Below, one piece after another: positions 1 through 64,000 of a DNA stretch of 64,000 bases (its first letter is position 1; each line of letters starts with the position of its first letter). The notes under the pieces are model-generated. The model made no database searches and was not told the DNA's origin. It saw only the letters and a program-made list of their open reading frames with translations. Location: assembly GCF_000177215.2 (NCBI RefSeq), contig NZ_CM001368.1, positions 1,488,001-1,552,000 on the forward strand, written 5' to 3'. Made by a program: the position numbers and the translations under genes. This DNA is from Solidesulfovibrio carbinoliphilus subsp. oakridgensis (GTDB lineage: Bacteria > Desulfobacterota > Desulfovibrionia > Desulfovibrionales > Desulfovibrionaceae).

Positions 1-3000
1 TGATCCGAGCTGAAACCCCGTGGTTATCTGATTTCTCTGATGTGTTCCCCGCAGGCGCGGGGATGATCCGCCTGCCGTACCTCGTCGAGGTAGGCTTGGC
101 CAGTGTTCCCCGCAGGCGCGGGGATGATCCGACCAGCCTTTCCGCCTCATCAAGATCTCGGCCGTGTTCCCCGCAGGCGCGGGGATGATCCGGTCGAACT
201 GGCGACGACGACCGAGGTACAGACGTGTTCCCCGCAGGCGCGGGGATGATCCGATCATTTCCGTGGAGCTGGAAATCCCGATTATGTGTTCCCCGCAGGC
301 GCGGGGATGATCCGTCACAAAACCCCAACAGCGCCACGGGGAACGCGTGTTCCCCGCAGGCGCGGGGATGATCCGATCATGTCGCCTTCTATGATGGTCG
401 GTTCCATGTGTTCCCCGCAGGCGCGGGGATGATCCGGGCCGAATGTCCCGAGCCCGTCGTCGTCACTGGTGTTCCCCGCAGGCGCGGGGATGATCCGTCC
501 TCTCGCCAGGCGAAGCAAGGATGATTTTGGTGTTCCCCGCAGGCGCGGGGATGATCCGGCGGATAATGGAATTTGCGTGCATCGACCTGAGTGTTCCCCG
601 CAGGCGCGGGGATGATCCGATCGCGGACACGATTTGGGAGGTGGCGGAGGGGTGTTCCCCGCAGGCGCGGGGATGATCCGCTGGCTCGGCTGGAACGCCG
701 GCTGGACGGGAGGTGTTCCCCGCAGGCGCGGGGATGATCCGTCATCTCCCCGCACGTAAGCGGTGGGCGTCCAGTGTTCCCCGCAGGCGCGGGGATGATC
801 CGGTAGGGATGATATCGCGTGGCTATTTGAAACAGTGTTCCCCGCAGGCGCGGGGATGATCCGCGACCTGGAACTTGTGGTATTCTGTTTCGGTGGTGTT
901 CCCCGCAGGCGCGGGGATGATCCGGCGACGCACGGCCCGGGTCGGCCGCAGCCCTAGTGTTCCCCGCAGGCGCGGAGATGATCCGTCGGCTCCTTCCGTG
1001 TTGAGTGAGGCCGCAAAGTGTTCCCCGCAGGCGCGGGGATGATCCGGCAACGGGCGAGTCACGGCAAAATCTAGGGTCGTGTTCCCCGCAGGCGCGGGGA
1101 TGATCCGGCGGGTGGTTTGCGCAAGTCCCATGCGGCCCCGTGTTCCCCGCAGGCGCGGGGATGATCCGGCCAGAGGGTCGAAGGAGAGCCGGCCGACCAG
1201 GTGTTCCCCGCAGGCGCGGGGATGATCCGTATTACGGCCAGGGCATCGGCCAGCCGTTGACGTGTTCCCCGCAGGCGCGGGGATGATCCGCGTCAGCAGG
1301 CCGTGACCGAGCAGACCGAGCAGTGTTCCCCGCAGGCGCGGGGATGATCCGTGCAACGTTGACCCCGGCTTTGCCTGCGTGTGGTGTTCCCCGCAGGCGC
1401 GGGGATGATCCGTGCGCCGCCGTGCCCTCGTCGGCGTAGACCGAGTGTTCCCCGCAGGCGCGGGGATGATCCGGCGAGCCCAGGACTTCTTTGTCCGCGA
1501 TTTGCGTGTTCCCCGCAGGCGCGGGGATGATCCATCCTGGATGTCCTCGACGACGGGAAGAAGTTCGTGTTCCCCGCAGGCGCGGGGATGATCCGTGATC
1601 GTTGTCGCCATCAAGCGGGACGGCTCTGTGTTCCCCGCAGGCGCGGGGATGATCCGGTGGACCAGGTCTTCTGCCGAAGCCGGTGTGCGTGTTCCCCGCA
1701 GGCGCGGGGATGATCCGACGGCGACGACAACGGCCGCGCTGTCCCCGGCGTGTTCCCCGCAGGCGCGGGGATGATCCGGTGGATGGGGAGATCTCCCGGG
1801 ACTTGGCCCGGTGTTCCCCGCAGGCGCGGGGATGATCCGTCAATTGTTGCGCCGTTTTCCCGACCCCACATGTGTTCCCCGCAGGCGCGGGGATGATCCG
1901 GCGGAAGCCGAATGCGACCAGTTGGAACGCCTGTGTTCCCCGCAGGCGCGGGGATGATCCGGCTACCCGATCATTTTCGCGGGGGAACTGCTCGTGTTCC
2001 CCGCAGGCGCGGGGATGATCCGCCCGCTGTGGCCGTGGCCGGCAGGGTGACTGTGTGTTCCCCGCAGGCGCGGGGATGATCCGAATCATTTAACGGGATA
2101 TTGTTTATTTTATAAGTGTTCCCCGCAGGCGCGGGGATGATCCGTCGCAGCTTACCACGTTCTTTTCCGTGGGCCAGTGTTCCCCGCAGGCGCGGGGATG
2201 ATCCGAATTCGACGCTGCGTTGCGTCGGACCAGATGAGTGTTCCCCGCAGGCGCGGGGATGATCCGACCCAATGCCCAGTAGTACCCATTAAACCGTGGT
2301 GTTCCCCGCAGGCGCGGGGATGATCCGGCCGACGTCGCGGCCGGGGAGGTGGATTTGATGTGTTCCCCGCAGGCGCGGGGATGATCCGCCATGGGCTCCC
2401 CCGTCCTCCTCGCCGTCTCCGTGTTCCCCGCAGGCGCGGGGATGATCCGGCCGTGTAGTGGCTCGGATGGTTGACCGCGTCGTGTTCCCCGCAGGCGCGG
2501 GGATGATCCTTTAACCCCCGCCGAACCAACTTCAGCGGGGGCGTGTTCCCCGCAGGCGCGGGGATGATCCGTTTTCCCAGTTCACGACGGCCGCGCACAT
2601 AAAGTGTTCCCCGCAGGCGCGGGGATGATCCGGCGGCCAAAAATGCCTGAGCCGAAAACCCTCCGTGTTCCCCGCAGGCGCGGGGATGATCCGGTCAATG
2701 CCATAGTTGCTCGCCATTGCAGCGTGTGTTCCCCGCAGGCGCTGGGATGATCCGTCATGACACCACAGGCGGCCGTTTTGATGCAGGTGTTCCCCGCAGG
2801 CGCGGGGATGATCCGACCCGTCCCAGGTCCGGAGCGTCCTTGACCTCGTGTTCCCCGCAGGCGCGGGGATGATCCGGACATGGTTTCCAGGTTCGAAGCG
2901 GAGACAGAGTGTTCCCCGCAGGCGCGGGGATGATCCGAGAACGAGCATCCGGTGAACAAGCACGCCCTGGTGTTCCCCGCAGGCGCGGGGATGATCCGGG

Positions 3001-3182
3001 TCCAGGCCCTCATCCTCGCGCAGATGGAGGAGTGTTCCCCGCAGGCGCGGGGATGATCCGGCACATCCGTGCGGCCGCCGGGGAGAGGGTGTGTGTTCCC
3101 CGCAGGCGCGGGGATGATCCGAGCTTGCCGAGGGTGAAGCCGCTCTTGTCGGCGTGTTCCCCGCAGGCGCGGGGATGATCCA
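1..3182 (+). CRISPR. Type I-E-like CRISPR array (52 complete repeats, continues past left edge)
   Basis: A 29-nt repeat begins GTGTTCCCCGC, has the palindrome CCCCGC-AGGC-GCGGGG and ends GATGATCCG. It recurs every 61 bp from 42 to 3182: 52 complete copies, preceded by the last 7 nt of another copy at 1-7. Spacers are 32 nt, apart from one extra base somewhere between 2482 and 3093. The repeat matches the E. coli-type I-E consensus in this orientation, so the array should be transcribed rightward with its leader left of the window. In agreement, the last repeat (3154-3182) has lost its final G, as expected of a trailer end. Other variants sit near 961-985, 1507-1535, 2482-2510 and 2726-2754. 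No I-E cas genes (cas8e, cse2, cas6e) are in the window. Confidence 0.97.
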
Positions 3183-3321
3183 GCACCATCGACCCCATTC
3201 CTCATAATAGCGATCTTCCCTTCAATGGCATCCTTAGGCCTTTTTATGCCGCCGCCCCTCGCTGCCCTTTCACCTCTTCGTACATGGCGTCCGGGGCCAC
3301 GTCCGCGCCGTTGATCATGAA
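3183..3321. other. 139-bp gap between the two CRISPR trailer ends; possible gene remnant
   Basis: This is the only non-repeat sequence between the two convergently read arrays. Read on the minus strand it contains an open stretch that starts inside the outermost I-C repeat and ends at a TAA near 3245 (protein tail ...YEEVKGQRGAAA). It looks like the C-terminal end of a lost gene, but it is too short to identify. No strong hairpin with a U-tract is visible to separate the two array transcripts. Confidence 0.4.
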
Positions 3322-6300
3322 GTTTCAATCCGCGCCCCCGCGCAGGGGGCGACCCGCCTCACGCTTGGCCTGCGCCTCGGCCTCTTGGTTTCAATCCGCG
3401 CCCCCGTGCAGGGGGCGACAAACCGACATGTAAGGAGCGACACCATGCTGCGACCGTTTCAATCCGCGCCCCCGTGCAGGGGGCGACGTTGTATTTGTGT
3501 TTTGGGATCATAGTCGGATGGTGTTTCAATCCGCTCCCCCGTGCAGGGGGCGACGCCCAACGATGAAGCGGGCGGCTTTTGGGAGGTGTTTCAATCCGCG
3601 CCCCCGTGCAGGGGGCGACGTCCCGGCCTTGTCGGCGGCGGCCAGCTTGTCCTTGTTTCAATCCGCGCCCCCGTGCAGGGGGCGACGCACCTTGTCCCAG
3701 GGGTCCACGTCAGCAAGACCGGTTTCAATCCGCGCCCCCGTGCAGGGGGCGACTTTAGGCCCCCGGGGATCTTTTTCGGCGAGTTCGGGTTTCAATCCGC
3801 GCCCCCGTGCGGGGGCGACCCCCGCGCCAGTTGTTTCCAAAATGGAAAGCACTGTTTCAATCCGCGCCCCCGTGCAGGGGGCGACCTGTGACACCAGCAC
3901 CCGCGCAACGAAGGAGACGGTTTCAATCCGCGCCCCCGTGCAGGGGGCGACTTCGGCCGGAGCGACCTATGCCGACTTGGCGGCAGTTTCAATCCGCGCC
4001 CCCGTGCAGGGGGCGACCTATCCCGGTGCAGGCTGTTGTCTCGCGCCCGGGGGTTTCAATCCGCGCCCCCGTGCAGGGGGCGACGGCGGAGGGGCAGGCC
4101 GAAGGTCGCGGCGAAAAGGTTTCAATCCGCGCCCCCGTGCAGGGGGCGACTCGACTGCATCAACCGCATGTTCGACTGGATGCAGTTTCAATCCGCGCCC
4201 CCGTGCAGGGGGCGACTCATACGGGCGGTTCCGGTCCGCGTTCCAGTCCATGTTTCAATCCGCGCCCCCGTGCAGGGGGCGACCAGGTGGCGGGCGCCAT
4301 TGCGGGGGGTATCATCGGTTTCAATCCGCGCCCCCGTGCAGGGGGCGACCTTCAGGGCTTTCTTCATGATCGGCAGTGCCGAAGTTTCAATCCGCGCCCC
4401 CGTGCAGGGGGCGACCGGTGCTCATGCCGAAGCATTAGATCGGATCGGGGTTTCAATCCGCGCCCCCGTGCAGGGGGCGACCGGAAAGCTGCTTTGCGCG
4501 GTGCGGTTCATCGGGGTTTCAATCCGCGCCCCCGTGCAGGGGGCGACCCTCCTTCAAAAAACGTCAGTTTCCGAAGCGATTCAGTTTCAATCCGCGCCCC
4601 CGTGCAGGGGGCGACCCGGCTGTACCGCTTCGGCGAGTGGTACGGGTGGTTTCAATCCGCGCCCCCGTGCAGGGGGCGACCCTAGCCCCGAACGTGGCCG
4701 CTTTGCGGATGTCCGAGTTTCAATCCGCGCCCCCGTGCAGGGGGCGACGGGGGAGCCGCAAGGTCAAGCTCCACGACAAGGTGTTTCAATCCGCGCCCCC
4801 GTGCAGGGGGCGACTTTCCGTCTTGGCCGGTTGCGACATGAACGATCAGGTTTCAATCCGCGCCCCCGTGCAGGGGGCGACCCGGAGGAGATGTTATTGT
4901 TACACAGTATAGGGGGTTTCAATCCGCGCCCCCGTGCAGGGGGCGACGCCACCCGCACAACGGCCCTGATAGCGGCGGCAGTTTCAATCCGCGCCCCCGT
5001 GCAGGGGGCGACAACATCCGACCCGAAGTTTCGTGTCGTTGCGAAGGTTTCAATCCGCGCCCCCGTGCAGGGGGCGACTGGCCGGGGAGAAAAGCGCCGA
5101 TCAAAACACTACCGGTTTCAATCCGCGCCCCCGTGCAGGGGGCGACCGACCTTTATAACGGGTACGCGAGAGAAACAAAAAAGTTTCAATCCGCGCCCCC
5201 GTGCAGGGGGCGACCGCTGGCTCGAACGTCAGACCGAGCAGCCAGGAGGTTTCAATCCGCGCCCCCGTGCAGGGGGCGACTTGTGCGGTTCTTTCCAGCT
5301 CATGAAGGCGGAACAGTTTCAATCCGCGCCCCCGTGCAGGGGGCGACCTTGTGTATCACGAGGCCCTGTGCAGCGTGCTGTGGTTTCAATCCGCGCCCCC
5401 GTGCAGGGGGCGACCCTGAGAAGTGGAAATGTCATAGTTCGGCATCGTGTTTCAATCCGCGCCCCCGTGCAGGGGGCGACTTCAGGATGCAGACGCACAG
5501 CCGCTTCCATGTCGGTTTCAATCCGCGCCCCCGTGCAGGGGGCGACCGGCGCCAAGGTCCGGGCTGGGGAACTCTTCGCGGTTTCAATCCGCGCCCCCGT
5601 GCAGGGGGCGACATGTCTAGGCAGGTCTGCATGACCCGGTAGCGGTGGTTTCAATCCGCGCCCCCGTGCAGGGGGCGACTGAGGTCCTGATGCCGCCGAA
5701 AGTTGGTTGCAGACGTTTCAATCCGCGCCCCCGTGCAGGGGGCGACTGCGGGCGATCCCCGCGTTGAAGGGAAAATGCTATGTTTCAATCCGCGCCCCCG
5801 TGCAGGGGGCGACCTCCCTGGATCAATGCTGTCCCAGGTGCTGAGTCGTTTCAATCCGCGCCCCCGTGCAGGGGGCGACCCGGCCGCACGGCATGGGCCA
5901 GCACGGAATAGACGTTTCAATCCGCGCCCCCGTGCAGGGGGCGACATTGGCCACGGTCATCACGGCGGCCAATGCGGTGTTTCAATCCGCGCCCCCGTGC
6001 AGGGGGCGACTACGACCACGAAACGAAGCGGTTCTACCAACGCGTGTTTCAATCCGCGCCCCCGTGCAGGGGGCGACGGCATCACTGCCCCCCAGAAAAC
6101 CCAGGGCCTGGCTGTTTCAATCCGCGCCCCCGTGCAGGGGGCGACAGGTCTCGATATCAAACCCGGCCGAGGGGTTTGAGTTTCAATCCGCGCCCCCGTG
6201 CAGGGGGCGACAGAAGGTGCTCATCCCCTTCGTCAACAAGGACGAGTTTCAATCCGCGCCCCCGTGCAGGGGGCGACCCATGGTCCAGATCGGGTCGCAG

Positions 6301-7943
6301 AACTGGCGGATGTTTCAATCCGCGCCCCCGTGCAGGGGGCGACTCCAATAAGATAATTCATCCCCATGGACAGACGTGTTTCAATCCGCGCCCCCGTGCA
6401 GGGGGCGACTATTTGGCCTCGACCTCGTCCTTGGACATCCCCTGGTTTCAATCCGCGCCCCCGTGCAGGGGGCGACTTCGTGTTCTGGGGCCGGTCGCGA
6501 AACGGCAAGGGTTTCAATCCGCGCCCCCGTGCAGGGGGCGACTGTGGCCAAGGGGCCGCTGCTTGAGATTGTCCGACCGTTTCAATCCGCGCCCCCGTGC
6601 AGGGGGCGACCCGGCCACTTCAAGGACATGGTGGACGAACGGCTGTTTCAATCCGCGCCCCCGTGCAGGGGGCGACACCCGTGGCCCAGGGTGACGTGTT
6701 TCATGGCAACGTTTCAATCCGCGCCCCCGTGCAGGGGGCGACCTCCCCCTACACGGCGGCGGCTCCCCAACAGAGGTTTCAATCCGCGCCCCCGTGCAGG
6801 GGGCGACCGCATTCAACCACACAAATGGTCGCGATCATTACGTTTCAATCCGCGCCCCCGTGCAGGGGGCGACCAGCAGGGTCCGCGACTTGCCGGTCCC
6901 CATGTCCATGTTTCAATCCGCGCCCCCGTGCAGGGGGCGACAAGGTGTACCGGCCCGCGTGATGCGCCAGATCCGGTTTCAATCCGCGCCCCCGTGCAGG
7001 GGGCGACTCTGGGCCAACAATCCGGCCATGGCCGGGTTGGTCGTTTCAATCCGCGCCCCCGTGCAGGGGGCGACTCAACGTGACCTTCACCGGCATGGAG
7101 TCCGTGGAGTTTCAATCCGCGCCCCCGTGCAGGGGGCGACACGGCCCAGGCCCGGCGTTCGGAATTTCTCCTCCAGAGTTTCAATCCGCGCCCCCGTGCA
7201 GGGGGCGACAGGTGGACCTTTTCGGCCGCGACCACCCGATGGTTGTTTCAATCCGCGCCCCCGTGCAGGGGGCGACCAGCGGTAACCACCCCGGGAGCGC
7301 AGGTGCAAAGTTTCAATCCGCGCCCCCGTGCAGGGGGCGACTCTACCATCACGGCAAACCAGTAATCCAGGAGGGGTTTCAATCCGCGCCCCCGTGCAGG
7401 GGGCGACCCTCGGCCGAGGCCAGTTTCCGAAACCTGCACCTGTTTCAATCCGCGCCCCCGTGCAGGGGGCGACCGGCAGGCCCTGCGACTGCCAGACGAA
7501 GGCGCGGAGTTTCAATCCGCGCCCCCGTGCAGGGGGCGACCGAAGCAGCACCACGCAGGCGACCGGCTGCGAGTCGTTTCAATCCGCGCCCCCGTGCAGG
7601 GGGCGACGGTCGTCGTCGCCATGAGATTCAACGCGGACGTGAGTTTCAATCCGCGCCCCCGTGCAGGGGGCGACGGGAGATCAATTCCGCCAGGATCGAG
7701 ACCCTTAAGTTTCAATCCGCGCCCCCGTGCAGGGGGCGACGCGAATTTGTCAATTGGCACCTCGACCTGACGGACTTAAGTTTCAATCCGCGCCCCCGTG
7801 CAGGGGGCGACCGGCGATCTGGCGGTACAGGTCCACCTCGTCCAGGTTTCAATCCGCGCCCCCGTGCAGGGGGCGACCGACGATGCCGCCGGACTCCCGC
7901 CCCTCCCGGGGGTTTCAATCCGCGCCCCCGTGCAGGGGGCGAC
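3322..7943 (-). CRISPR. Type I-C CRISPR array (70 repeats, 69 spacers)
   Basis: Seventy copies of a 32-nt repeat, written on the plus strand as GTTTCAATCCGCG...GGGGGCGAC. On the minus strand it begins GTCGCCCCC, forms a GCCCCC/GGGGGC stem and ends CGGATTGAAAC, the canonical type I-C 3' end that gives an 11-nt crRNA handle after Cas5c cleavage. Spacers are mostly 33-36 nt; the longest is 39 nt (7741-7779). The minus strand is the crRNA strand, so the leader is at the right end, directly downstream of cas2. Degenerate repeats cluster at the left end: 3322 has T to C, 3523 has G to T, and 3789 lacks one base. That confirms the left end as the old, leader-distal end. Confidence 0.98.
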
Positions 7944-8122
7944 TGTCGCTTTCGCGACCGAGCATGTATGCGGCTTCAGGGACTCCTGGCCGCGGACCTC
8001 CTTTCTTTTCACAACACGTACTCTCTTGTCAAAGAGCATAGCGAAATCATTTACTTATTATCATTGAACTTTTTTAAAGCGCGATGCCCCCGGGGTTTTG
8101 GCGGGCGCTGCCGGTTCGCGCA
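7944..8122 (-). promoter_or_regulatory. Leader of the type I-C array
   Basis: This AT-rich stretch lies between the newest I-C repeat and the cas2 stop codon, the usual leader position. On the minus strand it carries a perfect TTGACA -35 box (8032-8027); no convincing -10 box was found at 16-17 bp. A small hairpin, GTCGC-GAAA-GCGAC, sits about one base from the first repeat (7945-7959), where adaptation complexes or leader-anchoring factors act in other systems. The function of the hairpin is inferred only from its position. Confidence 0.75.
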
Positions 8123-8413
8123 TCAGACGATGAGCGGGCCTTCCTGGTCCACGCCCGGTTTGGCGCCGACATGCTCCACCCTCCCCCGCCAGTTGGAACC
8201 GAGGTAATAAAATCGCAGGCTGTCCTTGTCCGCATCGATCAGACCGAGCAAACGATGTTTCAGGCGCTCCCACTGGCCCGGGTCCACCACGCACTCGAAC
8301 ACCGAAAACTGCACGCGCTGTCCATAATCCTTGCACGCCTTGGCCACTCGTCGCAGGCGGCCGGGACCGCCGGCATCGGACGTCGCGACGTCATAGCTCA
8401 CCAGCACCAGCAT
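8123..8413 (-). CDS. cas2: CRISPR-associated endonuclease Cas2 (type I-C)
   Basis: A 96-residue protein, the usual Cas2 length. It opens with the ferredoxin-fold strand MLVLVSYDV containing the conserved Asp8, and has the family's FSVFEC strand at about 37-42. Cas2 forms the dimeric centre of the Cas1-Cas2 integrase that inserts new spacers at the leader-proximal repeat. The ATG at 8413 lies 3 bp after the cas1 stop, so the genes are translationally coupled. It is the last gene of the operon and runs directly into the leader of the I-C array. It belongs to the adaptation module with Cas1 and Cas4. Confidence 0.96.
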
Positions 8414-8416
8414 GGC

Positions 8417-9448
8417 CTACTTCCACAACAGCGGCGGATAGCCGTCCAGATCGCCCCGCACATAGCGGGCCAAGAGCGTCGCCTGCATGTGAAACAGCAA
8501 TCCAAGCGGCATCTTTTCCCGCAGAAACGGATGTTCGACCACATCCTGCTTGCGTTCCTGATAGGCAATGAGCACCTCCTTGCGCGTGGCCTCGTCCATG
8601 AGCACAGCACCGGTCTCGGCCCGGGTGAAACCTTTGGGCCGCACCCGCCCCAGATTGATCAGGGTCAAGGCCAGCCGGTCGGCGAAAAAAGGCCGGAACT
8701 CTTCCATCATATCCAGGGCCAGTCCGGGCCGGCCCGGCCGGTCGCGGTGCAGGAACCCCACCGCCGGATCGAGCCCCGTCGTCTCCAGGGCTGAACGCAC
8801 GTCATGGGCCAGCAGCGTATACAGAAACGAAAGGAGACAATTGACCGGGTCAAGCGGCGGACGGCGATTGCGGCCGTCAAACCGGAAGGCCTCCTTGCCC
8901 GAGACGATGAGTTGGTCGAACACGCCGTAATAGGCATGGGCCGCGTCGCCTTCCAGGCCGCGCAGGGCGTCCAGGTCGTTTAGCGTCCCAAGGCCCGTCC
9001 CGTGCTGGGCCAGCCGGTCGGCGGCCAGACGCACGGCCGGGACATCGATCTTCTCCCCGTGGTCCCGGATGGCCCGCAACAGCACGGTACGGGCATTGGC
9101 CAGCTTGCCGACAAGGAAATAACGCGCCGCCGCCGTACTGGCGGCAGGATCGTCCGCCATGCGATATTGCTGCCGCCGCAAAAGGACATTGCCCGAAACG
9201 TTTCCCTGCACCTTGGCCAGGAAACGGCCGTTCACGGTCAAAAAGCTCACGGCCACATTGTTTTCAGCGCAGTGCCCCAATAAAAAGGGACTGACCGACA
9301 CCTGCCCGAAACAGACCACCCCGGCCAGGGTGTGGATGGGCAGGCGAAGGCGCACCGTCTCCTCGACTTTTATGGCCAGCGTTTCGCCGTCCTTGAACAG
9401 ATACGCGCCCTGGGTGGTCACGTAGAGGGTATTGAGATGTCGCTTCAT
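8417..9448 (-). CDS. cas1: CRISPR-associated endonuclease/integrase Cas1 (type I-C)
   Basis: A 343-residue Cas1 of normal length. The metal-binding residues are visible: Glu166 in LRGLEGDAAHAYY, His234 in GFLHRDRPGRPGLALDMMEEFRP and the acidic residues at 246-250. Cas1 is the integrase that joins prespacer 3' ends to the leader-repeat junction. The protein also carries the N-terminal beta-sandwich and helical C-terminal lobe typical of subtype I-C Cas1. Its ATG at 9448 overlaps the cas4 stop by 4 bp (ATGA), and cas2 follows after 3 bp. The catalytic residues look intact, so adaptation should be active; the large, mostly uniform array fits this. Confidence 0.97.
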   Translation of the reverse strand: MKRHLNTLYVTTQGAYLFKDGETLAIKVEETVRLRLPIHTLAGVVCFGQVSVSPFLLGHCAENNVAVSFLTVNGRFLAKVQGNVSGNVLLRRQQYRMADDPAASTAAARYFLVGKLANARTVLLRAIRDHGEKIDVPAVRLAADRLAQHGTGLGTLNDLDALRGLEGDAAHAYYGVFDQLIVSGKEAFRFDGRNRRPPLDPVNCLLSFLYTLLAHDVRSALETTGLDPAVGFLHRDRPGRPGLALDMMEEFRPFFADRLALTLINLGRVRPKGFTRAETGAVLMDEATRKEVLIAYQERKQDVVEHPFLREKMPLGLLFHMQATLLARYVRGDLDGYPPLLWK

Positions 9449-10077
9449 GGCGTCTCCAGCGCGTGTTGCAAATAGGCCCGGACCGAGCGTTTGCCGGTGC
9501 AGGCCCGCGGCAGGCAGGCCCCTTCCATGGAGCAGGAGGCGCAGCGGGAGTCGTGCACGGCCTCGGGCGTGCGGCCGGCCCGGAGAAAGGCGTGGAGATC
9601 GAGGCAGGCGTCGCGCGTCGTCTGGCGCAGCGCCGCATCAATGGCCACGGCCAGGCGTCGGCGGGTGCGGCCGTAAAAAAGCGCCCCGGCCGGTACCGGC
9701 CGGCCCAGCATCTCCTCCAGACACAAGGCCTGGGCGCACAGTTGCACCGTGTCGCAGACATCGGGCTTGGGTTTGCCGCGTTTGTATTCCACGGGAAAGG
9801 CAATCTCCCCGCCGCCGGCGGCCGGGTGAAACTCCACCACATCGGCCACGCCCGTCAGGCCCAGTTCCAGGGAGCGCAGGGGTACGGCCCGGGCGATACG
9901 CACGCCGTCGTGGGATTCGTACCCCTGCTCGTGGGCACGTTCGTGGAGGATGCCGCCCTGGACCGTGAACACGTTTTCGGCCCAGGCCCGCTCGATATGA
10001 ATCAGCGCGCATTGCCGCCGGCAAAAGAGCAGGTGTTGCAGGGCCGAGATCGGGAGCAGCTCGTCCTCGGTGAACAT
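9445..10077 (-). CDS. cas4: CRISPR-associated exonuclease Cas4 (type I-C)
   Basis: A 210-residue PD-(D/E)XK nuclease with Fe-S cluster cysteines at 19 and 23 (FCRRQC) and at 179, 182 and 188 (CASCSMEGAC). Nuclease residues are His45, Asp79 (GVADVVEF), Glu97 and Lys99 (VEYKRGK), plus Gln112 in the QLCAQALCLE motif. In type I-C, Cas4 binds Cas1-Cas2 and trims prespacers so that the PAM end is recognised and inserted in the right orientation. The gene lies 11 bp after cas7 and overlaps cas1 by 4 bp. All key residues are present. Confidence 0.95.
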   Translation of the reverse strand: MFTEDELLPISALQHLLFCRRQCALIHIERAWAENVFTVQGGILHERAHEQGYESHDGVRIARAVPLRSLELGLTGVADVVEFHPAAGGGEIAFPVEYKRGKPKPDVCDTVQLCAQALCLEEMLGRPVPAGALFYGRTRRRLAVAIDAALRQTTRDACLDLHAFLRAGRTPEAVHDSRCASCSMEGACLPRACTGKRSVRAYLQHALETP

Positions 10078-10088
10078 GGCGGTCTCCG

Positions 10089-10958
10089 CTAGAGTTTTTC
10101 GATCAGCTCCACCCCGGCCGGCAGGTTGGCGGCGTCCACGGCCACGGCGTAATCGGCATAGGCCCGGGCCGGCGAACTCCTGTCCGTGGCCCGCGACACG
10201 CCGACCAGATCAAAGAGCTTCTGGGCCGGGGCGTTGCCGAGCATCGACTCGTGCTTGAAGACGACGAGCTTTCGAGCGCTCATCTTGCCCCGCGCGGCCG
10301 AATGGTCGTGGTCGAACATGACCATGAGCGCCTGCCACAACAGCTCCAGGTCGTCCGCGGAAAACCCGGTCTGGGCGGCCAGATGGGCCGAGATGAAGCC
10401 TTCGGCCCGATACAGGCCGTAGGGCACGATGTGCTTGCGGCCCATGGTGCGGTTGTCGCCGGACTGGCTTTCGGCTTCTTTTTCCGTGGCCACGGCCATG
10501 CGGGTGATGCTCACTTCGAGCGGCACGATGGGTTCGAGGCTGCGGGCGAAGTTGAGCTGCACCGGGCCGCGCACCTGACCGCAGTTGTTTTCCTTAAGGG
10601 ACATCACCGCGCCAAAGGTGCGCACGTCGAAGAAGTTGGCGCACATCCAGTCCCGGGCCTCCTTGATGGCATCGGCTTTCTTGCCGCCGTCCTTGGCCAC
10701 GGCGGCATAGGCCCGGCCCTGCACCGTGCCGAGGACGGCCTTTTCGCGGATATAGATCTCGTAGGGGCTGGCGTTGCCCTTGGCCAGCTCCACGAAATTG
10801 CGGATCTTGCGCTTGAGGCACACGTCCGTGACCAGTCCGTGGCTCGTTTCCGGGTCCAGGCGCGGCATGTTGCCGGCATCGGGGTCGCCGTTGGGGTTGC
10901 CGTTTTCCACGTCAAAGAGGAACACGAACTCGTAGCGGTTGGCGATTATCTGGCGCAT
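10089..10958 (-). CDS. cas7c: Type I-C Cascade backbone subunit Cas7 (Csd2)
   Basis: A 289-residue RAMP-fold protein. The N-terminal segment [20 protein letters not shown] is the signature of the Csd2/Cas7 family of subtype I-C. Several copies form the filament that holds the spacer part of crRNA and flips out every sixth base. The gene sits between cas8c (3-bp gap) and cas4 (11-bp gap) in the standard I-C order. Length and motifs are normal and no frameshift is seen. The six-base periodicity of this subunit matters for reading the pseudo-spacer upstream of cas5, which is mismatched only at positions 6 and 12 of its first 16. Confidence 0.96.
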
Positions 10959-10961
10959 GGT

Positions 10962-12671
10962 CTAGTCCTCCCCCTTGGTCTTGGCGGTCTTTTTGTAGTT
11001 CTCGCGGCGCTGGTGGTAGTAGCCGATGGCGAACATGCCCTGCTCGTCCAGGGACAGGTGCTTGGGAAACGTCTGGACGGCGCCCAGGATTTCCTCGATG
11101 CGCCGGTCGGAGACGCCGCCGTATTCGGCCTTTTCGATGTGGTGCTGGGCCAGCCGCATGAGTTGCGGAAAAACCGCCGCCGGGGTGGCCGAGGCCGAGC
11201 CGTAGTAACGGTCGCGGATGGTGGTGTTGGCGCCGGGTATGGCTTCCTGCTGGGCTTTTTCCAGGACGGCGAACAATCGCCCCAGCCGGTAGCCGATATC
11301 GGCGGACGTCTGATCGAGACTCACGGACACCTCCTTTGGGGTGTTGCGCACGAGATACGCCTTGAGCATGGCCGCGCGCAGGTAGTTGACGGTCTGATCG
11401 GCCCGTATCCGGGCGATGACCGCTGCCGGCAGGCTGGCCGGATAGGGTGCGTCGGTCAGTATGGAACGCATGAGGGCCCCGGCCAGGGCCGGATTGACGT
11501 TTTTGAGGTCGTTTTGCGGGGCGGTTTCCCGCAGGAGCTGCCACAAGCCCGGGAACTCGGGCTCGGTGTCCCAGGTCCGCTCCAGGTTCAGGGCCGCGAA
11601 ATGGCGGCCCACGGTCTGGCACACGCCGTCCACGGTGTCCTGGTGCCAGAAGCGCACGGACAGGCGGGCGGCGTTAGGGGCCAGCCCCAGGATAAAAAAA
11701 CCGCTTTGTAGGATCTCGGCATCGAAGGCGGGATGTTTGCCGTCCCGGACGGCTTCCAGGAACAGTCGGACCTCGGCCTGGCTGCCGTCGTCGGCCGTGG
11801 GATCGAACAGGAAGCCGAGCAAGCCTTCGACCTCGGACGTGCGTTCTGTCCAGAAGACCGTGGTGGCGTCGCCGATCTGGACCCGCTGGCGGCTGCCTTT
11901 GCGCAGCAGGTGGTTGAGCGCCGTGGTATAGGCGAATGCAGCCGGCTCCCCTACCGGACCGTTGTAGCTCTGTTCCTTGCCGTAAGATTCAAAAGAATGC
12001 TGGTTGTAGGAAACCAACAATGCACCGACCGACTGGGCATCACGCACCCCTTGAATTTTCGGATGCAACTTGGCGATGGGCGCGTCCTGCCCGGTGACGA
12101 GGCACATGCCGCGCCGTTCCTTGGAAGCGCCGGCCAGATGATCCAGCCAGGCCTGGCGCACGGCCGGGCGTTCGTGGACGTAGCCCAGGCCGCCGCCGGC
12201 CAGCCGGAAAACGAGATTGCAGCCTTTGACCATCTCCTCCCAGCGGGGCAGGTCCGGCGCGTCGGCCGGGTCCCAGGCGTCGAGAAAAGCCAACACGGCG
12301 GCCATGCCGGCGTCGTCCAGGCCGTCGCCGATGGCGTGGCAGCGGGCCTTGAAGGCGGCAAAGGTCTTGGCCGTGCGCTCGGGTTTGCCCTTGTCGTCGG
12401 CCCCGAGCACGTAGCCGGTGTTGTCCCACAGGAAGTTGGCGGCAACGCCCACCGACCGTTTGACGGCCTCGGGCACCACCAGTTCCTGGGGCGTGGCCTT
12501 CTTTCCGTCCGTCTGGCGCAGATCGAAGACCGGCGGCTCGGCCAGCCGGCCGTCGGCGTCGATGTGCAGGGCGAAGTGGATTTTCTGGCGCGAGAACCCG
12601 GAGAGCGGCACCACCGGTTCCGGCTCCCGGCTCAGGCGGTCGTAATAGGCAGCCAGGGAGGAGAGGATCAT
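10962..12671 (-). CDS. cas8c: Type I-C Cascade large subunit Cas8c (Csd1)
   Basis: A 569-residue protein of the Csd1 family, recognised by its length, its position and segments such as PLSGFSRQKIHFAL near the N-terminus and CLVTGQDAPIAKLHPKIQGV in the middle. Cas8c reads the PAM, which is TTC in characterised type I-C systems including that of Desulfovibrio vulgaris, and opens the target duplex. In this subtype an internal start within cas8c often yields the small subunit Cas11c. That is likely here too because no separate small-subunit gene exists, but it cannot be proved from sequence. The start overlaps the cas5 stop by 4 bp. Confidence 0.95.
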   Translation of the reverse strand: MILSSLAAYYDRLSREPEPVVPLSGFSRQKIHFALHIDADGRLAEPPVFDLRQTDGKKATPQELVVPEAVKRSVGVAANFLWDNTGYVLGADDKGKPERTAKTFAAFKARCHAIGDGLDDAGMAAVLAFLDAWDPADAPDLPRWEEMVKGCNLVFRLAGGGLGYVHERPAVRQAWLDHLAGASKERRGMCLVTGQDAPIAKLHPKIQGVRDAQSVGALLVSYNQHSFESYGKEQSYNGPVGEPAAFAYTTALNHLLRKGSRQRVQIGDATTVFWTERTSEVEGLLGFLFDPTADDGSQAEVRLFLEAVRDGKHPAFDAEILQSGFFILGLAPNAARLSVRFWHQDTVDGVCQTVGRHFAALNLERTWDTEPEFPGLWQLLRETAPQNDLKNVNPALAGALMRSILTDAPYPASLPAAVIARIRADQTVNYLRAAMLKAYLVRNTPKEVSVSLDQTSADIGYRLGRLFAVLEKAQQEAIPGANTTIRDRYYGSASATPAAVFPQLMRLAQHHIEKAEYGGVSDRRIEEILGAVQTFPKHLSLDEQGMFAIGYYHQRRENYKKTAKTKGED

Positions 12672-13324
12672 GCCCGCACCTCCGCCGCTTCGAACCGGGG
12701 GACGTCGATGACGCCGCCGGCCAGCCGGGCCCGGAAGAACTTTGGCGTCATGTCGTGGGCGAAGTCGATGTCGTGGAGCATGAACCCCAGGTCCTTGTCG
12801 CGGTCCTGGTCGGCCAGCGCCGAGGCCGGGGCCGGGCCGTCGAGCAGTTCGAAGAAGGCCGGGAACTCACGGCAGCCCAGATAGGGCTGGTTGAAGCACT
12901 GGCCCTTGCGCGCCCGGCGCTTGAACATTTCCGTGTGTTTGGCGGCGTTGTCGTCCTGGCCCGTCAGTTCGAAATGGGCTTCGATGACATAAGCCACGTC
13001 ACGCAGCACGAGCGAGGCACGCTGCTGCCGGTCGTCTTCGGTGAAAAGCGGCGGCGGCGTCCCGCCCTTCATGGCGGACTTGATGTTGCCGTAGGGAATC
13101 TTGCCGCCGAGTTCGTTGCGGCGGATGGCAGTGAAACGGATGGGATGCAAAACGTGGATGCGGTCGATGACCCAGGTGATGCCGGGCTTCCAATAGACGG
13201 CTTCCAGGATGCCGCGCGCGGCCGACGGCGTAATGACGTCGTAGGAGACGCGTTCGGACTTCATTTCAGGTCTCGTGAAGCAGGCGAAATCGCCCCAGAC
13301 CTTGAGCCTGACGCCAAAGGACAT
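12668..13324 (-). CDS. cas5c: Type I-C Cas5c (Cas5d): crRNA endoribonuclease and Cascade subunit
   Basis: A 218-residue RAMP protein beginning MSFGVRLKVWGDFACFTRPE, typical of Cas5d. In type I-C it replaces Cas6: it cuts each repeat below the hairpin to leave an 11-nt 5' handle and then stays bound to it. A Tyr at position 44 (VYWKP) sits where Cas5d enzymes have a catalytic Tyr, and a Lys-containing segment (YGNIKSAMKGG) follows. The ATG at 13324 has an excellent AAGGAGG site 5 bp upstream. This is the first cas gene after the CreR-like element. Cas5c recognises exactly the handle sequence preserved there. Confidence 0.95.
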   Translation of the reverse strand: MSFGVRLKVWGDFACFTRPEMKSERVSYDVITPSAARGILEAVYWKPGITWVIDRIHVLHPIRFTAIRRNELGGKIPYGNIKSAMKGGTPPPLFTEDDRQQRASLVLRDVAYVIEAHFELTGQDDNAAKHTEMFKRRARKGQCFNQPYLGCREFPAFFELLDGPAPASALADQDRDKDLGFMLHDIDFAHDMTPKFFRARLAGGVIDVPRFEAAEVRA

Positions 13325-13390
13325 GCCAACCTCCTTGCTGGTGTGCGATGGAGCGTGGCCACTGCCGCGTGTTATTCTCTGAGTTGGCAG

Positions 13391-13400
13391 ACCTCCTTTC
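13391..13400 (-). promoter_or_regulatory. Strong Shine-Dalgarno-like sequence without a usable start codon
   Basis: GAAAGGAGGT on the minus strand is a near-perfect anti-SD complement. It is followed by no ATG, GTG or TTG at a usable distance; a CTG lies in frame with cas5. The real cas5 site is a second AAGGAGG near 13330. It may be decoy, vestigial, or part of the regulatory RNA described at 13402-13541. Confidence 0.4.
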
Positions 13401-13401
13401 C

Positions 13402-13488
13402 CCTGCCCTGGCGGACAGGATTATTTGCAATTATCTAACAATAACTGTTTCAATCCGCTTTCCGGCAGCTCTCGCCGCTTTTTGCGAC
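13402..13488 (-). ncRNA. CreR-like pseudo-crRNA: degenerate I-C repeat, pseudo-spacer, hairpin
   Basis: Read on the minus strand. The pseudo-repeat (13488-13447) starts GTCGC, contains a diverged hairpin (CGGC-GAGAGCT-GCCG) and ends GCGGATTGAAAC. Those last 12 nt are identical to the array repeat and cover the full 11-nt crRNA handle. The pseudo-spacer begins at 13446 (AGTTATTGTTAGATAA...). A 7-bp hairpin (13419-13402) follows about 27 nt later and could define the RNA 3' end. No second repeat is present. The pseudo-spacer matches 14 of the first 16 positions of a site at 13527-13512 flanked by a TTC PAM; the mismatches are at 6 and 12. A Cascade-bound regulatory RNA that represses the cas5-cas2 operon is inferred from this. 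Confidence 0.8.
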
Positions 13489-13511
13489 GAGACTCACCTG
13501 AAAGTCGTTCT

Positions 13512-13541
13512 TTATTTAACATTAACTGAATTTTAAATCAA
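13512..13541 (-). promoter_or_regulatory. Predicted cas5-operon promoter overlapped by the pseudo-spacer target and TTC PAM
   Basis: On the minus strand, TTGATT (13541-13536) and TTAAAT (13519-13514), 16 bp apart, form a plausible sigma-70 promoter that starts near 13507. It would transcribe the CreR-like element and then cas5-cas2. The target is TTC at 13530-13528 followed by AGTTAATGTTAAATAA at 13527-13512, so a bound Cascade would cover the promoter spacer and all of the -10 box. The promoter call is by eye; the PAM and target match are read directly. Confidence 0.65.
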
Positions 13542-13595
13542 CAAGAAAATAAACATTTGCATAAATAAAACAGACAAACGATATGAGACACTAAG

Positions 13596-13624
13596 CCCCC
13601 CCGCCGGCCGAAGCGGCAGAGGGG
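13596..13624 (-). terminator. Possible cas3 terminator
   Basis: Just after the cas3 stop codon, the minus strand can fold CCCC...GCCG-CTT-CGGC...GGGG and is followed by a T-rich stretch (13590-13560). This would separate cas3 from the downstream promoter that drives the rest of the cas genes. The U-tract is interrupted, so confidence is moderate. Confidence 0.45.
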
Positions 13625-13633
13625 ACCGCGTTG

Positions 13634-15868
13634 TCACGCTATCCAGTCCTCGCCCCGAAAAACGCCGGCCGCGTCGCCGGACAAGCCCTCTTCGTCGTCG
13701 TAGCGCGACATCCGGCGCAGCACATAAAATCGCTCTTGCACGCATTCCACGTCGCCGGCCGCCACCAGCGCCGCCCGCACCCGGGCCGGTACCTGCACCG
13801 TGTAGCGCTGGGCGCTGCGGGCCAGACCGCCGGTATGCTCGGCGTGTTCGAGCCCCCGGACAATGGCCTCCCCCGCCTGGCCCCAGGGGATGATGACCGG
13901 TTCGCACGCGCTCTCGATCATCTGGAACTCGTGAGCCACCTGGCGAAACGGAAAATCGAGGGTATTGGCCCCGGCGTGCAGGGCGGCGAAGATTCCCGCG
14001 ATCCGGTCGTTTTTCTTGTCCAGGCCGTCCGGGCCGACGCGCCAGTAAAGCGCCTCGAAATAGGCCGCAACCGCCTCCGGCGACAACGGATCGGCAAAGG
14101 CCCGCAGCACCACATGCCCCTCCTCGGCCGCCCGGCGCAGCTCTCCGGCCGGCGGCGCGGCTTCGGCCTCGAAAACATAGACCACGCCCTCGGCCAGCTC
14201 CCCTTCGCGGTTGCAGCGCCCGGCCGCCTGGGCCACGCTGTCCACCCCGGCCTCGGCCCGATAGACTGCCGGAAAACTCACATCCACGCCGCACTCGATG
14301 AGCTGGGTGCTGACCACCCGGCACGGCTGCCCCGCCTTGAGCGCCGCCCGGATGGCCGCCAGCTTCTCGGAGCGATGGGCCGGACACATGCTGGCGCTCA
14401 GATGAAAGACCCCCGCCCCCGGCCCAAGCAGGCCGTGGAGCCGCCGGGCATGGGCCCGGGTGTTGACCACGCACAGGACCTGCTCGTGCTCCCGCAGCCG
14501 CTTGACGAGTTCGTCGTCGGTGAGCTTGCCCAGATGGGCGACGCGGGTCCGTTTCAAGGCCGCGAAAAGCCCGGGCACGTCGGCCACGATCTCGCGGGGC
14601 GGCTCCAGGCCGAAGGCAAATCCCTCGCGCCGGGTGAGCGCCGGCTGGGTGGCCGTGCATAGAACCACCGTCGTGCCATAGCTCTCGGAAAGCTCGCGAA
14701 GGGCCTCGAGGCACGGCCGCAGCAAGGTCGGCGGCAGCATCTGCGCCTCGTCCAGGATGACCACGCTCTTGGCGATGTTGTGGAGCTTGCGGCAGCGTGA
14801 GGAGCGGTGGGCGAAAAGCGATTCGAAAAACTGCACGCTGGTGGTGACGACAAGGGGCGCGTCCCAGTTCTCGGCGGCCAGTTCGTGACGCCGGCCAAGG
14901 CCCTCGTCGCCGGCGGGTTCGGCCGCGTCCTTATCTGTCCGACGCTTGGGATCGTAATTGCTGTGATGCTCCACCACCGCTTCCGGCCCGACGGCCGACC
15001 GGAACACGTCGGCGTTCTGCTCGATGATGCTGGTATAGGGAATGACGTAGATGACCTGTTTACGGTCATGGGTAATGGCGTGGTTGAGGGCAAAGGCCAG
15101 CGACGACAGGGTTTTGCCGCCGCCGGTCGGCACGGTGAGCGAAAAAAGGCCCGGCGCGTCCCCGGCCGCCCCCAGACACCAGCCGAGCACCTTGGCCCGC
15201 CAGGGATCGACGGGCGAAGGCTCGGCCTTGGCGGCAAATTGGGCCAGATGGGCGGTCAGACGCTCCCGCATGGTTTCCAGCGTCGGATAGCCGCCGCGAT
15301 GGGCGTGTTTCTCCCGGTCCAGAAAGGCTTCGGTATCGAGAAAATCCGCATCGACCAAGCAGGAATAGAGCATGCGGATGAAAAAGGCGCATTGAAAACC
15401 GGTGCGGCCGAGGGCCGGGGTGAAGGGAAAGGCTTCGGGCGCCTGCCTGCTGTCGGCCAGGGTTCGGGCCGGCTCGGGCACGAGGGCGGCCTTGAGCCGC
15501 GCCGCCAGACAGGCGAGGTCGTTGTCCCGCCCGTCAGGCAGCCCGGCATGGTGGCCGGCGATGCAGTAGGCGAGGAGCTTGCCCGGCCCCTTGAAGCGGT
15601 CCACGGCCAGCCGGGCCCCGGCCGAGGAATGGTCGACCCGCTGGCCGTCCCCGGCCAGCCGCCGCTGGAAGGCCTCGGTGTACTTGCCGGCGTCGTGGAA
15701 GAGTCCGGCCAACGCGCCCCACTCCCCCGCGCCGAACCGATCGGCAAAGTCCCGGGCCAGAGCGCCCACGCCGTGCAAATGCGCCGCCAACCCCTGCCAC
15801 GCCGACTGGGGCTGCCCTTCCCGGCTGTGGGCGAACCACGGCCCGTCCGATGCTGCTTTCTTTCCCAT
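13634..15868 (-). CDS. cas3: CRISPR-associated helicase/nuclease Cas3 (type I-C)
   Basis: A 744-residue Cas3 with an N-terminal HD nuclease (His30, His32, LFHDAGK with His58-Asp59, HHAG at 106-109) and a superfamily 2 helicase: Walker A PTGGGKT (248-253), DEAQ box (373-376) and the C-terminal QAAGRCNREG motif. It is recruited by Cascade to nick and degrade the non-target strand in the 3'-5' direction. The ATG at 15868 is preferred over a TTG 39 bp upstream because GGGAGG lies just before it. The gene is separated from cas5 by 309 bp holding a probable terminator and the regulatory element, so it forms its own unit. All catalytic motifs are intact. Confidence 0.96.
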   Translation of the reverse strand: MGKKAASDGPWFAHSREGQPQSAWQGLAAHLHGVGALARDFADRFGAGEWGALAGLFHDAGKYTEAFQRRLAGDGQRVDHSSAGARLAVDRFKGPGKLLAYCIAGHHAGLPDGRDNDLACLAARLKAALVPEPARTLADSRQAPEAFPFTPALGRTGFQCAFFIRMLYSCLVDADFLDTEAFLDREKHAHRGGYPTLETMRERLTAHLAQFAAKAEPSPVDPWRAKVLGWCLGAAGDAPGLFSLTVPTGGGKTLSSLAFALNHAITHDRKQVIYVIPYTSIIEQNADVFRSAVGPEAVVEHHSNYDPKRRTDKDAAEPAGDEGLGRRHELAAENWDAPLVVTTSVQFFESLFAHRSSRCRKLHNIAKSVVILDEAQMLPPTLLRPCLEALRELSESYGTTVVLCTATQPALTRREGFAFGLEPPREIVADVPGLFAALKRTRVAHLGKLTDDELVKRLREHEQVLCVVNTRAHARRLHGLLGPGAGVFHLSASMCPAHRSEKLAAIRAALKAGQPCRVVSTQLIECGVDVSFPAVYRAEAGVDSVAQAAGRCNREGELAEGVVYVFEAEAAPPAGELRRAAEEGHVVLRAFADPLSPEAVAAYFEALYWRVGPDGLDKKNDRIAGIFAALHAGANTLDFPFRQVAHEFQMIESACEPVIIPWGQAGEAIVRGLEHAEHTGGLARSAQRYTVQVPARVRAALVAAGDVECVQERFYVLRRMSRYDDEEGLSGDAAGVFRGEDWIA

Positions 15869-15934
15869 CCCGCCTCCCGCGCGCCGCCCGATCAGGGCCA
15901 ACGCCAAAACAAGTTTTCCTATTTAATATAGTAT

Positions 15935-15952
15935 GACTCATTTTATGGCAAG
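15935..15952 (-). promoter_or_regulatory. Predicted cas3 promoter region
   Basis: Upstream of cas3 the minus strand has TTGCCA (15952-15947) followed after 15-17 bp by TATATTAA in an AT-rich patch, a good sigma-70-like promoter ending close to 15924. No TTC-flanked match to the pseudo-spacer was found here, so cas3 may not share the proposed repression. Confidence 0.5.
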
Positions 15953-16056
15953 GATAATCGATCCCTTCCGTCGCCGGCCAGAGCCAGGCAGACACCGGGA
16001 GTCGGGCGGTACAGGGCCGCCCCATACGGAAAGGCCTTCCGATTAGCAGGGGGGAA

Positions 16057-16674
16057 TCAGCGGGGGAATCCAGTCCAAGAAACCTTTTTCCGGTGCCAAC
16101 CCTGCTTGATGGTAAAAACCATCATGGCGAAAACGGCGCCCAGGGTGTCGGCCAGCATATCCTTCTGCGCATCCCAGGGGTCTCCCTGGCTGCCCAGAAA
16201 CTCCACGCCCGCCTCGCCCCCTTCCAGGACCGCATAGCCCCATTCGATGATTTCGTAGGCGCAGGCCACGGCCATGATGGCCGTCAGGCCGAAAAGGAGA
16301 AGGACCGCCGGATGGGCGAGACGTTTTCGCCACAGCAACTCGGCGAGAGGAAAAGCGTAAAATCCGACAGCAAAGTGGGCGACCCGGTCAAAATGGTTGC
16401 GTTCGAAGCCGAAAAGGTTGGTGACCCAGCTGAACGGGACGTTGGCGAACGTATAATGCCCGCCGATGGTGTGCAAAAACAGCCAGACGGCCATCATCGC
16501 ATAGGCCAGATTGGAATAGCGAAATTTCCGGTAGGTGAAGGCCAGGAGCAAAAACATCCCCATGACCGGAATATTCTCCGCCCACCAGACCTCCCTGGAG
16601 ACAGGCGCTATCGCCAGGACCGTGAAGAAGCCTGCAAACAGGAGTCCGAGAATTTGCGGGAATCGGGCGTTCAT
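16057..16674 (-). CDS. DUF2238 (YjdF-like) inner-membrane protein
   Basis: A 205-residue protein with about six hydrophobic segments. It has the family hallmarks of DUF2238/YjdF: an [16 protein letters not shown] segment ([18 protein letters not shown]), [11 protein letters not shown] and a C-terminal [16 protein letters not shown] motif rich in conserved acidic residues within the membrane domain. No biochemical function is established for the family. The gene stands alone, divergent from purT, with 227 bp between the two starts. The ATG at 16674 is the only sensible start. Confidence 0.85.
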
Positions 16675-16901
16675 ATTGGCTCGACGATATCCCCTTTTTC
16701 ATGGAAGCGCCAGGAGTGGCTCCCGTACCGCCCCTTGGGGCGCATCGCCCCCGGTCATCCGCGCCCAAGGGACCGGATTCCGGACGGGACGCCCCGGCAC
16801 AGGCGAGGCAAAGGCCGCCGGTCCTTCCTGAAAGGCTTGTCCTGGCGGCTCCTCCCCTGTACCTTCGCCCCTCCCGTTATCCGCCTGCCAAGGAGGTTTT
16901 C

Positions 16902-18083
16902 ATGGCGAACATCGGCACGCCGCTCACCGGGTCCGCGACCCGGCTCCTGCTGCTCGGCTCCGGCGAACTCGGCAAGGAAGTGGCCATCGAGGCCCAGCGA
17001 CTGGGCGTCGAGGTCATCGCCGTGGACCGTTACCCCAATGCCCCGGCCATGCAGGTCGCGCACCGCGCCCACGTCGTCAGCATGCTCGACGCCGCCGCCC
17101 TGCGCCGGATCATCGAAACCGAAAAGCCGGACTTCGTGGTGCCGGAAATCGAGGCCATCGCCACCGAGGAACTGCTCGCCCTCGAAGCCGAAGGCACAAC
17201 CGTGGTGCCGACGGCCCGGGCCGCCCGGCTGACCATGGACCGCGAAGGCATCCGCCGGCTCGCCGCCGAGGAATTGGGCCTTGCGACCTCGCCCTACCGT
17301 TTCGCCGGCACGAAAGAGGAATTCCTGGCCGCCTGCCGGACGGTCGGCTTCCCCTGCGTCATAAAGCCGGTCATGTCCTCTTCCGGCAAGGGGCAAAGCG
17401 TGGCCCGAAACGAGGCCGAGGCCGAAAAATCCTGGGAGTACGCCCAGACGGCCGGACGGGCCGGGGCGGGCCGGGTCATCGTGGAAGGGTTTGTGGACTT
17501 CGATTACGAGATCACGCTCCTGACCGTCCGGCACGCCGGGGGCACCAGCTTTTGCGCGCCCATCGGCCACCGGCAGGAGAAAGGGGATTACCGCGAATCC
17601 TGGCAGCCCCATCCCATGGGCGAAGCCGCCCTGGCCGAGGCCCGGCGCATGGCCCAGGCCGTCACCGCGGCCCTTGGCGGACGGGGGCTTTTCGGCGTGG
17701 AGCTCTTTGTCAAAGGCGAGACGGTGCTCTTCTCGGAAGTGTCGCCCCGGCCCCACGACACGGGCATGGTCACGCTCATTTCCCAGGACCTGTCCGAATT
17801 CGCCCTGCACGTCCGGGCCATCCTGGGCCTGCCCATCCCGGCCATCCGCCAGTACGGGCCGGCCGCCTCCCGCGTCATCCTGGCCGAAGGCGACTCCACG
17901 GCCCCGGGCTACGACATCGCCCCGGAAGCCCTGGCCGAGCCCGACACGGCCATTCGGCTTTTCGGCAAGCCCCAGGTGCACGGCCTTCGCCGCATGGGCG
18001 TGGCGCTCGCCCTTGGCAACGACGTGGAGGACGCCAGGCGCAAGGCCATTGCCACGGCCTCGAAAGTCCGGGTCACCCTGTAG
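16902..18083 (+). CDS. purT: Formate-dependent phosphoribosylglycinamide formyltransferase 2 (PurT)
   Basis: A 393-residue ATP-grasp enzyme that makes formylglycinamide ribonucleotide from GAR, formate and ATP, the third step of purine synthesis without folate. Visible features are the N-terminal nucleotide-binding [11 protein letters not shown] loop, the [10 protein letters not shown] segment, the ATP-grasp loop [12 protein letters not shown] and the metal-binding [14 protein letters not shown] motif. Length matches E. coli PurT. The start ATG at 16902 has AAGGAGG 5 bp upstream. It is monocistronic; about 210 bp without any clear gene follow. Formate use fits an anaerobe with abundant formate. 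Confidence 0.96.
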
Positions 18084-18295
18084 AGGCCTCGCCGGGCCCG
18101 GCGGCCGGGGAGGACCCGCCGTTTGGCCCGGCCCACGGTCCACGGGCCTCGCGCCCCCTCCTCCCGGCCGCGGCGGATTTGCGCAACGCGCCAGAGGTCT
18201 TGGCTCCCTGGAGGCGCCTCCCGGGGGCCTGCCTGTCCGGTGGACAGGGCGTTTTCGCCACCCCCGGCAGATCGCCCGGCAACGCTCGGCGCCGG

Positions 18296-18712
18296 TCAGT
18301 TCGTAATCGCCACGTCCAGGGTGTAGGTGGTGTCTTTTCCGCGCATCGCCCCGACAATGATCTTGTACGTTCCACTTTCCGGCAAGGTTCCTTGCCACGT
18401 GGTCGCGTCATCGTCCTCACCGGCTCCGGGCAGGTACTTCCCTGCCTTGCCAGGCAACTGGAGGTGGAAAAGCACGAGCTTCAGCTTGTTGGTGACGGTG
18501 ACCTTCATGGTCTGCCCGGCCTTGGCGGTAACGGGGTAGATGTCCCGATCCATCCCCTCAATATCGCCCTTGAAGCTGGCGCTGTTGGCTCCGGTGGCGA
18601 AGGCGATCGGTTTCATGTCCTTGGCTTGAAGGGCATTGGGGGAAAGGAGGCCGGCCGGGCAGAGCGCAACAACGGCAAAAGTCATTGCGCAAATCGAGCG
18701 AGCAAGGTTCAT
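18296..18712 (-). CDS. Secreted beta-sandwich protein, resembles lysozyme-inhibitor/PPC-like domains
   Basis: A 138-residue protein with a Sec signal peptide (MNLARSICAMTFAVVALC... cut near LQAKD). The mature domain has the pattern of small periplasmic beta-sandwich proteins related to g-type lysozyme inhibitors: AKAGQTMKVTVTN, LPGKAGKYLPG and TLPESGTYKI...YTLDVAI. The start at 18712 is preferred over an upstream frame extension because it opens a signal peptide behind GGAAGG. Family assignment is by pattern only. A role in protecting peptidoglycan is possible but not shown. Confidence 0.65.
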   Translation of the reverse strand: MNLARSICAMTFAVVALCPAGLLSPNALQAKDMKPIAFATGANSASFKGDIEGMDRDIYPVTAKAGQTMKVTVTNKLKLVLFHLQLPGKAGKYLPGAGEDDDATTWQGTLPESGTYKIIVGAMRGKDTTYTLDVAITN

Positions 18713-18871
18713 GAGGGTTCCTTCCGTAAAAGATGCACTGCCATGGTACACGCCGCCGTATCGGTGCCGATGGCGACGGGCCATTGAGACACGGGGAATA
18801 TTTGTCTGGATTTGTGGAGCATTTCCCCCCTATCATGGTCCTTGCCCGATCAATCTGGCGAGGAGGTCGTC

Positions 18872-19555
18872 ATGTTCCGTAGCCCATCCTGCTGGCTTCC
18901 TGTGGCGGCCTTATGCTGTCTGCTGGCGACTGTTCCAGCCCAAGGGGCGGGCGGCGGGGAGACGCGGGACGTTTCCATCCCGGGCACGGGTCTCACCCTT
19001 CGCGTGGCCCCGGACATCGCTGTCTTTCCGGGAAAGCCCGCCCATCCCGGCGATGCGACGCTGTCTGTGACCGTGGAAGCCCTGCAAGCCTTCCCCCGAA
19101 ACGGCGTCGTCACCAGGGCCGAGGTCCTGGCCCAGCGAGCGGCCCTGGCCGCAGGCCAGGCCCAGGTGGCCGACGGAGGGGGTGGCGAAGCCGGGCTGGC
19201 CGAGGTCGTGCCCCTCCCAACCGGCGGCTCCGCCGTCATCTATCCCGAGTACAGCGAGTTTGAGGTCTGCGACCTGCGTTTCGCCATGGTTGCCGTTTTT
19301 TTCACGGCCGATCGGCGGATCACCCTCCGCCTGAGCCTCCCCCCTGCGGCCATCGTCAGGGAAAATCCCGTCTTTTTCGGTCACGACAAGGCCAATTGCG
19401 GAGCGGCCGCGGTCTGGAAACATCCCGGGCCGGACCTGTTCAAACGCTTTCACGAGGCGGCCAAGGCCGGTCGTCTTGGGCCGTCTGCCAACGCGTGGTA
19501 CGCCGATTTCACGGCCATCCTGGCCTCCCTGCGCCAGAAGATTCCAGCCGGATGA
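18872..19555 (+). CDS. Secreted protein of unknown function
   Basis: A 227-residue protein with a clear signal peptide (about 1-26, ending VPAQGAGG) behind a strong GAGGAGG site. The mature part is mostly beta-strand-like, with two cysteines (ICD-type CDLRF and NCGAAA) that could pair. I do not recognise the family. It is divergent from the preceding secreted protein (159 bp between starts), so the two could share a regulatory region. It converges on the thioesterase gene downstream. Confidence 0.7.
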   Translation: MFRSPSCWLPVAALCCLLATVPAQGAGGGETRDVSIPGTGLTLRVAPDIAVFPGKPAHPGDATLSVTVEALQAFPRNGVVTRAEVLAQRAALAAGQAQVADGGGGEAGLAEVVPLPTGGSAVIYPEYSEFEVCDLRFAMVAVFFTADRRITLRLSLPPAAIVRENPVFFGHDKANCGAAAVWKHPGPDLFKRFHEAAKAGRLGPSANAWYADFTAILASLRQKIPAG

Positions 19556-19572
19556 AGGTCCATTCGCCCTGG

Positions 19573-19992
19573 TCACTGGCTGCGCCGGATATTGTACACC
19601 CCGCGCCCCTCGGCCACATGCTCCTGCGGGCTTCCGTCCGACCACAGCACCACCTGGGCGTTGCCCACCCGGTTGCCGAGCAGGCGCACCGTGGCCTCGG
19701 CATAGAGGTCCTGGGCCGTGGCCGGCCGCAAATAATCGACTCGCAGGTCGATGGTGGCGATGCGGTCGTCGAGGCGGCAACGGGTCCAGACGGCAAACCC
19801 GGCACAGACGTCGGCCAGCGTGGAAATGACGCCGCCATGAATGGCCGGTCGGCGGGCATCGCCGATGAGGTCCTCGCGGAAGGGGATGAAAAGCCTGACC
19901 CGGCCCTCCTCGATCCCGGCCACGCGGATGCCGAGCAGCTTCTGAAACGGCAGCCCATTCTCGATCAGATCGGCCAGCACCTGAAAGTCCAC
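19573..19992 (-). CDS. PaaI-family hotdog-fold thioesterase
   Basis: A 139-residue hotdog protein with the PaaI/YdiI-type segment RRPAIHGGVISTLADVCAGFAVW, in which the HGG turn precedes the long central helix, and DLRVDYLRPA in the next strand. Such enzymes hydrolyse acyl- or aryl-CoA thioesters; the substrate here is unknown. The start is a GTG at 19992 with GAGGTGG 5 bp upstream. It is a stand-alone gene, convergent with the secreted protein to its left. Confidence 0.88.
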   Translation of the reverse strand: MDFQVLADLIENGLPFQKLLGIRVAGIEEGRVRLFIPFREDLIGDARRPAIHGGVISTLADVCAGFAVWTRCRLDDRIATIDLRVDYLRPATAQDLYAEATVRLLGNRVGNAQVVLWSDGSPQEHVAEGRGVYNIRRSQ

Positions 19993-20474
19993 GATACCAC
20001 CTCGATATTCGAATCAGCCCCCCGCCCCTCGGGCAGGTCCCAAATCTATCTGCCGCAATCATTATTTATTTTTGCTGGTCTGACAACAGACCCCCGCCAT
20101 GGCCTGCCTGGCAAAGAATAAAACATCAATATATATTAGCGCATTACAGCGCCAACCCCGAGAGCCCCCGAGGAGTCCGTTATGCCATCTCTTGCCGGTC
20201 CAGCCGGCCTGGCCATCCCCCGATCAAAAGCCCCCCCTCCCCCGCCAAGCTGCCGTTCGCAGTCCCCGGCGGAGCGAATGGCTTCCTGAAAAGGTCCGGG
20301 CGTTCGTGGCCGCCCAGGCCCTCGAGGATCGCCTGGCTACCGGGGGTTGACCTGCCGCCCTCGCCGCTGCCCACGGACAAGGGCGAGGCGACTTGCCCCG
20401 AAGCGGGCGAGCCTGTACGAGTCGGGCTTCGGGCCCCGACATTTCTTTCAAACAGCAACCGGAGAAGTCATCCT
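19993..20474. other. 482-bp intergenic region, no gene supported
   Basis: An AT-rich block (20040-20150, including AATATATATT) lies upstream of the thioesterase and could hold divergent promoters. The remainder is GC-rich with no ORF of coding character. No structured RNA was recognised. Confidence 0.5.
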
Positions 20475-20696
20475 ATGGACGACGTGATCGCAAAGGACAG
20501 CAACGGCACCATTCTGAAGGACGGCGACAACGTCACGCTCACCAAGGATTTGAAGGTCAAGGGCTCTTCCGTGACCCTGAAACGCGGGACGCTGATCAAA
20601 AACATCCGCCTCACCGACAACCCGGCGGAAATCGAGTGCAACGCCGACAAGGTCAAGGGGCTGGTGCTCAAAACCTGCTTCTTGAAAAAAGCCTAG
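20475..20696 (+). CDS. PhnA/YjdM C-terminal domain protein
   Basis: A 73-residue protein that corresponds to the C-terminal domain of PhnA/YjdM: DSNGTILKDGDNVTLTKDLKVKGSS, followed by KRGTLIKNIRLTDNPAEIECN. The N-terminal zinc ribbon of full-length PhnA is absent and is not encoded just upstream, so this is a domain-only version, which is common. Despite the historic name, a role in phosphonate use is not established. It lies 33 bp upstream of the P-type ATPase on the same strand and is probably cotranscribed with it. Confidence 0.85.
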   Translation: MDDVIAKDSNGTILKDGDNVTLTKDLKVKGSSVTLKRGTLIKNIRLTDNPAEIECNADKVKGLVLKTCFLKKA

Positions 20697-20729
20697 CTTC
20701 CGGCCGGGATTCCACCGGACAGCCCCCCC

Positions 20730-23348
20730 ATGGAGCCCACCCCATTTGATCCCGCCAGGGCCACGGGCCTGAGCGAAGCCGAGGCCGTCCACCGGCAGCG
20801 GATCGAGGGCTTCAACGAGATGCCCCAGGGCGCCAGGCGTGGTGTGACCTCCATCACCCTGGAGGTGATGCGCGAGCCGATGTTCCTGCTCCTGGTCGGT
20901 TGCGGCAGTCTGTACCTGCTCATGGGCGAACTGTCGGACGCGCTCCTGCTTTTGGGTTTCGTCTTTGTGGTCATGGGCATCACCGTCATCCAGGAACGCC
21001 GTACGGAACGAGCCCTGGAGGCGCTACGCGACCTCTCCAGTCCCCGCGCCCTGGTCATTCGCGACGGCCAGCAACGGCGCATCGCCGGACGCGAGGTGGT
21101 CCGGGGCGATCTGGTCCTGCTCGGGGAAGGCGACCGTGTGCCGGCGGATGCGGTGCTGCGCCACGCCCTCAATCTGTTTGCCGACGAATCCCTGCTCACG
21201 GGCGAGTCCCTGCCTGTGAGGAAATCAAGCTCCCGGACGGTCACGGAGGCCGGCCAGCCCGGCGGGGGGGACCGGCCGGAAGTCTTTTCGGGTTCGCTCG
21301 TCACCGGGGGGCAGGGTCTGGCCGAGGTGGTGGCCACAGGCGCGCGTACGGAGCTTGGCAAGATCGGCAAGGCGCTCCAGTCCATCGAGCCGGCGAAGAC
21401 GCCGCTGCAGAGCGAGACGGGCCGCGTGGTCAGGCGGCTGACAGCCCTGGGACTGGCCCTTTGCGCCGTGGTCATCGCGGCCTACGGCCTGACACGCGGC
21501 AACACGCCGCAGAGCTGGGGCCAGGCCGTGCTGGCGGGCATCGCCATGGCCATGTCCGTGCTCCCGGAGGAGTTCGCGGTCATCCTGACCATCTTCATGG
21601 CCCTGGGGGCTTGGCGAATCTCCCGCAGCCGTGTGCTCACCCGGCGCATGCCTGCCATAGAAACGCTGGGTTCGGCGACCGTGCTGTGCACGGACAAGAC
21701 GGGCACCCTCACCCGCAACCGGATGGCCGTCCGCCAGCTTCAGGCAGGAGACCAGACCTTTGTTGCCCGGGAAGGCGCAACGCTGCCGGAGGTTTTCCAC
21801 GCGCTCCTGGAATACGGGGTGCTGGCCAGCAAGAAGGAGATCTTCGACCCCATGGAGCGTGCGTTGCGCCAACTGGGCGACGACCACTTGCGCCAGACCG
21901 AGCATTGGCACGAGCAGTGGGAAATGGTGCGCGACTACCCCGTGTCTCCGGAGTTGCTGGCCTTGTCCCATGTCTGGCGCGCGACAGGGAAAGAGGGTCT
22001 CGTGGTTGCCACCAAGGGTGCCCCGGAAGCCATCGCCAAGCTGTGCCACCTCGATGCCAGGCGGACCGCCGCCATGACCGCCCAGGTCGACGCGATGGCA
22101 GGGGAAGGGTTGCGCGTGCTCGGCGTTGCGCGGGCCCTCTGGCCCCAGGGAACGCTTTCCCCCGCCCCTTTGCCCGGCCGGCAGCAGGATTTCGCCTTCG
22201 AATTCCTCGGGCTCGTCGGCCTGGAGGATCCCATTCGTCCCACCGTTCCGGCAACGATTCAGGAATGCCACACGGCGGGCATCCGGGTGATCATGATCAC
22301 CGGCGATCACCCGGCGACCGCCCGGAGCATTGCCGGACAGATCGGGCTGCGCGCCCCCCAGGGGGAGGACACCGGGGTCCTCACCGGACCGGAGCTGGAG
22401 GCCATGAACGACGAGGAGCTTGCGCGGCGCATACCGGATGTCGACGTGTTCGCCCGGGTGGTGCCAGAGCAGAAGCTGCGCCTCGTGAACGCCCTCAAGG
22501 CCAACGGCGAGATTGTGGCCATGACAGGAGACGGCGTGAACGATGCCCCGGCCCTCAAAGCCGCGCACATCGGCATTGCCATGGGCGGACGCGGCACGGA
22601 CGTGGCCCGGGAGGCCTCGGCCCTGATCCTGCTCGATGACGACTTCTCCTCCATCGTGAACGCCATCCGCCTGGGCCGCCGCATCTATGACAACATCAAG
22701 AAGGCCGCAGGCTACACCCTGGCCATCCACGTGCCCATCGCCGGGCTTTCCATTGTCCCGGTATTCTTTGCAGATCTGCCGCTCATGCTGCTGCCGGTGC
22801 ACATCGTGTTTCTTGAGCTCATCATCGACCCGGCCTGTTCGCTCCTCTTCGAGGCCGAGGGCGCCGAAAAGGACATCATGCGTCGCCCGCCGCGCCGGCC
22901 GGACGAGGGGCTCTTCAACACGCGGGTGTTGGGCATCAGTTTGCTGCAGGGAGGCTTCGTGCTGGCCGCGGTCTTGCTCATGTTCCGGATGGCGGATGTG
23001 CTCGGCCAGCCCCAGGAGAACTCCCGGCGCTCCTTTGTCTTTGCCACACTGGTCCTCGCAAATCTGGCGCTGATCATGACCAACCGATCCTGGAGCCGCA
23101 CCATCGTCGCCATGTTCAAGGAACCGAACGCGGTGCTGTGGTGGATACTCGGCGGGGCAACGGCGATGCTGGGCCTGGTGCTCCATGTTCCCCTGCTTCG
23201 CAGCCTGCTTCACCTGCATTCCCTGCGGCCCCTGGACCTCGGCCTTTGCCTGCTGGCCGGCGTGGCGAGCGTCGGGTGGTTCGAAGCGTACAAACTCCTG
23301 CGCGGAAATAGGCATCTCCCCCGTCCCTTCCTGAAGAAGGGCTCCTGA
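20730..23348 (+). CDS. P-type cation-transporting ATPase (P2-like)
   Basis: An 872-residue ATPase with all P-type signatures: LLTGES (actuator, 155-160), phosphorylated Asp322 in TDKTGTLTRN, MITGDHPATA, and TGDGVNDAPAL near 600. About ten membrane segments are seen. The M4 ion-binding motif reads VLPEEFAV (278-284) rather than the PEGLP of Ca2+/Mg2+ pumps, placing it in a cation-ATPase subgroup whose ion is not settled. No N-terminal heavy-metal domain is present. No strong SD precedes the ATG, so translation may be coupled to the PhnA-domain gene. Confidence 0.92.
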   Translation: MEPTPFDPARATGLSEAEAVHRQRIEGFNEMPQGARRGVTSITLEVMREPMFLLLVGCGSLYLLMGELSDALLLLGFVFVVMGITVIQERRTERALEALRDLSSPRALVIRDGQQRRIAGREVVRGDLVLLGEGDRVPADAVLRHALNLFADESLLTGESLPVRKSSSRTVTEAGQPGGGDRPEVFSGSLVTGGQGLAEVVATGARTELGKIGKALQSIEPAKTPLQSETGRVVRRLTALGLALCAVVIAAYGLTRGNTPQSWGQAVLAGIAMAMSVLPEEFAVILTIFMALGAWRISRSRVLTRRMPAIETLGSATVLCTDKTGTLTRNRMAVRQLQAGDQTFVAREGATLPEVFHALLEYGVLASKKEIFDPMERALRQLGDDHLRQTEHWHEQWEMVRDYPVSPELLALSHVWRATGKEGLVVATKGAPEAIAKLCHLDARRTAAMTAQVDAMAGEGLRVLGVARALWPQGTLSPAPLPGRQQDFAFEFLGLVGLEDPIRPTVPATIQECHTAGIRVIMITGDHPATARSIAGQIGLRAPQGEDTGVLTGPELEAMNDEELARRIPDVDVFARVVPEQKLRLVNALKANGEIVAMTGDGVNDAPALKAAHIGIAMGGRGTDVAREASALILLDDDFSSIVNAIRLGRRIYDNIKKAAGYTLAIHVPIAGLSIVPVFFADLPLMLLPVHIVFLELIIDPACSLLFEAEGAEKDIMRRPPRRPDEGLFNTRVLGISLLQGGFVLAAVLLMFRMADVLGQPQENSRRSFVFATLVLANLALIMTNRSWSRTIVAMFKEPNAVLWWILGGATAMLGLVLHVPLLRSLLHLHSLRPLDLGLCLLAGVASVGWFEAYKLLRGNRHLPRPFLKKGS

Positions 23349-23395
23349 AAGCCCCACAACCGTGTGAGAGAAGGCCCGGCATCGCCACGCCCCTG

Positions 23396-24373
23396 TCATG
23401 GGGCGGCGCGCAGGGGTTCGATCCAGTTCACAAGCCGTGCCCCTTCAGGCGTGAAGCGCAGGACGGCCTTGCCGACCAGCAATTCCGTACCGTCCCCCTT
23501 TTGAACATATTCGTCTATCGCCGCCTCCGCTTCCCCCGGGCCGCGCCACTTGACGAACGCCATGACCCAGCGGACCCCGAGGCTATTCCCCTCGTACCGT
23601 TCAAAGACGAAGCGCCCGGAGCCTTTGGGGGATTCCACAAGGGACCGGCCTGCAAACACCGGTTCGAAGGCCTTCCCGTTCCAGCGGAGGCGGTTAAACG
23701 CGCTGACGGAGACATCCGACTGGCCGATGGGGGCCAGTATTTCCACCTGCGCGCCGCCGTCGAGGTTGCCGACCAGTTCCGGCCAGGACACGCCGCTGTG
23801 GTGGCAATAGAAATACAGGGGGTTCGCAGGCCCGCGCACGTCGTACACGTCGCCTACAGGCCCCAGCCAGAGAGTGTCGCCCGAGGCGGACAGCACCCGA
23901 ATTCTTGCCCCGCCGCCAAAGAGGTCGGGAACATCCTCCAGGGCGACAACGCCACGACCAGCCCCGCCCCCGAGGTCCGCCTCGAAACGACGCGGCATCT
24001 CCCTGGAACAACGGAATTCTCCCGGATCTTTTTGCGCGGCGATATATTGTTCGACCGGAACCAGGCATTTCACATGCACGAAACCCCGTTTGCCGTCGTA
24101 ACGCTCCACCTCGGCCCAGGCGTTTTCCAAGCCGAGAACGCGCACCCAATCGCCGGCGTCAAGCGTGCCGAGAATCCTGGCCGTCTTATGGTCCCGGCCA
24201 CCTGCCGTGCGCAGATTGTTCCCGTTATCGACGCTCACCGCCACCTGCCCCGGCCGCAGGGGCTGCCCCCAGGCGAAGGTCGTCAGCAAAAGCGCGGCAA
24301 CGCAACTGCCCGCCACCAGAAGCAAACGGCGCGACTGGGCGCGGGATGCAGCGAAACACGCCATACGGGCCAT
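23396..24373 (-). CDS. Secreted protein with N-terminal SH3b domain
   Basis: A 325-residue protein with a long signal peptide/anchor (about 15-36, ALLLTTFAWG). It is followed by a bacterial SH3 domain (VSVDNGNNLRTAGGRDHKTARILGTL...WAEVERYDGKRGFVHV, about 45-105). The rest has no recognised domain; it contains isolated Cys (KCLVP, FRCSRE, FYCHH) and ends in a basic/hydrophobic tail. SH3b domains usually bind peptidoglycan or mediate envelope contacts. The ATG at 24373 has GAGGAGG 5 bp upstream. It is 24 bp downstream of the Fic gene on the same strand. Confidence 0.75.
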   Translation of the reverse strand: MARMACFAASRAQSRRLLLVAGSCVAALLLTTFAWGQPLRPGQVAVSVDNGNNLRTAGGRDHKTARILGTLDAGDWVRVLGLENAWAEVERYDGKRGFVHVKCLVPVEQYIAAQKDPGEFRCSREMPRRFEADLGGGAGRGVVALEDVPDLFGGGARIRVLSASGDTLWLGPVGDVYDVRGPANPLYFYCHHSGVSWPELVGNLDGGAQVEILAPIGQSDVSVSAFNRLRWNGKAFEPVFAGRSLVESPKGSGRFVFERYEGNSLGVRWVMAFVKWRGPGEAEAAIDEYVQKGDGTELLVGKAVLRFTPEGARLVNWIEPLRAAP

Positions 24374-24397
24374 GGAACCTCCTCGCTGGACGTAACT

Positions 24398-25411
24398 TTA
24401 TCGGACACCACGCAATTGCAGCCACTGCCGTCCCTTGTGCGTGAGACGATACCGTTGCAGGCGGCTATTGGGCTTGTCACGAATGGTCATCTCGATGAGT
24501 CCATCCGCCAGGGCCGGTCTAAGATATCGCTCCCGAAAAGACTTCCGGTCTTGCAACCGGAGGATATCCTGCAACTCCTCACGGGAGACTTCACCCGCCA
24601 TGGCCAGGAGCAGTTGGTCGACTTGGGGGGTGACTGAGGGGGCGACTTGGGGGGTGGAGGTGACGATGGTCTCGAGAAGCATCGTGAGCATAAACGCTAT
24701 AAAAGGGGCACAGTCCGATTGCCGCGTGCTTTCCTGCAAAGCCTGATAGTACTCGGCTTGATGCTCATAAACCAAGCTTTCCACGGGGATGTCGGGAAAC
24801 AAGGGGCTCCAGCGGGCCAGAATCAGGCTCTGCCATAGCCGCCCCATGCGACCGTTCCCATCAGCGCAAGGATGGATGAACTCAAATTCGTAGTGGAAGA
24901 CCGAACTGGCGATCAGCGGATGGTTTTCACTGGTACTCAACCAGCGGAGCAGGTCGCCCATAAGCATAGGGACTCGATCCGCCGGAGGAGCCATATGGAT
25001 GACACGAGAACCGTCCATCACACCCACGCCCCCAGTCCGGTAGCTTCCGGCCGCATCGATCAGACCGGACATCAGGATACAATGGGCCTCCAGCAGGTCC
25101 TTTTCCTCTCCAGGATTCCAGGTATCGAAGCGGTCATAGGCAGCGAGAGCGTTGCGAACCTCCTGGACTTCCCGAGGAGAAGCGATGACCCGTTGCCCGT
25201 CGAGGATAGCGGTGATCTGCGCTTCACTCAGCGTGTTCCCTTCGATAGCCAGCGACCCTCTGATGGTGCGGATGCGGTTGATACGCCGGAACCGAAGCGA
25301 CTTGGCCCGCTCGGTGAGAATGGTCAACCGTCCCACTGCTTCGCTGATCTGGCCGACAAGGTTGACGATGGCCGGGGTGATGGAAAAGGGCGGCTGGTAC
25401 TGCTGGCTCAT
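24398..25411 (-). CDS. Fic-domain protein (class II, N-terminal inhibitory motif) with winged-helix tail
   Basis: A 337-residue Fic protein. The catalytic loop HPCADGNGRMGR (180-191) has the invariant His and the anion-binding GNGR; the third position is Cys instead of the usual Phe. An N-terminal inhibitory motif SLAIEGN (53-59, Glu57) marks it as class II, self-inhibited. The C-terminal 90 residues look like a winged helix. Fic enzymes AMPylate proteins; targets vary. It lies in a lower-GC patch beside a MazE/MazF pair and tRNA-Pro, which suggests horizontal gain. Confidence 0.93.
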   Translation of the reverse strand: MSQQYQPPFSITPAIVNLVGQISEAVGRLTILTERAKSLRFRRINRIRTIRGSLAIEGNTLSEAQITAILDGQRVIASPREVQEVRNALAAYDRFDTWNPGEEKDLLEAHCILMSGLIDAAGSYRTGGVGVMDGSRVIHMAPPADRVPMLMGDLLRWLSTSENHPLIASSVFHYEFEFIHPCADGNGRMGRLWQSLILARWSPLFPDIPVESLVYEHQAEYYQALQESTRQSDCAPFIAFMLTMLLETIVTSTPQVAPSVTPQVDQLLLAMAGEVSREELQDILRLQDRKSFRERYLRPALADGLIEMTIRDKPNSRLQRYRLTHKGRQWLQLRGVR

Positions 25412-25563
25412 GAAGTACCCCTTCGGCGTGTATGCCTGTGAATCAGAACAATGCTATCCTATCTGAATTCAAGGGGACAAGCCACTCGGATCTGAACCGT
25501 ATCGCAACAGTATAATTGGTCAACTCTCCCTTATCCCTGACGAAGTCGGACAAGAAGCCTCCA

Positions 25564-25896
25564 TTACTCGAACAGAACTGCGACCTTGGCCAGAACATCA
25601 TCGATGATCGCTGGCGGGACACTCTCCAACTTGCGTCCGTGGCGCGAGGCCAAGTCGAGGGCGCGTGGCTGGTCGCAACGCACAACACCTGTCGTCTTTG
25701 TTCCAGCCCCGTCCAGGGACACGGCAAAGCCAGCGGTGCGGGCGAAGTTCCCGCCGGTTGTGATCGGTACCACAATGGGCGTACGCGTCAGCCGATTGAA
25801 GGCCGAGGGAGATACTACCAACACGGGACGTGTCCCCTGCTGTTCGTGGCCTGAGGTCGGGTCCAGGCAGACCAGATAGATATCGCCCCGCTCCAT
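25564..25896 (-). CDS. MazF/PemK-family endoribonuclease toxin
   Basis: A 110-residue type II toxin with the MazF/ChpB beginning RGDIYLVCLDPTSGHEQQGTRPVLVVSP (seen in two parts: RGDIYLVCLDPT and GTRPVLVVSP), VPITT in the next strand and VVRCDQPRALDL, the Gln/Asp-containing RNA-binding segment. Such toxins cut mRNA at short sequences and halt growth when the antitoxin is lost. The ATG overlaps the stop of the upstream antitoxin gene by one base (TAATG), the usual tight coupling. The stop at 25564 is followed by 152 bp before the Fic gene. Confidence 0.94.
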   Translation of the reverse strand: MERGDIYLVCLDPTSGHEQQGTRPVLVVSPSAFNRLTRTPIVVPITTGGNFARTAGFAVSLDGAGTKTTGVVRCDQPRALDLASRHGRKLESVPPAIIDDVLAKVAVLFE

Positions 25897-26153
25897 TACA
25901 GCAACTCGTTTCCGACCGGCCTGTCATCGAGCCATGCCTGGTCTTCCTCGCTGGTTGAGGCGGCGGGGTCGCATTGGGTGAGCAATTCTTCCAGGGTGTA
26001 GCGATGGCGCTGTGCCGGTTCGACGATCAAACGACCGTTGTCCACGGCCAAGCCGACAGTTGCCCCTACCTGCAAATGGAGAAGGTCGAGGATGGCGGGT
26101 GGAACGGCCAGCATTACTGAGCCGCCGACTTTTCGCAGGTTGGTGGTGTGCAT
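25896..26153 (-). CDS. MazE/ChpS-family antitoxin
   Basis: An 85-residue antitoxin with an N-terminal AbrB/SpoVT-type swapped-hairpin DNA-binding domain (LRKVGGSVMLAVPPAILDLL) and a ChpS-like tail (YTLEELLTQCDP...QAWLDDRPVGNELL) that would cover the toxin active site. The ATG at 26153 has GGAGG 6 bp upstream. An AT-rich promoter (TATATTTTAATATAA region, 26171-26186) precedes it and is the likely autoregulated operator. Confidence 0.92.
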   Translation of the reverse strand: MHTTNLRKVGGSVMLAVPPAILDLLHLQVGATVGLAVDNGRLIVEPAQRHRYTLEELLTQCDPAASTSEEDQAWLDDRPVGNELL

Positions 26154-26283
26154 AGGACGCCTCCAAGAAAGTTATATTTTAATATAACGCCGACAGACGA
26201 AGATAGCAAGGGGTGAACGCCGCTCCCGCGATCCCTGGAAGGCATTTTTCCCCGCCTCTACTTGGTTTCAGGACTACCGCGAT

Positions 26284-26766
26284 TTGAATGGCTTCGCGGC
26301 CTTGACCATGGAAGCCTCCAAAATCCAGAACGTCGCCTGGATGCCGTCGATCTGCCCCCACCACTCGGGGTCCCGGTTGGGGCTGCTCGGCGTGGATGGT
26401 GACGGGGTGTCCCCCGCCGCAGTCGGACCGTTCGTCCATTTCTCCGACGGGTCATCGGGGTTTTATGCAGACCTCAAGGCCGCTTGGCAGTGGCTTAGGT
26501 CCCTGCCCAAATGCACCTTGGAGGAGTTCTGGGAGCGCGAGTGGTTGGACGCCCCCACATATGAGTCCCTGGCCGAGGTATGGGAGTCCCTGGACACCCA
26601 GCAAATCGAGGCAGCAGACAAGCCGCCACGTGCCTCGGACTACGTCAGCATCGGTCGCCCGCGCCGCGTCGGGCCGAAAGAATACCTCATCCAAACCGAG
26701 AATGGGGAGTACGGCGTGGTCGACGAAAAACAGGCGAGTAAATGGCGGCTCACGCCCCTCGATTAA
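26284..26766 (+). CDS. Orphan protein of unknown function (start uncertain)
   Basis: An open frame of 160 codons from a TTG at 26284; an ATG at 26308 is an alternative. Neither has a good ribosome site. The C-terminal half (DYVSIGRPRRVGPKEYLIQTENGEYGVVDEKQ, seen as VGPKEYLIQTENGEYG and surrounding residues) looks like real protein, whereas the N-terminus does not, so the gene may be truncated at its 5' end. I do not recognise a family. It sits between the MazE/MazF pair and tRNA-Pro in a lower-GC patch. Confidence 0.45.
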   Translation: MNGFAALTMEASKIQNVAWMPSICPHHSGSRLGLLGVDGDGVSPAAVGPFVHFSDGSSGFYADLKAAWQWLRSLPKCTLEEFWEREWLDAPTYESLAEVWESLDTQQIEAADKPPRASDYVSIGRPRRVGPKEYLIQTENGEYGVVDEKQASKWRLTPLD

Positions 26767-26865
26767 TTCCCCGCCAGGGGGGCGGGCCATCTTCAAAACT
26801 AAATGTCGTTGTGTACAAAACTACGCGTCGCGCTACACAAGGTTCACCAGGAGGTTGACAGCCAA

Positions 26866-26902
26866 AGAAAAAGGGCCAGCTAACTTTCTGTTAACCGGCC
26901 CT
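26866..26902 (-). terminator. Rho-independent terminator of tRNA-Pro
   Basis: On the minus strand AGGGCCGGTTAAC-AGAAA-GTTAGCTGGCCCT forms a 13-bp stem with G-T pairs and is followed by TTTTTC. It begins about 17 bp after the encoded CCA of the tRNA and should end that transcript. Confidence 0.85.
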
Positions 26903-26918
26903 AATTCTAGGGAAATTT

Positions 26919-26995
26919 TGGTCGGGATGAGAGGATTTGAACCTCCGACCCCCTGAACCCCATTCAGGTGCGCTCCCAGACTGCGCTACATCCCG
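26919..26995 (-). tRNA. tRNA-Pro (anticodon GGG)
   Basis: A 77-nt cloverleaf read on the minus strand. The acceptor CGGGATG pairs with CATCCCG and is followed by discriminator A and an encoded CCA. The D arm is TAGCGCAG...GCGCA. The anticodon arm is CCTGA-ATGGGGT-TCAGG, with U33, anticodon GGG and G37. The T arm is GGAGGTTCAAATCCTC. All arms pair fully. Its 3' end points toward the Fic/MazEF patch, the side on which tRNA-integrating elements insert. Confidence 0.97.
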
Positions 26996-27142
26996 ACGCG
27001 AAGGAGCCGAAACCTAGATTTGGGACCGGATTTTGTCAATCGAAATTTTGCGGATTTTTCGATCCGCCGCAAAAAATCCGTCCGGTTGCCAGTCCGGGCA
27101 CGGCCTGCTATCCGGAATGATCCCGCAACAAAGGACCGCGCC

Positions 27143-28669
27143 ATGCCCGATTCGCCTGTCCTTGTCACCGGTGCCACCGGCTACGTCGGCAGCCGGCTTG
27201 TCCCCAGGCTCCTGGCCGCCGGATACCGTGTCCGGGCCGTGGGCCGCTCCCTGGACAAGCTGGCCGCGCGTCCTTTTGCCGCCCATCCCCGGGTCGAGCT
27301 GGCCGAGGCCGACATGCGCGACCTGCCGGCCATGCGCCGGGCCGCAGCCGGCTGCGGCCCGGCCTATTACCTCGTCCACTCCATGCATCCGGGCAACCGT
27401 GATTTCGCCGCCGAGGACCGCGAGGCGGCCATGGTCATGGCCCGGGCCGCGGACGACGCCGGGATTTCCCGCATCATCTATCTCGGGGGCCTCGGCCTTG
27501 ACTCCGACAACCTGAGCCCGCATCTGCGCTCGCGCCACGAAGTGGGCAAGATCCTCGGCTACGGCCGGGTGCCCGTCACCCACCTGCGCGCCGCCATGAT
27601 CCTCGGTTCGGGCAGCGCCTCCTTCGAGATCATGCGCTACCTCGTGGACCGGCTGCCGGCCATGGTGGCTCCCCGCTGGGTGCGCAACCGCTGCCAGCCC
27701 ATCGCCGTCACCGACGTGCTCGGCTATCTGGCGGACTGCCTGGCCGAGCCCCGCACCGTGGGCCAAACTTTTGATATCGGCGGGCCGGATGTCCTGACCT
27801 ACGCGGAAATTTTCGCCCTCTACGCCCGGGTGGCCGGCCTCCCCCGCCGGATCATCATTCCGGTGCCGCTTTTGAGCCCCCGGCTGTCCACCTATTGGAT
27901 GCAGCTCATCACACCACTGCCCCGCTCGCTCATCGTGCCGCTGGTCGAGGGCCTCCGAAACGAGGTCGTCTGCCGCGACAGCCGCATCCTGGACATCCTG
28001 CCGCGCGAGCGCCTGACCTGCCGGGAGGCCATCGCCCGGGCCCTGGGCAAGATCCGCCAGAACGCCGTGGAATCCACCTGCGCCGACGCCGGGTATGTGG
28101 CCCCGGCCGAATGGACGGCCTGCGGCGATGCGCCCTATGCCGGCGGCGCGGCCTACGAGTGCGCCTACCGGGCCGTGGTCAGGGCCAGGCCCGAGGCGGT
28201 CTGGCGGGCCATTGCCGCCATCGGCGGGGACACGGGCTGGTATTACGGCAACGTGTTGTGGCGGATCAGGGGCTTTTGCGACCAGCTGGTCGGCGGCGTG
28301 GGCCTGCGGCGGGTGACCATCCGGCGGGAGGCGCTTCGGGTCGGGGACCCGCTGGATTTCTGGCGGGTGCTGGCGATCAAGGAAAACCGCCGGCTGGTCC
28401 TTTTGGCCGAGATGCGGACCCCGGGCGCGGCGCTTCTGGAATTCCGCCTGGCTCCGGCCGGGGCCGAGGCCACGGAGATCACCATCCAATCGCGGTTTCT
28501 GCCCCGGGGGCTGGCCGGGCTCGTCTACTGGTACGCGCTCCTCGTGCCGCACCACCTGCTTTTTGCCGGCATGCTGCGCGGCGTGGCCCGGGCCGTGGGC
28601 GCGGCCTTCGCCTCCCCGCCCCGGCGACTCGCGCCGCAGCCGGCCTCCGGCACGAGGGGCGCGGCATGA
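27143..28669 (+). CDS. NAD(P)-binding SDR-family protein with C-terminal DUF2867
   Basis: A 508-residue protein. Residues 1-310 are an atypical short-chain dehydrogenase domain: TGATGYVG (9-16), AEADMRDLPAM, YYLVHSM in place of the catalytic YxxxK region, and IIYLGGLG. Residues about 330-500 are the DUF2867 domain, a START/SRPBCC-like fold (WYYGNVLWRIRGFCDQLVGG and ...RRVTIRREALRVGDPLDFW). Fused proteins of this type are common in bacteria; the substrate is unknown. The stop overlaps the GNAT gene start by 4 bp. Confidence 0.88.
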   Translation: MPDSPVLVTGATGYVGSRLVPRLLAAGYRVRAVGRSLDKLAARPFAAHPRVELAEADMRDLPAMRRAAAGCGPAYYLVHSMHPGNRDFAAEDREAAMVMARAADDAGISRIIYLGGLGLDSDNLSPHLRSRHEVGKILGYGRVPVTHLRAAMILGSGSASFEIMRYLVDRLPAMVAPRWVRNRCQPIAVTDVLGYLADCLAEPRTVGQTFDIGGPDVLTYAEIFALYARVAGLPRRIIIPVPLLSPRLSTYWMQLITPLPRSLIVPLVEGLRNEVVCRDSRILDILPRERLTCREAIARALGKIRQNAVESTCADAGYVAPAEWTACGDAPYAGGAAYECAYRAVVRARPEAVWRAIAAIGGDTGWYYGNVLWRIRGFCDQLVGGVGLRRVTIRREALRVGDPLDFWRVLAIKENRRLVLLAEMRTPGAALLEFRLAPAGAEATEITIQSRFLPRGLAGLVYWYALLVPHHLLFAGMLRGVARAVGAAFASPPRRLAPQPASGTRGAA

Positions 28670-29160
28670 CCGTCCCGGCCCGTGACCGCATCCGCCCGGC
28701 CCTGCCCGACGACGCCCCGGCCATGGCCCGGGTTTTCGCGGCCGCCATCGAGGGCAAGGCCGCCTGCAGCTACGGGCCGCGCGAACGGGCGGCCTGGATC
28801 GCCCGGGGATCGGCCGACCGCTTGGCGGCCATGGTCGAGGACCCGGACCACAACCTCTTCGTGGCCGAGGCGGGACCCGGGCCGACCGGCCTCACGGGAC
28901 TGGCCGGGCTGCGCGGCTGCGAGGTGAGCCTTCTTTACACCGCTCCCCTGGCCGCGCCCGGTACCGGAGCCCGGCTCCTTCGCGCCGTCGAGTCCCTGGC
29001 CCGGGAGATCGGGCTGGAGGGGCTGACCCTCAATGCTTCCCGAAACGCCCTGGCCTTCTACCTCGCCCAGGGCTACGCCGTCCTTCGCCTGGCCAACCGG
29101 CCCCTGCCCGGCGGCGTGTCCCTGCCGGTCTGCCTCATGGCCAAGACGCTGGCCCCCTGA
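28666..29160 (+). CDS. GNAT-family N-acetyltransferase
   Basis: A 164-residue acetyltransferase. GNAT features are IRPALPDDAPAMARVF at the N-terminus, VAEAGPGPTGLTGLAGLRG as the central sheet, LYTAPLAAPGTGARLLRAVE as a variant of the Q/RxxGxG/A acetyl-CoA loop, and LTLNASRNALAFYLAQGYAV at the C-terminus. It overlaps the upstream SDR/DUF2867 gene by 4 bp (ATGA), so translation is coupled. Acceptor unknown. Confidence 0.88.
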   Translation: MTVPARDRIRPALPDDAPAMARVFAAAIEGKAACSYGPRERAAWIARGSADRLAAMVEDPDHNLFVAEAGPGPTGLTGLAGLRGCEVSLLYTAPLAAPGTGARLLRAVESLAREIGLEGLTLNASRNALAFYLAQGYAVLRLANRPLPGGVSLPVCLMAKTLAP

Positions 29161-29824
29161 TCCCACCGTCCTCCCTCCCACGGCTCCTCGAACGATCCAC
29201 CGGGAATCCGGCCATTGTCCACGATTGGTGGTCCCGGCCCGGAACCGCGGGCAAGGCCATTTGCCGTACTCTCATCCTTTTCTTTTGGAATTCCGGCATG
29301 TTGACGACTTGCCCTCCGACCGGGCCGGACCGGGGGCGAAAGCGGCACGGGGATTGCTTTCCCTTCCGCGACGGTGCCGGCACGGCCGGGACCCCGCCAG
29401 AGGTCGCCAAACGGCGAAGGGGGATTCGGAGCAGCGCGGGCCCTCGTCGCGGGGCGGATACGCCCCGCGACGGGCACGCCTCCCCCGGAAACACTTCCCG
29501 CCTATAACGCGAGGGCCACTTCCTTCCCCCCGGAGGAAGCGGCCCTCGCCTGTTTTCCGCCGCTGCCCGTCCGCGCCCGGGGACACGAAAAAGGCCGCCA
29601 TTCCCGATGGAAAAGGCGGCCCGGGCTTTTCCGGGAGGTCCAGTCCCTGGGCCTGCCGGTCGGGAATCCACCGCCCCAGGCGGCTTCCGAGGCTCGCAAA
29701 AAGGTTGCCGGCCGGCTGCCGCCCGCACTACACCGCACCGGCGACGCCGGCCGCAGGGCACGGACCTTGTCTTGGCAACGGCAGTCTCCATCGTAATTGA
29801 AACCCACCCGTCGCAGGAAACATC
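29161..29824. other. 664-bp intergenic region with strong hairpins, possible structured RNA
   Basis: No ORF here has coding character. Three strong inverted repeats stand out. A perfect 12-bp hairpin lies at 29445-29472 (CGTCGCGGGGCG-GATA-CGCCCCGCGACG). A long one lies at 29508-29551 (GCGAGGGCC...GGCCCTCGC with an inner CTTCCT/AGGAAG) and is followed by CTGTTTT. A GGCCGCC...GGCGGCC hairpin at 29591-29619 is followed by CGGGCTTTT. One may terminate the SDR-GNAT transcript. Together they could mark a small RNA upstream of the FkbM gene. Confidence 0.45.
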
Positions 29825-30481
29825 ATGGCGCACGCTCTCAAGGACTTCCTCCAGCCTGGGGACCTGGTTTTCGATGTCGGGGCGAACATCGGGAAGAGCA
29901 CGCAACACTATCTGGATCTTGGCGCGCGCGTGGTGGCTTTTGAAGCAAATCCCCGGCTGGCCGCCACGCTGTGCCGCCGTTTTGCCGCCACTCCCCAGGC
30001 CTTCATCGAGAACAAAGCCGTTGCCGACAGGCCAGGAATCGTCACGCTCAACATCTGCACGCAATCCCCTGTCCTCTCCACCTGCAACCCGCAGTGGTTC
30101 ACGGGACGCTTCAAGCAATACCTCTGGGACGAGAAGGTTCAAGTGCCCTCCGTTACCCTGGACATGGCCATGGATTTTTTTGGCACTCCCCGCTTCATGA
30201 AGATTGATGTGGAGGGCTTCGAACGGCAAGTTCTTTCAGGTTTGTCACGCCCGATCGGGCTCTTGAGCTTTGAATTCACCATTGAATTCATCGAGAACAT
30301 GGGGCGTTGCCTGGAACATCTGGAGTCCATCGGCATGACCAAGTTCAATCTCGGTCTTGCCGAACACGACGCGTTGGCCTTGCCCGAATGGCTGTCCGGG
30401 GAGGAGGTCAAGACCTTGGCAGGGGATCTCGGGAGGCGGGATGGCGGCCTTTGGGGCGACGTTTACGCGATGCGGGGCTGA
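29825..30481 (+). CDS. FkbM-family methyltransferase
   Basis: A 218-residue SAM-dependent methyltransferase with motif I VFDVGANIGKST near the N-terminus, VVAFEANPRLA (acidic residue binding the SAM ribose) and the FkbM signature RFMKIDVEGFERQVL near 120-135. FkbM proteins O-methylate sugars or polyketides. The ATG at 29825 follows a weak GGAAA site. The gene is alone on this strand and converges on mqnE; two larger FkbM domains lie in the fusion protein at 32.4-34.8 kb. Confidence 0.88.
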   Translation: MAHALKDFLQPGDLVFDVGANIGKSTQHYLDLGARVVAFEANPRLAATLCRRFAATPQAFIENKAVADRPGIVTLNICTQSPVLSTCNPQWFTGRFKQYLWDEKVQVPSVTLDMAMDFFGTPRFMKIDVEGFERQVLSGLSRPIGLLSFEFTIEFIENMGRCLEHLESIGMTKFNLGLAEHDALALPEWLSGEEVKTLAGDLGRRDGGLWGDVYAMRG

Positions 30482-30637
30482 CAGGTGCCCGTTTCCCGTG
30501 GCGCACTTGCAGCCAGCCCGATCCGGCGAAATCGCCGCCCCGTGTTGCGATCCTTAAAGGATACGCCAGTCTTCTTTAAGAAAAAAAAAAAAACAATCAT
30601 CGCAGGTAATTACTCATGAAAGAAGTATGTCCTTTTT

Positions 30638-31741
30638 TCATGGACGCGACGAGCCGAGCGGCTTGAAATCCGGCGTCCGTTCCACCGGCACCATGCCGGC
30701 CGCCTCGATGGCGTGGCGCAGTTCGGAGAGCGTCAGGCCCTTGGGGCTGTCCGCCCCGGCGGCGTGGCCGATGCGCTCCTCGACGATGGTGCCGTCGAAG
30801 TCGTCGGCCCCGGCCCAAAGGGCCATCTGGGCCGCCTTGATGCCGAGCATGGCCCAGTAGGCCTTCAGATGCGGGATGTTGTCCAGGAAAAGCCGGGACA
30901 GGGCCATCAGGCGCAGGACCGTGACGCCGTCGGGCCCCTTGGCTCCGAGCGTGTTGTTGGCCGGCTGGTAGGCCAGCGGAATGAAGCAGGTGAACCCTCC
31001 GGTCAGGTCCTGCAGGTCGCGAAGCGCGGACAGGTGGGCCACCCGGTCGGCCCAGCTCTCGATGTGGCCAAACAGCATGGTGGCGTTGGTGGGCAGGCCC
31101 ATGCCGTGGGCCGTGGCGTGGATCTGCAGCCACCGCTCGCCCGTGATCTTCTCCGGACACAGCCGCGCGCGAAGGGCCGGGGAAAAGACCTCGGCCCCGC
31201 CGCCCGGCAGCATCATGAGCCCGGCCTCGCGCAGGGCCGAGAGGATCTCGAACTCGGAGACGCCCCGGGTGTCGGCCAGATGGGCCACCTCCACGGCGGT
31301 AAAGGCCTTGATGCCGGCGTCGGGCCGGGCCTTGGCGATGGCCCGGAGCATGTCCAGGTAGTATTCCAGCGGCAGCTCGGGATTGAGCCCGCCGACCACG
31401 TGGATCTCCCGGATGGGCGCGTCGCCGCGCGCGTCGAGATCGGCCACGATGTCGGCGGCGGAAAGCGTCCGGGCCCCGGGCGCGCCCTTGGTCTTGCTGA
31501 AGGCGCAAAACCGGCAGGCGTTGACGCAGACGTTGGTGAAATTCACGTGCACGTTGTGCACGTAGTAGGCGTTCCTGCCGTGCCGGGCCAGCCTGTCGTC
31601 CATGGCGGCGGCGCACAGGTCGTGCAGCGGCGCGGCCACGGCCAGGATGAGGGCCTCGTCGGGGGTCAGGCGCTGGCGGGAGCGGGCCTTGTCCAGGATG
31701 GCGGCGATATCATCGCCCGGGGGGGGTGTCATTGCATTCAT
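30638..31741 (-). CDS. mqnE: Aminofutalosine synthase MqnE (radical SAM)
   Basis: A 367-residue radical SAM enzyme with the 4Fe-4S motif CVNACRFC (Cys72, 76, 79) and the MqnE-type segments HVVGGLNPELPLEYY and MMLPGGGAEVFSP. MqnE joins SAM to the product of MqnA to make aminofutalosine in the futalosine route to menaquinone, the anaerobic respiratory quinone. MqnC is the related alternative, but the GLNPELPL and PGGGAEVF patterns favour MqnE. No other mqn gene is in the window. The start is ATG 31741, with ATG 31732 possible; neither has a clear SD. Confidence 0.9.
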   Translation of the reverse strand: MNAMTPPPGDDIAAILDKARSRQRLTPDEALILAVAAPLHDLCAAAMDDRLARHGRNAYYVHNVHVNFTNVCVNACRFCAFSKTKGAPGARTLSAADIVADLDARGDAPIREIHVVGGLNPELPLEYYLDMLRAIAKARPDAGIKAFTAVEVAHLADTRGVSEFEILSALREAGLMMLPGGGAEVFSPALRARLCPEKITGERWLQIHATAHGMGLPTNATMLFGHIESWADRVAHLSALRDLQDLTGGFTCFIPLAYQPANNTLGAKGPDGVTVLRLMALSRLFLDNIPHLKAYWAMLGIKAAQMALWAGADDFDGTIVEERIGHAAGADSPKGLTLSELRHAIEAAGMVPVERTPDFKPLGSSRP

Positions 31742-31846
31742 GGCGTTGCCGGGGTAGCATTTGACGGTCCGAACATTATGGGGTGGGAAGCCCTGTACCC
31801 CTTTTCCCCGCCGTCCGCCAGGGCGGCGGACCGTCGGAGGCCGGTC

Positions 31847-32413
31847 ATGTCACGGATTTCATGCGGCGCGCTGCTCGCCCTCCTCTGCGCCCTGGCGGCG
31901 GGCATGTCCACGGCCTGGCCGGCGCAGGCGGCCAGCCGGGCCACCGACGATTCCACCGCCGCCCTGTCCCGGTTTTTCCAGAGCAAGACCCGCGAACTGC
32001 CGGGCCAGCCCATCGATTTCCAGGTCATGGCCGGCTACGCCATGCTTCGCACCGGCGATCCCGAAAGCTCGGGCCGCTACGCCATGACCTCGATCAACGT
32101 GTCCCGGGTGGCGCCGGAGATCTACCGCCTGGACGTCAGCCTCGAAAAACCGCTGGCCCGGGACACCTGGTCCACCGACCAGCCCTACTTCTTCACCGAA
32201 AGCCGGACCTATTTTTTCTGGTACCAAAACGGCGAACAGATCATCTTCAAGGTGGGCGGGAAGAAAGTCGCCCTGCCCCTTGGCCGCAAGGACGTGCTGC
32301 GCGTGGACATCCACTCGCCGGACACCTACTCCATCGACCGGGAAACCATGTTCAAAAACATCAGCTTTGACGACGGCCCGGTCACCATCCACCTGCAACT
32401 GAAGTTCAAATAG
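31847..32413 (+). CDS. Secreted protein of unknown function
   Basis: A 188-residue protein with a signal peptide (MSRISCGALLALLCALAAG..., cut near AQAAS). The mature domain is beta-rich, with aromatic clusters (FFTESRTYFFWYQNG) and a repeated pattern of basic/acidic edges. I do not recognise the family. It lies 8 bp before the large FkbM-FkbM-GT11 gene on the same strand and is probably in the same transcript. Confidence 0.7.
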   Translation: MSRISCGALLALLCALAAGMSTAWPAQAASRATDDSTAALSRFFQSKTRELPGQPIDFQVMAGYAMLRTGDPESSGRYAMTSINVSRVAPEIYRLDVSLEKPLARDTWSTDQPYFFTESRTYFFWYQNGEQIIFKVGGKKVALPLGRKDVLRVDIHSPDTYSIDRETMFKNISFDDGPVTIHLQLKFK

Positions 32414-32421
32414 GAAGCTCC

Positions 32422-34764
32422 ATGGGAAGCGTCACCCCGGAGACGCGGCCCTCCGCGACGGCATCCTCCCCGCCATCCCGCGCCCCGGGGCCGGCCTGTG
32501 GGACGACCTCTTCCCGGACGGCCGGCCCGAATTCCTCCCTGCGGCCGATGCCCGAGGCCGGCCGGCCGAGCCCCGACGCGGAGGCCGCCGCGCGCCTGGG
32601 CGAGGCCGCGGCCCGCATCCGGCAGGGGCCGGAATACCGGGCGGCCAAACGGTTCGTGCGCCCGGGCGCGGTGGTCTTCGACGTGGGCGCCCACCGGGGG
32701 GCCTGGAGCCTGGCCGTGGCCGAGGGCGTCCCGTCTGTCGCCCTCCATCTGTTCGAGCCCCTGCCCGGGGCCTTTGCCGCCCTTGGGGCCACGATCCTCC
32801 GGCATTTTCCGGAGGCGCGCCTCCGCAACCTGGCCCTGGCCGACATGGCCGGCCGGCTGCGGTTCCACCACTACCGCGAAAGCCCCACCTGGAGCGGCTT
32901 TTTCCGGCGCCGCGGCGAGGAGGCCAGGGGGAGCGTCGGCGCGCCCGAGGTCCTGACCGTGGCCTGCGACACCCTGGACGCCTATTGCCGGACGGAGGGG
33001 ATCTTCCACATCGATTTTCTCAAGATCGACGTGGAAGGCGCGGAGCCGGCCGTCCTTCGGGGCGCGGCCGGGCTGCTGGCGGCCGGGGCCGTGGACGCCC
33101 TGCAGTTCGAGTACGGCGGCACCTTTGCCGACGCCCGGGCCACGTTGCGTTCCGCCTTCGACTTCCTGGCCTTGCGGGACTACGTGCTTTTTACCGAGGC
33201 GGACGGAGATTTCACGCCTGTGGAAACGTGGTCCGACCGGCTCGAGGACTACGCCTACGCCAACTACCTGGCCGTCCACCGCCGCCTTGCCGGCTGGTTT
33301 CTCGGCCGGCCGCCGGCCATGCTGGACCTGGGGGCCGAACTTCGGAGCCGGGGCATCCGGCCCCGGGGCGTCATCCACATCGGGGCCCACGAGGGCCGGG
33401 AACTGGCCGCCTACCGGGCCATGGGCGCGTCGCCCGTCCTTTTCATCGAGGCCAACCCGGCCGTGGCCGCCCGGCTTGAACGAAACGTGGCCGGGGAGCC
33501 GGACGTCTTCGTGGCCGTCTGCGCCGCCACCGACGGCGCGGCCGAAACCGCCACGCTCCACGTCACGAGCATGGACCAGAGCAGCTCGCTTTTGCCGCTC
33601 GGCGAGCACCTCGCCCTCTACCCCGGCATCGTGGAGACCGACGCGATCACGGTGCCGGCCGTGTCCCTGGACGCCCTGCTCGACCGGCTGGGTCTCGACC
33701 CGGCCGCTTTCAACCTGATCAACATCGACATCCAGGGCGCGGAGCTTGTCGCCCTTCGGGGCGCGGCGGCCACGCTCCCCCGCATCGAGGCCATTAATGC
33801 GGAGATCAACTACCGGGAGCTCTACCAGGGCTGCGTCCTGTCCCACCAGCTCGACGCCTTCCTCGCCGGCTTCGGCTTCGTGCGCGAGGCGGCCGTGTGT
33901 CCCTACGATCCGAGCTGGGGCGACGCCCTCTACGTCCGACGATCGATCCTCAGCATGGCCGACCTGGGGCAAAACGGCCGCTTCGCCAACCAGCTGTTCC
34001 AGTACGCCTTTTTAAGGCGCCACGCCGCCCGCCATCGTCTCACGGCCCAGGTCCCGGCCTGGGTGGGGAACTTCCTTTTCGGCGCGGCCGATCCGCCGCC
34101 GCCCCGGGCCCTGCCGCTGGTGCGCCAGACCTCCCCGGTCCCGGCCACGGACGCCGTGGCCGGGGCCGATCCGCCGGTCAGAAACGTGGACCTGTCCGGC
34201 TATTTCCAATTTCATTCCAGCTTTTACGCTGCGGACAAGGCCTTTTTCCGAAGCCTCTTTGCGCCCGTGCCCGAAATCAAGGCCCCCCTCGACGCGGCCC
34301 TCGACCGCCTGCTGGCCGGCCGGCGCACACTGGTCGCCCTGCACCTGCGGCGCGGGGACTACGGCTACGGCCACTTTTTCGTGGCCCCCTCCGCCTGGTA
34401 CCGCGACTGGCTGGCAGCGGTCTGGCCACACCTCCCCGACCCGCTCCTCTACATCGCCAGCGACGAGCCGGAGAAGGTCCTCCCGGACTTCGCGGACTAC
34501 GCTTCGGCCTCCCGGGCCGACCTCGGGGACCTCGGCACGATCGACGCCGTGTGCCCCTGCTATCCCGACTTCCACGTCCTGACCCGGGCCGACGGGCTGG
34601 CCATCTCCAACAGCTCCTTTTCCTTTGCCGCCGCCATGCAAAACGACCGGGCGACCGTCTTCATGCGCCCCCGGCTGGGGCTTGGAAAACTCATCCCCTT
34701 CGATCCCTTCGACGCGGAGGTCTTATTCCGCGACGAAACGGTCGAAAGCCACGGCGCCCCGTAA
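32422..34764 (+). CDS. Three-domain fusion: FkbM methyltransferase, FkbM methyltransferase, GT11-like glycosyltransferase
   Basis: A 780-residue protein with three complete modules. Residues about 80-290 are an FkbM domain (VFDVGAHRGAW at 85-95, FLKIDVEGAEPAVLRG). Residues about 310-510 are a second FkbM domain (VIHIGAHEGREL, FIEANP, NLINIDIQGAELVALRG). Residues about 515-775 resemble alpha-1,2-fucosyltransferase family GT11 (GQNGRFANQLFQYAF and LHLRRGDYGYG near 640). It may both methylate and extend a surface glycan. The first 42 residues are low-complexity, so ATG 32548 is an alternative start. It ends 6 bp before the GT2-GT4 gene. Confidence 0.88.
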   Translation: MGSVTPETRPSATASSPPSRAPGPACGTTSSRTAGPNSSLRPMPEAGRPSPDAEAAARLGEAAARIRQGPEYRAAKRFVRPGAVVFDVGAHRGAWSLAVAEGVPSVALHLFEPLPGAFAALGATILRHFPEARLRNLALADMAGRLRFHHYRESPTWSGFFRRRGEEARGSVGAPEVLTVACDTLDAYCRTEGIFHIDFLKIDVEGAEPAVLRGAAGLLAAGAVDALQFEYGGTFADARATLRSAFDFLALRDYVLFTEADGDFTPVETWSDRLEDYAYANYLAVHRRLAGWFLGRPPAMLDLGAELRSRGIRPRGVIHIGAHEGRELAAYRAMGASPVLFIEANPAVAARLERNVAGEPDVFVAVCAATDGAAETATLHVTSMDQSSSLLPLGEHLALYPGIVETDAITVPAVSLDALLDRLGLDPAAFNLINIDIQGAELVALRGAAATLPRIEAINAEINYRELYQGCVLSHQLDAFLAGFGFVREAAVCPYDPSWGDALYVRRSILSMADLGQNGRFANQLFQYAFLRRHAARHRLTAQVPAWVGNFLFGAADPPPPRALPLVRQTSPVPATDAVAGADPPVRNVDLSGYFQFHSSFYAADKAFFRSLFAPVPEIKAPLDAALDRLLAGRRTLVALHLRRGDYGYGHFFVAPSAWYRDWLAAVWPHLPDPLLYIASDEPEKVLPDFADYASASRADLGDLGTIDAVCPCYPDFHVLTRADGLAISNSSFSFAAAMQNDRATVFMRPRLGLGKLIPFDPFDAEVLFRDETVESHGAP

Positions 34765-34770
34765 TCTCCC

Positions 34771-37149
34771 ATGGCCGCCCTGCCCCGCATCACCTTCGGC
34801 GTCATCGTCCTAAACGGCGAGCCTTTCACCCGCTACTGCCTGCGGGCGCTCTACCCCTTTGCCCACCAGATCGTGGTGGTCGAGGGCGCGGTTGGACGGG
34901 CCATGGGCCAGGCCCGGCCGGACGGGCATTCCCGGGACGGCACCCTGGAGACGCTCTACGATTTCAAGGCCAACGAGGACCCGGACGGCAAGCTTGTCGT
35001 CGTCACCCAGGACGGGCCGTGGGAGGAGAAGGACGCCATGTCCGCGGCCTTTGCCGCCCGGGCCACCGGGGACTGGCTGTGGCAGGTGGACATCGACGAG
35101 TTCTACCGGACCCGGGATATGGAGCTGGTCTGCTCGCTCCTGGCCGGGGACCCGTCGATCACGGGCGCGGTCTTCCGGCAGTGGAGCTTTTTCGGCTCGC
35201 CCGGCATCGTCAACGGCAGCTCGTACCTGCTGGCCGGGGGCGACGCGTTCCGGCGGCTTTTCCGCTGGGGTCCCGGATACCGCTATGCCGGCCACCGGCC
35301 GCCGACGATCCTCGACGACCGGGGCCTCGACGTCCTGAGCCTGCGGCCCCTTTCGGCCGAGGCCTTGGAGGCCATGGACGTGCGGCTTTTCCACTATTCC
35401 CTGCTCTTTCCCAAGCAGGTCCGGGACAAGACCGCCTACTACGCCGCCTGGACCGAGGTTCCCCACTGCCGGGACCTGCCCCGGTGGTGCGAGGAGCAGT
35501 TCCTCGGCCGGGCCGACCCCTTCAACCTCTTCACCGTGCGCGACCAGCCCGGCTGGATCGAGTCGTACACCGGCGACCACCCGGAGCAGGTGGCGGCCAT
35601 GCTCGGCGACATCGCGGCCGGCCGGCTGGCGGTTGAGCCCTACCCGGCCGACGGGCTGGCCGCCCTGGCCCGTGATCCCGGCTACCGCCGGCGGATCGGC
35701 CTTCTCAAGGGGGAGCTCCTCGGCCGGCCCGACCCGGCCGCGCGCAACATGCGGCTTGGCGACCCCTTTTTCCAAAAGCGGGTCCTCGGCCGGGTGCCGG
35801 GCATCCGGGGCGTGCTCGTCAACCAACTCGACGCCTACGGCGGCGCGGCCCGCATCGCGCTTGACCTCGGCCGGAGCCTCAATGCCGGGCCCGACGACTT
35901 CACGTATTTCGTCTGGAAAAAGAAACTGCCCGACTACTGGATCGAGACCATCGGCCAGGAGGACAAGAACCGGCCGGCCAAGGCGGCGGCCGAGGCAATG
36001 GGCCTTCCCGACTACAACGTGGCCAGCACCTTCTTATTGGCCGAGCGGCGGGCATTTCAGGAGGCGCAGGTTGTCCACTGCCACAACCTGCACACCGGCT
36101 ACTGCAATCCCATGAGCGCCGCCGGCTGGAGCGTGGGAAAGCCCCTGGTCTGGACGCTCCACGACATGCAGGGGCTGACCGGCAACTGCGCCCACGCCTT
36201 CGCCTGCCCGGGCTGGCGCACGGGCTGCGGCGACTGCCCGGACTTGCGCGTCTATCCGGGCCTCGCCACCGACACCACAGCCGAACTGTGGCGCGACAAG
36301 GCCACGGCCGGACAGGCCCTGGACGCCCACATCGCGGTGCCGTCCGAATGGCTTAAGCGCCAGGTGGAAGAAAGCTTTCTGGCCCACCTGCCCGTCCATG
36401 TCATCCCCAACGGCATCGACACCGACACCTTCGCCCCGCGCGACCGGCAGGCCGCGCGCCGGGAACTGGGGCTGCCGCCCGGGGCGACCATCCTGTCCTT
36501 TTGCGCCCACGGCGGCCTGGCCAATTCCTGGAAGGGCGGCGCGCACCTGGTCGCGGCCCTGGCCGCCCTGGTCGAGCGCCACCCGGAGGTGGTCCTTTTA
36601 AACATCGGCGGCACCTACGAGGACGCCGGCCTGCCCATCGTCAACCTGCCGTTTTCCCTCGACGCGGCCAGGCTGGCCACGGCCTACGCCGCCTCGGACG
36701 TGTTCGCCTACCCGAGCCTGGCCGACACCTTCGGCCTGGTCGCCCTGGAGGCGCTCTGCTGCGGCCTGCCGGTGGTTTCGTTCGACGCCGGGGCCCTGCC
36801 GGAGATCGTCCGCGACGGCGAAAACGGGCTGGTGACGCTCACGGGCGACACGGAAGCCTTTACCCGGGCCCTGTCCCGGCTCATCACCGACCGCGACCTG
36901 CGCCAAACGCTGGCGGCCAACGCCCCGTCCGCCCGGGATTCCTACGGCCTGCCGGCCATGGTCGCCCGCTACCGGGACCTCTACCAACACGTCATGGCCG
37001 AGCGCGCCGCCAGGTCCCCGGCCGCGCGCCGGGACCTCGCCCGCCGCCAAGGCCCGGCGCTTGCCACCCTGGCCGCCCGGCTGGCCGCCGTGGGCAACAC
37101 CGTGGGCGCGACCGCCCTGAACCAGGCCGCCCGCAGCCTGCCCGCCTGA
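34771..37149 (+). CDS. Two-domain glycosyltransferase: GT2-like plus GT4-like
   Basis: A 792-residue fusion. The N-terminal domain (1-290) is GT2/GT-A-like, with TFGVIVLNGEPFTRYCLRAL and the metal/nucleotide motif WQVDIDEFYR near 104-113. The C-terminal domain (about 345-760) is a GT-B fold of family GT4: NQLDAYGGAARIALDL, VIPNGIDTDTF and DTFGLVALEALCCGLPVVSFDAGALPEIV, seen in pieces. A cysteine cluster (GNCAHAFACPGWRTGCGDCP) in the GT4 acceptor lobe resembles that of wcaC-type glycosyltransferases. With the preceding gene it forms a glycan-building pair. Confidence 0.9.
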   Translation: MAALPRITFGVIVLNGEPFTRYCLRALYPFAHQIVVVEGAVGRAMGQARPDGHSRDGTLETLYDFKANEDPDGKLVVVTQDGPWEEKDAMSAAFAARATGDWLWQVDIDEFYRTRDMELVCSLLAGDPSITGAVFRQWSFFGSPGIVNGSSYLLAGGDAFRRLFRWGPGYRYAGHRPPTILDDRGLDVLSLRPLSAEALEAMDVRLFHYSLLFPKQVRDKTAYYAAWTEVPHCRDLPRWCEEQFLGRADPFNLFTVRDQPGWIESYTGDHPEQVAAMLGDIAAGRLAVEPYPADGLAALARDPGYRRRIGLLKGELLGRPDPAARNMRLGDPFFQKRVLGRVPGIRGVLVNQLDAYGGAARIALDLGRSLNAGPDDFTYFVWKKKLPDYWIETIGQEDKNRPAKAAAEAMGLPDYNVASTFLLAERRAFQEAQVVHCHNLHTGYCNPMSAAGWSVGKPLVWTLHDMQGLTGNCAHAFACPGWRTGCGDCPDLRVYPGLATDTTAELWRDKATAGQALDAHIAVPSEWLKRQVEESFLAHLPVHVIPNGIDTDTFAPRDRQAARRELGLPPGATILSFCAHGGLANSWKGGAHLVAALAALVERHPEVVLLNIGGTYEDAGLPIVNLPFSLDAARLATAYAASDVFAYPSLADTFGLVALEALCCGLPVVSFDAGALPEIVRDGENGLVTLTGDTEAFTRALSRLITDRDLRQTLAANAPSARDSYGLPAMVARYRDLYQHVMAERAARSPAARRDLARRQGPALATLAARLAAVGNTVGATALNQAARSLPA

Positions 37150-37235
37150 CCGCGCCCACTTTCCAGGGGGTCCGGGGATGATCCCGCCCGGCCGCCGGAG
37201 GCATCCCCTTGCCCTTCTCCCCTTACCTCTTGCCC

Positions 37236-38645
37236 CTACCCCTCCCCCTTGCCCCGTTCCCGCAAAATGGCCTTGGCCGGGATGAGGCCGGTGGCGGCGG
37301 CGGAGACGATGTTGCCGGCCACGCCCGGGCCGTCGCCGGCCACGTACATGCCGGCCACGGCGGTTTGCAAGTCCGGGGTGGTGTCGATCTGGGTGGCGAA
37401 GAACTTGATCTCCGGGGCGTAGAGCAGGGTCTCGTCGTTGGCCACGCCCGGCACCACGGCGTTTAGCTGCTCCAGGCCGTCGACCAGGTTGGCCACGATG
37501 CGCTCGGGCAGGGCCATGGCGATGTCGCCGCAGGTGACGGAAGTCAGCGTCGGCTCGACCGAACCGCGCCGGATGCGGCTCCAGGTGCTGCGCCGGCCGC
37601 GCTTCAGGTCGCCGAAACGCTGGAGGATGGGGCTGCCGCCGCCGATCATGGTGGCCAGCCGGCCGATGGCCTCGCCGTAGGCCTGGTTGTCCGAGACCGG
37701 GTCGGTCAGCACCACCTTGGACAGAAAGGCGAAGTTGGAGCTGTCGGACTTGGCGTCCATGTAGGCGTGGCCGTTGACGCACACGAAGTCCTGGTAGTTT
37801 TCGAGGGCCACGTACCCGCCCTGGTTGGTGCAAAAGGTCCGGGTCTGGTCGTCGTATTTGCGGGTGCGCACGAAAAAGGTCGGGTCGTAGATGACGTCGG
37901 TCAGATCGGCCAGGATTTCGTTGTGGACCTCGACCCGCACTCCGACCTCGATGCCGCGCTGGCTGTAGGGCAGGCCATGGCGGCGGGCCAGCCCCCCCAT
38001 CCACTCCGCCCCGACCCGGCCCGGGGCCAGGATCACGGCCGGGGCCCCGTAGGTCCCCTTGGCCGTGGTGACGCCGGCCACGCGGCCGGCTGCGACCACC
38101 ACGTCCCTGACCTCCTCGCCGGTGCGGATGACCACGCCCCGGCCGGCCAGGCCGGCGGACATGGCCGCGATGTGGTCGGGCAGATGGTCGCTGCCGAGGT
38201 GCTTCTGGCGGATGAGCAAAAGCTCGATGCCGAGCTTTCGGGCTTCCTTGCGGATGTTTCGCGCTTTTTCCTGGTCCGTGGGATAGACCGGGCCGTCCAT
38301 GCCGAGTTCGGTGAAAAGGGCCTCGGTTTCGTCGATGAGCGCCGTGGCCGCAGACAGGGACATGAACTGGGTCAGGTCGGTCTTGCCGAGCTTGGGGATG
38401 AAGTTGAGCTTGCCATCGGAAAAAAGCCCGGCCCCGCCGATGCCGGCCAGGATGTTGCAGGGCTTGCACTTGAGGCAGTCCTTGCGGCCCTGCATGGGGC
38501 AGCGGCGTTTGCCGGCGGCCTTGCCCTTCTCCAGCAGCAGGACCGACAGGTCCGAGTGCAGGGAGAGGTAATGGGCGGCGAAAAGTCCGGCCGGCCCGCC
38601 GCCGACCACGATGACGTCGAAATCTTTTCCGGCTTCGTTTTCCAC
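37236..38645 (-). CDS. FAD-dependent oxidoreductase
   Basis: A 469-residue flavoprotein with the Rossmann motif VIVVGGGPAGLFAAH (11-25), LLLEKGKAAGKRRCPMQG and a CLKCKPCNILAG cysteine motif that may coordinate a metal or act in redox. The C-terminus has the second FAD contact GMYVAGDGPGVAGNIVSAAATG. It belongs to a group of uncharacterised FAD-dependent dehydrogenases widespread in anaerobes; the substrate is unknown. The start is a GTG at 38645 with AAAGGA upstream. It is divergent from the response regulator gene. Confidence 0.88.
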   Translation of the reverse strand: MENEAGKDFDVIVVGGGPAGLFAAHYLSLHSDLSVLLLEKGKAAGKRRCPMQGRKDCLKCKPCNILAGIGGAGLFSDGKLNFIPKLGKTDLTQFMSLSAATALIDETEALFTELGMDGPVYPTDQEKARNIRKEARKLGIELLLIRQKHLGSDHLPDHIAAMSAGLAGRGVVIRTGEEVRDVVVAAGRVAGVTTAKGTYGAPAVILAPGRVGAEWMGGLARRHGLPYSQRGIEVGVRVEVHNEILADLTDVIYDPTFFVRTRKYDDQTRTFCTNQGGYVALENYQDFVCVNGHAYMDAKSDSSNFAFLSKVVLTDPVSDNQAYGEAIGRLATMIGGGSPILQRFGDLKRGRRSTWSRIRRGSVEPTLTSVTCGDIAMALPERIVANLVDGLEQLNAVVPGVANDETLLYAPEIKFFATQIDTTPDLQTAVAGMYVAGDGPGVAGNIVSAAATGLIPAKAILRERGKGEG

Positions 38646-38913
38646 GGGTCATCCTTTGCGGGAGTGCCGCGCCAGGCGGCGATGCTTCCCGGATACCGCG
38701 CCCGTCGGACTTCTGGCAAGGAGCGCGGCGGCCGGTCGCGGCCGGGCCGGGAGGCGGCTATCCGCCCGGCCCGGCCCGGTTCTTTTTCTTTCTCCCGGGA
38801 TAGGCTACCATGTCCGAAAAGGCGTTCCCGTGTCTTTCCCGGCCAAGGCCCCCGTGCCGTGGCCGGGGTTGTCTGGCCGCATGGTCCCCGGAACCTGCCG
38901 GAAGGAGATGCCC

Positions 38914-40068
38914 GTGAACAACCGGGTGCTTTTCATCGACGACGACGAGCGGATCCTGGCCGGATTCCGGCGCAACCTCCACGGCTCCTTCGAGGTGGAC
39001 ACGGCCGTCGGGCCCGAGGCCGGGCTGGCCAAGGTCAGGGAAAGTCCGGCCTACGCCGTCGTGGTCTCGGACCTGCGCATGCCCGGCATGGACGGCGTCG
39101 CGGTCCTGTCCAAGGTCCGCGAGATGCGGCCCGAGACGGTGCGGGTGATGCTGACCGGATTCGCCGACCTCGAGGCCGCCATCGGCGCGGTCAACGAGGG
39201 CAACATCTTCCGATTCCTGACCAAGCCGTGCGAGACGAGCTATCTGGTCGGCGCCTTGACCGCGGCCGTGGAACAGTACCGGCTGGTCATGGCCGAGCGG
39301 GAGCTCCTTGAAGGGACGCTTCGAGGCAGCCTCAGGATGCTGTCCGAAGTCCTGTCGCTCTTGCGGCCCGAGATCTACGGCCGCATCTCGCGGATCGCGC
39401 CCTATGTGCGGCCGCTCTCCCGCCTGTGCGGCGATCCGAGCCCCTGGCAGACCGAGGCGGCGGCCATGCTGTGCCAGATGGGATTTATCATCCTGCCCGA
39501 CGCGGTCATCTCCCGGGTGGAGCGCGGCCGGACCCTTTCGGCCGAAGACGCGGCCACCTACCGACAGCACGCCGAGGTGGCGGCCAAGCTCGTGGCCAAC
39601 ATCCCGCGCATGGGCGGGGTGGCCAAGGCCATCGCCTACCAGGAAAAGAATTTCGACGGCACCGGCTTTCCGCAGGACGCGGTGCGGGGCAAGGAGCTGC
39701 CGGTCGGGGCGCGCATCCTGCGGGTCCTGCTCGACTTCGACCGGCTGGTGTCGGCCGGCGCGGCCAAGGCCGAGGCCTACAAGACCATCAAGCAGGGCGC
39801 GGGACTCTACGATCCGGACGTGGTGGTGGCGTTTGGCGAGGTGCTCGGCGAGGAAGGCAAATACGTCATCGTGCCGGTGGCGGTGAAAAGCCTTCGCGAC
39901 AACATGATCCTGGCCGAGGACATGTTCGTCACGCGCGGCGGCCAGCAACTGAAGGTCCTGCCCAAGGGCTACGCGCTTTCGAGCGTCTCCCTGGCCCACA
40001 TCGCCAAGCTGGCCCGCTACGATCCGGTCACGGACCCGGTCAAGGTCATCGTGCCGAGCGGCGACTGA
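38914..40068 (+). CDS. Response regulator with degenerate HD-GYP-like output domain
   Basis: A 384-residue protein. The receiver domain is intact (Asp9/10, phospho-acceptor Asp53 in VVSDLRMPGMDG, Lys104 in FLTKPC). The output region aligns with HD-GYP proteins but has lost the catalytic pair: the expected L-HDIG reads LCQMG (186-190). The downstream HHERWDGTGYP equivalent reads YQEKNFDGTGFP. It is therefore probably not a c-di-GMP phosphodiesterase and may act as a binding or scaffold protein. The GTG at 38914 is preferred over the ATG at 38908 because GGAAGGAG abuts the latter. Confidence 0.87.
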   Translation: MNNRVLFIDDDERILAGFRRNLHGSFEVDTAVGPEAGLAKVRESPAYAVVVSDLRMPGMDGVAVLSKVREMRPETVRVMLTGFADLEAAIGAVNEGNIFRFLTKPCETSYLVGALTAAVEQYRLVMAERELLEGTLRGSLRMLSEVLSLLRPEIYGRISRIAPYVRPLSRLCGDPSPWQTEAAAMLCQMGFIILPDAVISRVERGRTLSAEDAATYRQHAEVAAKLVANIPRMGGVAKAIAYQEKNFDGTGFPQDAVRGKELPVGARILRVLLDFDRLVSAGAAKAEAYKTIKQGAGLYDPDVVVAFGEVLGEEGKYVIVPVAVKSLRDNMILAEDMFVTRGGQQLKVLPKGYALSSVSLAHIAKLARYDPVTDPVKVIVPSGD

Positions 40069-40272
40069 AGCCGGCGGCGGGGGCCGGGGCTTTGCGGCCG
40101 TCCCCGGAAAGGGGCGGCGGCGCCGGGCCGGCGACGTCCGTCCCGGCGCGATCGGCCGGACGCATCGAGGGCGCGTCCGGGGCCGCCGCGCCGGGGCTGT
40201 CGGAAAACCGAAGCCGCGCGGGGGCCCCGGACGGGGCGGCGCGCGGCCGGAATATCGGTCAGGCGGCGCCGG

Positions 40273-40686
40273 CTACTCGGTGGCGGCAGCGGCAACGGGC
40301 TTGCGGCGGCGTTCCCAAAGACGCATGTCCTTCATCTTCTTGCGGCGTTCCCGTTGCAGGGATTTGGCGGCCAGGGGCGCGCCCTTTTTGTAGCCGTATT
40401 TGGCCCGGTATTCCTCGGGCGTGAGGCCATGGGCCCCAAGATGTTTCTTGGTAAGGACCTTGAACGCCTTGCCGCATTCCAGGCAGACCACGCTGCTTTC
40501 CTTCACCGCCTTGCTCGGATCCATGGCCGGGGCGGCCGCTTCGGCCGGAACGGACTCCGCTTCGGCGGCCGCCTGAATGCCGGCGGCCACGTTGCGCAGC
40601 ATGGAGGTGATTTCTTCATCGGTCATGGTCCGGACCGACGCCTGGGCCTTGACGATTTCCAAGGCTGCTTTCAAATATTCTTCCAT
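40273..40686 (-). CDS. MucR/Ros-family zinc-finger transcriptional regulator
   Basis: A 137-residue regulator with the prokaryotic C2H2-type finger VVCLECGKAFKVLTKKHLGAH (Cys68, Cys71, His82, His86), followed by GLTPEEYRAKYGY, the MucR/Ros signature. The basic tail is the DNA-contact extension. In alphaproteobacteria these proteins silence AT-rich genes and control surface polysaccharide; Desulfovibrio-type genomes carry several. The start at 40686 (SD AGGAG) is chosen over an extended frame because it begins the conserved MucR N-terminus. A good promoter precedes it. Confidence 0.92.
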   Translation of the reverse strand: MEEYLKAALEIVKAQASVRTMTDEEITSMLRNVAAGIQAAAEAESVPAEAAAPAMDPSKAVKESSVVCLECGKAFKVLTKKHLGAHGLTPEEYRAKYGYKKGAPLAAKSLQRERRKKMKDMRLWERRRKPVAAAATE

Positions 40687-40714
40687 TGGTCTCTCCTGAT
40701 GACGACTTTTACTA

Positions 40715-40743
40715 CGTATAAGTAAGCCAGCGCATAATTGCAA
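40715..40743 (-). promoter_or_regulatory. Predicted promoter of the mucR-like gene
   Basis: On the minus strand TTGCAA (40743-40738) and TATACG (40720-40715) are separated by 17 bp, in an AT-rich stretch 30 bp before the start codon. This is a good sigma-70-type promoter; MucR-type proteins often repress their own AT-rich promoters. Confidence 0.6.
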
Positions 40744-40830
40744 CTGAATTCAAAAACAAACGGAAAGCCTTTCATACAGCCACTAGTTACGGGTTGCGAC
40801 AGCCGGACGTGTCCGGCCCCGGCCGTGCCT

Positions 40831-42783
40831 TCACCCTGCCTCGGAACCACGGTAAAGCATGGTCAGCACCGTGATGTCGTCGGCCTGGTCGGCCTCGCCG
40901 GCAAAGGCCCGTACAGCGTCCATCACGGCCTGGTCGAGCTCTTCCGGCGCCAGGGACGCTCCGGCGGCCAGGGCCTCGACCAACCGGCGGGTGCCGAAGA
41001 GTTCCTGCCCCGTGTTCATGGCCTCGTTGACGCCGTCGGTGAAGGCGAAAAGCCGCGTTCCCGCCGTCAGGCGCATCCGGGTGGTCTTGTAGACCGCCTC
41101 TTCCATGATGCCGAGAAAAACCCCGCGCGGCAGCGTCATCCAGGACACCGCGCCGTCCGGGGCAATGAGGGCCGGCGGGTTGTGGCCGGCGTTGGAAAAG
41201 GCCAGCTCGCCCGTGGAACAATCGAGGATGGCCAGGAACATGGTGACAAAGAGCATGGACTCGTTGTCCACGCACAGCTCGCGGTTGACCTTGGTGAGAA
41301 TCTCGGCCGGGTCGGTTTCCTGCTCGGCGATGCCTTTGACCAGCGTCTTGGTCACGGCCATGAACAGGGCCGCGGGCACGCCCTTGCCCGAGACGTCGCC
41401 GACCAGGAACAGCAGCTTGTCCGGCCCGAGCAGGAAGAAGTCGTACAGGTCGCCGCCGACTTCCCAGGCCGGCTCCAGGCTGGCGTGGAGCTCGAAGGCC
41501 GTCAGCTCCGGAAAGGGCGGGAAATGCTTGGGCAGAAAACTCATCTGGATGCTGCGCGCGATCTTGAGTTCCGACTCCAGCCGTTCCTTGGCCTTGGTGG
41601 TGGCGGTCAGGTCGGCGATGTAGTCCTTGAGGGCCAGCCGCATCTGCTCGAAGGACCGGGCCAGGGCCCCGACTTCGTCCCGCGAGCCGCCCTGGGGGAC
41701 CGGGGCGTCGAGGTTGCCGGTGGCGATCTCGGCGGCGGTCGCGGCCAGGCGGGAGAGCGGACGGGTGACCGAGGTGGCGATGGCGGCGATGACCAGGAGC
41801 AGCACGGCGAAGCCGCCGGCCCCGAGCGTCGCCACCTCGCGGCCGAGCCGGTGCAGGTCGGCGAAAAGCTCGTCTTCCGGCACGATCACCCCCATGGACC
41901 AGCCCGTGGCGGCAAGCGGCGCGTAGGCCAGCCAGGCCGGCTTGCCGAGCACGAAATCCGGCAGCCGGGCGAACCCCTCGCGGCCCTTGACCATGTCCCG
42001 GCCGATGGCCCGAAGCTCCGGCCCTCCCTTCTCCTCGGCCAGGCTGAAGACGCTTTCGCGCATGACCAGCCGGCTGTCGGGGTGGGACACGTACACGCCG
42101 ACGCGGCTGATCACAAAGGCGTAGCCCGACCGGAACATGGAGATCCGGCCCACCTGCCCGCGCAGCCAGTCCAGGGACACGTCGGCTGTGACCACGCCGA
42201 GAAAGGCGCGCCGCGCCCCCTCGGTCCGAAAGATCGGCACGCTGTAGGTCGTCATGACGATGTCGCCGCCGGATTCGTCGAAATAGGGCTCGCTCCAGAC
42301 CGGCCGGCCGAGCTCCCGGGGCACGAGGTACCAGTTCTCCAGCTCGTAGCGCTCCTCGTAGCCGAGGGAGACCTGGGCGATCCAGCCGTCCTTGCGGCAG
42401 AAATAGGGCGCGAAATGCGCCAGCCCGGGCGCGAAGGCCCCGGGCTCGTAGGCCGCGGCCGCGCCGTAGACGTCCGGGTTGGTGGCCAGGAACCCGGCCA
42501 GATCCCGCTCCAGGTCGGCCCGGGCCGGGGTTGTCCGGCCGTAGGCGGCGGCCAGGAACCGGGGAACGCGCTCCACGCCGGCCAGTTGGACATCGAGACG
42601 GGCCGCCGCTCCCCGGATCAGATGGATGGCGTTTTCCCGCACCGCCCGCAGGAGCATGTCCTTGGAGGAGACGTAGTAGTCGGCAAAGGCGGCCCCGAAA
42701 ACAAGCGTCGCGCCGGTCAGGATGCAGGCCGCCAGCCGGAAGGCCAGGCCACGGCCGGGTGTCGGCTTAGCGGCTTTCGGCAT
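40831..42783 (-). CDS. Membrane sensor PP2C-type phosphatase (Cache-HAMP-SpoIIE)
   Basis: A 650-residue protein: TM1 (about 17-37), a large periplasmic Cache-type sensor (about 40-310), TM2 (about 320-340), HAMP (340-395) and a SpoIIE/PP2C phosphatase domain (410-645). Metal-binding residues are present in EVGGDLYDFF (Asp445), VGDVSGKGVPAALF (Asp463) and ADDITVLTML. Such proteins dephosphorylate anti-sigma-factor antagonists in response to an external ligand. The start overlaps the upstream NMT1/THI5-like gene by 17 bp, so the two are translationally coupled. This suggests that the binding protein presents the ligand. Confidence 0.92.
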   Translation of the reverse strand: MPKAAKPTPGRGLAFRLAACILTGATLVFGAAFADYYVSSKDMLLRAVRENAIHLIRGAAARLDVQLAGVERVPRFLAAAYGRTTPARADLERDLAGFLATNPDVYGAAAAYEPGAFAPGLAHFAPYFCRKDGWIAQVSLGYEERYELENWYLVPRELGRPVWSEPYFDESGGDIVMTTYSVPIFRTEGARRAFLGVVTADVSLDWLRGQVGRISMFRSGYAFVISRVGVYVSHPDSRLVMRESVFSLAEEKGGPELRAIGRDMVKGREGFARLPDFVLGKPAWLAYAPLAATGWSMGVIVPEDELFADLHRLGREVATLGAGGFAVLLLVIAAIATSVTRPLSRLAATAAEIATGNLDAPVPQGGSRDEVGALARSFEQMRLALKDYIADLTATTKAKERLESELKIARSIQMSFLPKHFPPFPELTAFELHASLEPAWEVGGDLYDFFLLGPDKLLFLVGDVSGKGVPAALFMAVTKTLVKGIAEQETDPAEILTKVNRELCVDNESMLFVTMFLAILDCSTGELAFSNAGHNPPALIAPDGAVSWMTLPRGVFLGIMEEAVYKTTRMRLTAGTRLFAFTDGVNEAMNTGQELFGTRRLVEALAAGASLAPEELDQAVMDAVRAFAGEADQADDITVLTMLYRGSEAG

Positions 42784-43765
42784 GGAAGGCCTCGTAGGCG
42801 GGCGCGGCCCCGATCAGCCCCGCCGCGATGAGCAGGCCGGCCGCGGCTTCGTAGCGGTCCCGGGCAAAGGCGCCGAGCTCCCCGCCGCCTGCGGCCATGG
42901 CCTGGCGCAGGTGTTCGAGCATCCACTTCTGGTGCATGCGGTTGGTCGGCAGGTGGGCGGCGGACACGTGGCTCATGACGATGGACAGGGCCTCGTCCGG
43001 GTGGTCGAAGGCGTATTGCCAGCCCCGGATAGTGGCCCGGACCACGGCCCGGCACAGGTCCGGGTCGGCTTTCCAGGTCGCCTCCAGGGTGTAGAGCCCG
43101 TCCTCGGGCAGATCCAGGCCGTGGTCGGCCATGGCGAAGACGGCGAGCTCCTGCGGGTCGAGGCCGGAATTCACGATGGCGTGGTATTCGTTGTAGCGCA
43201 TGGCCGAGCAGGCCGCGACTCCGCCGCGCAGGAACAGGTCCACGGTGTAGCCCTGGGGCACTTCCGTCACCCGTGCCCCGTATTTCTTGAAAAAAGCCTC
43301 GGGCGCGATCCGGAATTCCGGGCCCCACAGGCTGACCCGCCGGCCGTCCAGATCGGCCGGAGAGGCGATGCCGTCGGCTTTGCGGGCAATAAGCAGCTGA
43401 TTGGAATGGGACACGAACTGGGCCAGATGGACGAGCGGCAGGCCGGCCGCCCGATCCCGGATGGCGGTCGGCAGGAAAAACGTGCCGAACTGGGCCCGTC
43501 CCTCCCGCAGCAGCACCGACGGCGGCGAGCCCGGCCCGCCGCGCAGGATCCGCATGTCCACGCCTTCGGCGGCATAGAACCCCTTGGCCAGGGCGACGTA
43601 GTAGCCGGCGAACTGGGCCTGCGGCTCCCATTGCGGGATGAGCGCCGCCTCTTTAAGCGGCGCGGCCAGGGCCAGGCCGCACAGCAACGCGACAGCGAGG
43701 CCGCAAGCCAAGCCGGTCACGGCAAGGGCCGAAGAATGGAGCACACGCGCCACGACATGGGACAT
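42767..43765 (-). CDS. NMT1/THI5-like periplasmic substrate-binding protein
   Basis: A 332-residue protein with a signal peptide (about 1-35) and the type II binding-protein fold of the SsuA/ThiY group: KEAALIPQWEPQAQFAGYYVA, DMRILRGGPGSPPSVLL and QLLIARKADGIASPADLDG. Such proteins bind thiamine precursors, sulfonates or other small organics. No ABC permease or ATPase gene is adjacent. Instead the gene overlaps the SpoIIE phosphatase gene by 17 bp, so it more likely feeds a signal than a transporter. Confidence 0.88.
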   Translation of the reverse strand: MSHVVARVLHSSALAVTGLACGLAVALLCGLALAAPLKEAALIPQWEPQAQFAGYYVALAKGFYAAEGVDMRILRGGPGSPPSVLLREGRAQFGTFFLPTAIRDRAAGLPLVHLAQFVSHSNQLLIARKADGIASPADLDGRRVSLWGPEFRIAPEAFFKKYGARVTEVPQGYTVDLFLRGGVAACSAMRYNEYHAIVNSGLDPQELAVFAMADHGLDLPEDGLYTLEATWKADPDLCRAVVRATIRGWQYAFDHPDEALSIVMSHVSAAHLPTNRMHQKWMLEHLRQAMAAGGGELGAFARDRYEAAAGLLIAAGLIGAAPAYEAFHAESR

Positions 43766-43855
43766 GCCCCGTCAAATACAGGATTCCCACGACCCTGCCT
43801 AGGGGCGAAGCCGCTTTGTGACGAAATTTCCCTTAAATGCGAAAGGATCGGCCGT

Positions 43856-44695
43856 TCAGGCCGAATGAAGCGGGCCAGGCGCCGGACGCCTGGCCCGCCA
43901 CAGGACCGTGGCCGCGCCGCACGCTACGGCCAATGCCACATACTGGGACGCGGAAATGCCGCAGTAGACGCCGCGCAGTGCGTCGCCGCGCCAGAATTCC
44001 AGACAGAAGCGCAAGACGGCGTAGCCGAGGAGATAGGCCGTGGCCAGGCGCCCGGGCGGCAGGCCGCCGGACCGCCTGGAGAACAGGGACAGGATGCCGA
44101 AGAGGGCCACGTTGCCAACGGCCTCGTAGAGTTGCGACGGGTGCACCGGCAGGGAGGCCACGGCGCCTTCCGGCAAAAGCCCGGCCAGCCGCTCCTGCAA
44201 AAAGACCGGCGAGCCGGCCGGGAAGCGCACGCCAAGGGGACATTGCGTCTCGCTCCCGAAGCAACAGCCGCCGAAAAAGCAGCCCAGCCGGCCAAAGGCG
44301 TGGCCGAGCGGCGCATACAGGCAGACCGCGTCCAGAAGCGGCCAGGGAGACAGGCCAAGGAGCCGGCAGCAAAGGCGCATGGCCAACAGGATGGCCAAGG
44401 CCCCGCCGTAAAAGACCAGACCGCCGGTGAGGACGATGCCGGGCGTCAGCCGGCCGGCGGCCACGGCGTCCTGGACGATGGGGATGAGCCTCGCCCCGGC
44501 CAGGCCGAAAGGCAGGCTGGCCAGAAAGACGAGCAGATAGCGGCCCCGGTCGGGGTTGCCGGCCAGTTCCCGCCGGGTGAACCCCAGGACCACGGCCAAG
44601 CCGGTGAGGCCCAGCAAGAGGTAGCCTGCCTGCAGGAGGGCAAAGGCGTCCATCCCGGTGGCCCGGGACAGGAGAAAGGCGAGGAAGCCGCCCAT
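43856..44695 (-). CDS. Divergent Lgt-like (prolipoprotein diacylglyceryl transferase-like) membrane protein
   Basis: A 279-residue, seven-segment membrane protein clearly of the Lgt fold: GGLVFYGG (91-98), FGRLGCFFGGCCFG (134-147), VHPSQLYE and FCLEFWRGD. Compared with E. coli Lgt, His103 is replaced by Tyr, the GRLGNFINGE signature has become GRLGCFFGGCC, and several cysteines appear. Arg residues of the signature are kept. A canonical lipoprotein role is uncertain; a paralogue with a different acceptor is possible. It lies 24 bp downstream of a small Cys-rich secreted peptide gene. Confidence 0.82.
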   Translation of the reverse strand: MGGFLAFLLSRATGMDAFALLQAGYLLLGLTGLAVVLGFTRRELAGNPDRGRYLLVFLASLPFGLAGARLIPIVQDAVAAGRLTPGIVLTGGLVFYGGALAILLAMRLCCRLLGLSPWPLLDAVCLYAPLGHAFGRLGCFFGGCCFGSETQCPLGVRFPAGSPVFLQERLAGLLPEGAVASLPVHPSQLYEAVGNVALFGILSLFSRRSGGLPPGRLATAYLLGYAVLRFCLEFWRGDALRGVYCGISASQYVALAVACGAATVLWRARRPAPGPLHSA

Positions 44696-44719
44696 GCTAC
44701 GGGAAAGGAGGCGGCCCGG

Positions 44720-44917
44720 CTATTTGCCGCCGCCGCACTCGGCGCAGGAACACCGCATGCCCATGCAGCCGCAGGTGGCCATCTCGCAGGACGTGGCGTT
44801 CCCGGCGGCGTCGGCAAAGGCGGCGTAGGCATCGCCGGAAGCGCTCCGGGAAAAGGCGAACAGCGTGCCGGTCAGGGTCAGGCACAGGGCGCAGGCGATG
44901 GCCAGGGCGAGTTTCAT
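44720..44917 (-). CDS. Small secreted Cys-rich peptide
   Basis: A 65-residue product behind an excellent GGAGG site. A signal peptide (about 1-25) leads to a short mature peptide with six cysteines in its last 22 residues: CEMATCGCMGMRCSCAEC (44-61), then GGGK. The density suggests metal binding or disulfide knotting. I do not recognise the family. It is wedged between a membrane protein gene (23-bp gap) and the Lgt-like gene (24-bp gap), so it is almost certainly cotranscribed with them. Confidence 0.75.
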   Translation of the reverse strand: MKLALAIACALCLTLTGTLFAFSRSASGDAYAAFADAAGNATSCEMATCGCMGMRCSCAECGGGK

Positions 44918-44940
44918 GAAAAATCCTCCGGAGAAACGGT

Positions 44941-45378
44941 CTAACGCAGCCGGCGGGCGGAGCCGTTGCCTTCGTCGGCGGCCAAAAGCACCCACAGGGC
45001 GGCGGCCCAGCCCCAGACGGCGTTGGCCACGAGGACCAGCACCGGGGTCATGGCCCCGAGGTCCTGCCCCCACAGGCCCTTGTCGAGCTGGGTGGGGAAG
45101 ACGATGAGCAGCTGGACCAGGGTCGGGCCGAGGCTGAGGATGAGCCCGCGCCAGAAAAGCGAATCCGGCATGAAGCGCGGCAGGAAGAGCAGTCCCCAGA
45201 TGCCGCCCCAGACGAGCCTCGGGTAGAGCCAGGGCAGGGTCCAGGCCGGGGCGATGGCCACGCCCATGGCGGCGGTCCAGCCGTAGGCCCCGGCCATCCA
45301 GAGGAAAAGGCTGTTGACCAGGCCGCCGAACAGGCCGCCGGCAAAGCAGACGCTCGTCCACCCGAAAAAGTTGCGCAT
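44941..45378 (-). CDS. Four-helix membrane protein of unknown function
   Basis: A 145-residue protein with about four hydrophobic segments and many Trp/Gly (FGGLVNSLFLWMAGAYGW, WGGIWGLLFLPRFMP). I do not recognise a characterised family. The ATG at 45378 follows GGGGAAGG. It is the second gene of an apparent minus-strand cluster (NlpC/P60 lipoprotein, this gene, Cys-rich peptide, Lgt-like protein). Confidence 0.75.
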   Translation of the reverse strand: MRNFFGWTSVCFAGGLFGGLVNSLFLWMAGAYGWTAAMGVAIAPAWTLPWLYPRLVWGGIWGLLFLPRFMPDSLFWRGLILSLGPTLVQLLIVFPTQLDKGLWGQDLGAMTPVLVLVANAVWGWAAALWVLLAADEGNGSARRLR

Positions 45379-45417
45379 CCTTCCCCTCCTTTCGCTGCGA
45401 CGCCGCCGGGACGGCGC

Positions 45418-46791
45418 TTAGTAGGGCCTGGTGAGGATCGACATGGTCCGCACGCGGTTCAGGAGTATGTGGCTCGGCCCGACCGCCGGCACTTCCTCGC
45501 CGGCCCTAAGCGTGGTCACCACGGCCCGGCCGAGCACCAACCGGCCGTCGCGGCCGTTCTCCCCGAAGGTCCGCAGCCCCCAGATGTCGTGGTAGACCAC
45601 GGGCCGCCCCTTGTACTGGCCGACGTAGACCAGGATGTGGCCCTGCATCCAGACGAGGGTGGCAAAGGGCACGCCCTGTTCGATGATGGTGGCTTCCTTC
45701 TGCTCGCCGGCCATGTCGCCAAGGGGGATGGAGCCGCCGTAGGCGGCCTGGCTGGCGGAATTGCGCGGCAGGTAGAGGCCGAAGGGCACGAAGAGGTCGT
45801 GGGTCAGGGCCGAGCAGTCGCGTTTGCCGTCAAGGCCCCCCCAACCGTAGGTCTTGCCCATGAACTGGTTGCCGACGGCGGCCACGTTTCGCGGGGTCAT
45901 GGCCATGGGCATGGGCGCGGCCGACCCGGCCGGGAGGCGCACCCGCCGCAGTTCGGCCAGGCCCGAGGCCCCGCGCACGGGCACGAGCACGGCGACGCCC
46001 GAGCCGTCCGCCGGCCCGGCCAGGGGGAAGACCGCGCCGACATCCGCGGCCAGGCCCGCTTCGGGGACGGGGGTCTGGTCCTTGACCACGGCGGCCAGCT
46101 TGCCGGCCATGAATTCCCGGGTCACGGACCCGTCGACAAAGGCCACGTCCGAGGCCGGCAGCCAGCCGAAGGTGAGCGCCGATTCGGCCAGGAGCCAGGA
46201 GCCGTCGCGGCTGGCGTGGGTGACCAGAATGGGGGTGGCCGGCGGCAGGGCCGTGTGCTGCAGGTAGTCGAAGGGATAGCCTTCGCCGGGCAGGCTCGGG
46301 TCGGAGAACCGGGGGCTTTGGGTCGGCATGCCGCGAAGATTGGTGTTTTTGACGGTCACGGCTTGGCGCACCATGTTCGGATAGGTGCCCAGATTGGCGC
46401 CGGCGTGGAGGGTTGCCGCGAATCCCGGACTGTTGGGCCGGTTGCCGGCCCCATACCCCGGGGATTTCTCAAAGCGCCGGAAGATGTCTTCGACGGCCTT
46501 GCGGCCGTAGCCGGGCCTGGTCATCTTCCAGGGCTTGGTCCACTCGGCCAGGAAGCCTTCCATGCGGATGCCGACCTGCTCCTTGGGAATGAGCGGCCGG
46601 TCGGCCGTGTCCGGCCGCAGGTAGGCGGCAAGGTCCTGGGGCAGGACGCGCAGGTCCTCGACCTCGCCCTTGCCCACGGGCTTGGCCGTCGGGGCCAGGG
46701 GGACGGACGGCGGCGGCTTGGCGCAGCCGAAGGCCACGAAGAGGACCAGGACAAAAGGAAGTATTCGCAGACGCAGGGGAATCCGATTCAT
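45418..46791 (-). CDS. SH3-NlpC/P60 peptidase lipoprotein
   Basis: A 457-residue lipoprotein with a signal peptide ending in the lipobox FVAFGC (Cys23). An N-terminal helical domain and an SH3b1-type domain precede the C-terminal NlpC/P60 domain. The catalytic Cys is in DGKRDCSALTHDLF near 322, the His in MQGHILVYVG, and a further polar residue in VYHDIW. Such enzymes cut gamma-D-glutamyl-diamino acid bonds in peptidoglycan fragments. The start at 46791 is chosen because it begins the signal peptide. It is followed 39 bp later by the four-helix membrane protein gene. Confidence 0.9.
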   Translation of the reverse strand: MNRIPLRLRILPFVLVLFVAFGCAKPPPSVPLAPTAKPVGKGEVEDLRVLPQDLAAYLRPDTADRPLIPKEQVGIRMEGFLAEWTKPWKMTRPGYGRKAVEDIFRRFEKSPGYGAGNRPNSPGFAATLHAGANLGTYPNMVRQAVTVKNTNLRGMPTQSPRFSDPSLPGEGYPFDYLQHTALPPATPILVTHASRDGSWLLAESALTFGWLPASDVAFVDGSVTREFMAGKLAAVVKDQTPVPEAGLAADVGAVFPLAGPADGSGVAVLVPVRGASGLAELRRVRLPAGSAAPMPMAMTPRNVAAVGNQFMGKTYGWGGLDGKRDCSALTHDLFVPFGLYLPRNSASQAAYGGSIPLGDMAGEQKEATIIEQGVPFATLVWMQGHILVYVGQYKGRPVVYHDIWGLRTFGENGRDGRLVLGRAVVTTLRAGEEVPAVGPSHILLNRVRTMSILTRPY

Positions 46792-46921
46792 GAGGGGAAA
46801 GCTCCTTGGGCCGGCTTGACGGCCGGCGCGGCCACCGACTATCCGGTCCCGGGGAGGGTAGACGCTCGCGCGGCCGAATACAAGTCCGGACACGGCCGGT
46901 TGCGACTGAAAGGGAGCGGCA

Positions 46922-47719
46922 ATGCAGCGAAAGACGGTTCTCGACACCGCGGAGACGGCCCGGATTCTCGGCGAGCGGCTGCCGCCGGCCCTGCCGGTCT
47001 CGGTGCGCGTGAGCCCCCGGGCCAAGGGCATCGTGCTGCGCATGTTGCCGGGCCAGGGCCTCGAGGTGGTGACTCCGGCCGGGGTGCCGGTCCAGTTCCT
47101 GGCCCAGGCCGTGGAGGCCCGGCGGGGCTGGATCGCGCGGATGTTCGAGCGCCTGGCCGCCGAGGGCGGCGTGCCCGGGGAGGCGCCGGCCCTGCCGCGT
47201 CCCGAGCGCCTGGTGCTGACGGCCTTTGGCCGGCAGTGGCGGCTTTCCTACCTGCTAAAGGACCGGCCCGGGTGCGCGCTTGCCCCACGCGGCCCGGGGG
47301 AGCTGGTGGTTTCCGGGGCGGTCGGCGATCCCGCGGCGGTCGCGGCCGCGCTGGCGGGATTTTGCCGGGACAAGGCCGGGGAGCTTTTGCGGCCGGCCCT
47401 GGCCGCGGCCAGCCGGGAGACGGGGCTCGCCTACACGGCCGTCACCATCCGGGCCCAGCGCACCCGCTGGGGCAGCTGCACGGCCCGGGGCCGGGTCAGC
47501 CTCAACTACACCATCGCCTTTTTGCCGTGGGAGCTGTGCCGGCTGGTCCTTATCCACGAGCTGTGCCACACCGTCGAACTCAACCACTCCCCCCGCTTCT
47601 GGGCGGTGCTCGAACGCCACATCCCGGGCTGCCGGGAACTGGACGCGCGGCTCAATGCCGCCCGGCACTACCTGCCCCTGTGGCTGGCCGGCACGGCGGC
47701 TACGGCCGATCCACCGTGA
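46922..47719 (+). CDS. YgjP-type (DUF45) zinc metallopeptidase
   Basis: A 265-residue protein of the YgjP/DUF45 family. The zinc site is IHELCHTVELNHSPRFW with His212, Glu213, His216 and the third ligand His222. RWGSCTARGRVSLNY just before it is the family hallmark. The N-terminal half is the usual beta-rich segment. Substrates are unknown. The ATG has AAAGGGAG upstream. It overlaps the convergent gene on the minus strand by 20 bp. Confidence 0.9.
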   Translation: MQRKTVLDTAETARILGERLPPALPVSVRVSPRAKGIVLRMLPGQGLEVVTPAGVPVQFLAQAVEARRGWIARMFERLAAEGGVPGEAPALPRPERLVLTAFGRQWRLSYLLKDRPGCALAPRGPGELVVSGAVGDPAAVAAALAGFCRDKAGELLRPALAAASRETGLAYTAVTIRAQRTRWGSCTARGRVSLNYTIAFLPWELCRLVLIHELCHTVELNHSPRFWAVLERHIPGCRELDARLNAARHYLPLWLAGTAATADPP

Positions 47720-48050
47720 CCTCGTCAAGGCTCTCGCCGCTGAAATAAAAGACCGTGATCGGCGCGTCCGCCCCGCGTACGACCACCAGCCGCCCGAGCG
47801 GCCCGTCCTCCATGATGGCGAGCAGCCCTTCGCAGACCGCCGCCCCCTCCTCGGGCGGACAGGCCTCGCACCAGACCTCGAAACACAACGCCTCGGGCCC
47901 GGGCGTCACCTCCAGGTGGGCCACGTCCAGGCCGGCCACGGCCCCGGCCAAGGCCTCGCCGGCCTCGCTTTCGATCTCGCCCACGCGTTCGTAAGAATAT
48001 TCGTCAGGATAGCGTATTTCGCCAAGCAGGCGACACGGCGACTGGTGCAT
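47700..48050 (-). CDS. Conserved-looking protein of unknown function
   Basis: A 116-residue acidic protein beginning MHQSPCRLLGEIRYP behind a good GGAGG site, with a region rich in Glu and three Cys in CFEVWCEACPPEEG. I do not recognise the family. The frame is open much further upstream, but that extension runs antisense through the RNase R gene and is not credible. It converges with the metallopeptidase gene, overlapping it by 20 bp, and is divergent from rnr. Confidence 0.65.
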   Translation of the reverse strand: MHQSPCRLLGEIRYPDEYSYERVGEIESEAGEALAGAVAGLDVAHLEVTPGPEALCFEVWCEACPPEEGAAVCEGLLAIMEDGPLGRLVVVRGADAPITVFYFSGESLDEVTVDRP

Positions 48051-48176
48051 ACCGCCTCCGAAGGATCTCGTAAAAGGGTGGTAGCATGGCCCAAAGGCCC
48101 CCCGCAACGCAACCACGGGCTTGTGCCGCGCCGCCCCGGGGGATAGAGAGGGAGGAGCGTGACACCGGGAGGATAC

Positions 48177-50396
48177 ATGGCAGCAAGAAGAAGACGGGGA
48201 AAATCCCCCAAAGGACAGGGCGCCGGGCTCGATGCGGCCGCCGTGCTGCGGATCTTCCGAGACAGCGGCAAGCCCCTGTCCGAAAAAGAAATACTGCGCG
48301 AACTTGGAGCGCAGGCCAATGTTCAGGCCGTCCACCGCCTGCTCGACAATCTGCAGGAGGCCGGCAAGCTCATCCGGGTCCAGAGCGGCTACGGCCTGGT
48401 CGAAAGCATGCGCCTGGTGACGGGCATTTTGGAAATAAGCCGCTCGGGCGTCGGCTATGTCCTGCCCGAGGACAAGCGGCGCAAGGATATTTTCATCCAT
48501 CCCAAGGATATCGGCGACGCTTGGCACGGCGACAAGGTCGTGGCCGCCGTGACCCGGGAGCGCAAGGACAAAAACCATGAAGGCCGGGTGGCCCGCATCA
48601 TCGAACGCGGCGTAAAGACCCTGCCCTGCCGGATCATCAAGCGCATGGCCAAGGACCTGTTCCTGTGCCAGCCGACCGATTCCCGCCACGGCATGAGCTT
48701 CATGGTCGACTACCTGCCCCCGACGCCGAACGACCCCGAGCCGAACAACGACGACATCATGAACGTCGGCATCGGGGAAAAGCTCGACTACAAGGTCTAT
48801 TCCGGCAAGGGCCTGGAACTGCTCGGGGCCCAGGGCGACGTGTCGGTCCAGGAACGGCTGGTCAAGCTCAACCACTCCATTCCCGGCCCCTTTCCGCCAA
48901 CCGCCCTGCGCGAGGCCGAGACCCTGCCCGACGTGCCGGGCGAAGCCGATTTCGCCGGCCGCAAGGACCTCAGGAAGCTCGACTTCGTCACCATCGACGG
49001 GGCCAAGGCCCGGGACTTCGACGATGCCGTGTATGTCAAAAAACGCGGCCGGGGCTACACCCTGTGGGTGGCCATCGCCGACGTCTCCCACTACGTGCCC
49101 GAAGGCGGTGCCCTGGATGAGGAGGCCCTCGAGCGCGGCAACTCCTACTATTTCCCCCAGTCCGTCGAGCCGATGCTGCCGGAACGGATCTCCAACGGGC
49201 TTTGCAGCTTAAACCCCGATGTCCCCCGGCTGGCCATGGTGGCGGAAATCGATTTCACGCCCAAGGGCCTGCCCGGGCGCACGGACTTCTATGCGGCCGT
49301 GATCGAAAGCAAGGCCCGGCTGACCTATTCCCAGGTCAACAGGGCCCTCATGCTCGGCGACGAGGCCGAGCGCGCCGGCATGGCCAAGGTCCTGCCCATG
49401 CTGGAGACGGCCGAGAAGCTGGCCCGGGCCATAAACGAGGTGCGCACGGCCCGGGGCAATCTGGACTTCGACCTGCCCGAGCCGGAAATCCTTTTCAACT
49501 TCCAGGGCGAGACCCAGGACATCCGGCGCAAGGTCCGGCACTTCGGCCACCAGATCGTGGAGGAATTCATGATCGCGGCCAACGAGGCCGTGGCCCGGTT
49601 TCTGACCGAGAAAAACGCGCCCGTGCTCTACCGCGTCCACCCCGAACCCGATCCGGCCAAGCTCGAGGCGCTTTTCAAGCTCCTGGCCACCACCGACCTG
49701 GCCCTCAAACTGCCGCCGACCCCCGGCGCCTCCGACCTGGCCGGGGTCCTTCGCGACGCCTCGGGCTCGGACCTCGACTTCCTGGTCAGCCGGCTGGCCA
49801 TCCGCACCATGATGCAGGCCTCCTACTCGCCCAAGCTCGACCCCCACTTCGGCCTGGCCTCGACCTGCTACTGCCACTTCACCTCGCCGATCAGGCGCTA
49901 TGCCGACCTGGTGGTCCACCGGTCGCTCAAAAGCGTCTTCGCCGGCAAGGCCCCCTCGGAAAAGGGCCTGGCCCGGCTGGCCAAGGTGGCCGAGCACATC
50001 AGCCGCCGCGAACGGGTGGCCATGGAGGCCGAGCGCGAGATCCTCAAACGCGTGACCGTCCACTTCCTGTCCGACAAGGTGGGCCGGCAGTTCACCGGCG
50101 TCATCGGCTCCATCGCGGACTTCGGCTTCTGGGTGGAACTCAAGGAGGTCATGGCCGAAGGCATGGTCCGCCTGTCCTCGCTCTCCGACGACTACTACAC
50201 CTACTTCCCGGAACGCCACGAACTGGTCGGCGAACGGACCGGCCGGCGGTTCCGCCTGGGCCAGCCCGTGGAAGTGGAGCTCACCAACGTGGACATGGGC
50301 CGGCTGTCCGTGGACCTCGGCCTTCTCGAGGGCGGTGAATCGCCGGCTGCCGCGCCGGCTCCCCGGCGCAAGGGATCGAGACGCCGCCGGAAATGA
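48177..50396 (+). CDS. rnr: Ribonuclease R
   Basis: A 739-residue 3'-5' exoribonuclease. It has an N-terminal winged helix (AVLRIFRDSGKPLSEKEIL), cold-shock domains, an RNB catalytic domain with the Asp cluster TIDGAKARDFDDAVYV (about 276-291) and a C-terminal S1 domain (GVIGSIADFGFWVEL) with a basic Arg/Lys tail. RNase R degrades structured RNA and helps in rRNA and tmRNA quality control. The ATG at 48177 has GGGAGGA 5 bp upstream. The stop overlaps the next gene by 4 bp. Confidence 0.95.
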   Translation: MAARRRRGKSPKGQGAGLDAAAVLRIFRDSGKPLSEKEILRELGAQANVQAVHRLLDNLQEAGKLIRVQSGYGLVESMRLVTGILEISRSGVGYVLPEDKRRKDIFIHPKDIGDAWHGDKVVAAVTRERKDKNHEGRVARIIERGVKTLPCRIIKRMAKDLFLCQPTDSRHGMSFMVDYLPPTPNDPEPNNDDIMNVGIGEKLDYKVYSGKGLELLGAQGDVSVQERLVKLNHSIPGPFPPTALREAETLPDVPGEADFAGRKDLRKLDFVTIDGAKARDFDDAVYVKKRGRGYTLWVAIADVSHYVPEGGALDEEALERGNSYYFPQSVEPMLPERISNGLCSLNPDVPRLAMVAEIDFTPKGLPGRTDFYAAVIESKARLTYSQVNRALMLGDEAERAGMAKVLPMLETAEKLARAINEVRTARGNLDFDLPEPEILFNFQGETQDIRRKVRHFGHQIVEEFMIAANEAVARFLTEKNAPVLYRVHPEPDPAKLEALFKLLATTDLALKLPPTPGASDLAGVLRDASGSDLDFLVSRLAIRTMMQASYSPKLDPHFGLASTCYCHFTSPIRRYADLVVHRSLKSVFAGKAPSEKGLARLAKVAEHISRRERVAMEAEREILKRVTVHFLSDKVGRQFTGVIGSIADFGFWVELKEVMAEGMVRLSSLSDDYYTYFPERHELVGERTGRRFRLGQPVEVELTNVDMGRLSVDLGLLEGGESPAAAPAPRRKGSRRRRK

Positions 50397-50806
50397 CGCC
50401 GCGCCTCCCGCGCGACCGGCTCTTCGGCCTCCTGGCCCTGGCCTGGCTCGCCGTGGCCGCGGGCGCGGCCGCGGCGGACTGGCCGACCCCGGCCAGGATC
50501 GCGGCCGAGCGGCTCCAGCTGGCCTTTTTGTGGGCCAATGCCGTGGACAAGGACTTTCGGCCCTACGACACGCCGGTCGGGGGCGACCCGGACGCCCAGT
50601 ACCGGGAGCTGGTGGCCGACTACCAGGCCCGGTTCGGGGACCGCTTCGACATCACGCCCGTCGCCAGGCTCCATGACGCGGCCCTGGCCGGCCTGGCCCG
50701 GGAACGCGTCGGCATCGTGGCCTTCGCCGTCCTGTCCACGGCCGCGGTCTGGTGGCTGCTGCGGACGGTCCGCAACCTGCTTGGCCGGGAGACCCGGCCC
50801 GGCTGA
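50393..50806 (+). CDS. Small periplasmic/membrane protein of unknown function
   Basis: A 137-residue protein with a signal peptide (about 1-28), an alpha-helical middle (RIAAERLQLAFLWANAVDKDF) and a C-terminal membrane helix (VGIVAFAVLSTAAVWWLL) followed by a basic tail. I do not recognise the family. It overlaps rnr by 4 bp and is followed 27 bp later by the PstS-like gene, so it may belong to the sensor cluster rather than to rnr. Confidence 0.7.
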   Translation: MTPRLPRDRLFGLLALAWLAVAAGAAAADWPTPARIAAERLQLAFLWANAVDKDFRPYDTPVGGDPDAQYRELVADYQARFGDRFDITPVARLHDAALAGLARERVGIVAFAVLSTAAVWWLLRTVRNLLGRETRPG

Positions 50807-50833
50807 ACAGACGAAGCGAGGCGGGGGGAAGGC

Positions 50834-51700
50834 ATGGGCAGGTCCAAAGGCCGGCGGGGGACGTGGCTGCCGTGGGCGGTGTTGGCCTGCCTGATCCTGG
50901 CGGTCGGCCCGGTCCGCGCGGCCGACGGCCAGGGCCGACCGCTGGTGGTCACGGGCACCGGCGACAGCGAGGCCCTCCTGCGCCACATGGCGGCGCTTTT
51001 TTTGCGGCGACACCCGGACGCGGCGCAGACGGCCATCGAGGTGCCCGACTCCGTCGGCACCATGGGCGGCCTCAAGGCCGTGCTCGCGGGCCAGGCCGAA
51101 CTGGCCCGCACGGCCCGGCCCCTGCGCGACGAGGAAAAGGCGGCCGGGCTGGCGGAGACGGTCTTCGCCATGGCCCCGATCGTCTTCGCGGTCAACCTCT
51201 CGGTCACGGGCCTGGACAGCCTGACCGCCGATCAGGCCCTGGCCGTCTTCTCCGGCCGGGTCAGGGACTGGTCCGAACTCGGCGGCGCGCCCGGCCCGAT
51301 CTATCCGGTCTGCCGCAAGACGCCCGAAACCAGCCGCGACAAGCTCGACGCCGCCATCCCGGGCTTCGCGGACCTGGACTGCCGGGACCAGGCCGTGGCC
51401 TACTCCACGCCCGAGGCCGTGCGCCTCGTGGCTACCTACCCCGGCGCCATCGGTTATTTCACCCTGCCCGCCATGGCCGGGACGCCGCTTCGGCTCCTGG
51501 CCTTCGAGGGCGTGGCCCCCACCCCCGACAACCTCGGCCGCGGGGCCTATCCCCTGTCCGTGCCCTTTGCCCTGGCCTACAAACCGCCGCTCGGACCGGC
51601 GGCGGCCCGGTTCCTGGCCGCCCTTGGCCAGGCCGACGCCCGCGCCCTCCTGGCGCAATTCGGCTGCCTGCCCGGCGACGGCAGACCGGCCGCCCCCTGA
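50834..51700 (+). CDS. PstS-like periplasmic binding protein
   Basis: A 288-residue protein with a signal peptide (about 1-30) and the PBP-like fold of the phosphate-binding family: LVVTGTGDSEALLRHMAALF, GLKAVLAGQAELARTARPL and TADQALAVFSGRVRDWSELGG. The canonical phosphate-binding GxGSS loop is replaced by GTGDSE. It has no transporter genes nearby and is directly followed, 4 bp later, by a membrane histidine kinase. It probably delivers a ligand signal to that kinase rather than feeding an ABC transporter. Confidence 0.87.
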   Translation: MGRSKGRRGTWLPWAVLACLILAVGPVRAADGQGRPLVVTGTGDSEALLRHMAALFLRRHPDAAQTAIEVPDSVGTMGGLKAVLAGQAELARTARPLRDEEKAAGLAETVFAMAPIVFAVNLSVTGLDSLTADQALAVFSGRVRDWSELGGAPGPIYPVCRKTPETSRDKLDAAIPGFADLDCRDQAVAYSTPEAVRLVATYPGAIGYFTLPAMAGTPLRLLAFEGVAPTPDNLGRGAYPLSVPFALAYKPPLGPAAARFLAALGQADARALLAQFGCLPGDGRPAAP

Positions 51701-51704
51701 TGTG

Positions 51705-53915
51705 ATGTACCGCTCGATCAAGACCCAGATGTTCATGGGCCAGCTCGCGCTGGTGGTCCTGCTGACGGTGGCCCTCGGCGGCGGCGTGTTCCACGTGGCC
51801 GCCAACATCCTGGAGACCAAGGCGCGGGAGAAAATCCGGCTGCTCGCGGCCGGGCTGGCCCGGGAGGCCGCCCTCGTCGCCAGCCACGGCGAAGCCACCC
51901 TGACCCTTCTGACCTCGAGCCCGCAGTTCGAACAGTTCTGCCAGAGCCATAATCCCCACCTGCTCCAGTCCCTGTTCGACCGCTACCGGGCGGCCTTCAC
52001 CTCCCTGGCCTATGTCAACCCCAAGGGCGTGCGCGAATATGCCGCCTCGGGCCCCGGCTACACCGACCGGGGCCTCGACCTGTCCCGCGACCGGATCGTG
52101 GCCGAAGCCCTGGCCGCGCCCGGCCGCACGGTCTGGGGGCTGCGCAACTCCCCCCGGGACGGGACGCCGCTTCTGGCCATGGCCCAGGCCCGGCGCACGC
52201 CCTTTGGCCAAGACATGGGCATCCTGCTCGCCGCCCTGCCGCTGCGGGCCATTGCCCCGGGCCTGCTCACCCTGCATTTGGAAGAGGGCGGCATCGCGGT
52301 CCTGGCCGACGCGGCCGGCACCCTGCTTTTCGCCGAGAGCCTGCGCGGCCTGCCGGACCGGGCCGGCCAGGGCACGTCCCTGGCCAGGGCCCTGGCCGAC
52401 CAGAAGGAAACCGTGCTGCTCGAACCCTTTGCCGGCGAGGCTTCGCTCCTCGCCGTGGCCCCGGTCGGCCAATACGGCCTCTCGACCCTGGTGGCCCTGC
52501 CCCGCCGGCTGGCCGTGGATGCCGAAATCGGCCGGCTGCGCCAGCTTGTGGCCGCCATCGCGGCCGCCGCGGCCTTCCTCTCCACCCTGGCCGCCCTGTG
52601 GTGGACCGGCGGCATCGCCCGGCCCCTGGCCCGGCTGGCCGATGCGGCCCGGGCCGTTTCCGGCGGCGACCTGGGCGTACGGGCCAGGGCCGCCGGCCCG
52701 GCCGAGGCCCGCGACCTGGCCCTGGCGTTTAACGCCATGACCGAGGGCCTGGCCGCCTCGCGCGACGAGCTGACCCAGGCCAAGCGGTCCCTCGAGAACA
52801 TCCTGGCCACCATGAACGAGGCCATCCTGGCCGTGGACCGGCAAGGCCGGGTGACCATGCTGAACCGGGCCGGCTGCGCCATGCTCGGCTATGCCCCGGG
52901 CGAGGCGGCCGGCCGGCCGGCCGCCTCTTTCTTCCCGCCGGGCGACCCGCTGTGCGCCTTCCTCGACAGCGCCCCGGTCCAGGACCTGCTCGCCAGCGGC
53001 GGCATGACGGGCCTGGAAAAGACGCTCCTCGGCAAGGAGGGCCGCACGGTGCCGGTGCTCGTGTCCGTGGCCCTTCTTCGCGGCCCGGGGGCCCGGGTCG
53101 AGGGGGTGGTCTGCCTGGCCATGGACATCACCGAACACAAACGGGCCGACGACCTGGCCCGGGCCCGCAAGGCCGCCGAGGCCGCCAGCCGGGCCAAGAC
53201 GGAATTTCTGGCCGTCCTTTCCCACGAGATGCGCACCCCGCTCAACATCATCCTCGGCATCCTCGACCACCTGGAAGGGATGGCGCTGCCGCCGGACACC
53301 CGGGCCGGCCTCGTCCAGGCCCTGGCCGCGGGCACGGCCCTCCACGACGTCATCGTGGCCATGCTCGACTACGCCAGCCTCGAGGCCGGCCGGGTGATCC
53401 TGCGGCGGGAGTCCTTTTCCCCGCGCCAGCTGGCCATGGACCTGGCCGGCCGTTTCGCGGCCCAGGCCAAGGCCAAGGGCGTGGGCCTGGCCGCCCACGT
53501 GGCCCCGGACATGCCGACCCGGCTGGCCGGCGATCCCGCCCGCCTGGCCCAGGCCCTCGGCAACCTGCTGGCCAATGCCGTGCGCTTCACGGAACAGGGC
53601 CAGGCGGCCCTGTTCCTGTCCCTGGTGCCGGCCGCCCGGGTCCCCGGCGGGCCAAGGCGCCTGCTCGCCGTGGTCACGGACACGGGCCCCGGCGTGACCG
53701 ACGCCAAGCTCGAATACGTGTTCGAGCCCTTCACCCAGGAGGACGCCCGGTCCACCCGGCGCTTCGGGGGCCTTGGCCTGGGGCTCGCCATCGCCAGGCG
53801 GCTGGTTGGCCTCATGGGGGGCACGATCTGCATGGACAGCCGGCCGGGCCAGGGCACGGACGTCTATGTCAGCCTGCCGGTGGACGAGGACGCGGACGGG
53901 GACGCCACGTCCTGA
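51705..53915 (+). CDS. Membrane sensor histidine kinase (dCache-like, HAMP, PAS)
   Basis: A 736-residue kinase: TM1 (about 9-30), a periplasmic sensor of about 250 residues, TM2 (about 285-305), HAMP (about 305-355), PAS (about 365-480), HisKA with LSHEMRTPLNIILG (His near 507) and a HATPase domain (NLLANAVRF, DTGPGV, GGLGLGLAIA). It has no receiver domain. The start overlaps or abuts the PstS-like gene end, so the two act together. No cognate response regulator gene follows directly; a terminator does. Confidence 0.92.
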   Translation: MYRSIKTQMFMGQLALVVLLTVALGGGVFHVAANILETKAREKIRLLAAGLAREAALVASHGEATLTLLTSSPQFEQFCQSHNPHLLQSLFDRYRAAFTSLAYVNPKGVREYAASGPGYTDRGLDLSRDRIVAEALAAPGRTVWGLRNSPRDGTPLLAMAQARRTPFGQDMGILLAALPLRAIAPGLLTLHLEEGGIAVLADAAGTLLFAESLRGLPDRAGQGTSLARALADQKETVLLEPFAGEASLLAVAPVGQYGLSTLVALPRRLAVDAEIGRLRQLVAAIAAAAAFLSTLAALWWTGGIARPLARLADAARAVSGGDLGVRARAAGPAEARDLALAFNAMTEGLAASRDELTQAKRSLENILATMNEAILAVDRQGRVTMLNRAGCAMLGYAPGEAAGRPAASFFPPGDPLCAFLDSAPVQDLLASGGMTGLEKTLLGKEGRTVPVLVSVALLRGPGARVEGVVCLAMDITEHKRADDLARARKAAEAASRAKTEFLAVLSHEMRTPLNIILGILDHLEGMALPPDTRAGLVQALAAGTALHDVIVAMLDYASLEAGRVILRRESFSPRQLAMDLAGRFAAQAKAKGVGLAAHVAPDMPTRLAGDPARLAQALGNLLANAVRFTEQGQAALFLSLVPAARVPGGPRRLLAVVTDTGPGVTDAKLEYVFEPFTQEDARSTRRFGGLGLGLAIARRLVGLMGGTICMDSRPGQGTDVYVSLPVDEDADGDATS

Positions 53916-53920
53916 AAGGC

Positions 53921-53957
53921 AAACGGCCCGTTGCGAGTTCCTCGCAACGGGCCGTTT
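53921..53957. terminator. Bidirectional Rho-independent terminator
   Basis: A perfect 17-bp inverted repeat, AAACGGCCCGTTGCGAG-TTC-CTCGCAACGGGCCGTTT. It lies between two convergent genes, the kinase ending at 53915 and the binding protein ending at 53980, and has A and T flanks on both sides, so it can act in both directions. Confidence 0.9.
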
Positions 53958-53979
53958 GGCGCAAAAGCCGCAAGGGCCG

Positions 53980-55263
53980 TCATTTCTTGCCGGAACTGAT
54001 GAAAAGCTCCTTGGCCGTGCCCGGCTCGAACTGGTAGCGGGCCGCCTTTTCCCAGAAATACTTGCCGTCGTCGTGCTTGAGCACCCAGAAATCGAAATCC
54101 CAGTCCTCCCGGCGGTCGCCGTGCTCGTTTAAGGCCAGCCAGCCGGTCACGCCGTACATCCGCTCGCAGATCTGGGGCAGCATCTGCTTGAACCGGGCGA
54201 AATCCCCGGCCCCGCCCGCGGCCTGGGCCGTGAAAAAGACCGCCCAGGCCGCGTCGTAGGCCGCCACGCTCTGGGTGTCGGGAAAGGTGTCGGCCTTCTC
54301 CTGGATGCGCTTCTCGATCAGGGCGTAGACGTTGGCCCCGCCCTCGCCGTAGCGGGGGCTGGCCAGCCGGACCTTCATGGCGAAGGCCGCGCTTTCCGGG
54401 TCCTTGGCGATGGGGTCGAACATGGCCGTGCCGTCGCAGCCGTACCAGGGCACGGCCGCCAGTTCCGGCCGCTTGGAGGCCCCTTTGAGGATGGGCACGA
54501 TCTCGTCGCCGCCGGCGAAATAGATGGCCACCTTGGCGTTTTTGCGGTCGCGGCGGATCTGCCCCACCTGCTTGGCCATGTCGTCGAGGATGGCGTTGAA
54601 GTCCTTGCGGTCGGGCGAGAAGCGGGCCCCGGGCAGGGATTCGCCGCCCAGCTGCTTGAACCGGGCCTTGACGTGCACGGTCAGGTCGTCGCCGTAGCGG
54701 TCGCCGTTCCACAGCGGCAGGATGACCGTCACCCCCTCCTGGCGCATGAGGCTTGTGACGGCCTCGGCCTGGTAGGTGTTGGACGGGGACAGGCGAAACA
54801 GGTTGTCGCCCTTTTTGGACAAAAACGGCCCCGCGCTCGACGGGCTGACGAGCACGATGTTGTTTTTGTCGGCAAATTCCAGACAGGCTTCGGCCTCGTC
54901 GTCCGAGGCCGGGCCGATGACCACCCGGATGCCGCGACCGGCCAGGGCCTTCAGCTTTTCCACGGCCTGGGCCGGATTGCCGGCCGTGTTTTCCACGGCA
55001 AAGGCCGCCTGGCCGCCGCCGCTTGCGGCCAGATAGGCGTTGATGTCGGCCTGGGCCATGTCCAGGGCGGCCTTGGCCGTCTTGCCCCGCTCGGCCAGGG
55101 GCCCGGTCAGGGGCAAAAGCGCCCCGAAGGCCAGGCTCGTCCCCTTCTGGGCCATGGCCGGGCCGGCCAGCGCCGCCAGCCCGATCATCAGGCACAAGGC
55201 CGCCGCCACGCGTCCGCTCCGGATGCCACTTCGCCACTGCCAGCCGTTCCCATGCCCCTTCAT
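53980..55263 (-). CDS. LivJ-type (Peripla_BP_6) substrate-binding protein
   Basis: A 427-residue protein with a signal peptide (cut near AMAQKG, about 39) and the type I periplasmic binding fold of branched-chain amino acid/amide receptors: GALLPLTGPLAERGKTAKAALDMA, VIGPASDDEAEACLEF and YGCDGTAMFDPIAKDP. No liv permease or ATPase genes are adjacent, so it is either an orphan receptor or works with a distant transporter. It is surrounded by kinases, which may point to sensing. Confidence 0.9.
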   Translation of the reverse strand: MKGHGNGWQWRSGIRSGRVAAALCLMIGLAALAGPAMAQKGTSLAFGALLPLTGPLAERGKTAKAALDMAQADINAYLAASGGGQAAFAVENTAGNPAQAVEKLKALAGRGIRVVIGPASDDEAEACLEFADKNNIVLVSPSSAGPFLSKKGDNLFRLSPSNTYQAEAVTSLMRQEGVTVILPLWNGDRYGDDLTVHVKARFKQLGGESLPGARFSPDRKDFNAILDDMAKQVGQIRRDRKNAKVAIYFAGGDEIVPILKGASKRPELAAVPWYGCDGTAMFDPIAKDPESAAFAMKVRLASPRYGEGGANVYALIEKRIQEKADTFPDTQSVAAYDAAWAVFFTAQAAGGAGDFARFKQMLPQICERMYGVTGWLALNEHGDRREDWDFDFWVLKHDDGKYFWEKAARYQFEPGTAKELFISSGKK

Positions 55264-55468
55264 GTCCGCTCCTTGGCCCCGGGCCTGGCCCGGGAAAAAT
55301 GCGCAACGCGCGCTTTTCCGTACCTACTCCCAAAGCGGGCAAAAGAAAACCGGCCAGCCCCCTCCTTCGGGGCTCCCCTTCCCAATGGCCGAGCAATACC
55401 GTATGCTTTCGCCTTGGGATGCGGGACAGCCGGCTGTTTTCTTTTTTCCGCGCCCGAAAGGACCGGCC

Positions 55469-57601
<2,133 letters not shown>

Positions 57602-57652
57602 TTTCGCGGCCGGGACCCGGCCCGGCCGGACGGGACGCAACCGGAGGCAGCC

Positions 57653-58330
57653 ATGCGCGTGCTGATTGTGGAAGACGACCTGGAGGCCGCGGCCTACATG
57701 GTCAAGGGGCTCAAGGAATCGGGCTATGTGGTGGACCATGTGGCCGACGGCCGCGAGGCCCTGTACCGGGTGGCGGCCGAGGCCTACGACGCCGTGGTGG
57801 TGGACCGGATGCTGCCCGGCGTCGACGGGCTGACCATTGTCCGCACCATGCGCTCGGCCGGGAACCTGGCGCCGGTGCTGATCCTCTCGGCCCTTGGCGA
57901 CGTGGACGACCGGGTCAAGGGGCTCAAGGCCGGCGGCGACGACTATCTGGTCAAGCCCTACGCCTTTGCCGAGCTCCTGGCCCGGCTGGAGGCGCTCTTG
58001 CGCCGGGGCCGGGCCGACGCCCCGGACACCACGCTTAAACTCGCGGACCTGGAGATGGATCTGGTCGGGCGCACGGTCCGGCGCGGCGGCAAGCCCATCG
58101 AGCTCAAGCCCAAGGAATTCGCCCTGCTCGAATACCTCATGCGCCACGCCGGCCACGTGGTCACCCGAACCATGCTTCTCGAAAACGTCTGGGACTACTC
58201 CTTCGATCCCCAGACCAACGTCATCGACGTCCACATCAGCCGCCTGCGCCAGAAGATCGACAAAGGTCAGGACAAGCCGCTGCTCTCCACCATCCGCGGC
58301 GCCGGATACAGCCTGCGTGATTCCAACTAA
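57653..58330 (+). CDS. OmpR/PhoB-family response regulator
   Basis: A 225-residue regulator with a receiver (Asp51 in VVVDRMLPGVDG; conserved Lys in LVKPYAF) and a winged-helix DNA-binding domain (KPIELKPKEFALLEYLM...ENVWDYSFDPQTNVIDVHI). This is the CusR/QseB type associated with metal or envelope stress, but the signal cannot be read from sequence. The stop overlaps the start of the following kinase gene by 14 bp. Confidence 0.94.
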   Translation: MRVLIVEDDLEAAAYMVKGLKESGYVVDHVADGREALYRVAAEAYDAVVVDRMLPGVDGLTIVRTMRSAGNLAPVLILSALGDVDDRVKGLKAGGDDYLVKPYAFAELLARLEALLRRGRADAPDTTLKLADLEMDLVGRTVRRGGKPIELKPKEFALLEYLMRHAGHVVTRTMLLENVWDYSFDPQTNVIDVHISRLRQKIDKGQDKPLLSTIRGAGYSLRDSN

Positions 58331-59690
58331 GCTCCTGCGGTCCTCGACCCTTCGCCTGTCGATCCTGCACATGGCCGCCTTCGGCCTGTCGGTGCTGGTC
58401 TTGCTCGGGTTCATCTACACCTCCACGGCCGGGTTCATGGAACGCCAGACCGACGAGACCATCAACGCCGAGATCCAGGGCCTGGCCGAACAGTACAGCC
58501 AGCTTGGCCTGACAGGCCTCATCCGGGTCATCAAGTCGCGCGTGGCCAAGGACAAGGCCGGATCGAGCGTCTATCTGCTGACGGACTGGAAGTTCAATCC
58601 CCTGGCCGGCAACCTCGGCGAATGGCCCAAATTCAAGGACACGGGCTCGGGCTGGTTCGACGCCACCCTGGAGGACACGGAAAATTTCGAGCCCAGGCGC
58701 GTGCGGATGCGCTATTTCCTGCTGCCCGGCAACTACCACATGGTGGTCGGGCGCGACGTGTCCGAGCGGGTCAAGGTCGAGCGGCTGATCATGGACGCCC
58801 TCGTCTGGGGCCTGGCTCTGACCGTGGTCCTTGGCGGCGTGGGCGGCCTCCTGACCAGCCGCTGGATGCTCAAGCGCATCGACGTCATCAACAAGGCCAG
58901 CCGCGAGATCATGCACGGCGAACTGACCCGGCGCATCCCGACCCGGGGGGCCGGCGACGAGTTCGACCGCCTGGCCGAGAACCTAAACGCCATGCTCGAC
59001 CAGATCGTCAGGCTCATGGACGGCGTCAGGCAGGTCTCCAACAACATCGCCCACGACCTGCGCGGCCCCTTAAACCGCATCCGCTCCGGCCTCGAGATGT
59101 CGCTCGCCCGCATCCGGACCGAGGAGGAATATAGGGCCGTGCTCGAGCAGACCATCGCCGAGATCGACGGGCTGCTCATGACCTTCAACGCGCTTTTGAC
59201 CATCGCCCAGGCCGAATCCGGGGCCAGGCGGCAGGACTTCACGGACGTCGACCTGACCGGCCTGGCCGGGGACGTGGCCGAACTCTACGAGCCCCTGGCC
59301 GAGGAAAAGGACCTCGCCTTCCACGTGGCCCTGGCCCCGGGCGTGACCGTGCCGGGGAACCGCCACCTCCTGTCCCAGGCCCTGGCCAACCTGCTCGACA
59401 ACGCCGTCAAGTACACGCCCGCCGGCGGCGCCATCACCGTGACCCTCGGCGCGCCCTCGACCGGCCCGGAACTGGCCGTGGCCGACACCGGGCCCGGCAT
59501 TCCGGCCGAACACCGCCACGTGGTCCTCGAACGGTTTGCCCGCCTGGAATCGAGCCGCAACACGCCGGGCAGCGGCCTGGGCCTGTCCCTGGTGGCCGCG
59601 GCCGCGGGCCTGCACCAGGCCGAGCTGCGCCTGGAAGACAACCACCCGGGCCTTCGCATCACCCTGGCCTTCCCGCCGGCTCCGGCCTGA
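58317..59690 (+). CDS. OmpR-type partner histidine kinase
   Basis: A 457-residue kinase with two membrane segments around a roughly 120-residue periplasmic sensor, HAMP, HisKA with NNIAHDLRGPLNRIRSG (His near 246) and HATPase (NLLDNAVKY, DTGPGI, GSGLGLSLV). The start is a GTG at 58317 inside the response regulator gene, which gives tight coupling. The pair forms a classic two-component system. About 0.9 kb of non-coding repeats follow. Confidence 0.93.
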   Translation: MIPTKLLRSSTLRLSILHMAAFGLSVLVLLGFIYTSTAGFMERQTDETINAEIQGLAEQYSQLGLTGLIRVIKSRVAKDKAGSSVYLLTDWKFNPLAGNLGEWPKFKDTGSGWFDATLEDTENFEPRRVRMRYFLLPGNYHMVVGRDVSERVKVERLIMDALVWGLALTVVLGGVGGLLTSRWMLKRIDVINKASREIMHGELTRRIPTRGAGDEFDRLAENLNAMLDQIVRLMDGVRQVSNNIAHDLRGPLNRIRSGLEMSLARIRTEEEYRAVLEQTIAEIDGLLMTFNALLTIAQAESGARRQDFTDVDLTGLAGDVAELYEPLAEEKDLAFHVALAPGVTVPGNRHLLSQALANLLDNAVKYTPAGGAITVTLGAPSTGPELAVADTGPGIPAEHRHVVLERFARLESSRNTPGSGLGLSLVAAAAGLHQAELRLEDNHPGLRITLAFPPAPA

Positions 59691-59794
59691 GTCCGCGCCC
59701 CAACCTCCCAACTGCCCGGGATCGCGGCCTTTCTCGACCATCGGCCCGTCCCCTGTCCGGCCCGTCGAAGGACGGCGCGGCAACCGGCGCAAGT

Positions 59795-60012
59795 TAAATT
59801 TTCGTTCATATTCCGGCAAGGCCGACTCCATGATCGTTTTCTATCACGTATCCATCGGTTGAAGCGAAACGGCCCGCCGCGACGCCATCAGCCGGTCAGC
59901 TCCCTCTTTTTCGTTTTGCCGCCCGGATGGTCCCTCCCGTCCGAAACGGTTGAAAGGTCGCTCTCCCCCTCCTTGAACAGAGCCCCCGCTCCCCGGCGGG
60001 GGCTTTTGTTTT
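59795..60012 (+). repeat. Tandem unit A of three ~235-bp repeats
   Basis: The first of three diverged tandem copies. Shared marks, in order, are TTCAT, CGGC...CTCCATGAT, CTATC...ATCC...CGG, GCGAAACGG, a CCCCCTCCTTGAACAGAG stretch and a terminator-like hairpin (AGCCCCCGC/GGCGGGGGCT at 59981-60002, then TTTGTTTT). It may be a small RNA gene or, on the other strand, a small peptide gene. Confidence 0.6.
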
Positions 60013-60027
60013 CCGACCCGGCGTCTT

Positions 60028-60233
60028 TCCCTAACCAGAATTCATGGAGCGGCCATCCCGGCTTCATGGGAGGGGGCTATCTTCCCTTCCGACGGCGAAA
60101 CGGCTGTTTCCCCCTCCGGCCGGGCCGTCACCCGCCCCTTTGCCGATACCCATGGCCTGGCGGTCCTCCTCCCGCCCACGCTGTGGTCACCCCTCCTCGG
60201 ACAGAGCCCCCGCCTCGGCGGGGGCTCTCATTT
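60028..60233 (+). repeat. Tandem unit B of three ~235-bp repeats
   Basis: The second copy, starting with CTAACCAGAATTCATG and ending with the hairpin AGAGCCCCCGCCTCGGCGGGGGCTCT (60203-60228) before CATTT. It is the closest relative of unit C. On the minus strand it contains an ORF of 59 codons (60067 to 59888) that begins MKPGWPLHEFWLG. Confidence 0.6.
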
Positions 60234-60261
60234 GGCCAGGGGAAAAAGGGGAATCGGGCAT

Positions 60262-60461
60262 TCCTAACCAGAATTCATGCACCGGCCATGCCCACTCCAT
60301 GATCCCGCCCTATCTGTTATCCAACGGCAAACGGGGCTTCCCCTCGAGCTCCCTGCCGCCACCCTGAGCCGGTTTGGCGCGCACCACGCCAGAACGGCCC
60401 ACAAAACTCTCTCCTCCCTCCTTGATCGGCCCCCGCTTCCCCGGCGGGGGCCACTTTTTTG
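60262..60461 (+). repeat. Tandem unit C of three ~235-bp repeats
   Basis: The third copy, starting with CCTAACCAGAATTCATG and ending with GGCCCCCGC-TTCCCC-GGCGGGGGCC, then ACTTTTTT (60428-60459). On the minus strand it contains a 37-codon ORF (60300 to 60187) beginning MEWAWPVHEFWLG, similar to that in unit B. A lone TAACCAG near 60545 may mark a decayed fourth start. Confidence 0.6.
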
Positions 60462-60581
60462 GCCTCCGTCCAAGGGCGGCAGGCCAGCCCGACCCGCCGG
60501 CCGGCTCGCGTCGCGACCAGGGGAAAGCACCTCCTTTTCAGGAATAACCAGCGAAGATGCTTATTTTCAATGGTCGTGGCC

Positions 60582-61802
60582 CTAGGCGGAAATGAACTTT
60601 TTCACCACGCTCTTGATGGTCTCGTGCCGGTCGAACACTCCCCGGATCCGGGCCGTGTTTCTTTCGCCGAAGACCTGCTGCATCCGGGCGAGCTTGCGGA
60701 CCCTGTTCCGGTAGGCGGGCAGTTTTTCCAGCACGGTCTGCAGGCTCGTGGCCGTGTAGTCCATGTCCAACGCGACGGCCCGCTCGAGGGCCTTGGCCAC
60801 GTTTTGCTGGACGTCGTCCATGTGGGGAGCGAGTTCCGAGGTGCCGAAAACCAGGTTGCAGGAGGCCCGGATGCCAAGCGAATGGCACAGTTCCACGTAG
60901 CCTTCGATCTGGCGGTAATTGAGGGCCTGGATGACGAAATTCGAGCCCGTGATCTTCACCTTGAGGCGTCCCGCGTCGCGGTGGGCCACGAACCGCTTGA
61001 TGTTGACGAGCACCTTCTCGAAATCGGCCCCCCGGCGGACGGCGTTGTAGACCTCCGGGGTCACGCCGTCGAGGGAGAAGATGACCCGGCCAAGCCGCAG
61101 GTCCGCCAGCTTTTCCAGCACCGCCTCGGTCAGGACCGTGCCGTTGCTGATGGTCGAGAGGTAGAGGTGGCGCTGGCTTTTGACCGCATCGCTGAAAATG
61201 ATGTTGCGGCTCGATTTGCAGAAAAACGGTTCCCCGCCGGCCACGAACAGCTCGTGGAGAAACGGGAGCAGGGGCTTTATTCCCTCGAAATAACAGGGAT
61301 CGACCTCGCCGTCGTAGCGCTTCTCCATCTTGCACATCCGGCAACGGATATTGCAGACATTGGTCGGAAAAAGGGCGAGGCTCAGCGGCTTGGCCGTGCT
61401 TTCGGCCCTGCGGTTGGCGAGGTCCGCCACGGCCTGCTGGAGATTGTCCAGGAACGGGGCTTCGAACGCCTCGTATTCCCAGTCCTCATAGCCGAGAAAG
61501 GTGTCCAGGGGGAAGTGGGCGACCTTGCAGTCCCGATGGCAGCTGGAGCGGTTTCCCTCCAGCAGGTCCTGCCTGATCTGCAGCGCCTTGGGCGAGTTCC
61601 AGACGTCAAGCAGTCGGCTGGTGTTTTCCTTGTCCACCGTGCCGATGTCCTTGTCGAGCCAGGCGCAGAACGTGTACTCGCCGGTGACGTCCTTTTCGGT
61701 CAGCCTGATCCAGGGGTAGGTACAGGGCACCAGCTCCTTGCTGTTGAGTGTCTGGAGCGCTTTTATCTGTTCCGATGTAAAGCCCTTCCCGCCGGTATTC
61801 AT
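60582..61802 (-). CDS. Twitch/SPASM-type radical SAM protein
   Basis: A 406-residue protein. The radical SAM motif CNIRCRMC (Cys150, 154, 157) is central. Ahead of it, four cysteines (27, 46, 88, 92, with CTYPWIRLTEKD and WNSPKALQIRQDLL between them) form an N-terminal twitch/SPASM-like auxiliary cluster domain, the reverse of the usual order. FVAGGEPFF and FSLDGVTPEVY are typical radical SAM strands. Such enzymes modify peptides or sugars. The substrate is unknown and no obvious partner is adjacent. The start at 61802 has AAGGGAG upstream. Confidence 0.88.
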   Translation of the reverse strand: MNTGGKGFTSEQIKALQTLNSKELVPCTYPWIRLTEKDVTGEYTFCAWLDKDIGTVDKENTSRLLDVWNSPKALQIRQDLLEGNRSSCHRDCKVAHFPLDTFLGYEDWEYEAFEAPFLDNLQQAVADLANRRAESTAKPLSLALFPTNVCNIRCRMCKMEKRYDGEVDPCYFEGIKPLLPFLHELFVAGGEPFFCKSSRNIIFSDAVKSQRHLYLSTISNGTVLTEAVLEKLADLRLGRVIFSLDGVTPEVYNAVRRGADFEKVLVNIKRFVAHRDAGRLKVKITGSNFVIQALNYRQIEGYVELCHSLGIRASCNLVFGTSELAPHMDDVQQNVAKALERAVALDMDYTATSLQTVLEKLPAYRNRVRKLARMQQVFGERNTARIRGVFDRHETIKSVVKKFISA

Positions 61803-62419
61803 GGACCATCTCCCTTGCGGCTCTCGCCTGCGCTACGTGGCCAATTGTTTCACACCTTCCTTCCGCCCCACTGAGAACAACAAAATGCCGCCGTCATAGA
61901 TCCGAGCCCTTTGCGCGCCTCCCGGCCGGCGCCCTTTTTTCCCCACCGGTTCTGCGGCCGATGGTTCCCGCCTCGGTGCCGCTCCATGCAAATGCCCGGC
62001 CAAAGGCCTCCCTGTCCAAGGCACCGGCCTTTGGCCTCTGGCAGCCTGACGAAAAACGGTAGCGGGAGAGGCGGGTTTCTTGAGCCTCCCTCTCGGAAAT
62101 CCACCTGGGCCGGCGACACGGCACTGCATCGCCTCCTTCCCGGGACGTGAAAATGCAGCGTACGGACAGGACAGCCGGAGCACGCACCCTTCTTCCTCTA
62201 TAGAATAGAAAACAGGGCCGCTCAAGCCCCATTTGGAAAAATTGCGGTTTCTCGTTCCCCATTGCCTTTTCCTGGACCGGCTATCCGAAAAAAACGCATT
62301 GCCTCTTTCGCCGGCCGGTGTATGCACGATACGAGTCCCTTCCCTCGTTGCCGGAGGAGGGACGGCATAGGCCGACGCGGATGCGGACCGGCCCGCCGCC
62401 GGATGAGGAGGAACGCTTC
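61803..62419. other. 617-bp intergenic region with a two-copy motif
   Basis: This region separates the divergent radical SAM and CydA-like genes. Two related segments on the minus strand, ATG-containing at 62299 and 62129 (170 bp apart), share GAAAGAGGCAATGC / GAAGGAGGCGATGC followed by a GCCGG(T/C)CCAGG block. The first encodes a 25-codon ORF (62299 to 62222). They may be leader peptides, small RNAs or chance. A hairpin GGGAGGC...GCCTCTCCC before TTTTTC near 62056-62085 could end a minus-strand RNA. Confidence 0.4.
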
Positions 62420-63802
62420 ATGGACTTTCCGCAATGGCAGGCCTTCCTGACGGCCCACGGCCTGTTCGCCGGGCTCGATGCGGCCATCCACGCCTTTCTC
62501 GGCCACGGCATCGCCACGGGGGTCTTCTTCTGCCTCGTCCTGACCGGACTGGCGGGTTCCCTGCGGGGCGACCCACGGTGGGAACGCTTCGCGGCCGACG
62601 CCGCCTTGGCCACCGCCCTTGGCCTCGGCGGGTGCGGCGTGGTGGCCGGAGCCGGCATCTGGCTCGCCAGCGGAGCCGCCCCGCCCCGGCCACCGGCCGC
62701 CATGCTGCGTCTTTATTTCTGGCCCTGGCTCCTTAACTGGATCGCCTTCGTGGCCGAGGCGGCCCTGCTCCTGGCCGGCTGCCTCGCGTGGCGGGCCGTG
62801 CGCCACACGAAACGCCGGGTCCTCCCTGCCGCCTTTGCCCTCCTGGCCGTTCCGGCGGCCGGCCTGGTCCTGGCCTGGCTGCTTGCCGGCCCGCTTGGGC
62901 CGCCGACGGAGCCGGGCCGGTGGCCTCGCGGCCAGGATCTCGGCCAGGCCCTTCTCGACCCCGGCCTGTGGCCCCGGATCCTTGTCCGTCTTTTCGGCGG
63001 TCTGGCCCTCGGGGCCGGCCTCGTCTCCGGGCTCCTTCTCTGGAACAGGGGGCGGGCTTCGGACGCGGGCCGGGACTTCCGGACGGATGCCCTGCGTCTC
63101 CACGGCCTGGGGCTCCTCCTTTCCACTGTGGCCGCGGCCCTGGCGGTACGCGCCTATTGCGGCAGTCTCCCTGCCCAGGCCCGGGCCGACGCCTTCTTCG
63201 CCGCCCTCGCCTTCCACCCTGCCTATGCCCGGGTCTTCTGGGCCACGGTCGCCACCGGGCTTGGCCTCATCCTTCTCCTGGCCCTGGCCAATCTCGCCGG
63301 CGACCGGGCCCTGGCCAGGGCCGTGGTCGTTCCGGCACTCATCGCGGCCTTCGCCCTGACCGCCGGATTCGAGCGCGCCCGGGAATTCCTGGCCGCGCCC
63401 GGCCGCCGGGCGCACGCCGTCTACGCCGCCCAACCGGCCGATACGCGCCCGGCGGCATGGGAGACCGCGGCCGGGGGCCGGCACCTTTTCTGGCCGGCGG
63501 TCCGGCCGGTCCCGGACCGCCGGCCCACCGAGGCCGAAGCGATTTTCGAACGGGCCTGCGGCCCCTGCCACGCCGTCGGCGGCCCGGACGACCTCCGCGC
63601 CGGCCTGGCCGGCCGCTCCCGGGCCGACATCGCGGCCATCGCCGGGCGCGCCCCGGAAGTGGCCCCCTGGCTGCCGTTTGCCGCCGGCAACGACCGGGAA
63701 CGGCTGCTCCTCGCCGGCCACCTCGTCTCCCTGGCCGGTCAGCCCCCGGCCCTGTCCTCGTCCCCATCCTTCCCGACCGCCGCCGTGGCCGCGAGCCGGT
63801 AA
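62420..63802 (+). CDS. CydA-like membrane protein fused to a C-terminal c-type cytochrome domain
   Basis: A 460-residue protein with about nine membrane helices. The first half resembles cytochrome bd oxidase subunit I in layout: His-containing helix ends such as AAIHAFLGHGIATGVFF, a GAGIWLASG segment and YFWPWLLNWIAFVAEAALLL with Glu. The last 90 residues hold a heme c site CGPCH (about 379-383) in a small periplasmic domain. No CydB gene follows in the window. It probably moves electrons between quinone and a periplasmic partner; oxygen reduction is not shown. The ATG at 62420 has GAGGAGGAA upstream. Confidence 0.75.
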   Translation: MDFPQWQAFLTAHGLFAGLDAAIHAFLGHGIATGVFFCLVLTGLAGSLRGDPRWERFAADAALATALGLGGCGVVAGAGIWLASGAAPPRPPAAMLRLYFWPWLLNWIAFVAEAALLLAGCLAWRAVRHTKRRVLPAAFALLAVPAAGLVLAWLLAGPLGPPTEPGRWPRGQDLGQALLDPGLWPRILVRLFGGLALGAGLVSGLLLWNRGRASDAGRDFRTDALRLHGLGLLLSTVAAALAVRAYCGSLPAQARADAFFAALAFHPAYARVFWATVATGLGLILLLALANLAGDRALARAVVVPALIAAFALTAGFERAREFLAAPGRRAHAVYAAQPADTRPAAWETAAGGRHLFWPAVRPVPDRRPTEAEAIFERACGPCHAVGGPDDLRAGLAGRSRADIAAIAGRAPEVAPWLPFAAGNDRERLLLAGHLVSLAGQPPALSSSPSFPTAAVAASR

Positions 63803-64000
63803 GGGTCCCGGCGGGGCCCTGCCCCCATCCCCCCTGCGGGGAACTCCCCGCTTCCCAGCCCTCCCACCCCCGCCGACCGCCTCGCCCTGCGGGTCTTTCC
63901 CCGCTGTGGCCGGGGCCGAGCCCCCAGGAAGGCTTCAAGAGTGTAAAGGAAGGCAACCAGCCGTCGAGCGGCCTTACAAGAAAGGCGGCCGAAATTTTTA

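Follow-up and report, generated by a model that had tools for sequence, protein, structure and literature searches.

The window, the 64,000-nucleotide stretch of DNA that was analysed, contains a complete type I-C CRISPR-Cas operon on its minus strand. Profile matches identified, in operon order, cas3 (13634–15907; TIGR01587 and TIGR01596), a 309-nt gap, cas5c (12668–13324; TIGR01876, E 7e-57), cas8c (10962–12671; TIGR01863, E 1.4e-165), cas7c (10089–10958; TIGR02589, E 1.9e-120), cas4 (9445–10077; TIGR00372, E 8.2e-32), cas1c (8417–9448; TIGR03640, E 1.7e-152) and cas2 (8123–8413; TIGR01573, E 2.1e-18), followed by an array with 70 repeat handles (3322–7943, the far end being accurate to about one repeat). 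The Cas5c, Cas8c, Cas7c and Cas1c profiles assign the system to subtype I-C, a compact subtype that serves as a tool for deletion and repression. Cas6 is absent from I-C, and Cas5c is its crRNA-processing nuclease. A second CRISPR array, located at 39–3186 of the window, comprises at least 50 units of 61 nt and stops about 130 nt short of the start of the I-C array; its repeat, GTGTTCCCCGCAGGCGCGGGGATGATCC, looks like that of type I-E as judged from its letters.

The gap between cas3 and cas5c, the first gene downstream, contains a crRNA-like element and a matching target, all on the minus strand. In the 5′ to 3′ direction, a TTC PAM (13530–13528) is followed by the matching part of a protospacer, AGTTAATGTTAAATAA (13527–13512), a predicted pseudo-repeat stem (13504–13458) closed by the pair C13504–G13458, an 11-nt crRNA 5′ handle, CGGATTGAAAC (13457–13447), a pseudo-spacer (13446–13421) and a predicted 3′ hairpin (13420–13401) that is possibly a degenerate second repeat. 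The handle is identical to the end of the array repeat, and the 12 nt at 13458–13447, GCGGATTGAAAC, are common to the pseudo-repeat and the array repeat, precisely the letters and coordinates proposed by the sequence-only reading of this DNA. The window has 71 copies of the handle (shuffle mean 0.07), of which 70 belong to the array and one to the cas3–cas5 gap. The matching part of the pseudo-spacer, AGTTATTGTTAGATAA, corresponds to 13446–13431, and the TTC-flanked target lies 81 nt upstream of the pseudo-spacer. Positions 1–5, 7–11 and 13–16 pair, positions 6 and 12 are mismatched, and pairing ends after position 16, which reproduces the earlier description letter for letter. The target pattern occurs once in the whole 4.2-Mb genome.

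Folding of the single strand 13507–13402 gave a z score of −6.11, and 0 of 200 shuffles folded as well. With the handle held unpaired, the predicted stem at 13504–13458 closes exactly at the handle and a hairpin at 13420–13401 follows the pseudo-spacer, so that the modelled fold resembles an I-C crRNA in its stem base, 11-nt handle, guide and 3′ hairpin. The lone degenerate repeat of the sequence-only reading is present on the minus strand; its repeat-like part is longer than had been stated, and the additional hairpin had not been described. An 11-nt I-C handle has been reported for another species, and TTC is the I-C PAM used in the same study (PMC10810201).

The element was compared across a total of 212 distinct I-C loci, the window included. 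These consisted of a family set (80 further Cas5c matches above the cut-off, from 288 genomes belonging to the same family, or 81 loci with the window), a phylum sample (60 of the 71 non-family places over the Cas5c cut-off) and a named set (the best 80 of at least 584 relatives, reduced to 71 by removal of nine repeats of earlier loci, a duplicate being defined by 200 nt of identical cas5). Near-exact handles upstream of cas5 were collected on both strands, and a TTC or TTT followed by a match to the pseudo-spacer was sought within 900 nt, scored +1/−2 with sixth positions skipped. A score of at least 9 was reached by 28 of 285 candidate handles, versus 12 of 8,550 shuffled-spacer controls and 17 of 16,875 cross-locus controls. 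For the window itself, the observed score of 14 was reached in 0 of 20,000 trials with shuffled pseudo-spacers in the 309-nt gap, and none of 8,400 control 36-mers, drawn from the 350-nt stretch ahead of cas5 in the remaining 80 family-set loci, reached a score of 12. By this comparison of sequences, a chance origin of the element appears very unlikely.

Elements were found in 29 of the 212 loci, 28 by the fixed cut-off and one (L202, score 8) by eye. They were distributed as 14/81 in the family set, 1/60 in the phylum sample and 14/71 in the named set, the last of which is not a frequency estimate because that set was drawn from the best-ranked relatives. One further locus, L059, was excluded with a hand-estimated score of about 8 for its TTT-flanked match, under the cut-off; its handle had been tested in a shifted frame because its repeat consensus has one extra base. 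The PAM was TTC in 25 elements and TTT in four, these two being the motifs searched. Carriers in the named set include Desulfonema magnum, Pelosinus propionicus, a Lysobacteraceae strain and, as metagenome-assembled genomes, Desulfobulbaceae, Planctomycetota and proteobacteria. The plasmid pTM3 of Tistrella mobilis, one of six plasmid records examined out of 56 that matched Cas5c, also has a plausible element (score 9), outside the count of 29; the other five, including those of Nitratidesulfovibrio vulgaris DP4 and Thermus thermophilus HB27, had nothing above a score of 6. A single scan of viral contigs for the handle together with the pseudo-spacer of the window's clade found nothing.

Among the 28 element-bearing loci in which cas3 was found, 26 have the element between cas3 and cas5 and two (L065 and L207) have it upstream of cas3; the remaining locus, L110, had no cas3 match. 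In the family set, elements were present in 0 of 29 loci with a cas3–cas5 gap below 150 nt, 1 of 15 with a gap of 150–250 nt, 12 of 32 with a gap of at least 250 nt and 1 of 5 in which the gap was unmeasured. Nitratidesulfovibrio vulgaris DP4, with a cas3–cas5c gap of 13 nt, has no element there. Since the elements are mostly confined to long gaps, they sit where the promoter of the effector operon would be expected. Three elements (L227, L234 and L235) are oriented away from cas5. In a fold test of fixed 45-nt stretches, 20 of 29 elements, versus 491 of 1,740 shuffles, were predicted to form a helix of 4 bp or more that stops no further than 2 nt from the handle; the window is absent from these 20 because the 45-nt stretch cuts the 5′ arm of its stem. 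A second-repeat-like start, GTC[GA], lies 14–40 nt past the handle in 18 of the 29 elements, the window not among them, and at 16% of 5,800 control positions. At L110, two TTC-flanked matches to one pseudo-spacer were observed 32 nt apart, 489 and 457 nt upstream of cas5.

Mismatches between pseudo-spacer and target were concentrated at every sixth position. Across the 29 elements, each of positions 1–5 matched in 28 or 29 and position 6 in 6; position 10 matched in 29, position 11 in 27, position 12 in 5 and position 13 in 25. Position 17 matched in 19, position 18 in 6 and position 19 in 9, with a drop after position 17. As the original score had skipped every sixth base, the selection was redone without skipping; the 30 matches obtained in this phase-free way were mismatched at positions 6, 12 and 18 in 45 of 65 cells and elsewhere in 25 of 439. 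The skipping score retrieved 28 elements at phase 6 and 9–10 at every other phase, and 19 were retrieved without skipping. Type I Cascade flips out each sixth base of its guide, and given this property the spacer/target pairs look selected for Cascade binding. The suggestion that the unmatched bases 6 and 12 of the pseudo-spacer are those flipped out by Cascade agrees with the pattern across elements.

Two loci from the same genus as the window, L032 and L033 (the latter corresponding to L172, Solidesulfovibrio alcoholivorans DSM 5433), keep the layout to within a few bases while differing in their letters. At position 5, spacer and target are A/A in the window, T/T in L032 and G/G in L033, and pseudo-spacer positions 13–16 read ATAA, AGGC and AGAG, respectively, each matched by its own target. 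The PAM is TTC in L032 and TTT in L033. The predicted stem against the handle has 6 bp in L032, in other letters than in the window, and is weaker (3 bp) in L033, where the 3′ hairpin is present in the fold. Conservation of the handle together with the PAM-flanked match in homologous loci had been set in advance as a check on the sequence-only reading, and it was seen both in these co-changed letters and in the 29 of 212 loci. Two other loci of the genus, L037 and L038, have handles for which a good target was not found. Exact cas-strand handles in the family set lacked a match of at least 9 in 5 of 16 cases (L037, two in L038, L040 inside the cas3 region, and L051), and in L058, a sister of L068, the pseudo-spacer is retained with a poorly matching target. 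In the cas3–cas5 gap of L037 and L038, two or three pseudo-repeats lie close together, their pseudo-spacers being very short, and the opposite strand has a tRNA-Pro.

The co-changed letters bear on two alternatives. The element could be the dead remnant of an old array unit whose match to neighbouring AT-rich DNA is fortuitous, as its degenerate repeat and the AT-richness of both stretches would allow; the shuffled and cross-locus controls and the sixth-position pattern led to the rejection of both chance and relic origins, and with the co-changes in relatives added the remnant is scarcely credible. The element could instead yield a Racr-like repeat-mimic RNA that titrates only Cas5c or Cas7. 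Racr RNA anti-CRISPRs also combine a solitary repeat with a Cas-binding part, I-C examples exist, and one prophage carries a solitary I-C repeat that inhibits I-C (PMC10651486), all of which suits a solitary repeat with an intact handle. Racr are, however, phage- or plasmid-borne, carried by mobile elements, and a self target is not required of them (PMC10651486), whereas the present element sits in the host cas operon between cas3 and cas5c and has a matched, PAM-flanked target that a titrating RNA would not need. Because that target covaries, pure titration was ranked low and is considered highly improbable.

Promoters were predicted with a weight matrix of textbook frequencies, and only the strand in the cas direction was scanned. 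The pair TTGATT-16-TTAAAT, with the predicted −35 box at 13541–13536 and the predicted −10 box at 13519–13514, ranked first within 250 nt on either side of the target and overlaps it. The target is on the same strand as this predicted promoter and covers part of the promoter spacer and the −10 box. A strict consensus scan of 13300–13660 found no promoter. The TTGA of the predicted −35 box is kept in L032 and L033, and the top-ranked promoter of both loci lies elsewhere, not over the target. Coverage of a −10 box by the target, as first read, is upheld by the weight-matrix promoter of the window and not by the strict scan or by the best promoters of the two relatives; the window promoter is regarded as moderately convincing as a prediction. 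For 17 of the 29 elements, no more than 25 nt separate the PAM from the −35 centre of the highest-scoring local promoter; random PAM sites of the same strand would be expected to give 3.6. In a cruder test, the top-ranked promoter overlapped the 35-nt target footprint in 8 of 29 loci (3.7 expected). The target is on the opposite strand in 11 of the 29, with the PAM 4–16 nt upstream of the −35 centre.

These features place the element close to CreR, for which autorepression is stated in subtypes I-B, I-E and V-A (PMC13131331, citing Liu et al., Cell Host Microbe 2023), a range that does not include the I-C system of the window. Another review treats type I and V-A generally, and I-C is absent from its main text (PMC12737573). 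As in CreR, a crRNA-like RNA with limited complementarity to a cas promoter would be expected to give autorepression: a degenerate pseudo-repeat with an intact processing handle adjoins its own cas operon, the pseudo-spacer shows partial complementarity to a site, flanked by a PAM, within the predicted cas promoter, and pairing is short, at 16 positions, which presumably lies below what Cas3 interference needs in I-C. Unlike CreR of the three subtypes, the element belongs to I-C, has an 11-nt handle and would be cut by Cas5c, and unlike CreR as described, the I-C element has matches that reach positions 16–17. No paper on CreR in I-C was among the matches listed in the open-licence literature. 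As far as the literature was searched, the I-C form, with Cas5c replacing Cas6, is apparently new, the basic loop being known from I-B, I-E and V-A. Shmakov et al. reportedly described, in NAR in 2023, isolated repeats and mini-arrays, often facing cas promoters, from a variety of systems that were mostly type I, and their crRNA-like elements would be of the same class as the window element.

We consider it highly probable that the stretch 13541–13401 (minus strand) is a CreR-type guide that lets Cascade repress its own operon at the promoter. On the sequence evidence the guide is real, selected, Cascade-directed and facing the predicted promoter of its own operon, and function by repression is very likely. 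As the guide matches this likely promoter over about 16 letters, the system probably keeps itself switched down. The promoter at about 13541–13514 would drive a transcript that starts beside the pseudo-repeat hairpin and continues into cas5c-cas8c-cas7-cas4-cas1-cas2. Cleavage by Cas5c at the stem base would leave the 11-nt handle, and the guide would be loaded into I-C Cascade, which would read TTC and pair with the promoter at positions 1–5, 7–11 and 13–16. Such pairing would be enough to bind and to exclude RNA polymerase, and insufficient for Cas3 cleavage. An increase in free Cascade would then lower cas transcription, and repression would be lifted by extra array crRNAs or by an anti-CRISPR that takes Cascade away. 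The CreR-type reading first made from the window is thus strengthened by L032 and L033, the recurrence in 29 of 212 loci, the sixth-position pattern and the position of the PAM near predicted −35 boxes.

Published measurements bear on this autorepression in both directions. In a reporter assay, I-C Cascade bound at a promoter gave about 700-fold repression (PMC10810201). For CreA of the I-B system, an 11-bp seed suffices, while engineered I-B spacers of 16 and 20 bp still left about two thirds of the control level (PMC10989794); by analogy, this weak repression counts against the reading of the window.

CreA also introduces the third alternative, an addiction module of the CreTA or CrePA kind in which the guide represses a small toxin gene or toxic RNA and repression of cas is secondary. 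In CreTA (I-B), CreA pairs at positions 1–5 and 7–11 beside TTC, and it shares with the window element the TTC PAM, this pairing and a degenerate repeat (PMC8501985). Small ORFs lie beside the targeted promoter in ten other loci (L052, L094, L141, L212, L232, L239, L097, L100, L107 and L173). Unlike that of CreA, the target in the window is the predicted cas5c promoter, and a toxin gene was not seen. Between target and cas5c, the sole listed ORF of at least 25 codons is a frame of 33 codons that lacks a Shine-Dalgarno match; L032 has no listed ORF of at least 25 codons, and L033 has only an unrelated 26-codon frame. The 33-codon ORF, which starts in the target, was tried as a creT-like gene and set aside because it was not found in L032 or L033. 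Under the targeted promoter of the window there is only this 33-codon ORF and no recognised toxin gene, and an RNA could still act as the toxin. As the window has no conserved small ORF, the element is better filed under CreR, and an addiction module is judged unlikely here.

A wider reading is offered tentatively, as plausible though somewhat short of probable: that the I-C guides in several phyla form a Cas5c-processed class that has converged on a single design, with the PAM near −35, three matching blocks of 5 nt at 1–5, 7–11 and 13–17 followed by a stop, and both orientations in use, and that part of them hold down, or also hold down, small uncharacterised ORFs between promoter and guide that are unreported CRISPR-guarded toxins. 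A native short-pairing I-C guide would mean that cas expression may be set by the amount of free Cascade. Natural elements of this kind may also supply lengths and positions already suited to repressing without cutting. In the comparative set, the every-sixth-base rule can be read as a product of evolution within I-C, and the small ORFs emerge as candidate guarded toxins.

Several of these ORFs, possible guarded toxins of the CreTA or CrePA kind, recur between loci. L052 and L094 have a Cys-rich ORF of 54–55 aa with two CxxC pairs between target and guide, about 300–130 nt upstream of cas5; it had no Pfam match over the cut-off. In L141, L212, L232 and L239, a related ORF of 24–28 codons, with EPP as its final residues, is situated between targeted promoter and guide, about 125–215 nt upstream of cas5, and its L212 form had no Pfam match. 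In the cas3–cas5 gap of L097, L100 and L107, the guide is upstream and a small hydrophobic ORF starts inside or immediately beside the target, an order like that of an addiction module. In L173, a metagenome-assembled genome of Pseudomonadales, a HicA-like ORF (Pfam E 1.9e-14) is located 658–421 nt upstream of cas5, directly after the guide, and the target of that guide is upstream of the ORF.
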